From assembly GCF_900103535.1 (NCBI RefSeq), contig NZ_FNHQ01000025.1, forward strand, positions 1 to 38,101: 38,101 nucleotides of DNA, read 5' to 3'. The notes beneath the pieces were generated by a model. That model did no database searches, had not been told where the DNA came from, and saw nothing but the letters and a program-made list of their open reading frames with translations. Shown one piece after another: positions 1-38,101 of this stretch. The DNA is from Megasphaera paucivorans. Lineage in GTDB: Bacteria; Bacillota; Negativicutes; Veillonellales; Megasphaeraceae. How positions within the stretch are numbered: the first letter of the stretch is position 1; each line of letters opens with the position of its first letter. The position numbers and the translations under genes are program-made.

Positions 1-905
1 ACATCGGCTACGGTACGCTGTTTTGTCCATTCTTCGACGATCACTTTCAATTCTTCATGATGTTCGACCCGGTCCGGTGTATCTTTATAGATATCCAGTG
101 TTTCGATATCTTCATGGCCCGTGGCCTTGCAAAACAGTCCCCAGAGCTTATTGTTGCCGACTCCGATGACACAGCTGCCGTCGCAGCAGACAAAGGAATC
201 ATAGGGATAAGTCGATTCATACCGGTTCCCGATCATTTTCGGGATGCGCCCTTCTGTCAGATAGATCATGCTGATATTAGCCATGGTTGCCACCGCCGCA
301 TCGATCAGGGCAATGTCGACCTTTTGTCCCTGCCCGGTTACGCTGCGCCCTTGAATAGCTCCCAGAATACCGATGGTCAGCCACAGTCCGCCCAGAACGT
401 CGCCTAATGGGGTACCGGTTCTTGTCGGTCCCGTCTGCGGCCAGCCGGTAGTACTCATGATGCCGCTCATGGCCTGTGCGATGATATCATATCCCGGACG
501 CCGGCTGTATCGGCCGACATGGCCGAAACCGGATACGCTGCCATATATGATGCGGGGATTCGTCTGTTTCAGCACGTCATATCCCAGCCCTAATTTTTCC
601 ATGGTACCGGGCCGATAATTTTCCATAACGACATCCGCTTTTTTTACCATTTCCAGGAAGATCTGCTTGCCTTCCGGTGCTTTAAGGTTTAAGGTAACCC
701 CTTTTTTATTGCGGTTATTGGTAATATAATAGATACTTTCTTCATTCTGGAACGGTCCCATATGTCTGGCATCGTCTCCCTTGACGGGCTGTTCGATCTT
801 GATTACATGAGCCCCCATATCCGCCAAAATCTGGCCGCTGAACGGTCCGGCCAGTACTCTTGTCAAATCCAATACTACAATACCCTCTAAACTGCCTTTA
901 CTCAT
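1..905 (-). CDS. CaiB/BaiF family CoA transferase (3' end cut by window edge)
   Basis: The reverse strand encodes 301 residues from ATG at 905 and runs off the window, so the C-terminal part is missing. The N-terminus LEGIVVLDLTRVLAGPFSGQ, then GAHVIKIEQP, NKKGVTLNL and ENYRPG, is typical of family III CoA transferases, which move CoA between carboxylic acids through an aspartyl-CoA thioester. The catalytic Asp is at residue 169 in PLGDVLGG, the same position as in formyl-CoA transferase. The glycine-rich loop that marks formyl-CoA transferase near residue 258 is absent: that region reads IGVGNNKLW. The acid substrate therefore cannot be named. A good ribosome site (AAAGGTGA) precedes the ATG. 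GC is near 50 percent, against roughly one third in neighbouring genes, which suggests different ancestry or acquisition. Confidence 0.9.
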   Translation of the reverse strand, partial: MSKGSLEGIVVLDLTRVLAGPFSGQILADMGAHVIKIEQPVKGDDARHMGPFQNEESIYYITNNRNKKGVTLNLKAPEGKQIFLEMVKKADVVMENYRPGTMEKLGLGYDVLKQTNPRIIYGSVSGFGHVGRYSRRPGYDIIAQAMSGIMSTTGWPQTGPTRTGTPLGDVLGGLWLTIGILGAIQGRSVTGQGQKVDIALIDAAVATMANISMIYLTEGRIPKMIGNRYESTYPYDSFVCCDGSCVIGVGNNKLWGLFCKATGHEDIETLDIYKDTPDRVEHHEELKVIVEEWTKQRTVAD

Positions 906-1354
906 TCTTTCACCTTTCCCTTTCTGAAATACCTGTCTTGTGCATCCGGGCACATGGCCTGAATGCATTCCCTTTGAACATAAGATATTATATTTCAAGA
1001 TAGGGGAATAAAGCAAATAACATAGTATTTTTACATAGTATTCTTTTGTATTTATTTGTTTATTATTGTATTTTATATGATATCTATGTATTATTGACCA
1101 TTATAACAATAATCTGTAATTTTTCTTTTAAAAATATAAATTTTTCAATAAATATGTCGTATATTGTTCATTTATGTATTCACATCATTGCATAGTTTAA
1201 TACACTTTATCTTTTTTACAAAAATATTTTTAGGAATAAAATACTTTCTAAAAAAACAAATAAAAGTTGTTTTATATACTAAAAAAACATAAATAAAAAA
1301 AACAGCTAAAAAAATATTTATTGTATATGAACAAAAATAGTAATCCTATCGTCT
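906..1354. other. AT-rich intergenic gap, no gene seen
   Basis: This 449-bp stretch lies upstream of the CoA transferase gene and downstream of the L,D-transpeptidase gene, both read leftward. It is extremely AT-rich with many A and T runs. I see no ORF with a ribosome site, no tRNA and no strong GC-containing terminator hairpin. Poly-T tracts at about 1285-1320, read leftward, could end transcription of the L,D-transpeptidase gene, but the pairing is weak. Confidence 0.5.
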
Positions 1355-2467
1355 CTATTTATAGGTAATTTTTAACATTTTCCCCGTCGATATAGGTTTT
1401 ATATTGTTTTTCTTGTCTGTTACCGTCTGCTGTGTAGACGATATCGGTTCCGATTGTACCGTATTTAATTCATATATTAATTGGTCTGTAAGAATTCCAT
1501 GTAAATGAAATAATGTATCTGCATCAGATCCATGAAAATACAACACATTGTTTTTCACAATTCCCTTCACTTCTCCATATGGACTTATCAAGATACCTTT
1601 TTCAGCATTCCAAATTAAATCAGATTTCACGGCAGCTGCCACAGCTACCGCCGGCAAATACACACTATCATCTTTTCCAACTGCTTTTAAGTTTATACGC
1701 TTACCATTTACTATTAATGTATATGCCTTAGCAATAAACGTAGGCTGCCCATCCGAGTTATTGATTTTTTCAGATATATTCTCATTGCTTTCAAAATTAT
1801 CAACACCATAGCCGGCTAAAGCCTTTCTAACAGTATATATATCCAAGGGTTGTCTTTTGTATCCATCTGGATAAATATAATAAGAAATAGTATGATCTAC
1901 ATTACGATCAATGACAATTCGATCATAATAAATTTCAACCGGCGTACCCAACGGAATTACATTATACAAATTTTCCACATCTTTTTCATACATCCGTATA
2001 CATCCATTAGAAACATAACCCCCAATAGACTCCGGCTTATTAGTACCATGAATACCATAGTTCCCGAAAAGTCCAATCCATCGATATCCTAATGGATTTT
2101 CTTCTCCTGATTCAATACGAAAATTGGTGTTATCTGGATCGATCCACTCGGGATTTATTTCTTTATCTGTAACTTTATAATATCCAATCGGGGTGGGAGT
2201 TGAAATTTTTCCAACTCCTACAGGATATATGTGTACTTTGACATTTCCCTCATATACTGTCAATAATCGACTGGCTAAGTTAAGTGTAACTTTCATCCCT
2301 TGAACTTGCGAATCCGGCAACAATGAGGCTGCCACGGAGATTTCATTCATCATTAGAGCTGATGGTTTATTTTCTTTTGATGGAGATACCGACAGTGTAT
2401 TAGCCGCAAACATCAGTCCGGTCATCCATATAGTTGAAAAAATGCTTATAACTACTATCTTTAACAT
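1355..2467 (-). CDS. Secreted L,D-transpeptidase (YkuD domain) with C-terminal stalk-like domain
   Basis: This 370-residue protein has an N-terminal signal sequence or membrane anchor (hydrophobic residues 4-21) and acts outside the membrane. The YkuD catalytic domain spans about residues 58-180. The catalytic pair is visible as H140 in YGIHGTN and C156 in SNGCIRM, the conserved motif of peptidoglycan 3-3 cross-linking or lipoprotein-linking L,D-transpeptidases. Residues about 240-340 resemble the copper-amine-oxidase N-terminal-like (stalk) domain common in secreted Bacillota proteins (LIVNGKRINLKA, VYLPAVAVAAAV). That part probably binds the cell wall and is unlikely to be enzymatic. The gene is divergent from the GntR regulator at 2661. 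An extended -10 element lies upstream at 2527-2535. The exact donor/acceptor peptides cannot be told from sequence. Confidence 0.87.
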   Translation of the reverse strand: MLKIVVISIFSTIWMTGLMFAANTLSVSPSKENKPSALMMNEISVAASLLPDSQVQGMKVTLNLASRLLTVYEGNVKVHIYPVGVGKISTPTPIGYYKVTDKEINPEWIDPDNTNFRIESGEENPLGYRWIGLFGNYGIHGTNKPESIGGYVSNGCIRMYEKDVENLYNVIPLGTPVEIYYDRIVIDRNVDHTISYYIYPDGYKRQPLDIYTVRKALAGYGVDNFESNENISEKINNSDGQPTFIAKAYTLIVNGKRINLKAVGKDDSVYLPAVAVAAAVKSDLIWNAEKGILISPYGEVKGIVKNNVLYFHGSDADTLFHLHGILTDQLIYELNTVQSEPISSTQQTVTDKKNNIKPISTGKMLKITYK

Positions 2468-2526
2468 AAAATATCCTCATTTCTGTTTATATTGATCAAT
2501 ATTCATACATATAAGTGTCAAAAAAT

Positions 2527-2535
2527 ATTATATCA
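2527..2535 (-). promoter_or_regulatory. Extended -10 promoter of the L,D-transpeptidase gene
   Basis: Read leftward, TGATATAAT is an extended -10 hexamer (TGn-TATAAT) about 60 bp before the start codon at 2467. The -35 region is poor, as is usual for extended -10 promoters. Confidence 0.5.
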
Positions 2536-2563
2536 TACGTATATTCCTTTTATCTATAATGTG

Positions 2564-2591
2564 TTGAATTTTCCATTTTCTCTTCTATTAT
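2564..2591 (+). promoter_or_regulatory. Candidate promoter of the GntR regulator
   Basis: TTGAAT (2564-2569), a 16-bp spacer and TATTAT (2586-2591) lie 70 bp before the regulator start. The region is AT-rich, so a chance match is possible. Confidence 0.35.
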
Positions 2592-2660
2592 CAATTAATT
2601 AGCGCTATACTGTAATAAAGTAAATTGCCGTAAAAAATAAGAACAAAGGAATCTTTACCT

Positions 2661-3335
2661 ATGAAAAATCATAAAAAACTTTCCGAAAATGTAATTGAAA
2701 ATATTCTTGCCATGATTACCGTTGATAAACGTTTTGCCATAGGTGATCAATTGCCCAATGAGTTAGAGTTAGCTCGGGAATTAAATGTAAGCCGTACAAC
2801 ACTACGAGAAGCTATTCGAGTTCTTATTGCTTATGGCGTTCTCGAAGTGCGTCGCGGATGCGGAACCTTTGTCACTAGTGATGCTGCAGACTTAAGACGT
2901 AATCTAGAACCGCTCACAGGAATAAAAGGAAATAGTACGGATTTATTCGAAATGCGCCTTATTATTGAACCTGAAGCTGCATACTGGGCGGCATTACGCG
3001 GCACAGACGCCGAAATCAAACGGATTGAAGAATTACAAAATATTATTGAAGAAAACCAAAAAAAGCATCATATCCATTTCAAAGATGAATATTTATTCCA
3101 TCAAACAATTGCGCAAGCTTCCCATAATGAATATATGAAGGAAATTATTCCAATTCTTTATCAAGGAGTTTTAAAAGGATTCAACCTTTTATTTAAGGAT
3201 AGAAATGTTATTCCCAAAAATAATCAATACCATCGTTTAATCATTGAATTTTTAAAACTCCGTAATGCCGAAGGTGCTCGAAACGCAATGAAATTACACA
3301 TGCTTCATACAATTGAATGGTATAATCAAAAATAA
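2661..3335 (+). CDS. GntR-family transcriptional regulator, FadR subfamily
   Basis: This 224-residue DNA-binding regulator has a winged helix at residues about 5-75 (ELARELNVSRTTLREAIRVL, then GVLEVRRGCGTFV). An all-helical FCD ligand-binding domain occupies about 95-220. Candidate metal or acid ligands are in DEYLFHQTIAQASHN and in the late histidines of YHRLIIEFL and KLHMLHTIEW. FadR-type FCD regulators usually sense small organic acids. AAAGGA sits 8-9 bases before the ATG. The neighbouring convergent OFA transporter and nearby CoA transferase are possible targets, but no operator is recognisable, so this is inference. The gene shares a bidirectional terminator at 3472-3508 with the transporter gene. 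It is one of the few genes left of oriC that opposes replication-linked orientation. Confidence 0.88.
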   Translation: MKNHKKLSENVIENILAMITVDKRFAIGDQLPNELELARELNVSRTTLREAIRVLIAYGVLEVRRGCGTFVTSDAADLRRNLEPLTGIKGNSTDLFEMRLIIEPEAAYWAALRGTDAEIKRIEELQNIIEENQKKHHIHFKDEYLFHQTIAQASHNEYMKEIIPILYQGVLKGFNLLFKDRNVIPKNNQYHRLIIEFLKLRNAEGARNAMKLHMLHTIEWYNQK

Positions 3336-3471
3336 CAATGTTATAGAATAAAATACTCTGTATTTTTATATAGTTGTATGATGTCTCATTGACAATAAAT
3401 GACTATCGCTCTATAATAAAGCTGTCAGATGACATATTTAGTCCATTTACAATTGTCAAAAACCATCACAA

Positions 3472-3508
3472 CAAAAAGCAAACGAATTGTAAATTCGTTT
3501 GCTTTTTG
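3472..3508. terminator. Bidirectional intrinsic terminator between GntR and MFS genes
   Basis: A perfect 17-bp inverted repeat (3472-3488 and 3492-3508) with a GTA loop has five A at one side and five T at the other. It can stop transcription from both convergent genes. Confidence 0.85.
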
Positions 3509-3533
3509 TCGTATTAAATATTTTCATAATATC

Positions 3534-4820
3534 TCAATGATTAGTATATGACGGAACTTCATTTTGTTTTACTCGTTCTTCTGTTTCGGCAAGACCATGG
3601 CGAGTTTTCATCTTAAGAAAAATCATAATTAACAAGGCTACCACAAAACACCCCGAAAAAAACTGAAGTGTAACCGCATAACTATTAGTTGTTTCCTTAA
3701 TAAAGGATAAAAGCAGAGGACCAGCAACTCCCGCAGCTCCCCATGCAGTAAGAATACGTCCATGAATTGCACTTAGCTCTTTGGTTCCAAAAAGATCACT
3801 AAGATATGCCGGCATACAAGAAAATCCACCACCATAACAAGTAATAATAAGAAGTACTACTATTTGAAAACTAAACGAACTTGTAATAGATGCCAGTTTA
3901 AAAAACGCTAATATTTCAATAGCAAAAAATAATATATACGTATTAGAGCGGCCAATATAATCAGAAACTGTCGCCCACGCAATACGCCCAGCTCCATTCA
4001 TAAATCCAATAATGCCAACCATAGATGCGGCCATCATAGGGGACATATGAACAACTTCCTGTGCCATAGGAGAGGCCACTGCCAAAAGTGCAATCCCGCA
4101 AGTAATATTTGTAAAAAATAACCACCAAATCGTATATAGCTGCCATTTTTTCATAGCTTGCTTTACTGTAAACTGAGGCATTGCATCCGCATATTGAACT
4201 ATATTTTTTTCACTAGCTTCTTTGAGTAGTGTATCCGTTGTCGGAACTTCACCTAGCTTAGGTGGGGCCAAATACAAAGACGAAGCGGTCATAATACTCA
4301 TGTATACAATACCAAGAATAATAAAATTTGTAACAAGACCAAAATGTTGCACTAAAATTTGCATCGCCGGTCCAGCAATCATACTGGCAAACCCAAATCC
4401 CATAATTGCAAGTCCTGTAGCAAATCCTCGATTATCAGGAAACCATTTTACCAGTGTCGATACCGGTGTGATATATCCGGTTCCAAGACCAATCCCACCA
4501 ATAATGCCATAAGAAAGATACATAAGAAATAAATTGTGAAAATACAAAGCAGCTGCAGTGCCAAACATGCCGGTACAAAAGAAACCCATTGACATAAGTC
4601 CTGACTTTTTAGGGCCTATTTTTTGCACAAAGCTTCCTAAAAATCCTGCTGATAACCCTAAAAATAAAATAGCTAAAGAAAATGTCCACGTCGTTTCTTT
4701 TAATGTAAAACCCATTGTTTCCATAATAGGTTTAGTTAATACACTCCACGCATATACACTGCCAATGCAAATATGAATACCCATAGCAGATAACGCAATT
4801 AACCAGCGATTTTTTTTCAT
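3534..4820 (-). CDS. MFS transporter, oxalate/formate antiporter (OFA) family
   Basis: This 428-residue inner-membrane protein has about 12 hydrophobic segments and a central cytoplasmic loop near residues 190-225. The N-terminus with IHICIGSVYAWSVLTKPI and the segment GIIGGIGLGTGYITPVSTLVKWFPDNRG are characteristic of the OFA family (OxlT, YhjX). These proteins exchange or cotransport small mono- and dicarboxylates such as oxalate, formate, pyruvate or lactate. The start follows AGGGAGAG with good spacing. The gene is transcribed alone, from a consensus promoter at 4995-5022 through a ZTP-type riboswitch leader ending in a terminator. Regulation by ZTP points to a one-carbon substrate such as formate, but this is inference. 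An upstream-acting GntR regulator gene converges with it. Confidence 0.85.
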   Translation of the reverse strand: MKKNRWLIALSAMGIHICIGSVYAWSVLTKPIMETMGFTLKETTWTFSLAILFLGLSAGFLGSFVQKIGPKKSGLMSMGFFCTGMFGTAAALYFHNLFLMYLSYGIIGGIGLGTGYITPVSTLVKWFPDNRGFATGLAIMGFGFASMIAGPAMQILVQHFGLVTNFIILGIVYMSIMTASSLYLAPPKLGEVPTTDTLLKEASEKNIVQYADAMPQFTVKQAMKKWQLYTIWWLFFTNITCGIALLAVASPMAQEVVHMSPMMAASMVGIIGFMNGAGRIAWATVSDYIGRSNTYILFFAIEILAFFKLASITSSFSFQIVVLLIITCYGGGFSCMPAYLSDLFGTKELSAIHGRILTAWGAAGVAGPLLLSFIKETTNSYAVTLQFFSGCFVVALLIMIFLKMKTRHGLAETEERVKQNEVPSYTNH

Positions 4821-4861
4821 ATGTATATCTCTCCCTATAACTATAAAGGCGAGCCGACACG

Positions 4862-4917
4862 AAAAAAAACCGGCCGACTGGCCAAAGCATATTTATACTT
4901 TGCCCAGACGGTCGGCG
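4862..4917 (-). terminator. Riboswitch expression-platform terminator
   Basis: Read leftward, a long hairpin pairs GCCGA with TCGGC, CTGG with CCAG and CAAAG with CTTTG, and ends in eight U. Its left arm contains the conserved 3' strand of the aptamer. Folding of the aptamer and of the terminator are therefore mutually exclusive, predicting an ON switch. Confidence 0.8.
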
Positions 4918-4974
4918 CTTCTACACAATACAGTCCACGTGGTTTTTCCACTTAATTCCGTCAGTTCTGTACTG
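4902..4974 (-). ncRNA. ZTP (pfl) riboswitch aptamer in the leader of the OFA transporter
   Basis: The RNA read leftward shows P1 (CAGUACAG at 4974-4967 with CUGUAUUG at 4933-4926), a P2 hairpin GUGG-AAAAA-CCAC followed by GUGGA, and the 3' conserved block GCCGACCGUCUGGGC. These match the pfl/ZTP riboswitch architecture, which senses the purine intermediates ZTP/ZMP when 10-formyl-tetrahydrofolate is short. The pseudoknot GACGG (4962-4958) with CCGUC (4911-4907) is preserved by a paired change relative to the usual GGCGG/CCGCC. That compensatory change supports a real fold. The match is from memory of the consensus, not from a covariance search. Confidence 0.8.
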
Positions 4975-4994
4975 ATATATTCTAATGTAGTTAG

Positions 4995-5022
4995 ATTATA
5001 TCACAATGTAAATTTATGTCAA
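4995..5022 (-). promoter_or_regulatory. Consensus promoter driving the ZTP riboswitch and transporter
   Basis: Read leftward: TTGACA (5022-5017), 16-bp spacer, TATAAT (5000-4995). Both hexamers are perfect. The predicted transcript starts about 14 nt before P1 of the riboswitch. Confidence 0.85.
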
Positions 5023-5104
5023 TTAGTTATCCCCACATTTTTACACAAATAACATAACTCATCATTGCCATTTTATAAGATATTCATTAGAATCTGTTTT
5101 TATA

Positions 5105-5818
5105 TTATAATGGATTTTTTGCTGCAATTTTTGGCTTACGAGGATATTTTTTCGGACTTGTCCGATCCTTCTTTATATATAATGCCGCTCGTTTATCTTC
5201 AATCCCAATCAGATGCACCGGACGAATTTCAGCAACAGTTCCGCCTAAAATTGAAATAGCAGATGAAGCTTCTGTAAGTTCTTCTTCATATTGTGCCCCT
5301 TTTAGTGCTGCAAATACTCCACCTATTCGAACATAAGGCAATGCCCATTCCGTCAATATATTCAACCGGGCAACCGCACGGCTGGTAACAACATCGAATT
5401 GTTCCCTGTATTCCGCCCGATGCGCCTCATCTTCTGCGCGCCCATGAATAAAAGCAGCATTAGAAATACCAATCTTCGAAACAACCGTTTTAAGAAAAAT
5501 TAATCTTTTTTGTAAAGAATCAAAAAAAGTAACATGCAAATCCGGCCGTAAAATAGCCAGCGGAATACCGGGAAATCCAGCACCCGTTCCTAAATCCAAA
5601 ACAGCCGCTCCTTTAGGAAAATATGTTTTATCATAGCATGATAAACTATCCGCCATATGTTTAACCGCAATTTCTTTCGGCTCAGTGATTGCCGTTAAAT
5701 TCATAACTTTATTTGTTTCTATTAATAATGTAGTAAATACATAAATTTGTTCATATTGTCGATCTGTTAATAAAATATTAAATGGATCGAGTGCCGCTTT
5801 AAGGTCACGGTCAAACAT
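5105..5818 (-). CDS. rsmG: 16S rRNA (guanine-N7)-methyltransferase RsmG
   Basis: This 237-residue cytoplasmic enzyme methylates N7 of a guanine in the 530 loop of 16S rRNA (G527 in E. coli numbering) using S-adenosylmethionine. The SAM-binding motif VLDLGTGAGFPGIPLAIL lies at about residues 73-90, and NKVMNLTAI near 36-44 is typical of the family. A longer reading frame extends upstream to 5935, but that part overlaps mnmG. The ATG at 5818 follows GGGAGGAAAAATAG and starts one base after the mnmG stop, so I use it. The gene is last in the leftward rpmH-to-rsmG series. The basic tail (KKYPRKPKIAAK) probably helps RNA contact. Confidence 0.93.
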   Translation of the reverse strand: MFDRDLKAALDPFNILLTDRQYEQIYVFTTLLIETNKVMNLTAITEPKEIAVKHMADSLSCYDKTYFPKGAAVLDLGTGAGFPGIPLAILRPDLHVTFFDSLQKRLIFLKTVVSKIGISNAAFIHGRAEDEAHRAEYREQFDVVTSRAVARLNILTEWALPYVRIGGVFAALKGAQYEEELTEASSAISILGGTVAEIRPVHLIGIEDKRAALYIKKDRTSPKKYPRKPKIAAKNPL

Positions 5819-5819
5819 A

Positions 5820-7694
5820 CTATTTTTCCTCCCGCTGTCGTTGTTCCAACACAATAAGAAGTGCCGTAATATCTGCTGGTGATACACCGGAAATGCGGCT
5901 AGCTTGTCCCAAAGAGTGTGGCCGGATTTGATCAAGCTTTTGCCGAGCTTCTCCTGACAAAGTATCGATATCAGCGTATATTATATTTTTCGGCATAAGC
6001 TTGCGTTCTAATCTATTCATCTTTTCTACCTGCTCTTGCTGTCTTTGAATATAGCCTTCATATTTTATCATAATTTCTATCTCTTCACGTACATCATCAT
6101 CCAGTTTCTCTAAAGGAAATTGCGTCCTCAGCATTTCATAATCTAAATCCGTCCGACGTAATAAATCATATGCTCGAAGTCCCGTACGAATAGGAGCAGT
6201 CCCCATATTTTTTAATTTTTTCTGATTTTCTTCAGTGGGTGTGATTGAAATAGCCTTCAATTTTTCAATCGCATTTTCTATATCATTTTTTTTCTTTAAA
6301 AATACAGTATACCGTTCTTGTGTCACTAAACCCAACTGATATCCTTTTTCTGTTAAACGCAAATCTGCGTTATCCTGTCTCAGTATCAATCTATATTCTG
6401 ACCGACTCGTCATAATACGATACGGTTCATTGGTTCCTTTTGTAACTAAATCATCAATAAGTACTCCCATATAGGCTTCTGCGCGGGTTAATATAAATGG
6501 TTCTTTTTTTTGTACCTTGAGAGCCGCATTAATTCCGGCAATCAATCCCTGCGCCGCAGCTTCTTCATAGCCGCTTGTTCCATTAGATTGTCCTGCAGAA
6601 AATAATCCACTGATTTTTTTTGTTTCCAAAGATAATGTCAGTTGTGTGGGATCAAGACAATCATATTCAATAGCGTATCCTGGCCGCATAATTTTAACAT
6701 CTTCCAGTCCAGGAATAGTTCTTAAAAAATCATATTGTACGTCCGTAGGAAGACTCGTACTCATTCCCTGCACATACATTTCTTCCGTCATTTCTCCTTC
6801 TGGTTCAATAAACAGCTGATGCCTCTTTTTATCGGCAAAACGAACAATTTTCGATTCAATAGACGGACAATATCGTGGTCCAATTCCCTGAATAAGACCA
6901 TTACACATAGGAGCTCTATCAAGGTTATTTCTTATAATACGATGCGTTTCCTCATTTGTAAACGTCAACCAGCAAGATTGTTTATTGCATTCCGTTCGCT
7001 GAGAAAGAAATGAAAACGCATGCCCTTTTACATCTCCTTTCTGTTCACTCATTTCACTAAACCGCAATGTACGCCGATCAACACGTGCCGGCGTTCCTGT
7101 TTTAAAACGCATTAATTGAATTCCATTTTTAAGCAAAGATTCCGATAAATCTTCTGCTGAACGCTGTCCTATGGGACCACCTGAATAGGCACAATCTCCA
7201 ATAATAATTTTCCCTTTAAGATAGGTTCCAGTTGCTAAAATAACACACTTGGCCTGATATATCTCACCTAATTCTGTTTCTATACCCTTAATTTTACCGC
7301 TTTCCACAAGCAGCTTAGTCACCATAATCTGCTTAACATCAAGATTTATTTGATTTTCCAGCGTTTTTGTCATTGTCGATTGATATAGTTTTTTATCAGA
7401 TTGCGCCCGCAATGAATAAACTGCCGGACCTTTTCCGGTATTAAGCATACGCATTTGTAAACAAGTTTTATCTGTATTGATTGCCATTTCACCGCCCAAC
7501 GCATCTATTTCTCTGACAAGGTGACTCTTGCCCGGTCCGCCGACAGCCGGATTACAAGGCATAAGCGCAATATTATCTAAATTCAATGTTGCCATTAATG
7601 TTTTTACACCCAGCCGTGCACTAGCAAGTGCGGCTTCACAGCCAGCATGACCCGCGCCAACAATAATGACATCATACGTGTCTACAACAAACAT
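5820..7694 (-). CDS. mnmG: tRNA uridine-5-carboxymethylaminomethyl modification enzyme MnmG (GidA)
   Basis: The protein has 624 residues, the family's usual length. With MnmE it forms the FAD- and folate-dependent complex that installs the cmnm5 (or nm5) group on wobble U34 of certain tRNAs. The FAD-binding GAGHAG is at residues 13-18 in a Rossmann strand. Family signatures follow: [20 protein letters not shown], then [14 protein letters not shown], and the late [14 protein letters not shown]. The C-terminal helical domain ends in [17 protein letters not shown]. The gene directly follows mnmE (17-bp gap), consistent with cotranscription of both subunits, and is followed by rsmG after one base. 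Confidence 0.96.
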
Positions 7695-7711
7695 AAAATC
7701 TCCATCCCCTT

Positions 7712-9091
7712 TTATTTTCCTAGACAGAATCTACTAAATATTTCCGACACAATATCATCATGTATTGTATCTCCCGTAATAGATCCGAGCAATTCCCATG
7801 CTTCACGAATATCAACAATTGCACAATCAACAGGCATGTTGTTTTGTATGGTATCTAAAGCACGATTTATTGCCTCCCCGCTGCGCCGTACAAGATCAAT
7901 ATGTCTGGTATTAGTTAACAGTGCACTTTTTCCCTCTATAATGCCTTTATCCAGCACTAAATCTATTATTTTATTCTGCAAGTCCTGTATTCCTGATCCA
8001 TTGACAGCCGATATGGTGATCATCGGATGCCCATATTCGGATAATACTTTTTTATTCACATGGACAGGTAAATCTTCTTTATTCATTACAATAATTGCAT
8101 TTTGATAACGAGACGCTTCCAATATGCCCACATCATCAGCCGTAAGTGAGCGAGACCCATCTACCATAACAATGACCATATCTGCTGTATTTAAATATTT
8201 TTTCGCCCTGCTGACACCAATTTGTTCTACTGTATCGGCCGTCTCACGGATCCCTGCCGTATCAATCAAGCAAATCGGTACGCCTTTTAGCGTAATCCAT
8301 ACTTCAATACTATCACGAGTTGTCCCTGGAATTTCGGTAACAATAGCTCGATCTTCCTGAACTAATTGATTAAGCAGACTCGATTTTCCAGCATTAGGGG
8401 TCCCCGTAATAGCTATCATGACTCCGTCTCTAATCATCTTTCCACTGCGTGACTCTTCAAGCAATATTTGCAATTTTTTCTGAATATTCTGTAAGGCTTC
8501 TGCAACATCAGGTACGGTAATATCTTCCAAGTCTTCTTCCGGATAATCTACCATAACTTCAAGCCGTGTGATAAGTTCTGTTAAATGAATACGCATTTTC
8601 TTTACTAATTCAGATAATTTTCCCTCTAATTGGCTTACCGCATTTGTAAGGCCCGCTTTGCTTTTTGCTTGGATAATATCCATAACGGCTTCGGCCTGTG
8701 CAAGATCAATTCTTCCATTGATAAACGCTCTCTCTGTAAATTCACCCGGATTAGCTAATCGAGCACCCTGACGCAGTATTAGTGCCAATATTTCTTCTAA
8801 TGACTGGTGTCCGCCATGGCATTGAATTTCCATAACATCTTCCGCAGTATACGATTTGGGTCCTTTCATCAATAATACCAATACTTCATCAATACTATAT
8901 CCATTTTCATCAATAATATGCCCATATTGAATTGAATGATCTCGGCGTTTTGCTAATGGTAAATTTGATTTACTCTGAAAAATTTTATCACCAACCGCAT
9001 ACGCATCCCGGCCGCTGATGCGTATAATGCCAATACCGCTTTCACCGATAGGAGTGGCAATTGCTGCAATTGTATCCACTGTATCGTACAT
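7712..9091 (-). CDS. mnmE: tRNA modification GTPase MnmE (TrmE)
   Basis: This 459-residue GTPase is the partner of MnmG in wobble-uridine modification. It has an N-terminal formyl-THF-binding domain (residues 1-118), a helical domain, and an inserted G domain. G1 is GTPNAGKSS at 230-238, followed by DTAG and NKED. The C-terminus FCLGK holds the family's conserved cysteine, needed for the modification. The frame stays open upstream to 9136, but the start at 9091 ([14 protein letters not shown]) matches the family N-terminus and follows GGAGG. The extra upstream residues would fall inside the terminator hairpin at 9115-9143. That hairpin lies between jag and mnmE, so mnmE depends on read-through or an unseen promoter. 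Confidence 0.95.
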
Positions 9092-9114
9092 AATTTTAAT
9101 TCCTCCATATGTCC

Positions 9115-9143
9115 AAAAAACCCGGCGCCTGCGCACCGGGTTT
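9115..9143 (-). terminator. Intrinsic terminator or attenuator between jag and mnmE
   Basis: AAACCCGG and CCGGGTTT flank a short inner CGC/GCG pair. Read leftward, the stem is followed by a run of six T. It lies 9 bp past the jag stop and only 24 bp before the mnmE start. Confidence 0.75.
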
Positions 9144-9152
9144 ATTAAACCA

Positions 9153-9872
9153 TCAATTATAATAAATCACGACATGACGATAAGGATCCTGCCCTTCACT
9201 TTCAGTCCGGACATGCTCTTTATTTTGTAAAGCCATATGAATAATTTTTCGTTCATATCCATTCATAGGCTCTAACATAACCTTATCCCCTTCATGTTTT
9301 ACCCGGCTTGCCAGCCGAACTGCCAGTTGTTCTAACGTTTCTTTACGGCGCTGACGATAATTTTCAACATCAAGCATAAGGAAATACCGGTTATCTTGTC
9401 CTTGATTCGTTGTAAGATTTGTCAAATATTGAAGTGCATCTAATGTTTGTCCATGCTTACCAATCAGTATTCCTAAGTTATTTCCGTGAAGATGAAGGAT
9501 CACTTTATCATTTTTAATCATTTTTTCAATAAAAACTTCACCTATGTCCATTTTTTTTAGAACATCCTGTAAAAACGCTTTTGCTTTTTCAGCTGCTTCT
9601 TCTGCGGTAAAGCCAGGAGCCGTAATTTCTGCTTCTTCTGAAATAAACTGTTCTTTTACCTGCGTTCTTTCTTCAACTGAAACTGTATCCGATTCCTGTT
9701 CTTCCGTAAAAGTCAATCGAACAACCGCCATTTTACTTCCAATACCCAGGAATCCATGAGATGGTTCTGTAACAACTTCAATTGTCACTTCATTTTCCTT
9801 TTTTCCAAGCTGGAAAAGACCCTTTTGAACTGCATCTTTTATCGTTTTGCCGGTAGATTCTATACTACTCAT
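9153..9872 (-). CDS. jag: RNA-binding protein Jag (KhpB/EloR): Jag_N, KH and R3H domains
   Basis: This 239-residue cytoplasmic RNA-binding protein shows an N-terminal Jag_N domain (about 4-52, with the turn HGFLGIGSKMAVV) and an acidic linker. A KH domain follows at about 92-165 (VILHLHGNNLGILIGKHGQTLDALQYL, with the GKHG loop). The C-terminal R3H domain lies at about 170-235 and ends in the canonical EGQDPYRHVVI. Homologues pair with KhpA and influence cell elongation and division. The ATG overlaps the yidC stop by four bases (ATGA), so translation is probably coupled. A terminator follows directly. All domains look intact. Confidence 0.94.
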   Translation of the reverse strand: MSSIESTGKTIKDAVQKGLFQLGKKENEVTIEVVTEPSHGFLGIGSKMAVVRLTFTEEQESDTVSVEERTQVKEQFISEEAEITAPGFTAEEAAEKAKAFLQDVLKKMDIGEVFIEKMIKNDKVILHLHGNNLGILIGKHGQTLDALQYLTNLTTNQGQDNRYFLMLDVENYRQRRKETLEQLAVRLASRVKHEGDKVMLEPMNGYERKIIHMALQNKEHVRTESEGQDPYRHVVIYYN

Positions 9873-10561
9873 GCTTTCTCTCCTTTTTTATTACCATGGA
9901 ACATTACCCATTGCTGTGCCCACTGGAAAACATTAGAAACAATCCAGTAAATAATAAGTCCACTAGGAAAACTCAAACTAATCCAGCCGATAAACAAAGG
10001 CATTGCAACCTGCATAATTTTCTGCTGTTTTGCTTGAGCTTCCGATGTCGCAATAGTCGTACCCGTCATCTGTTTTTGAATTGCAAATGTTGAAACGGCT
10101 GATAAAAAAGGCAGAATATACATTGGATCAGGGCTTCCTAAACTGGGCAGCCATAAAAAACTCTTAAAAGCTTCTTCATACGGATATTCACGAAGTGCAT
10201 AAAATATTGCCATCAAAAAAGGCATCTGAATAATAATAGGCAGACATCCCGATAATGGATTGATACCCATTTCTTTATACAGCTTTCCCATTTCTTCCTG
10301 AAGTTTTTTCTGATTCCCTTTATATTTCTGTTGTAACGCTTTAATTTTAGGCTGTAATTCCTGCATTCCCTGCATACCATTAATCTGCTTTGCCGTAAGC
10401 GGAGCTAAAATCAGTTTAATAATAAGAGTAAGTACGATAATTGCGATACCGTAACTAGGATAGCCTATTACATTTGTAAAATTGTAGCAATATGTTAAAA
10501 AGACCTGCATAATGCCGCTTAACACATCCATGATACCACTAAAAAAGCTCAATAATCTCAA
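9869..10561 (-). CDS. yidC: Membrane protein insertase YidC
   Basis: This 230-residue YidC/Oxa1/Alb3 family insertase places membrane proteins into the inner membrane alone or with SecYEG. It is the short Gram-positive-type form, lacking the large periplasmic domain of proteobacterial YidC. About five hydrophobic segments are visible. Between the first two lies the basic cytoplasmic hairpin (MQGMQELQPKIKALQQKYKG). The arginine-independent core LSGCLPIIIQMPFLMAIFYAL follows, and the end is SFPSGLIIYWIVSNVFQWAQQW. No lipobox is seen. The start follows CGGGAG with normal spacing. It lies 61 bp after yidD and overlaps jag by four bases. Confidence 0.94.
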   Translation of the reverse strand: MRLLSFFSGIMDVLSGIMQVFLTYCYNFTNVIGYPSYGIAIIVLTLIIKLILAPLTAKQINGMQGMQELQPKIKALQQKYKGNQKKLQEEMGKLYKEMGINPLSGCLPIIIQMPFLMAIFYALREYPYEEAFKSFLWLPSLGSPDPMYILPFLSAVSTFAIQKQMTGTTIATSEAQAKQQKIMQVAMPLFIGWISLSFPSGLIIYWIVSNVFQWAQQWVMFHGNKKGEKA

Positions 10562-10622
10562 CTCCCGTTCAAATAAAACAATATTTACCTACCAGACAGC
10601 CTTCATTTCATCTACCTGATAA

Positions 10623-10832
10623 TTACGGCAGAGGATCATAACCGCCTTTATGGAAGGGATGGCATTTTAAAATACGCCGGATTGCTAAATAACTCCCTTT
10701 CACTGCACCATACTTCTGCAGCGCTTCAATCGCATATGCTGAGCATGTGGGATAAAACCGGCAGCAAGGCGGTTTTAATGGGGATATGCAAATTTGATAA
10801 AAACGTATCATAGAAATGAAAATTTTCTTCAT
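10623..10832 (-). CDS. yidD: Membrane protein insertion efficiency factor YidD
   Basis: This 69-residue protein has the highly conserved family pattern: [20 protein letters not shown], then [39 protein letters not shown]. It is a small membrane-associated factor that aids YidC-dependent insertion. The cysteines in [10 protein letters not shown] and KCHP are conserved. The ATG overlaps the rnpA stop by four bases, the arrangement seen across bacteria. The family is normally 70-90 residues, so this is near the short end but complete. Confidence 0.94.
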
Positions 10833-11191
10833 AATGATCGCTTCTTTTTTAATACTTTTGCCCGTCTAAATAATTGCAACATATTTTGTTCCGCTTCTTT
10901 ATATCCAACATGTTTCAAAAAGCTGCGGCCAATCAAAACTAAATCAAAGCCATTTTCAAGTTCCTGCTGATGCAATCGATATACTTCCTTCATCAACCTG
11001 CGACAGCGATTCCGTTCCACTGCACAGCCAATTTTCTTACCTGTAACAAATCCAATGCGGGTCTGGTGACTAGATGATCTTGGCAAAACATGAAGCACCA
11101 TTAATTTATTTACATAAGACTTACTATTATGATAAACAAATTGATATTCCCGATTTTTACGTAGCCGTCTATCTTTACTTAACTTATACAT
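10829..11191 (-). CDS. rnpA: Ribonuclease P protein component
   Basis: This 120-residue basic protein subunit of RNase P works with the catalytic RNA to remove 5' leaders from pre-tRNA. The N-terminus [17 protein letters not shown] and the RNR motif ([18 protein letters not shown], about residues 53-70) are diagnostic. The protein ends in a lysine-rich tail. The gene for the RNA subunit is not in this window. It sits between rpmH (with a hairpin in the 71-bp gap) and yidD (four-base overlap). Confidence 0.95.
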
Positions 11192-11214
11192 ACAATTTTG
11201 TCCTAATAATGCCA

Positions 11215-11249
11215 GAAAAACAGAAAAATCCCTTGGGAACTTTTCTGTT
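11215..11249 (-). terminator. Hairpin with T-run between rpmH and rnpA (attenuator)
   Basis: ACAGAAAA (from 11220) pairs with TTTTCTGT (to 11248), with an inner TCCC/GGGA. Read leftward a run of five T follows. It would lower rnpA transcription relative to the abundant rpmH message. Confidence 0.65.
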
Positions 11250-11262
11250 TATCTCGTAATAA

Positions 11263-11397
11263 TTAAGCAGAAAGTCTTTTTCTGCCTTTCATGCGGCGTT
11301 TTTTCAAAACCATGCGGCCGCCTTTGGTCTTCATCCGTTCGCGAAAACCATGCGTTCTTTTTTTCCACAATGTATTCGGCTGATATGTCTGTTTCAA
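11263..11397 (-). CDS. rpmH: 50S ribosomal protein L34, TTG start
   Basis: The 44-residue basic protein begins [20 protein letters not shown] and ends [11 protein letters not shown], a full-length and typical L34. The start codon is TTG, not ATG, and is preceded by a near-perfect Shine-Dalgarno AAGGAGGTG at good spacing, which decides the start. The gene is short enough to be missed by ATG-only gene calling. It heads the leftward rpmH-rnpA-yidD-yidC-jag series and is driven by the consensus promoter at 11455-11483. The protein is part of the large ribosomal subunit. Confidence 0.96.
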
Positions 11398-11434
11398 GCT
11401 AGACACCTCCTTCATCAATAGCGATAGTAATTGA

Positions 11435-11457
11435 AATTACACCATAACAGTGTAATT
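11435..11457. promoter_or_regulatory. Perfect inverted repeat overlapping the rpmH -10 element
   Basis: AATTACAC (11435-11442) and GTGTAATT (11450-11457) are separated by 7 bp. The repeat covers the end of the -10 hexamer and the transcription start of rpmH. It could be an operator or a 5'-end hairpin. Confidence 0.4.
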
Positions 11458-11483
11458 ATAGACAAAAAGATAGTGACTGTCAA
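11455..11483 (-). promoter_or_regulatory. Consensus promoter of the rpmH operon
   Basis: Read leftward: TTGACA (11483-11478), 17-bp spacer, TATAAT (11460-11455). Both hexamers are perfect, as expected for a ribosomal protein gene. Confidence 0.88.
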
Positions 11484-11654
11484 TGATTTAAGTTCATTGT
11501 AACATAAAATTAACGTACCTTTCCATTGCAATTTTTGAATAAAACAATATGTATTATTTAAAATTATAAAATATACCGTATATAGTTTTTTTTAGTAAAA
11601 AATTTTTTTAATTTTATTTTTTTGATGATTTTGTTTGTGGATAACTTTTTACTA

Positions 11655-11683
11655 TTGACTGATTTCTTTAAAAAGTATAGCAT
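11655..11683 (+). promoter_or_regulatory. Candidate dnaA promoter
   Basis: TTGACT (11655-11660), 17-bp spacer, TAGCAT (11678-11683). It is followed by the DnaA-box inverted repeat, so DnaA could repress its own gene. Confidence 0.5.
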
Positions 11684-11728
11684 AAGCTGTACACAATTTC
11701 GACTTTTTGGTGTAAAATGTGTATAGAT

Positions 11729-11778
11729 ATTAACGAGTTATCCACAAGTTATGAACAATTTGTGGATAACTCGTTAAT
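11729..11778. repeat. 19-bp-arm inverted repeat carrying two convergent DnaA boxes
   Basis: The arm ATTAACGAGTTATCCACAA at 11729-11747 is repeated as its exact complement at 11760-11778 with a 12-bp spacer. Each arm contains one perfect DnaA box plus conserved flanking sequence. The symmetry therefore extends well beyond the boxes themselves. Confidence 0.95.
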
Positions 11779-11875
11779 GCACTCAACTACACGTCTTATC
11801 CCCTGTATCTTTATCATTATCCACTCTTATTACCACACATTATAAACATATACACAAAGATAGGAAGAAACTAAC

Positions 11876-13366
11876 ATGGACCCAATGGAAATGGCTACTT
11901 TATGGGAATCAATTTTATCAGAATTAAAAAATTATATCCCGGAAAAATTATATGAAGCTTGGATAAAATCTTCGATTATTCCCTATTCATATGAAAATGA
12001 CATATTGACCTTAGATACAATTAATCAATTCGTATGTGGCTTTGTTCAAAAAAAATATTCAACGATTTTAACAAATTCAGCTAGTCATGTCATCGGCCGC
12101 CCAACTAAAGTCATATTAATCAGCAGTGAAGCTTCTCTCCCTAAAAAACCAGTTACGCCGGAAGCGGAAACTGTTCAATTTAAAGAAGAAGAAAAAAATG
12201 AAACCTGTACTATTACTGTCAGTCAGAAACCGGAAAATATCATATCTGAACAAGAGCTTCCCGATTTTCCTATCAATGACGCCCAACCCTTATTTTCTCA
12301 AGAAAATTTTTCCTCACCATCAGAAGAATCCATAGAGGAATTAAATAGTAATTATACCTTCAATTCTTTTATTGTTGGAAACAGCAACCGTATCGCTCAT
12401 GCGGCTGCTTTATCTATTGCGGAAGCTCCGGCAGTCAAATATAATCCTTTTTTTATTTATGGGGGCAGTGGATTAGGGAAAACACATTTAATGCATGCTA
12501 TCGGACATCGTATACGAGAAAAATTCCCAAATCTTCGACTGCGGTGCATTACTAGTGAAGATTTTGCAAATGAATTAATTTCTTCTATTCAAGATAAAAA
12601 CCCAGAGAGTTTTCGCCAGCAATATAGAAACATAGATGTCTTGCTTGTTGACGATATTCAATTTTTAGAAAATAAAGAACATACACAAGAAGAATTTTTT
12701 CATACCTTTAATAAATTATACAAAGACCATAAACAAATGGTGTTTACCAGTGACAGACCGCCTCAAGATATAAAAAAAATGGAAGATCGGTTACGATCTC
12801 GTTTTCAAGGAGGCATGGTCACTAGTATTGATCCTCCTGATTTGGAAACAAGAATGGCAATTCTTCGTAAAAAAGCTGAATTGGAACACGTAGAAATTAA
12901 AAAAGACGCTGTTGATTTTATCGCTTCAAATGTAAATGAAAATATCAGAGAATTAGAAGGGGCTTTTGTACGCGTACTTATGCAGGCTTCTGAAGAAAAA
13001 TCACCTATTACCCTTGAATTAACACAACGAGCTTTAAAAGACCTTGTTCAATCGAAGGAAGAAAAAAAATATATCACAATAGATGAAATACAACGTACAG
13101 TTTGTCAGTTTTACAAAATAAAAATCGATGATCTTTTAGGAAAAAAGAAAACTAAAACAATTGCGTTACCACGGCAAATTGCAATGTATCTTTGCCGTGA
13201 ACTGACTACTAATACGTTTCCTCATATAGGAAAATCATTTGGCGGACGCGATCATACAACAGTAATGCATGCTTGTGATAAAGTCATAAAAATGACAGAA
13301 AAGAACGAACAATTTAAAAGTATGATTGATCAATTAAACATCATGATAAAGGGTGTTGATAAATAG
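11876..13366 (+). CDS. dnaA: Chromosomal replication initiator protein DnaA
   Basis: This 496-residue AAA+ ATPase binds DnaA boxes and melts the origin. Domain I (about 1-82) recruits helicase loaders. A long acidic, variable linker (about 83-157, Glu/Lys-rich) makes the protein longer than the usual 440-460. The AAA+ core carries Walker A GGSGLGKT at 196-203 and Walker B LLVDDIQFL. The C-terminal domain IV has the signature GGRDHTTVMHACDKV that reads DnaA boxes. AGGAAG precedes the ATG. It is first in the rightward dnaA-dnaN-yaaA-recF series, with DnaA boxes on both sides. Confidence 0.97.
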   Translation: MDPMEMATLWESILSELKNYIPEKLYEAWIKSSIIPYSYENDILTLDTINQFVCGFVQKKYSTILTNSASHVIGRPTKVILISSEASLPKKPVTPEAETVQFKEEEKNETCTITVSQKPENIISEQELPDFPINDAQPLFSQENFSSPSEESIEELNSNYTFNSFIVGNSNRIAHAAALSIAEAPAVKYNPFFIYGGSGLGKTHLMHAIGHRIREKFPNLRLRCITSEDFANELISSIQDKNPESFRQQYRNIDVLLVDDIQFLENKEHTQEEFFHTFNKLYKDHKQMVFTSDRPPQDIKKMEDRLRSRFQGGMVTSIDPPDLETRMAILRKKAELEHVEIKKDAVDFIASNVNENIRELEGAFVRVLMQASEEKSPITLELTQRALKDLVQSKEEKKYITIDEIQRTVCQFYKIKIDDLLGKKKTKTIALPRQIAMYLCRELTTNTFPHIGKSFGGRDHTTVMHACDKVIKMTEKNEQFKSMIDQLNIMIKGVDK

Positions 13367-13575
13367 AGGTATAAGTTGTGTATATCTTGTGCTTTCTGTA
13401 AATATGTTCGTATGTGAATAACTGAGTTTAAGTTATCCACATGTTATCAACAGCGGTGGATAAGTTAAATATGCTTATTCACCGGACATATGCACAATTT
13501 CACAGTCCCTATGACTATTACTATGATTTTAGTACACAACAACTAAAAATAATCATCATGAAAAGGAGCTTTCCC
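13367..13575. other. oriC: Downstream origin cluster: DnaA boxes and DnaA-trio-like triplets
   Basis: The dnaA-dnaN gap holds one perfect box (13433-13441, +) and three with one mismatch: 13413-13421 (-), 13444-13452 (+) and 13455-13463 (-). At 13509-13526 the top strand reads CTA TGA CTA TTA CTA TGA. Its complement contains TAGTAATAG, the kind of triplet run known as the DnaA-trio, where DnaA loads on single strand. An A/T-rich stretch (13527-13558) follows. The spacing from the last box (45 bp) is longer than in B. subtilis. Confidence 0.65.
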
Positions 13576-14691
13576 ATGAAACTTAAATTTAAAAAAGAAG
13601 ATCTTACAAAAGGCCTCCAAACAGTTCAAAAAGTCGCACAAAATAAAAGTAATAACATTTCTTATGAAAATGGATTACTCATAAAAGCACTTAAGGATGT
13701 TATAGAAATACAAGCAAATGATTACGATATGGGAATCAAAGTCATTGTTCCCGGTATTATCGAAGAACCAGGAGAAGTTTTTATATCTAATCCATTTTTA
13801 ATTGAATTAACCCGACGTCTTCCCAGTGATGAAATCGAGATGAAAAAACAAGATGCTGATACTAAATTAACTGTTCTTGGAGGAAAATCAAAATTTGAAT
13901 GTCTTACCATGAATCCTGATGATTTTAATGAAGTAACACTTATCGATAGTGGATATAGCAATTTTTCTACAGACAGTATTACATTAAAAAATTTAATAGA
14001 TAATACGTCTTATGCTTGTTCCACTGATGATGCCCGTCCTATTTTTATGGGAACTTTAATGGAAGTTAATGAGTCAACTTTAACGATGGTTGCTACAGAT
14101 ACTCATAGATTAGCTTTAAAAAAAGTAATATTAGAACAATCGATTGAACAACCTATTAAAGCGATTATTCCCAGTCGCCTTTTAGCAGAAATATCTCGTC
14201 AAATGCCAACAGATATGCCTCAAGTTGTAGAGATAACCGCTATTCGTAATAATATTGCTTTTAAATTTTCTAATGTATATATAAAAACTCGTTTAATTGA
14301 AGGCGAATTTCCGAATTATAGACGAGTTATTCCTTCTGAATTTAGTTGTAAAGTAATGGTTGAAAGAAATGAATTTACAGGATCTGTAGAAAGAACTTCG
14401 ATTATCGCAAAAGACTCTCAATATGATGTTATAAATTTTATATTTGAAGATAACCAAATTAAATTAACCAGTCAACATCCTGATTATGGAACAGTAGAAG
14501 ACTATGTTGCTTGTAGTATGGAAGGAGAACAACTTAATATATCTTTTAATGGAAAATTTATTTTAGATATTTTAAAACATTGTAAATCAAATGAAATTAT
14601 ATTAAAATCAAAAGCAAATAGCCCTATGCTTGTACAGGAAAAAGGCGAAGATTCGTATATTTATGTAGTAACACCGATGAGGACAAGATAA
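13576..14691 (+). CDS. dnaN: DNA polymerase III sliding clamp, beta subunit
   Basis: This 371-residue protein has three tandem clamp folds and dimerises into a ring that tethers polymerase to DNA. Typical segments are FSTDSITLKNLIDNTSYACSTDDARPIFMGTL and MVATDTHRLALKK in the middle domain, and the C-terminal VQEKGEDSYIYVVTPMRTR. The latter ends in the conserved P-M-R used for partner binding. The frame is open back to 13441, but the start at 13576 follows AAAAGGAG and matches the family N-terminus (MKLKFKKEDL). The longer form would cover the DnaA boxes of the origin. Its stop overlaps the yaaA start by one base. Confidence 0.97.
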   Translation: MKLKFKKEDLTKGLQTVQKVAQNKSNNISYENGLLIKALKDVIEIQANDYDMGIKVIVPGIIEEPGEVFISNPFLIELTRRLPSDEIEMKKQDADTKLTVLGGKSKFECLTMNPDDFNEVTLIDSGYSNFSTDSITLKNLIDNTSYACSTDDARPIFMGTLMEVNESTLTMVATDTHRLALKKVILEQSIEQPIKAIIPSRLLAEISRQMPTDMPQVVEITAIRNNIAFKFSNVYIKTRLIEGEFPNYRRVIPSEFSCKVMVERNEFTGSVERTSIIAKDSQYDVINFIFEDNQIKLTSQHPDYGTVEDYVACSMEGEQLNISFNGKFILDILKHCKSNEIILKSKANSPMLVQEKGEDSYIYVVTPMRTR

Positions 14692-14909
14692 TGGAAAAAA
14701 AAATTATTATTAAGACAGAAAAAATACAGTTAGATCAATTTTTAAAGTGGGCTGACATTATACAAAGTGGTGGTCAGATTCGTGGATTGCTTGATGAAAA
14801 AAGAATTTATATTAATGGTATTCTTTGTCATGAAAAAAGAAAACAACTACATATAAATGATGTTGTAGAAATAAAAAAAATTGGTATTTTCCGTGTTTCC
14901 GGAGAATAA
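14691..14909 (+). CDS. yaaA: S4-domain RNA-binding protein YaaA
   Basis: This 72-residue protein is almost entirely an S4 RNA-binding fold (QLDQFLKWADIIQSGGQIRG, then RIYINGILCHEKRKQLHINDVVEI). Small S4 proteins between dnaN and recF are a fixed part of Bacillota origins. The B. subtilis homologue has been tied to ribosome assembly. The ATG shares one base with the dnaN stop (TAATG), and recF follows after 3 bp, so the four genes are probably one transcript. Confidence 0.9.
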   Translation: MEKKIIIKTEKIQLDQFLKWADIIQSGGQIRGLLDEKRIYINGILCHEKRKQLHINDVVEIKKIGIFRVSGE

Positions 14910-14912
14910 AAA

Positions 14913-16022
14913 ATGATAATTAAGTCACTGCGTTTGCATCATTTTAGAAATTATCTTGATGAAGAAGTTAATTTTCCTCAATCTATTATTATTCTTTATG
15001 GAAGAAATGGACAAGGGAAGACAAATATATTGGAAGCACTTTACCTTGGAGGTATGGGAAAGTCGTATCGTGGGATAGTTGATAGCGATTTAATCCATTT
15101 TCAATGTGAAGATGCTAGTATTATTATTTCTTTTTTGAGAAATAATGTAGAGCAGCAGATAAAAATTATATTGTCGAAGATAGATAAGAAAAAATTATGG
15201 GTTAATGAGACAAAGGTTACACAGAGAGAATTAGTAGGTACTCTTAACGAAGTTCTTTTTTCTCCTGAGGATTTACAACTTGTTAAAGGAAGTCCGGCAC
15301 TTAGAAGACATTTTATGGATATGGAAATATCACAGGTTAATCCTTCTTATTATCGTACGTTAGTAAAATATAATAGGGCCGTTGCTCAACGTAATCTTTT
15401 GTTAAAATCAATAAAATCTGTAAAGAAAAGTGTATTGGAAGGATGGGATTTACAAATTTCTGAATTTTCTGCTTTCATTGTAAAAAAACGTTTAGAGGCA
15501 CTCCATAAAATTGGATTTTTGTCTGGAATTATTCATAGACGTTTAACTGAAAACCAGGAAAAATTAGATTTATCATATGACCAATCTTATTTTTTGATAT
15601 CGCAGGATACTATGCAGGATAGAGTAAGTTCTGCATGGTATTATAAGTTGTTAAGAGAAAAATTAGATCACGATATATATCATATGTCTACTTCAGTAGG
15701 ACCTCATCGCGATGATTTATCTTTCTTTATTAATGGGTATAATATAAAAAAATATGGATCTCAAGGTCAGCAGCGAACGGCTGCTCTATCATTGAAACTT
15801 TCGGAATTGGAATATATAAAATCAGAAGTAGGTGAATATCCTATACTGCTTCTTGATGATGTAATGAGTGAATTAGATGAATTTCGTAGAAAATCATTAT
15901 TAAACTTTGTTCGTAATCGTATTCAAACTGTAATTACCACAACAGATCCTGATATGTTTAGATCGATTGAAGGATGTTCTTTTATTTGCCTCGAAGGAGG
16001 AAGAGTTAAATCCTATGGATAA
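14913..16022 (+). CDS. recF: DNA replication and repair protein RecF
   Basis: This 369-residue SMC-like ATPase helps load RecA at single-strand gaps. Walker A GRNGQGKTN is at 30-38 after the N-terminal LRLHHFRNY. The ABC-type signature region reads KKYGSQGQQRTAALSLKLSE, and Walker B with D-loop reads ILLLDDVMSELDE. Length is normal. GGAGA precedes the ATG. Its last eight bases overlap the next gene (start 16015), again suggesting translational coupling. Confidence 0.96.
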   Translation: MIIKSLRLHHFRNYLDEEVNFPQSIIILYGRNGQGKTNILEALYLGGMGKSYRGIVDSDLIHFQCEDASIIISFLRNNVEQQIKIILSKIDKKKLWVNETKVTQRELVGTLNEVLFSPEDLQLVKGSPALRRHFMDMEISQVNPSYYRTLVKYNRAVAQRNLLLKSIKSVKKSVLEGWDLQISEFSAFIVKKRLEALHKIGFLSGIIHRRLTENQEKLDLSYDQSYFLISQDTMQDRVSSAWYYKLLREKLDHDIYHMSTSVGPHRDDLSFFINGYNIKKYGSQGQQRTAALSLKLSELEYIKSEVGEYPILLLDDVMSELDEFRRKSLLNFVRNRIQTVITTTDPDMFRSIEGCSFICLEGGRVKSYG

Positions 16023-16896
16023 GCGTATTAGTAGGTTAGATAAGGCTGGTAAATCAATTGCTGATGTGTTGGAAAAAAATAAATTATTATTTCCTTATAA
16101 GATGTATCAAATAAAAATTAATTGGAAATATATAATGGGGCCACAGATTGCCAAATATTCTTATATAAGGGAATTTAAAAAAGATATCGTAGTTATTGGT
16201 GTATTGAATTCTGTATGGATGAATCATTTATTTCTTTATAAAAAAAAGATAATTGATACGATCAATAATTATGCAAAAGAAAAAATAGTTCAGGATATCA
16301 TTTTTTTACGCAGTGGAAAAAAAAATGATCTGCCTGTATATGAAATGGAAGACGGTGTGCAAGAAAAAGTATTTCCTGAAATAAATATAAAAAATATGGT
16401 CTTACGTGATGATGTTGTAGAAAAAATAAATGAGGAAACAGAATATTTACCCGATAACTTAAAAGAAAAAATGAGAAAATTACGGTTTTCTCAAGAAAAA
16501 AGAAAGGCAGCTTATCGTTCAGAAAAATTTATTACCTGTCCTAAATGCGGACGTTGGATAAAAAAAGAGGAAAAGCTGTGTTTTTTATGTCGTTTAAAAG
16601 AAAAACAGGCAATAAAAAAAAATATTTATGATATATTGATGGGAATACCTTGGTTGTCGTATAAGGAATTAAAAGAACAAGTTTCTTGCAGTGAATTGCT
16701 GTATAATGAAGTACGACGAGATTGTATTTATCGTCTTATTGATAAAATATGTACAGATAGTGATACTAAGGAAGATGATTTGTTTTTAGCATTATTTATA
16801 GTAAGAAAAGATCCTTCAGAATTGACAGAAAAATTTATAGAAAATTTAACGGAGAAATATAGGAGAAATAAGAATGTATCTTCATATCGGCGATAA
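16015..16896 (+). CDS. DciA-like DUF721 protein with zinc ribbon
   Basis: This 293-residue protein carries a DUF721/DciA-type N-terminal domain at about 5-100 (INWKYIMGPQIAKYSYIREF, VVIGVLNSVWMNHLFLYKKKII). DciA is the helicase-loading factor of most bacteria that lack DnaC/DnaI. A CxxC-x10-CxxC zinc-ribbon motif follows (C175, C178, C189, C192), then a charged helical tail not seen in short DciA proteins. The frame opens at 15967, but the start at 16015 fits the conserved domain and lies after AAGGAGG. The location between recF and gyrB, where such genes commonly sit, supports a role in replication. The C-terminal function is unknown. Confidence 0.8.
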   Translation: MDKRISRLDKAGKSIADVLEKNKLLFPYKMYQIKINWKYIMGPQIAKYSYIREFKKDIVVIGVLNSVWMNHLFLYKKKIIDTINNYAKEKIVQDIIFLRSGKKNDLPVYEMEDGVQEKVFPEINIKNMVLRDDVVEKINEETEYLPDNLKEKMRKLRFSQEKRKAAYRSEKFITCPKCGRWIKKEEKLCFLCRLKEKQAIKKNIYDILMGIPWLSYKELKEQVSCSELLYNEVRRDCIYRLIDKICTDSDTKEDDLFLALFIVRKDPSELTEKFIENLTEKYRRNKNVSSYRR

Positions 16897-17119
16897 TCAA
16901 ATGATAGATATAAAAAAAATTTTAGCTATATTTAAGGTACACCCTAAAAAAACAGAAAAATCTAATCCCTTAGAACATTATTATAAAAAATTGATTATAC
17001 TTGGCAGTGGAAATATAAAAGATGTTAGATGTTATATTGTAACGGAGGAGTATCTGTATGGTACACCTATTACATTAGAAACTATCATATGCAGGTATAA
17101 ACAGCTATTCTCTTCATAG
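16874..17119 (+). CDS. remB: RemB/DUF370-type regulatory protein
   Basis: This 81-residue protein begins MYLHIGDNQMIDIKKILAIF, the pattern of the DUF370 family. B. subtilis RemB (YaaB) is encoded at the same place, between recF and gyrB. RemA/RemB are small DNA-binding proteins connected with biofilm matrix and osmotic genes in Bacillus; function here is unproven. AGGAGA precedes the ATG, which lies 23 bases inside the preceding gene. The second half (YIVTEEYLYGTPITLETIICRYKQ) is diverged but keeps the family's overall length. Confidence 0.8.
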   Translation: MYLHIGDNQMIDIKKILAIFKVHPKKTEKSNPLEHYYKKLIILGSGNIKDVRCYIVTEEYLYGTPITLETIICRYKQLFSS

Positions 17120-17187
17120 AGCTATATTAATATAGTAAAATATAGTATAATTAATATAATTTCCAGTTAATGGATAGGAGGAATTAA

Positions 17188-19110
<1,923 letters not shown>

Positions 19111-19128
19111 AGTTTTTTTATTTGTGAC

Positions 19129-19162
19129 AAAGACGTCAGCTTATAGTAGTGACGTCTTTTTT
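19129..19162 (+). terminator. Intrinsic terminator after gyrB
   Basis: AAAGACGTCA (19129-19138) pairs with TGACGTCTTT (19150-19159) across an 11-nt loop, followed by a T run. It ends the origin-proximal transcript. Confidence 0.88.
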
Positions 19163-19190
19163 ATTTAAAATCAAAGAGGGGGAAGATCGT

Positions 19191-20360
19191 ATGCCAGAGC
19201 TTGCAGAAAAAATTTTATTGTTTACTGATTCTGTTATTAGACGGATGACGAGGATTTCCGAAGAATACCATGCTGTTAACCTATCACAAGGTTTTCCTGA
19301 TTTTTCGCCGCCGCAAGAAATTTTAGATCGATTATCTGAAGTAGCTCAAAAAGGACCACATCAATATGGTCTTACGTGGGGAGCTGAAAATTTTCGTAAG
19401 GCTTTATCTGAATATCATTATTGTTTTACGAAACAAAGAATAGATCCAGAGAAGGAAATTGTAGTTACATGTGGAAGTACAGAAGCAATGATGGCTGCTG
19501 TTATGACTGTTACAAATCCAGGTGACAAGGTGATTGTTTTTTCTCCTTTTTACGAAAATTATGGTGCGGATACAATTCTTTCAGGTGCTGATCCTATCTA
19601 TGTCCCTTTATATCCTCCTTTATTTGATTTTAATTATGAAGAATTAGAAAAAGCATTTAAAAAAAGGCCTAAAGCTCTTATTTTATGTAATCCATCGAAT
19701 CCTTGCGGTAAAGTATTTACAAAGGAAGAATTAGAATATATTGCTTTTTTAGCAAAAAAATATGATACATTTGTTATTACCGATGAGGTATATGAACATA
19801 TTGTATATAAGCCTTATGTACATACTTATTTTTCAACACTTCCGGGAATGTATGAAAGGACATTGACTTGCGGTTCTTTGTCAAAAACATACTCCATAAC
19901 GGGTTGGAGATTAGGATATATCATAGCACCTCCTGCTATTATTAATGGGGCTAAGCAAATTCATGATTTTCTTACGGTTGCGGCTCCAAGTCCATTACAG
20001 GAGGCTGCTATAGTAGGATTAAAGTTTGGAAAGTCTTATTATGATGATTTATTATCTATGTATACGCATAAGCGTACTATTATGATGGATGGATTAGATA
20101 CATTAGGTATTTCTCATACTAATCCACAAGGTGCATACTATATTCTTTTAGATATATCAGAATATGGTTTTGATAATGATTTAGAGTTTTGTGAACTTTT
20201 GGCTCGTGATATTGGCGTAGGTGCAGTCCCTGGTTCTTCTTTTTTTAAGGAACCGGTGTATAATTTAATTCGTCTTCACTTTGCTAAGAATGATGAAACA
20301 TTATATGAAGCTTTAAATCGATTAGAAAAAATGAAAAAGATTATTAAAAAAAGAAAATAG
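19191..20360 (+). CDS. PLP-dependent class I/II aminotransferase
   Basis: This 389-residue cytoplasmic enzyme has fold-type I features: VNLSQGFPDFSPP at the N-terminus, NPSNPCGKVF, the cofactor Asp and Tyr in ITDEVYEH, and the Schiff-base lysine in CGSLSKTYSITGWRLGY. The SQGFPDF motif is typical of the YbdL/kynurenine-aminotransferase-like branch that uses methionine, aromatic or aspartate donors. The true substrate is unknown. The frame is open to 19149, but ATG at 19191 follows GAGGGGGA and starts after the gyrB terminator. Alanine racemase follows after a 57-bp gap, so the two may form an operon feeding alanine metabolism. Confidence 0.88.
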   Translation: MPELAEKILLFTDSVIRRMTRISEEYHAVNLSQGFPDFSPPQEILDRLSEVAQKGPHQYGLTWGAENFRKALSEYHYCFTKQRIDPEKEIVVTCGSTEAMMAAVMTVTNPGDKVIVFSPFYENYGADTILSGADPIYVPLYPPLFDFNYEELEKAFKKRPKALILCNPSNPCGKVFTKEELEYIAFLAKKYDTFVITDEVYEHIVYKPYVHTYFSTLPGMYERTLTCGSLSKTYSITGWRLGYIIAPPAIINGAKQIHDFLTVAAPSPLQEAAIVGLKFGKSYYDDLLSMYTHKRTIMMDGLDTLGISHTNPQGAYYILLDISEYGFDNDLEFCELLARDIGVGAVPGSSFFKEPVYNLIRLHFAKNDETLYEALNRLEKMKKIIKKRK

Positions 20361-20417
20361 CTTTTTTGAATATAAAATGATATGATATCTTATATTTTTT
20401 TTATGAGGTGATTTATT

Positions 20418-21590
20418 TTGGATATACAGAAGAGAAGACCTATGTGGGTTGAAATAGATTTAGATGCTTTAGATAATAATATGAAGGAAATTAGACGCAT
20501 CGTTAGTCCAGATACGTTAATTACAGCTGTAGTAAAAGCAGATGCCTATGGGGCAGGTGCTGTAGTTGCGTCTAAGGAATTATTGTCCAATGGAGCGGAT
20601 CGCTTAGCTGTATCTGTATTAGATGAAGCAGTGGAATTACGGCAGGCAGGGATTACCGCTAAAATACTTATTTTAGGTTCTACTACTGGTAAAAGAGCAG
20701 AAGAATTAATTAATTTTGGGGTAGATGCTGCCGTATTTCATTATGAAGATGCGCTTGCTTTTTCAAAAGAAGCGGTGCGTCAGAATCGTCCTGTTAGTTT
20801 ACATATTGCTGTTGATAGCGGTATGGGACGTATTGGGTATAGACCTACAGAAGAAAGTATCAAAGAAATAAAAAAAATAAGTCAATTGCCTAATGTTATT
20901 TTAGAAGGTATATTTACACATTTTGCAGTTGCCGATATTCAAGATAAAGCATATACCAGAGAACAATATAAAAAATTTAAATGGATATGCCAACGGTTGA
21001 AAGAAGAGGGAGTTTCTATTCATCTTCATCATTGCTGTAATAGTGCAGCCATTCTTGATCTGCCAGAATTTCATGATGATATGGTACGAGCTGGAATTAT
21101 TATGTATGGTTTAGCACCTTCTGATGAAGTAGATATTAAAAAATTTAATCTAAAAACGGTTATGTCATTAAAATGTTGTGTAGATCATATAAAAGTTATT
21201 GATGCAGGAGAAAGTGTCAGTTATGGACGAAAATTTATTGCTGAAAGACCTACACGAATAGCTTCTCTTCCGGTAGGGTATGCAGATGGCTATACTCGCA
21301 TGCTTTCAAATAAGGCGGAAGTATTAGTTCATGGAAAAAGAGTTCCTCAGGTAGGTAATATATGCATGGATCAATGTATGATTGATGTTACGACCATTCC
21401 TGATATAAAAATAGATGATGAAGTTGTTTTATTTGGAAAACAAAATGGGACAGAACTCCCAGTTGAAGAACTTTCAAATATATTGGGAACAATTAATTAT
21501 GAAATTATATGCATGTTGGCCAGACGTGTGCCTCGTGTGTATACAAGGCAGGGAAAAGTAGTAGCTAATCGAGAATATTTACAGGATTAA
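20418..21590 (+). CDS. alr: Alanine racemase, TTG start
   Basis: This 390-residue PLP enzyme interconverts L- and D-alanine for peptidoglycan. The cofactor lysine is K40 in AVVKADAYGAGA. The catalytic tyrosine region reads VSYGRKF, and LPVGYADGYTRMLSNKAEVLVHG and QVGNICMDQCMIDVT are family signatures. The start codon is TTG at 20418 with GAGGTG seven bases upstream; no ATG in frame gives a complete N-terminus. It is followed by a convergent terminator at 21630-21680. Neighbouring aminotransferases on both sides suggest a small amino-acid cluster. Confidence 0.95.
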   Translation: MDIQKRRPMWVEIDLDALDNNMKEIRRIVSPDTLITAVVKADAYGAGAVVASKELLSNGADRLAVSVLDEAVELRQAGITAKILILGSTTGKRAEELINFGVDAAVFHYEDALAFSKEAVRQNRPVSLHIAVDSGMGRIGYRPTEESIKEIKKISQLPNVILEGIFTHFAVADIQDKAYTREQYKKFKWICQRLKEEGVSIHLHHCCNSAAILDLPEFHDDMVRAGIIMYGLAPSDEVDIKKFNLKTVMSLKCCVDHIKVIDAGESVSYGRKFIAERPTRIASLPVGYADGYTRMLSNKAEVLVHGKRVPQVGNICMDQCMIDVTTIPDIKIDDEVVLFGKQNGTELPVEELSNILGTINYEIICMLARRVPRVYTRQGKVVANREYLQD

Positions 21591-21629
21591 TCAAAAATTT
21601 TAGTTTAGTATTTTATATGCAAGTACTAT

Positions 21630-21680
21630 AAAAAAAGAAGACAGCATACTATTCAAAAAATAGATACTGTCCTTTCTTTA
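21630..21680. terminator. Bidirectional terminator between alr and aminotransferase
   Basis: CTATT/AATAG and GACAG/CTGTC pair, with an interrupted A/T-rich lower stem (AAAGAA side and TTTCTTT side). It serves two convergent genes. Confidence 0.7.
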
Positions 21681-21691
21681 TATAAAAATTT

Positions 21692-22873
21692 TTATTTTTT
21701 TAATTTTTCTACAGCAGCTTGTATACGAAAACAAGCAGTTTTTATTTCTTTCATGCTGTTTGCAAAAGACATACGGATATAACCGGCACCATTGGAACCA
21801 AATACAGTTCCGGGGACAAGTGCTACATGTGCCGTATGAAGAAAATAACTTGCTGCTTCTTCAGAGGTCATTCCGAGTTTTTTTATATTTAGAAATAAAT
21901 AGAAAGCACCTTGTGGATTAGTACAACTGATTCCTTCTATTTTATTTAAGTTTCGTACAAGATAGTCTTTGCGTTGTTGATATGCAGTTACCATTTTTTC
22001 AACTTCTTCATGTTCTTCTGTAAGAGCAGTTATGGCAGCATCTTGTACAAAGGTAGTAGCACAAGAATTCATATGACCATGCAGTTTATTAATGTCCGGC
22101 ATAATTTCTTTTGGTCCGGCAATGTACCCAAGACGCCAGCCGGTCATGGAATATGTTTTTGAAAAACCGTTAAGTGTTAAAGTACGTTCTTTCATATGAG
22201 GAAATGAAGCAATACTATAATGCACTGCCTTATCAAATAAAATACGTTCATAAATCTCATCAGTAATAACAGCTAAATTGTATTGTATTGCAAGTTTCGC
22301 TATATGTTGTAAGGAATCATAAGTAAGGATGCTTCCTAATGGATTATTAGGTGAAATAATAACAATAGCTTTTGTTTTTTTAGTAATTTTATTTTCTATT
22401 TCCGTTATATCCGGCTGATAGTTGTTTATTTCCAATAAGGAATAATCTATAGTTTTTGCTCCTAATAAGTGAGGAATATTCAAATATGGCGGATATACAG
22501 GATTGGGAATAAGAACTTCGTCTTCCGCATCGAGCAGTGCAGCATATACAGTAAAAATACCAGCGGATAAGCCGATGGTAACAACAATTTCATCTGTAGA
22601 ATAAGTAAGATGATTTTCTTTCTCTAATTTTTTTGATATAGCTTTTCTTAAATCTAATAGACCGGCACCGACTGTATAAAATACATGTCCGTCTTTTATA
22701 CTTTGAATACATGCTTTTTTTATATATTCTGGAGTATCAAAATCGGGCATACCCATTTCCATATGGATAATGTTCTCACCGTGTGATTCTAATTCTTTTG
22801 CTTCAGCTTGTACTTTTCGGATTCCTGATAAAGGGAATGTATTCATTCTTTTAGCTAGTTTTTCTTTTAACAC
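21692..22873 (-). CDS. PLP-dependent class I aminotransferase, GTG start
   Basis: This 393-residue enzyme has ENIIHMEMGMPDFDTPEYI, SPNNPLGSIL, ITDEIYERILFD and the PLP-lysine segment LNGFSKTYSMTGWRLGYIAG. These place it with aspartate/alanine-type class I aminotransferases; the substrate is not resolved. The start is GTG at 22873 with AGGAGG seven bases before it. An ATG two bases earlier overlaps the start but reads only ATG-TGT-TAA. The leader (about 83 nt) contains an intrinsic terminator hairpin directly before the ribosome site, implying attenuation control. The gene is convergent with alr. Confidence 0.88.
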   Translation of the reverse strand: MLKEKLAKRMNTFPLSGIRKVQAEAKELESHGENIIHMEMGMPDFDTPEYIKKACIQSIKDGHVFYTVGAGLLDLRKAISKKLEKENHLTYSTDEIVVTIGLSAGIFTVYAALLDAEDEVLIPNPVYPPYLNIPHLLGAKTIDYSLLEINNYQPDITEIENKITKKTKAIVIISPNNPLGSILTYDSLQHIAKLAIQYNLAVITDEIYERILFDKAVHYSIASFPHMKERTLTLNGFSKTYSMTGWRLGYIAGPKEIMPDINKLHGHMNSCATTFVQDAAITALTEEHEEVEKMVTAYQQRKDYLVRNLNKIEGISCTNPQGAFYLFLNIKKLGMTSEEAASYFLHTAHVALVPGTVFGSNGAGYIRMSFANSMKEIKTACFRIQAAVEKLKK

Positions 22874-22892
22874 ATGTATACCTCCTTTTTAT

Positions 22893-22935
22893 AAAAAAAA
22901 CAAAAGAATTTATTATAGAATAAACTCCTTTGTTT
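22893..22935 (-). terminator. Leader terminator (attenuator) of the aminotransferase gene
   Basis: Read leftward, AAACAAAG/CTTTTGTTT and TTTATT/AATAAA pair and are followed by eight T, all before the ribosome site of the GTG-started gene. Its position inside the leader suggests regulated termination. Confidence 0.6.
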
Positions 22936-22962
22936 ATAATTAAAACATATTATTTTAATTAA

Positions 22963-22991
22963 ACAGTATCATGTTAAAAAATATTAGTCAA
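22963..22991 (-). promoter_or_regulatory. Promoter of the aminotransferase gene
   Basis: Read leftward: TTGACT (22991-22986), 17-bp spacer ending in TGA, TACTGT (22968-22963). It has an extended -10 character. Confidence 0.55.
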
Positions 22992-23088
22992 TAAAAATAT
23001 GTATTGTGTAAAAAAAAGTATTGAAGCTAGCGATAAAGAAAGATAAAAATTAAAATAAAGTATTCTATTTTTTTATTAAATGAGGGAG

Positions 23089-23117
23089 TTGCAGGAACAA
23101 TGAAAAAAAGATACTAT
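23089..23117 (+). promoter_or_regulatory. Candidate promoter of the CNNM/CBS gene
   Basis: TTGCAG (23089-23094), 17-bp spacer, TACTAT (23112-23117), 40 bp before the GTG start. Confidence 0.5.
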
Positions 23118-23157
23118 ACTATTAATAGACTATTTACATATAAGGATGTGATTTATA

Positions 23158-24507
23158 GTGGAATATTCCCTAGGTGAAGAAATATTGGTTATTTTATTGC
23201 TTATTGTTGCCAATGGGATTTTTGCTATGTCAGAAATGGCTATCGTAAGTTGTCGTAAAACAAGATTGGAATCTATGGCTGATGAAGGCAGCGGAAGCGC
23301 GGCTGTTGTATTGAAATTAAGAGAAAATCCTAATAAAATGTTTTCAACGATTCAATTTGGAATAACTCTTATTAGTCTTTTAACAGGGGTATATGGAGGA
23401 ACGGCTATGGCGGGTCCTTTATCTCATTATGTAGAGAAAATTACTTTTTTGCAGGTTTATTCATATACGATAAGTATGATTATTATTGTAACAGGTATTA
23501 CATATTTTACTTTGATTATAGGCGAATTAGTGCCAAAAAGGATTGCTATAGATAATCCGGAGCGCATAGCTTGTATTATTGCTCGTCCTATGTTGTTTTT
23601 TTCACGTGTATGTACACCTATTGTTTGGTTTTTGTCTGCTTCTACTGCTTTTGTTACTGCTTTTTTAGGAACAAAAAAAGTAAAGGATATACCTGTTACA
23701 GAAGATGAAATAAAACTTCTTTTAGAACAAGGAGCAGAATTGGGAGCTTTTGAAAAAGAGGAACCGGAACTTGTTGACCGGGTATTTAGATTAGCGGACA
23801 TGGATGCTAGCGATATTATGACTAATCGTACGCAAGTTGATTGGATTGATATAGAAGATTCGGAACAGGTAATTATGAAAGAACTTCTGGATGCTAATCA
23901 TTTTCGGTTGCCTGTAGGTAGAGGTTCTCTAGATGAATTTCTTGGTTTTGTGTCCATTAATGATATGTTTATCACATATTATGATACGGCAAAAGAAAAA
24001 AAGATAGTGCACATACATACATTATTAGAAAAATGTGTTCATCGTCCTATGTTTATTCCCGAATCTATGGATATAATGAAAGTTGTTCATTCATTTAAGG
24101 AACAAGGGGTACATGAAGCAGCTGTTCTTGATGAATATGGTAATTTTAGCGGCATATTAACTCTTCATGATGTATTGGAAGAACTTGTTGGTATTATGCC
24201 GGCAGGTGAGGAGGAAAAGAGAGAAGAACAAAATCGTATTATTCAGAGAGGACCTAATGAATGGCTTATGGAAGGATTACTCACTGTAGAAGAATTTAAG
24301 GATTTTTTTGATATTGATGAAGAATTACCAGAAGAAGATGAGGATCTTTATAAGACTTTGGCTGGATTGGTTACATATGGAATAGGAAGGATACCGAAAG
24401 AAACAGATATATATATTTGGAAAGAGTTTACTTTTGAAGTTATGGATATGGATAATCTTCGGGTTGATAAATTATTAGTAACAAGAAAAGAAAGAGAGGA
24501 AGAATAA
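23158..24507 (+). CDS. CNNM/CBS-domain membrane protein (hemolysin C / CorB-like), GTG start
   Basis: This 449-residue membrane protein has an N-terminal CNNM (DUF21) domain with about four hydrophobic segments (residues 5-150; ANGIFAMSEMAIVSCRKTRLE is diagnostic). A pair of CBS domains follows (about 215-340; DASDIMTNRTQVDWIDIED, VLDEYGNFSGILTLHDVLEELVG). It ends in a CorC/HlyC-type domain (about 360-445; WLMEGLLTVEEF). Family members take part in magnesium or other cation efflux; hemolysin is a historical name. The start codon is GTG after AAGGATGTG. It ends at a terminator shared with gpsA. Confidence 0.88.
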   Translation: MEYSLGEEILVILLLIVANGIFAMSEMAIVSCRKTRLESMADEGSGSAAVVLKLRENPNKMFSTIQFGITLISLLTGVYGGTAMAGPLSHYVEKITFLQVYSYTISMIIIVTGITYFTLIIGELVPKRIAIDNPERIACIIARPMLFFSRVCTPIVWFLSASTAFVTAFLGTKKVKDIPVTEDEIKLLLEQGAELGAFEKEEPELVDRVFRLADMDASDIMTNRTQVDWIDIEDSEQVIMKELLDANHFRLPVGRGSLDEFLGFVSINDMFITYYDTAKEKKIVHIHTLLEKCVHRPMFIPESMDIMKVVHSFKEQGVHEAAVLDEYGNFSGILTLHDVLEELVGIMPAGEEEKREEQNRIIQRGPNEWLMEGLLTVEEFKDFFDIDEELPEEDEDLYKTLAGLVTYGIGRIPKETDIYIWKEFTFEVMDMDNLRVDKLLVTRKEREEE

Positions 24508-24510
24508 ATA

Positions 24511-24558
24511 AAAAAACGTTTCTCTATGATGCTTTTACATCATAGAGAAACGTTTTTT
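24511..24558. terminator. Perfect bidirectional terminator between CNNM gene and gpsA
   Basis: A 21-bp perfect inverted repeat (24511-24531 and 24538-24558) with a six-base loop has A6 and T6 at the base. It serves both convergent genes. Confidence 0.95.
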
Positions 24559-24561
24559 CAT

Positions 24562-25521
24562 TTATTCTGATTTAACAGAACGTAGAAATAATTTTTCTAA
24601 TTCTTTTCTAGGATTCGTATGATTGTAAATAATTTCATATACAGTCTTACTGATAGGAAGTTCTACATGATATGTTTCAGAAAGATCCATTAATGCTTGA
24701 ACAGTATATACCCCTTCGGCTAGTTTATGAAAAGGTTTTCCAAGAATTAAATCTTCACCAAAACGACGATTATTACTGTGTTCAGAAAATAAAGTTGCTT
24801 CGTAATCTCCTAGATGACTAAGACCGTAAACAGTCATAGGATTACCTCCCATAGCTTCAATGAGACGAGATAATTCATGAGTTCCACGAGCCATAAGAGC
24901 TCCTTTTAAACTACTATATCCAATGCCATCTAGCATACCGGCAGCTAAACCAATTACATTTTTGGCTGCTGCACCAATTTCAATGCCTAATAAATCTTTT
25001 CCATAATAAAAACGAATAAGAGGACTGGAAAAGGCATGTGCAAGATATTTTGTAAGAGTAGTATCAAGTGAAGACATAATCATACAATTTGGCATGCCAC
25101 ACAAAAAATCCTGTACATGTCCGGGGCCAACCCATACAGCAATTGGAGAGGTTATACCGATTTCTTCACTTAGAACAGTGGTAAGTCTTTTTCCGCTGCC
25201 GATTTCTAATCCTTTCATGCAGAGAATAAAAGGCACTTTTGATTTTATATTTAGAGAAGAAATTTGTTTTCCAAAACTTCTCAATTGTTGAGAATTGATG
25301 GAAATGACACAAATATCTGATTTGGTTAAGGCTGTTTTTAAATTATGAGTTAAATAAATATCTGAAGAAAGTGTTAAATATTCATTTTTTCTTGTTTTTT
25401 CAAGTTCTTGATAATGGGGAGAATTTTCACGTCCCCAAATTAGTACATCGTGACCGATATGATGTGAATACCAAGCAATAAAACTACCCCAACGGCCACA
25501 ACCTAATACTGAGATTTTCAT
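24562..25521 (-). CDS. gpsA: Glycerol-3-phosphate dehydrogenase [NAD(P)+]
   Basis: This 319-residue enzyme reduces dihydroxyacetone phosphate to sn-glycerol-3-phosphate for phospholipids. The dinucleotide-binding motif is GCGRWGSF at residues 7-14, where GAGSWGT is usual. The catalytic lysine lies in IEIGAAAKNVIGLAAGMLDG, and ALMARGTHELSRLIEAMGG with GLSHLGDYEAT completes the substrate domain. The family often has N-A-x-A-A in the turn before the second block; here it is YSSLKGALM, a modest divergence. Length is near normal (about 330). Upstream the frame begins right after a ribosome site (AAGGAG). Confidence 0.9.
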   Translation of the reverse strand: MKISVLGCGRWGSFIAWYSHHIGHDVLIWGRENSPHYQELEKTRKNEYLTLSSDIYLTHNLKTALTKSDICVISINSQQLRSFGKQISSLNIKSKVPFILCMKGLEIGSGKRLTTVLSEEIGITSPIAVWVGPGHVQDFLCGMPNCMIMSSLDTTLTKYLAHAFSSPLIRFYYGKDLLGIEIGAAAKNVIGLAAGMLDGIGYSSLKGALMARGTHELSRLIEAMGGNPMTVYGLSHLGDYEATLFSEHSNNRRFGEDLILGKPFHKLAEGVYTVQALMDLSETYHVELPISKTVYEIIYNHTNPRKELEKLFLRSVKSE

Positions 25522-25568
25522 AAAAAAAACTCCTTAATATAATGGTAATAAATGTATGTATAGGAGAG

Positions 25569-25603
25569 TAAAAAAAAATTTAGTGTAGACACTATTTTTT
25601 TTA
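25569..25603 (-). terminator. Terminator after lplA
   Basis: Read leftward, TAGTG and CACTA pair across TCTA, flanked by A-rich and T-rich arms, and a run of T follows. It separates lplA from gpsA. Confidence 0.65.
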
Positions 25604-25617
25604 CTAAAATTTTTAGA

Positions 25618-26601
25618 TTAATAGAGAATTAGCTCACTAATGTCCTTTGCAGTAATGCCATTCATATATTTTCCTATATCAAGCGATTCTAATGTTTGAA
25701 ACAAATGTTGATCAAGGGGGAGTCCTCGCATAGCTTCTTCTAGTTCTGAGAGATCTTCGTTTCCAAAAAAATCACCAAAAAATCGAATCGTTTTGATACA
25801 TGCTTTTTCGGATTGGATATAAATACTAACTAATCCTGAAGAAAATTTTTTTTCTTTTTTCATATTATATGAAGGAGATGCTCCATAATTCCATTCCCAT
25901 GTGATATATTTTTTATTTCTTAATGCTTGTATTTCCTGTAATTGCTTATCTGTAAAAAGTAAGGAATGCATAGTATTTGCTGCAAAAACTTGGCGTTTTA
26001 ACAGGTTTTTAAAGCAGTTCATCGTAATAGGAGCCGTTGTATTGGCATTGATACAAGTAACGCGGCTGTGTACGGATTTAATCCCTCTTGATTCATATTT
26101 TGCAGGTTTAACACGGAGGGCATCCGCCACATTTGTCAGATTGGAATCTAACATAATGCAGCCATGATGAAGTAATCGTCCTTTTTTTGCATATTGGGAA
26201 TTGCCAGAAAATTTCATACCTTCAATGGTAAGGTCATTACGACCGGTAAATTCTGCATGAATTCCTATTTTCTTTAAAGCTTCAATAACTGGAATGACAA
26301 ATACTTTAAAATTAAAATCCGGTGCTTGATCTTGGTCTACAATAAATGTGAAATTAAGATTTCCTTTATCATGATATACGGCACCGCCACCGGAAAGACG
26401 ACGAGCAACATGAATGTTATGAGCATCAACAAAAGCTTGGTTTACTTCTTCAGCAGTGTTTTGATGTTTACCAATGACAATGGTATTGTCATTTTGCCAA
26501 AGAATAAAATATTGTTCATTTTTATCCATTTTTTCAAAAACATATTCTTCCATAGCTAAATTAAAATATGGATCTGTACTAGAGGATTCAATGAAAGTCA
26601 T
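25618..26601 (-). CDS. lplA: Lipoate-protein ligase A
   Basis: This 327-residue enzyme activates free lipoate with ATP and attaches it to a lysine of lipoyl domains such as GcvH or E2 subunits. The catalytic domain (about 1-240) shows FNLAMEEYVF, the lipoate-binding RRLSGGGAVYHDKGNLNFTFI and the lysine in GMKFSGNSQYAKKGRLLHHG. The C-terminal accessory domain (about 250-327) is present. No lipoylated target is encoded in this window, so the partner is unknown. Its promoter (extended -10 TGCTATAAT at 26651-26659) is back-to-back with the DMT permease gene. Confidence 0.93.
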   Translation of the reverse strand: MTFIESSSTDPYFNLAMEEYVFEKMDKNEQYFILWQNDNTIVIGKHQNTAEEVNQAFVDAHNIHVARRLSGGGAVYHDKGNLNFTFIVDQDQAPDFNFKVFVIPVIEALKKIGIHAEFTGRNDLTIEGMKFSGNSQYAKKGRLLHHGCIMLDSNLTNVADALRVKPAKYESRGIKSVHSRVTCINANTTAPITMNCFKNLLKRQVFAANTMHSLLFTDKQLQEIQALRNKKYITWEWNYGASPSYNMKKEKKFSSGLVSIYIQSEKACIKTIRFFGDFFGNEDLSELEEAMRGLPLDQHLFQTLESLDIGKYMNGITAKDISELILY

Positions 26602-26650
26602 ATAATTGATACCTGCCTTTCTCTATAATTCCGTATAAATTACAATTTTG

Positions 26651-26659
26651 ATTATAGCA
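26651..26659 (-). promoter_or_regulatory. Extended -10 promoter of lplA
   Basis: Read leftward, TGCTATAAT is a perfect extended -10 about 50 bp before the lplA start. The -35 region is poor. Confidence 0.55.
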
Positions 26660-26773
26660 TGTTAACTAAAAAAATAAAATGAATTAAAATGTCTTTTGAT
26701 CTATGGTACAATAGCTAAGTCGGATAATACTATAATTTATTATACATTGTAAAAATATAGTGAGGTATATATT

Positions 26774-27640
26774 ATGAAACAGTATATCGGTCAATGTTAT
26801 CTTATTGCAGCAGCTTCTATATGGGGTGGTCTTTATGTAATAAGTAAAATTGTAATGGATGTTTTAAATCCAATGGAATTAGTATGGGTACGATATCTTA
26901 TTGCTGTTATTATATTAATTATAATGGGAAAGATAATGAAAGAATCTTGGCATGTTCAATGGAAAGATGTACCACTTATTATTTTTATAGGGCTATGTGG
27001 ATATGTAGTATCTATATGGGCGCAATTTGCTGGAACACAATTGTCTTCAGCGCAAACGGGATCAGTTATAACATCTTCTTCACCGGCATTTATGGTTATA
27101 TTTTCAAAACTTATCCTTCATGAGAAAATAACCTTTCGTAAAGGTGCATCTGTTCTAATGGCAACGGTAGGAGTACTTTTTATTGTAGGATTAGGACAAG
27201 TCAATCAAAACTTTCAATTGGGTTCTTTAATTCTTGTTTTAGCAGCAATGACTTGGGCTATTATTTCTGTACTTATAAAAAAAATACCAGAAGAATATTC
27301 TATTCTTGCCGTTACGACGTATGCTATGTTGGCAGCCTTGTTAATTATCACTCCAGCTGAGATATCAATATGGAATAATACAATAATATACACTATTTTA
27401 GAACCTAAAATTTTAGCAGGTATTCTTTATATTGGAGTCATTTCTACGGCGGGTGCTTTTTACTTGTGGAATAAAGGAATCCAAATGGTGGATGCTTCTA
27501 CAGGAGGAATTTATTTATTTTTTCAGCCTTTGACAGGAACTTTTTTAGGGGGGTTATTTCTGGGAGAGCAAATTGGAATACCCTTTATTTTTGGGTCCGT
27601 TTTAATTTTTATCAGTATTATATTAGTTGTAAAAAAATAA
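26774..27640 (+). CDS. EamA/DMT-family permease
   Basis: This 288-residue inner-membrane protein has about ten hydrophobic segments arranged as two EamA repeats (about 5-137 and 150-287). Landmarks are AASIWGGLYVISKIVMD at the start of repeat 1, LSSAQTGSVITSSSPAFMVIFSKLIL, and AMTWAIISVLIKKI opening repeat 2. The family exports amino acids and other metabolites; nothing here identifies the substrate. GAGG precedes the ATG. A TGGTACAAT element near 26703-26711 may be the -10. It ends at the composite hairpin at 27652-27757 shared with icd. Confidence 0.88.
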   Translation: MKQYIGQCYLIAAASIWGGLYVISKIVMDVLNPMELVWVRYLIAVIILIIMGKIMKESWHVQWKDVPLIIFIGLCGYVVSIWAQFAGTQLSSAQTGSVITSSSPAFMVIFSKLILHEKITFRKGASVLMATVGVLFIVGLGQVNQNFQLGSLILVLAAMTWAIISVLIKKIPEEYSILAVTTYAMLAALLIITPAEISIWNNTIIYTILEPKILAGILYIGVISTAGAFYLWNKGIQMVDASTGGIYLFFQPLTGTFLGGLFLGEQIGIPFIFGSVLIFISIILVVKK

Positions 27641-27651
27641 GGTAATATGTA

Positions 27652-27757
27652 AAAAAAAAAACACGTTTTAATCAGTGTAGTGACCCCCATAAGATAGATT
27701 TCTAGGTCTAACTTATGGGGGTCACTACACTGATTAAGTTTAAAACGTGTTTTTTTT
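27652..27757. terminator. Composite terminator between permease gene and icd, holding a palindromic element
   Basis: The outer stem ACACGTTTT/AAAACGTGT and AATCAG/CTGATT is flanked by A-run and T-run. Its interior is the 54-bp palindromic element at 27676-27729. The icd stop codon lies in the T-run. Confidence 0.85.
27676..27729 (-). mobile_element. 54-bp palindromic mini-element (IS3-type ends), copy 1
   Basis: Arms TGTAGTGACCCCCATAAG and its exact complement (18 bp each) enclose an 18-bp centre. Read on the minus strand, the centre matches that of copy 2 at 32888 in 14 of 18 positions. TG...CA ends and the sequence of the arms resemble the terminal repeats of IS3/IS150-group insertion sequences. 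No coding capacity remains. No direct target duplication is visible (CAG/CTG flanks). Confidence 0.8.
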
Positions 27758-28754
27758 ATTTTAAATGGGAAATAACAGCATCTCTATATTGTTCAGTTGA
27801 AGCATTTCCTCCTAAGTCAGGTGTTATGTATCTTTTTTCGGAAAGCACTTCGTCTACAGCCCTGCGAATACGGGAAGCAATATTATTTTTACCAATATAT
27901 TCTAAAAGCATACAAGAAGACCAGAGAAGTGCTGTAGGATTAGCAATATGTTTTCCTGCAATGTCAGGAGCGCTGCCATGAACAGCTTCAAACATGGCAT
28001 ACCCAGTTCCCAGATTACTGGATGGGAGTAATCCAAGACCACCAATAAGGCCACTTGTAAGGTCGGAAACAATATCACCGTATAAATTAGGCATTACCAT
28101 GACATCAAAGGAGTCGGGATGCATTACTAATTGCATACAGACGTTATCAACAATTTTATCATCACTTTCAATTTGAGGATATAAAGCGGCAATTTTTTTA
28201 AATATAGATAAAAACATGCCATCGCTTAATTTAAGAATATTTGCCTTATGTACACAAGTTACTTTATGACGGTCATGGGATAAGGCATATTCAAAAGCAT
28301 CACGAATAATACGTTCACTTGCCTTACGGGTAATAATTTTAATGGCATGAACGGTATTTTCATCAATTTGTTTTTCTATTCCGACGTAAAGGTCTTCTGT
28401 ATTTTCTCGAAAAGTGACAATATCTACATTAGGAAAAGGGGTAGATACAGCGGCATTTGCTTTAGCCGGACGGATATTTGCATAGAGATCATACTTATTG
28501 CGCAGCGTAACATTAAGAGAACGAAATCCTTTACCAATAGGAGTAGTAATAGGTGATTTTAAAAGAACTTTATTTTTTTCAAATGAAGTAAATGCCTCTT
28601 CTGGGATAAGAGCGCCATTTTTTTCATATTCTGCGGCTCCAACATTAAATATTTCATATGTCATATCTGAATGAGCAGCATCTAATATTGTTAGGACAGC
28701 ATCCGTGATTTCAGGACCGATGCCATCTCCTTTAAATACAGTAATTGTTGTCAT
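27756..28754 (-). CDS. icd: Isocitrate/isopropylmalate-family dehydrogenase, probably NAD-dependent isocitrate dehydrogenase
   Basis: This 332-residue enzyme would oxidise isocitrate to 2-oxoglutarate. It shows TVFKGDGIGPEITDAVL, FRENTEDLYVGIE, TCVHKANILKLSDGMF, the metal/substrate segment NLYGDIVSDLTSGLIGGLGL, and FEAVHGSAPDIAGKHIANP. The short length and FRENTEDLYVG place it with the NAD-type isocitrate dehydrogenases rather than the 415-residue NADP type. Its start lies 2 bp after the citrate synthase stop, so the two are cotranscribed and form a pathway unit with the divergent aconitase. Isopropylmalate or homoisocitrate dehydrogenase is less likely given this context. The stop codon sits inside the T-run of the downstream terminator. 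Confidence 0.9.
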   Translation of the reverse strand: MTTITVFKGDGIGPEITDAVLTILDAAHSDMTYEIFNVGAAEYEKNGALIPEEAFTSFEKNKVLLKSPITTPIGKGFRSLNVTLRNKYDLYANIRPAKANAAVSTPFPNVDIVTFRENTEDLYVGIEKQIDENTVHAIKIITRKASERIIRDAFEYALSHDRHKVTCVHKANILKLSDGMFLSIFKKIAALYPQIESDDKIVDNVCMQLVMHPDSFDVMVMPNLYGDIVSDLTSGLIGGLGLLPSSNLGTGYAMFEAVHGSAPDIAGKHIANPTALLWSSCMLLEYIGKNNIASRIRRAVDEVLSEKRYITPDLGGNASTEQYRDAVISHLK

Positions 28755-28756
28755 AG

Positions 28757-30097
28757 TTATCGTTCCTCCATAGGGATATAATCCATTAAATCTCCAACAT
28801 ATTTTGTAGCAGGGCGTACGATACGATCATCATAGAGTTTATTTTCAATATTATGAGCCAGCCAGCCTACGAGACGACTGATAACAAAAAGTGGTGTAAA
28901 TAAATCACGGGGAATACCCAGCATAGCATATGCGAGACCACTATAATAATCTACATTACTGCACATATTAGCACCTTTTTCCTGTGAAAGAATTTGAACG
29001 GCTATTTTTTCGAAATGCCGATAGAAGTTAAAAATATCTTCCATTTTCTTTTCTTTAGCTACAGTTCCGCAAAAGTGACGAAGAATTTCTGCACGTGGAT
29101 CGGATAAAGTATATACGGCATGGCCGAATCCATAGACAAGGCCGCTATGATTTTGAAAATCTTTATTCAAAATGCGATGAATAACATCGGTAATCTGAGA
29201 ATCCGTAGCTTTTGTTCCTATCGTATCAATGACTCGCTCCATCATTTCAGATACTTTAACATTAGCGCCGCCATGACGCGGCCCTTTTAAAGCGCCTATA
29301 GAACTAGCCATAGTAGAATATAAGTCGGTATCAGTAGAGGCTACAACAACATTGGTAAACGTTGAATTTGTACCACCGCCGTGATCCGCATGAAGAAATA
29401 ACATTACATCTAAAAGACGTGCTTCTTTCGCTGTGAATTTACTATCCGGGCGAAGCATATAAAGAATATTTTCTGCTGTAGAATAATCTTTACGCGGATA
29501 ATGAATAATCAGACTTTGTCGATTATAATAATGAATTTTCGACATATAAGCATAACAAGCAATAGACGGAAGTTTGCTCATGATATTAAGACCCTTGCGA
29601 AGGGTTTGATAAACATCTGTATTATCGGGATCCGGATCATAATTATATAATGTCAACAGTGCATGCTGCAGTTTGTTCATAAGATTTTTTCCGGGATTAT
29701 GAAGTAAATTAGCTTCTAAAAAATCATCAGGAAGATCATATCCTTCTTGTAAAACAGTACAAAAGTGTTTCAATTCATTTTTTGTTGGCAAATAACCGAA
29801 AAGAAGCAAAAAAGATGCTTCTTCATATAAATATCCGTGATCGCGGTCATTTTTAACCAATTCACGGATATCAATGCCACGGTAATATAGTATACCGTCT
29901 ATATCGATCTTTTGCCCATCTTCTGCACGTTGATATCCGACAACATCGGCAACACGCGTCAGGCCGACTAATACACCGGTATGATCTTCGTTGCGCAGTC
30001 CCCGTTTTACGCCATATTTTTTATACCATTGTGAAGGAATGTTGGTATAATTTTGAGATTTGCCGTAAAACTGCGCTAAATAGATGTTTTTATCCAT
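28757..30097 (-). CDS. Citrate synthase (long bacterial type)
   Basis: This 446-residue enzyme condenses oxaloacetate and acetyl-CoA. Catalytic histidine regions are LHADHGGGTNSTFTNVVV and GPRHGGANVKVSEM, and GFGHAVYTLSDPRAEIL holds the third. The A after GFGH, where arginine is common in the gltA type, is also seen in the longer anaerobe-type enzymes. The frame extends to 30175, but ATG at 30097 after GAGGGG fits the conserved MDKNIYLAQFYGKSQ start. A promoter TTTACA-16-TATAAT lies at 30224-30251. icd follows after 2 bp. Direction is opposite to the aconitase gene 478 bp away. Confidence 0.93.
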   Translation of the reverse strand: MDKNIYLAQFYGKSQNYTNIPSQWYKKYGVKRGLRNEDHTGVLVGLTRVADVVGYQRAEDGQKIDIDGILYYRGIDIRELVKNDRDHGYLYEEASFLLLFGYLPTKNELKHFCTVLQEGYDLPDDFLEANLLHNPGKNLMNKLQHALLTLYNYDPDPDNTDVYQTLRKGLNIMSKLPSIACYAYMSKIHYYNRQSLIIHYPRKDYSTAENILYMLRPDSKFTAKEARLLDVMLFLHADHGGGTNSTFTNVVVASTDTDLYSTMASSIGALKGPRHGGANVKVSEMMERVIDTIGTKATDSQITDVIHRILNKDFQNHSGLVYGFGHAVYTLSDPRAEILRHFCGTVAKEKKMEDIFNFYRHFEKIAVQILSQEKGANMCSNVDYYSGLAYAMLGIPRDLFTPLFVISRLVGWLAHNIENKLYDDRIVRPATKYVGDLMDYIPMEER

Positions 30098-30223
30098 TGT
30101 ACAGATGCCCCTCTCTTGTGATGTAATAAAAAAATGTAATGTTTTTAATATTCGTGAAAATTCATAAATACTCAATTTAAAAATGTCTTTTCAGAGAAGA
30201 TTAAAAAGTGATGAATATAAGAT

Positions 30224-30251
30224 ATTATAGCATAATTTAGGTAAATGTAAA
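30224..30251 (-). promoter_or_regulatory. Promoter of citrate synthase-icd
   Basis: Read leftward: TTTACA (30251-30246), 16-bp spacer ending TGC, TATAAT (30229-30224). It is an extended -10 promoter. Confidence 0.7.
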
Positions 30252-30385
30252 GAAAAACGAAAAAATAAATTCAGAAAATAGGTATGTAAACAGCTAAGTA
30301 TAATTATGTTGTAATATGAACTTTATTACAATAAATTTCATATTATGAAAATGAATTACTGAAATTCGTAATTAGAAATAGATAA

Positions 30386-30400
30386 TGCTGTTTAACAGCA
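30386..30400. promoter_or_regulatory. Candidate operator palindrome
   Basis: TGCTGTT-T-AACAGCA is a perfect dyad in the citrate synthase/aconitase gap. It is more GC-rich than its surroundings and symmetric like a repressor site. No regulator is assigned. Confidence 0.4.
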
Positions 30401-30575
30401 GAAAAATAGAGTATAAAGGACTGTTTTTCTTGCATAACTAAGATGGATTTGATAGACTTTATGGTAAGATATAAATTTATATTAAAGCGATTGATTACTA
30501 TTTTATAGAGGATATATCAGCTTTTCAGTCTTATGTATATAGCGTAATAATTGAATTTTAGTAGGGGGAATATAC

Positions 30576-32858
30576 ATGGTAAATTTGTATGAAGGCGGCG
30601 CATATCTGCTTAACGGTATTAAAATGATATCAGAAAGGGATAAAACTAAGATACAGTCTCTTACAGGAAAAACGGTATCTAAGGAAAAAGCAAAAAAAGG
30701 TACAATCACATATTCTTTATTACAAGCGCATAATATATCAGATACTATAGATAAGTTGAAAATAAAATTTGATGCAATGGCTTCTCATGACATAACTTTT
30801 GTGGGTATTATACAAACGGCAAGAGCTTCAGGTATGGAAAAATTCCCATTGCCGTATATATTGACGAATTGCCATAATTCGTTGTGTGCTGTTGGCGGAA
30901 CTATTAATGAAGATGATCATGTATTTGGCTTATCTGCTGCTAAAAAATATGGCGGTATTTATGTTCCGCCTCACATGGCTGTTATTCATCAATATATGCG
31001 TGAAACGATGGCTGGCTGTGGAAAAATGATTCTTGGTTCTGATAGTCATACACGGTATGGAGCACTCGGTACGATGGCTATGGGGGAAGGCGGCGGTGAG
31101 TTAGTAAAACAGCTTCTTGGTGATACTTATGATATTACCTACCCGGAAGTTGTTGCTGTTTATCTTACAGGGAAACCTAATCCTGGCGTGGGTCCTCAGG
31201 ATATAGCGATTGCTATTATTGGAGCTGTATTTAAAAACGGATATGTAAAAAATAAAATCATGGAATTTGTAGGTCCTGGAATAGCGTCAATGACGACCGA
31301 TTATCGTAATGGTGTTGATGTTATGACAACAGAAACGACATGTCTTTCTTCTATTTGGTGTACGGATAATGATACAAAACAATTTCTTGCAAAGCATGGA
31401 CGTGTGTCTGATTATCAAGAATTAACACCATCTGAAATCGCATATTACGATGGGGTTATAGAAATAGATCTTTCTACGATTAAACCAATGATCGCTATGC
31501 CGATGCACCCAAGTAATGCTTTTGAAATAGATGAACTTAATGCGAATCTTGAAGATATCATGTATGAAACAGAAAAAAGTATTAAATCTCGTTTTTCTAA
31601 TTCAGATATTCATTTCAGTTTAATGGATAAGATTATTAAAGGTAAACTTCATGTACAACAGGGAATTATTGCTGGTTGTGCCGGCGGTTGTTATACAAAT
31701 ATCATGGAAGCGGCTCATATTCTTGAAAATGCAAATTGTGGAAATGACGTATTTACACTAGATGTATATCCATCGTCACAGCCTCTTTTTATGGATTTGG
31801 TAAAAAAAGGAGCTATTTCTAAACTGATGGCTTCGGGTGCTATTGTTAAAACGGCATTTTGCGGTCCTTGTTTTGGAGCAGGAGATACTCCTGCAAATAA
31901 TGCATTTAGTATACGCCATACAACCCGAAACTTCCCAAATCGAGAAGGGTCTAAACCTGGGTCAGGTCAATTTTCTGCAGTTGCTCTTATGGATGCGCGT
32001 TCGATTGCAGCTACGGCAGCTAATGGAGGAATTCTTACCGCAGCGACTGCATATGCAGACGAGTATAGTGTACCGGAATATGATTTTGATGATAGTTCCT
32101 ACAAGATTCGTGTATATCAAGGATTTGACAACGCAAAACCACATAGTGAATTAATTTACGGCCCTAATATTAAAGATTGGCCTGAACAGATTGCCTTGTC
32201 TGATAACATACTTCTCAAGGTTTGCTCAAAAATTATGGATTCTGTTACAACGACAGATGAATTAATTCCTTCTGGAGAAACATCATCGTATCGTTCTAAT
32301 CCATTAGGCTTGGCAGAATTCACATTATCTCGCCGTGATCCGGATTATGTAAGTAAAGCAAAAAAAATTGGTCTTGTGGAAAAAGAACGAAGAGATGGAA
32401 AAAATATTTTTGCTGCTGATGTTGAGTTAAAAAGAATATATACTAAACTTGAAGAAAAGTTTGGTACTATAGATATTGCTTCAATAGAAATAGGAAGCGT
32501 AATTTATTGTGTAAAACCAGGAGATGGCTCTGCTCGGGAACAAGCGGCCAGTTGTCAACGCGTATTAGGAGGACTCGCTAATATTTGTGAGGAATATGCT
32601 ACCAAACGATATCGTTCTAATGTTATTAACTGGGGAATGCTTCCGTTTCAGATGAAAGAAAGTCCTTCTTTTGAAGTAGGAGACTATATTTATATTCCGC
32701 ATATCCGAAAAGCTTTAAATGGTGATATGAAAAGTATTAAAGCGTATAGTATAGGAGATACAATCAAGGAAATATCATTATATATTACAGAAATGACAGC
32801 AGAGGAAAAGAAAATTGTGAAAGCAGGTTGTTTAATTAATTATAATCGGAATAGATAA
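30576..32858 (+). CDS. Aconitase-family hydratase
   Basis: This 760-residue iron-sulfur enzyme probably converts citrate to isocitrate. Visible family features are [44 protein letters not shown] (first cluster cysteine) and the pair in [13 protein letters not shown]. The C-terminal swivelling domain has [16 protein letters not shown]. It belongs to the YbhJ-like hydratase branch rather than to canonical AcnA (about 890) or AcnB. Its position opposite citrate synthase and icd argues that it supplies the aconitase step of the oxidative branch to 2-oxoglutarate. The start follows GTAGGGGG. It ends at a terminator interrupted by a palindromic element. Confidence 0.87.
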
Positions 32859-32866
32859 TGTAATAT

Positions 32867-32962
32867 AAAAAATACCGTGCTCCCGATTGTAGTGACCCCC
32901 ATAAGTTAGATCTAGAAAGCTGGCTTATGGGGGTCACTACAGATACGAGTGCGGTATTTTTT
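32867..32962 (+). terminator. Aconitase terminator interrupted by palindromic element copy 2
   Basis: AAAAAATACCG (32867-32877) pairs with CGGTATTTTTT (32952-32962), with further pairing of GCTC and GAGT. Removing the 54-bp element and one GAT leaves a normal hairpin with loop CCGATAC. Confidence 0.88.
32888..32941 (+). mobile_element. 54-bp palindromic mini-element (IS3-type ends), copy 2
   Basis: It has the same 18-bp arms as copy 1 (TGTAGTGACCCCCATAAG and complement) and a centre matching copy 1 in 14 of 18 positions when copy 1 is read in the opposite direction. It is bounded by a 3-bp direct repeat GAT (32885-32887 and 32942-32944), the target duplication length used by many IS3-family elements. 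This indicates insertion by transposition rather than a native terminator part. Confidence 0.85.
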
Positions 32963-33054
32963 GTATAAAAGAATAAGAATAATTCTTACTGTTTTTTTCA
33001 TGAATATCTTAGTATATAGCAGTATAATTCCTATTGTTATGTTTCCTATAACTT

Positions 33055-33064
33055 TTGTTATAAT
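33055..33064 (+). promoter_or_regulatory. Extended -10 promoter of the binding-protein/two-component module
   Basis: TTGTTATAAT (TGn-TATAAT) lies about 40 bp before the binding-protein start. A TTGTTA 19 bp upstream is a weak -35. Confidence 0.45.
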
Positions 33065-33105
33065 ATATATATAATATACATAAAATATCAGGAGATTGTG
33101 CCATT

Positions 33106-34019
33106 ATGAACAGAAAAACAATATATATTGGCAGTATTATGGTGATAATACTGATACTATTAGGAGGTTGGGGATATTATACAAAACATAATACTATCAT
33201 TGATTTTAATAAAACAGAAGCTATTCCAGAGTATCAAGTAAAAAATAAAGAAGTACCTTTACGAATTGCGATGGTTTCTGTTTTAAGTCATGCTGATACA
33301 GCTAAATATCAAAATCAGTTAGCAGATAGTATTGGCAGAATGCTTAATCGTCCGGTATTGGTACTGCGCCGCAAAAGTTATGCTGAAATTAATCAATTAT
33401 TAAATAAAGGGGATGCAGATATTGGTTTATTATCAACGGGAGCCTATTGTGTATATGGCAAGAAAGAAGAATTGACACTGTTAGCGATGCAGCAACGAAA
33501 TAATTTACCATATTACTATAGTTATATTATTGTTCCAGCGGATAGTACTGACTATACTTTTGAAGATCTGCGGGGAAAAAAATTTGCTTATGTCGATCCG
33601 TTGAGTTATTCAGGATTTTTTTCAGTGCAGGCCCGATTGCAAAAAATAGGTATAACACAGGATGCATTTTTCAATTCTTATTCCTTTACCTATAGTCATG
33701 ATGCATCTATTCGTGCCGTAGCTAAAAAATTTGTTGCAGGGGCAGCTATTGATAGCCTTGCTTATGATTATTTGTTGAAATATCGTCCTCAAATTGCCAG
33801 TAAGATACGTATTATTGAAATTCTTCCACCTAGGGGAACGGGGCCTATTGTTGCTCGTAAAGGTTTGATTGATGAAAAAAAATACAGCAGGTTTTGCTGC
33901 ATATACATGAGGATAAAACTGCAAAAGATGCATTGGATCATCTTTTGATCGATAAGTTTATTTTACCAGAACCATCTCTTTATCCTACCATAGATTGGTA
34001 TGAAAAGGAGGTGGGATAA
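33106..34019 (+). pseudogene. PhnD-like periplasmic binding protein, interrupted by a -1 frameshift at A8
   Basis: The uninterrupted frame runs 33106-33948 (280 residues). It begins with a signal anchor (residues 5-22) and the PhnD-type domain (VPLRIAMVSVLSHADTAKYQ, LNKGDADIGLLSTGAYC, YTFEDLRGKKFAYVDPLSYSG). After residue 259, at the A8 tract 33875-33882, family similarity stops and a foreign tail follows. In the -1 frame the sequence continues as IQQVLLHIHEDKTAKDALDH and ends EKEVG at 34019, directly before the kinase ATG, giving 304 residues of normal architecture. A_AAA_AAA in the zero frame is a possible slippage site with a small hairpin (CAGCA/TGCTG) after it. It could be programmed slippage, a recent mutation or a sequencing error. 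It probably senses a ligand for the adjacent kinase. Confidence 0.8.
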
Positions 34020-35420
34020 ATGGGATGGTTTGCCAGATTAAATATTGCTAGTAAATTAAGTGTGATGGTAGCAAGTGTTATTTTTGTTTTTAGTCTTTTA
34101 TCGGGATTTATTTTATGGAGTTCTTTGTCAGAAGTTATGCGTCAAGATTTAGAAGCTCGCGGAAAATCTATCGCTATGGAAATATCTCAGTTTAGCAGTG
34201 AACCTATACAAATGGGTAACTTATATGCTTTGGAAGAATTAATTTTTATGGCAAAAAATAATAATGAATTTGTGGAATATATATTTATTGTAGATCCTAA
34301 TCAGAAAATTATGGCACATACTTTTCGTAATGGTATTCCTGAAAAACTTTTTCCGATACATACGTATATTCAAAAAAACGGCACAGAAAATGATATTTTA
34401 GAGTTTGAAAGTAATATGGGACAAATTGATGACATTATTTGTCCTATTGAAGAGGGTTCGTTAGGATATGTAAGATTGGGTGTTAATGAAAAAGCATTGA
34501 TTATGATGTTGGCTAAGAATTTTTTTAAACTTGTATGTATTACGTTAGCCGTGGGATTATTGGGTGCTTGGTTTGTTTATAAGCTGGCTCATATTTTTAC
34601 CCGTCCATTGGAAAAATTGATTCATCGGGCAGAAACTATTTCTGCAGGTGGATTTCCGAGTCATCCGTTAACGGTGCGTTCAGGAGATGAATTCGGACGA
34701 TTGACGACAGCCATGAATAATATGGCAGGGTCATTGCAAGCGGGGGAGATAGAACGTAAAAAATTATTAGGACATTTATTAAATGTTCAGGAAAATGAAC
34801 GGAAACGAATTTCTATGGAAATTCACGATGAAAGCGGACAAGCTTTAACTGCGCTGATTTTATCTATTCGGGCTTTGGCAAATCAAGTAGAAGATCAAGA
34901 GCAGAGGGAATATATATTGGCTGTCCGAGATGAAACCTATCATATTTTACAAAAACTTCGGCATTTAGCCGTTGAACTTCGACCGCCGGCATTGGATGAA
35001 TTAGGCATTGAAGCCGCTGTTCAAAATTTAATTTCCGGGTATCAAAAATTTAATAATTTAACAGTAACTTTTATTTGTCATTTGCAACAGCAGCCGGATG
35101 ATATGACCAGTTTGGCCTTGTATAGGATTATTCAGGAATGCTTGACAAATATTATCAAACATTCTCATGCTACAAAAGCATCGGTTTATCTGGAAGGAAC
35201 ACAATGGGTACAGTTAATTGTTAAGGATAATGGGATTGGTGTTACAGAAGAAATTATTAAAAAAGCACGACAGACAAACCATTTAGGAATTTATGGAATG
35301 CAGGAACGTATACAGATATTAGGAGGAATGATGCAAATTACATCAGAAAAACCCGAATGGATGACAGTATATCGTATTCAATTAAAAGCTGTGACGAAAG
35401 GCAGGGATATGGATGTTTAA
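34020..35420 (+). CDS. Sensor histidine kinase, NarX/UhpB type (HisKA_3)
   Basis: This 466-residue inner-membrane kinase has TM1 at about 14-34 and an extracytoplasmic domain at 35-168 (VEYIFIVDPNQKIMAHTF). TM2 is at about 169-190, followed by a HAMP linker to about 243. The HisKA_3 phosphoacceptor is H269 in ERKRISMEIHDESGQALTAL. The HATPase domain has the N box (IIQECLTNIIKHSHATKASV), G1 DNGIG and GIYGMQERIQILGG. It phosphorylates the regulator encoded next, with which it overlaps by 8 bp. The ATG directly follows the shifted-frame stop of the binding-protein gene, so the binding protein probably presents the signal. AAAGGAGGTG is the ribosome site. Confidence 0.92.
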   Translation: MGWFARLNIASKLSVMVASVIFVFSLLSGFILWSSLSEVMRQDLEARGKSIAMEISQFSSEPIQMGNLYALEELIFMAKNNNEFVEYIFIVDPNQKIMAHTFRNGIPEKLFPIHTYIQKNGTENDILEFESNMGQIDDIICPIEEGSLGYVRLGVNEKALIMMLAKNFFKLVCITLAVGLLGAWFVYKLAHIFTRPLEKLIHRAETISAGGFPSHPLTVRSGDEFGRLTTAMNNMAGSLQAGEIERKKLLGHLLNVQENERKRISMEIHDESGQALTALILSIRALANQVEDQEQREYILAVRDETYHILQKLRHLAVELRPPALDELGIEAAVQNLISGYQKFNNLTVTFICHLQQQPDDMTSLALYRIIQECLTNIIKHSHATKASVYLEGTQWVQLIVKDNGIGVTEEIIKKARQTNHLGIYGMQERIQILGGMMQITSEKPEWMTVYRIQLKAVTKGRDMDV

Positions 35421-36063
35421 CGTAATGATAGTAGATGATCATTCATTAATACGTAAAGGAATTCGATTATTATTAAAAAATAATACCGATTTTAATGTAA
35501 TAATGGAAGCAGCTACAGGAGAAGAAGCTTTGCAGAAACTACACATAAATAAAGTAGAGATTATGTTATTGGATCTTTCTATGCCTGGCGTCGGAGGATT
35601 AGCAATTATTGAACAGGCAAAACGAATGTGTGCCGACTTGCGGATTCTTATATTAAGTATGCATGAAGATGAAAATTATATTCGGCAGGCGATGTTGCTG
35701 GGAGCTAGTGGGTATATCCCAAAAGCTTCGGCGGATGATGAATTGTTGGATGCGTTGCGTACGGTAGCTTCCGGTCGTTTTTATCTTAGTAAAAATGCTG
35801 AACAATCTCTGCTTACGTCCATGTTTTCTGGACTTGATGGAGATGGACGAGATCCGGTAAAATGCTTGAGTCATCGTGAACTGGAAGTATTTGAATATAT
35901 GGTGCATGGCTATACTATCACCGAGATTGGAAAGTTGTTGAATCTTAGTGTAAAAACTATTGATACACATAAGACAAAAATTATGGAAAAATTAGGCTGC
36001 AAAAAACGAAATGAATTGGTAAAATTGGCCTTGCAGTACAATCTTTTAAAAACAGAATTATAA
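35413..36063 (+). CDS. Response regulator, NarL/FixJ (LuxR-type) family
   Basis: This 216-residue DNA-binding regulator has a receiver domain (1-120) with the acidic pair D8-D9, phospho-acceptor D54 in MLLDLSMPG, S82 and K104 in GYIPKAS. The C-terminal LuxR-type helix-turn-helix (about 148-210) reads LSHRELEVFEYMVHGYTITE and LNLSVKTIDTHKTKIMEKLG. It is the cognate partner of the overlapping kinase. The likely target is the transporter gene that starts 192 bp downstream, as UhpA activates uhpT; this is inference. All phosphorylation residues are intact. Confidence 0.94.
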   Translation: MFNVMIVDDHSLIRKGIRLLLKNNTDFNVIMEAATGEEALQKLHINKVEIMLLDLSMPGVGGLAIIEQAKRMCADLRILILSMHEDENYIRQAMLLGASGYIPKASADDELLDALRTVASGRFYLSKNAEQSLLTSMFSGLDGDGRDPVKCLSHRELEVFEYMVHGYTITEIGKLLNLSVKTIDTHKTKIMEKLGCKKRNELVKLALQYNLLKTEL

Positions 36064-36140
36064 AATATATATTATTATGAATATAGATAACTTTAAGAAA
36101 AATTCTGATGTATACAGTAAAAAATCTTATGCAAATTGAG

Positions 36141-36178
36141 AATTACGCTGATAGTGTAATTTTAACAATTTTTTTATA
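36141..36178 (+). terminator. Hairpin with T-run between response regulator and transporter genes (terminator or operator)
   Basis: AATTACGC (36141-36148) pairs with GTGTAATT (36154-36161) with one G-T pair, followed by T-rich sequence. It could be a weak terminator, or a regulator-binding dyad upstream of the transporter. Confidence 0.4.
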
Positions 36179-36255
36179 ATAAAAAAGATAGAAAAAGCGC
36201 GCTTATAAGGAAGTAAATTTTACTGTATATATTATAGTTACTATGAGGTGAGTCT

Positions 36256-37656
36256 ATGTTCAACTTTTTACAACCAAAAAAATCTGCGGTACGAGTACCC
36301 GCAGATAAAGTAATGGACGTGTATAAAAAATACAGGCTATTAACTTTGATAGGTATTATTATTGGATATGCCAGTTTTTATGTAGTGCGAAATAATTTTG
36401 CATTGTCTACTCCTTTTTTAAAAGCTGATTTAAATCTTTCCGCTACAAGCATTGGATTGCTGAGTAGTTATATGCTGATTTCATATGGTCTTAGCAAAGG
36501 ATATATGAGCAGTTTGGCTGATAAGGCAGATCCTAAGAAATTCATGGCTCTCGGCTTAATTTTATGTGCATTAGTTAACGTGTTGATGGGATTTAGTATT
36601 AATTTTACGACGTTTACTATATTAGTTGTTATATTAGGGACTTTTCAAGGTATGGGAGTAGGACCTTGTTTTATATCTATGGCTAAATGGTATCCTAAAA
36701 AAGAACGAGGAATTGTAGGTGCTTTTTGGAATATATCTCATAATATTGGCGGTGGTATTGTAGCACCTGTTGTTACAGCTGGTTTTTTTATAGTTGGTGA
36801 AGATAATTGGCAGGCAGCGAGTTATATTGTTCCAGCTTGTGTAGCTTTAATCGGGGTTGTCGTTGTTTTATACTGTGTAAAAGGATCTCCTGTAAATGAA
36901 GGACTTCCTGATTTGCAGCATATTATGCCAGAAGATGACAATATCGACATGATGGAAAAAAATCAAGATGAAGTTCCAGAAAATATGAGTGCCTGGAAGT
37001 TATTTAAAACCTATGTTCTTCCAAATAAAAATGCTTGGTTTGTATCTTTTGTTGATACTTTTGTATATACTGTTCGTTTTGGTATGTTAACATGGCTTCC
37101 CATTTATTTATTACAAGTTAAGGGGTTTACTAAAGCAGAAATGGCCGTTGCTTTTTTGTTCTTTGAATGGGCGGCTATTCCGTCAACGATTTTTGCAGGA
37201 GTTATTTCTGATAAATTCTTTAAAGGATACCGGATGCCGCCGGCTATTATTAGTATGATACTTATCTTTTTCTGTATTATTGGTTATTGGAAAAGTGAAT
37301 CTTTGGCGACAACAACAATTTTTGCAGCAATTGTGGGTTGTTTGATTTATATTCCTCAATTTTTAGCTTCCGTGCAGACTATGGAAATAGTCCCATCATA
37401 TGCGGTAGGTTCAGCTGTTGGATTACGTGGTTTTATGAGCTATGTTGTAGGGGCATCTATTGGAACTAGTCTTTTTGGGGTGGCTGTGGATCATATTGGC
37501 TGGGATGGTGGTTTCTATATTCTTTTTGCAGCAGTTATTCTTTGCATATTGTTTTGTTTGCTAACGCACCATGGTGCAAAACAATTACATAAAGAAAGTT
37601 TAGAACGCCGTAAAGAAAAAGATACAGTACCTGTCTCTCCCTCATTATCTCATTAA
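36256..37656 (+). CDS. Organophosphate:phosphate antiporter (OPA) family MFS transporter
   Basis: This 466-residue inner-membrane protein has about 12 hydrophobic segments. The N-terminal KKYRLLTLIGIIIGYASFYVVRNNFALSTPFL, and YMLISYGLSKGYMSSLADKADPKKFMALGL, are hallmarks of the OPA family (GlpT, UhpT, PgtP, UhpC). These proteins exchange phosphate for glycerol-3-phosphate, hexose-6-phosphate or phosphoglycerates. The conserved arginine of the first helix (VVRNN) and FWNISHNIGGGI are present. It lies after the binding protein-kinase-regulator series and is probably its output. It could be a transporter or a UhpC-like receptor, but being downstream of the regulator favours transport. The GAGGTGAG ribosome site is good. 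Confidence 0.9.
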   Translation: MFNFLQPKKSAVRVPADKVMDVYKKYRLLTLIGIIIGYASFYVVRNNFALSTPFLKADLNLSATSIGLLSSYMLISYGLSKGYMSSLADKADPKKFMALGLILCALVNVLMGFSINFTTFTILVVILGTFQGMGVGPCFISMAKWYPKKERGIVGAFWNISHNIGGGIVAPVVTAGFFIVGEDNWQAASYIVPACVALIGVVVVLYCVKGSPVNEGLPDLQHIMPEDDNIDMMEKNQDEVPENMSAWKLFKTYVLPNKNAWFVSFVDTFVYTVRFGMLTWLPIYLLQVKGFTKAEMAVAFLFFEWAAIPSTIFAGVISDKFFKGYRMPPAIISMILIFFCIIGYWKSESLATTTIFAAIVGCLIYIPQFLASVQTMEIVPSYAVGSAVGLRGFMSYVVGASIGTSLFGVAVDHIGWDGGFYILFAAVILCILFCLLTHHGAKQLHKESLERRKEKDTVPVSPSLSH

Positions 37657-37672
37657 TGTAAAAAATTATTAT

Positions 37673-37741
37673 ATCATAGCAATTTATGTTTCATTCCATT
37701 GTCTATTCTGGAAAAAAACAAAAGTTGCTATGATTTTTTTT
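37673..37741 (+). terminator. Long imperfect terminator after the OPA transporter gene
   Basis: ATCATAGCAA (37673-37682) pairs with TTGCTATGAT (37725-37734). Pairing continues inward with interruptions (TTTATGTTT with AAACAAAAG), and eight T follow. An IS30-type element begins within about 20 bp of it. Confidence 0.75.
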
Positions 37742-37749
37742 ATATCTTG

Positions 37750-38101
37750 AATTGTAAAATGAAGTGCGACAAGTAATAAAAATAGCTCATAGAGCTGACC
37801 TCGTGTAAAATGAAGTTACCACACACCATTAAACGGAGGTTATCTTATGAGCTACCACCATTTTAGCATGTTTGACCGTGCGCGTATACAAGCACTTCAT
37901 ACTCTTGGTTATTCAACTAGACAAATTGCTATACAGACAGGACGACATCATTCGAGTATCGAACGGGAATTAGTTCGTAACACAACAAAAGATATCTATA
38001 TAGCAGAGGAGGCTCATCAATGCTATAAAAAGCGAAGAATCCATTCCAAACCTCGTGGCAAGTATGATAAAACTATCGCGGCTATAGTGGAAGAAAAACT
38101 G
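37750..38101 (+). mobile_element. IS30-family insertion sequence, left end only
   Basis: The noncoding end before the transposase contains a 12-bp direct repeat GTAAAATGAAGT (37754-37765 and 37805-37816) and a small AGCTC/GAGCT hairpin between the copies. These are plausible transposase-binding sites. The exact left boundary near 37750 is an estimate because the right end lies outside the window. Confidence 0.7.
37847..38101 (+). CDS. IS30-family transposase, N-terminal part (cut by window edge)
   Basis: The 85 residues visible begin MSYHHFSMFDRARIQALHTL and continue GYSTRQIAIQTGRHHSSIER, an IS30-type helix-turn-helix (HTH_38) that binds element ends. The DDE catalytic core would lie beyond the window. 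GGAGG with good spacing precedes the ATG, and the frame is open to the last base, so the copy may be intact. IS30-family elements often choose palindromic or hairpin-rich targets, in keeping with its place right after a terminator. Confidence 0.9.
   Translation, partial: MSYHHFSMFDRARIQALHTLGYSTRQIAIQTGRHHSSIERELVRNTTKDIYIAEEAHQCYKKRRIHSKPRGKYDKTIAAIVEEKL

Follow-up and report, generated by a model that had tools for sequence, protein, structure and literature searches.

Why should an RNA that responds to a shortage of a folate cofactor stand in front of a gene for a membrane transporter, and what would such a transporter carry? This question is raised by a locus of Megasphaera paucivorans within an analyzed stretch of DNA of 38,101 nt (contig NZ_FNHQ01000025.1, in the following "the window"), in which a ZMP/ZTP (pfl) riboswitch precedes the gene for an MFS transporter of 428 aa (positions 3534–4820, minus strand). 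In the ZTP class, ZMP/ZTP accumulates when 10-formyl-THF is short and binds to the aptamer, and ZTP serves as ligand and as alarmone. The main text of Weinberg 2010 lists purH, fhs, pfl, glyA, folD, and further enzymes as targets (PMC2864571). In searches of open papers other than the class-defining one of 2015 (Kim et al.), a pairing of a ZTP riboswitch with this transporter was not found.

Architecture of the leader

The original prediction of a ZTP aptamer came with the proposal to search with the Rfam ZTP covariance model, and this search bore it out. RF01750 was matched by positions 4895–4978 (minus strand, as are all leader features) over the full model length (1–86) and with 59.0 bits (E 3e-7), compared with a gathering score of 39 bits. 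It was the sole Rfam match at the gathering threshold within the window. Covariation was quantified with 70 distinct homologous leaders, the alignment of which was fitted to a model that contained P1 and P3 and lacked the pseudoknot. Compensatory changes were present at 8 of the 8 base pairs of P1, and the covariation score was 0.340 versus 0.134 upon shuffling. The two pseudoknot strands, GACGG (4958–4962) and CCGUC (4907–4911), were paired in 100% of the leaders (70/70). One of the five pseudoknot pairs, the second, had changes on both sides; it alternates between A-U (63 leaders) and G-C (7 leaders) and is never broken. Because this pair covaries, the argument that GACGG/CCGUC represents a paired substitution was confirmed. 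Covariation thus backs both P1 and the pseudoknot.

The aptamer begins 16 nt downstream of a sigma-70-type promoter with an extended −10 region (4995–5022), for which a consensus scan revealed the −35 element TTGACA (5022–5017), a spacer of 16 nt, an extended TG, and the −10 element TATAAT (5000–4995). As predicted, it is a consensus promoter with 12 of 12 matching positions, and no other site in the region matches perfectly, while promoter-like sites overall were not enriched there (4 found versus 2.5 expected). At the other end of the leader, an intrinsic terminator hairpin (4870–4915), followed by a tract of eight U residues (4862–4869), extends over the 3′ half of the aptamer, that is, the second pseudoknot strand and P3. 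Folding and scanning showed that the terminator stem takes up CCGUCUGGGC of the aptamer. The scan yielded two terminator-like sites versus 0.2 expected, and the folding energy of the leader was −53.8 kcal/mol (z −4.07). As the terminator is made from the aptamer's own 3′ strand, the aptamer fold and the terminator are mutually exclusive, and the expression platform is therefore also in agreement with membership in RF01750. The overlapping terminator and the ON-switch architecture that had been proposed were thus both recovered, and overlapping terminators were present in most of the homologous leaders examined. A ribosome-binding site, GGGAGAG (4829–4835), is located 8 nt upstream of the start codon of the transporter gene.

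Taken together, the target is uncommon, whereas the window RNA itself is a typical ZTP riboswitch. It has the sequence, the elements P1/P2/P3, the pseudoknot, and the overlapping terminator in common with the class, as well as the ON design that is known for it (PMC2864571; PMC7337938). The difference is that its target is a membrane transporter, in contrast to the enzymes described in PMC2864571.

Distribution of the aptamer and of ZTP switches

The conservation of the pairing was analyzed with 80 NF049980 loci from across the Negativicutes, in addition to those analyzed in the genome's own family, and the covariance model used for scanning was built from 28 aptamers. The orthologues of the window protein form a clade of 72 genes with at least 54% identity to it (clade A; SH-aLRT 100). 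The aptamer was found upstream of 68 of these 72 orthologues versus 0 of 19 more distant paralogues, and thus, the survey of related transporter genes suggested along with the original prediction turned out in its favor. The aptamer-bearing genes form one clade (SH-aLRT 100) with 2 label changes on the tree. Within the genome's own family, the aptamer directly precedes the transporter gene in all 11 genomes that have the transporter. A set of 80 named relatives contained 66 Negativicutes loci for which upstream sequence was available, and every one of them had the aptamer, in one case (L193) in a truncated form with a weak match of 30 bits; this set of 66 overlaps with the class-wide set of 72, and the two are not additive. 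The aptamer-linked genera are Megasphaera, Dialister, Allisonella, Veillonella, Selenomonas, Mitsuokella, Anaerovibrio, Pectinatus, Megamonas, Phascolarctobacterium, and others. The leader is conserved and covarying, and it is therefore under selection. The gene neighbors around the Negativicutes transporter loci were otherwise not conserved.

Four clade A orthologues (L100, L114, L117, and L118) had no aptamer at Rfam E-values of up to 1. In three of these four cases, the PFL gene of the genome has a ZTP switch (G144, G171, and G206), which is at most suggestive of a meaningful link between the two. In four genomes from three families (L089, L095, L096, and L097), tandem ZTP aptamers with a distance of 34–47 nt precede the transporter gene. 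Five tandem ZTP arrangements have been counted in total (PMC9481103).

The M. paucivorans genome contains three ZTP switches, which precede the genes for pyruvate formate-lyase (PflB), an AICAR transformylase of 391 aa, and the MFS transporter, and its use of RF01750 in front of the two enzyme genes is shared with the known class. As PflB and the AICAR transformylase would answer to the same signal as the transporter, the three switches most likely represent one small regulon for making formate, importing formate, and using formyl units. Formate-THF ligase (fhs) is encoded in 292 of 300 genomes of the class, including this one. The genome also has two genes of the FocA/NirC family (PF01226), located on contigs without any of the three ZTP switches. 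These formate channels have the same predicted substrate as the transporter and belong to an unrelated fold family.

The transporter and the gene context of its relatives

The gene had been assigned to the OFA family of the MFS, and one part of this assignment stood while the OFA label is only loosely right. The protein is an MFS carboxylate transporter, scoring above the cut-off of PF07690 and passing NF049980 ("L-lactate MFS transporter", an SfMCT-type equivalog) with 373.4 bits versus a cut-off of 320. However, both oxalate/formate models, TIGR00890 (174 versus 375) and TIGR04259 (137 versus 335), rejected it, and according to NCBIfam, it is of the SfMCT type. YhjX from E. coli, which is 25% identical to the window transporter, also passes the NF049980 cut-off, and therefore, the name of this model does not settle the substrate. 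The label covers YhjX and the formate-linked clade alike and looks too broad.

The nearest solved relative is SfMCT (6G9X), which carries L-lactate, and for which the ligand-site residues have been described; according to the authors, chains of at least three carbons are required for significant competition (PMC6573034). Five residues of this site are retained across the clade (Y119, N276, R280, Y331, and F335), comprising the TM4 Tyr, the TM8 Asn and Arg, and the TM10 Tyr and Phe, and the Arg, the Asn, and both Tyr are invariant. In contrast, four residues are replaced in all or nearly all members (L28V, L145F, H250V, and F359L), so that the full set of ligand-site and proton-site residues of the equivalog is not present, and the formate-linked gene context described below is a further difference from SfMCT. 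YhjX shares the Val at the H250 position with the clade, whereas Y329 and F333 of the clade are F and I in YhjX. YhjX has been implicated in pyruvate uptake as one of three E. coli uptake systems (PMC7730263), and in contrast to the ZTP control of the clade, it is induced by pyruvate-sensing two-component systems. In S. aureus, the MFS protein B7H15_13955 carries pyruvate (PMC12632267).

OxlT (8HPJ) is likewise an OFA-type MFS protein with a TM8 Arg, which is present in the window protein as R279. However, the clade lacks Q34 and K355 of OxlT, the latter position being a Trp in 72 of 72 members. R272 and K355 of OxlT are the two basic residues that bind the dicarboxylate, and the clade does not have this pair. 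As read from the sequence, the pocket would fit a monocarboxylate, possibly one other than lactate, and it speaks against oxalate.

Relatives of the transporter were also present in 83 of 399 Bacilli genomes, and it is these relatives, which do not have the switch, that weighed most in favor of formate. The 64 fetched loci with at least 49% identity were regarded as orthologues and 16 loci of lower identity as paralogues. In five Bacillaceae strains (Neobacillus, Mesobacillus, and Bacillus), purT and the transporter gene form an operon with gaps of about 13–55 nt, and at one locus (L176), the called start of the transporter gene overlaps purT. The PurT profile score was 610 bits versus a cut-off of 502. 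PurT is the formate-dependent GAR transformylase, and formate is the common substrate of PurT, Fhs, and formate dehydrogenase (FDH). The genes for FdhD and/or the FDH alpha subunit were located at a distance of 3 kb or less from 54 of the 64 orthologues versus 3 of the 16 paralogues, with a Fisher p of 1.3e-6 that is inflated by kinship and overstates independence because many of the Bacilli loci are close relatives. The usual gene order is fdhD, transporter, MpsC-domain gene, FDH. This linkage shows an association and does not give the direction of transport. The aptamer was found at 0 of the 80 Bacilli loci. The MpsC-domain gene (PF10057) lies between the transporter and FDH genes at L196 (5251–5679) and at most FDH-linked Bacilli loci (L209–L272); the Pfam name of PF10057 refers to a Na+-translocating membrane-potential system and may hint at energetic coupling to the oxidation of formate.

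In the tree, the PurT-linked group is the sister of the ZTP-linked Negativicutes group (SH-aLRT 97), and both are nested inside an FDH-linked grade, with identical invariant pocket residues. The order fhs, ZTP switch, transporter was found in Mitsuokella (L155), and at another Negativicutes locus (L067), the order is folD, ZTP switch, fhs, one opposing gene, ZTP switch, transporter. In summary, the relatives exhibit a conserved linkage to genes for formate-consuming enzymes (purT, fdhD/FDH alpha, and fhs), as would be expected for the proposed class of formate importers. Formate import for formyl-THF synthesis, which had originally been conjectured from the mode of control, is a prediction from sequence that gains strong support from this independent context.

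Formate and the alternative substrates

These results make it quite likely that the transcriptional ON ZTP riboswitch of the window controls a formate importer feeding 10-formyl-THF synthesis, and it is the ligand response, the substrate, and the direction of transport that we infer. A shortage of 10-formyl-THF would lead to a buildup of ZMP/ZTP and its binding to the window aptamer, the ligand-bound aptamer would block formation of the terminator, and the MFS gene would be transcribed. The transporter would then bring formate into the cell, formate-THF ligase would convert it to 10-formyl-THF, and this would be used by AICAR transformylase for purine synthesis. The same ZTP signal would also control the formation of formate inside the cell by PflB and the use of formyl units by AICAR transformylase. 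With somewhat greater reserve, we propose that the MFS clade across Negativicutes and Bacilli is a family of formate importers to which ZTP control was added in the Negativicutes for formate scavenging under one-carbon starvation. The clade is currently annotated as L-lactate or oxalate/formate transporters and is probably misnamed. Several points stand against formate, among them that SfMCT carries L-lactate, that YhjX, although only 25% identical, is linked to pyruvate, and that the genome already has two FocA/NirC genes.

The rival that was initially preferred is a pyruvate importer, as YhjX, in which case PFL would split the pyruvate to formate for 10-formyl-THF. It would agree with the passing of the NF049980 cut-off by YhjX as one of the three E. 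coli pyruvate uptake systems (PMC7730263), with the ZTP switch in front of pflB in the same genome, and with the Val that replaces H250 of SfMCT in YhjX and the clade alike. However, the identity to YhjX is only 25%, and the neighboring PurT and FDH consume formate, not pyruvate. In addition, PFL over the cut-off was absent from 66 of the 110 transporter-bearing genomes that were near-complete, among them most of the Megasphaera-like and all of the Dialister-like genomes examined, and ZTP control was retained in the PFL-less genomes whose loci were read. As most transporter-bearing genomes are without PFL, import of pyruvate to feed PFL does not hold up as an explanation in general; once the PFL survey and the purT/FDH context were available, it was given up, and we now regard it as unlikely. 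The idea that PFL and the transporter replace each other was also rejected: the raw odds ratio was 0.54 (p 0.027), and nothing was left of it at the genus level within families. Because the trend vanishes upon stratification by family, only the plain majority without PFL was used.

A proton symporter for L-lactate or another monocarboxylate of three or more carbons, induced by ZTP to supply carbon via serine/GlyA or energy, is a still weaker candidate. The NF049980 score of 373 bits over the cut-off of 320 and the conservation of the SfMCT residues Arg and Asn in TM8 and Tyr in TM4 would be in line with it, but the model accepts YhjX as well and does not resolve the substrate, and formate genes recur next to the orthologues. 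Moreover, L28V, L145F, H250V, and F359L occur throughout the clade, and an H250F exchange inactivates SfMCT (PMC6573034). Very improbable is an OxlT-like oxalate:formate exchange with decarboxylation of oxalate to formate inside the cell, which was favored by the family name given in the original prediction and by a distant similarity to OxlT (E 1.4e-17, phmmer versus PDB). The Trp at the K355 position, the rejection by TIGR00890 and TIGR04259, and the lack of any oxalyl-CoA decarboxylase over the cut-off in the 58 genomes of the order that were checked all argue against it. The direction of a secondary transporter cannot be read from its sequence, so that formate or another acid might instead be exported under folate stress. 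Nevertheless, a switch that turns the gene on when formyl-THF is short fits import, as do neighbors that consume formate (PurT, Fhs, and FDH), and export is very improbable.

The formate importer reading provides a specific and testable substrate for a widespread transporter clade and, if true, carries the ZTP regulon beyond enzymes into the uptake of nutrients. When formyl-folate runs short, cells would then scavenge the formate of their neighbors, which would be relevant for cross-feeding by relatives of Megasphaera, Veillonella, Dialister, and Phascolarctobacterium, many of which are without pyruvate formate-lyase.

Several other genes in the window deserve mention. A GntR/FCD regulator of the PdhR/LldR type (2661–3335, plus strand) is convergent with the transporter gene and cannot share its promoter. 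A PgtABCP-like system (33106–37656, plus strand) comprises a phosphonate-type binding protein, a histidine kinase, a response regulator, and the phosphoglycerate transporter PgtP (847 bits); the binding protein has 280 aa, and its C-terminal end seems to be frameshifted. Genes for an isocitrate-type dehydrogenase, citrate synthase, and aconitase, named by eye from the sequence, lie together at 27756–32858 and represent the oxidative half of the TCA cycle in a fermenting anaerobe.
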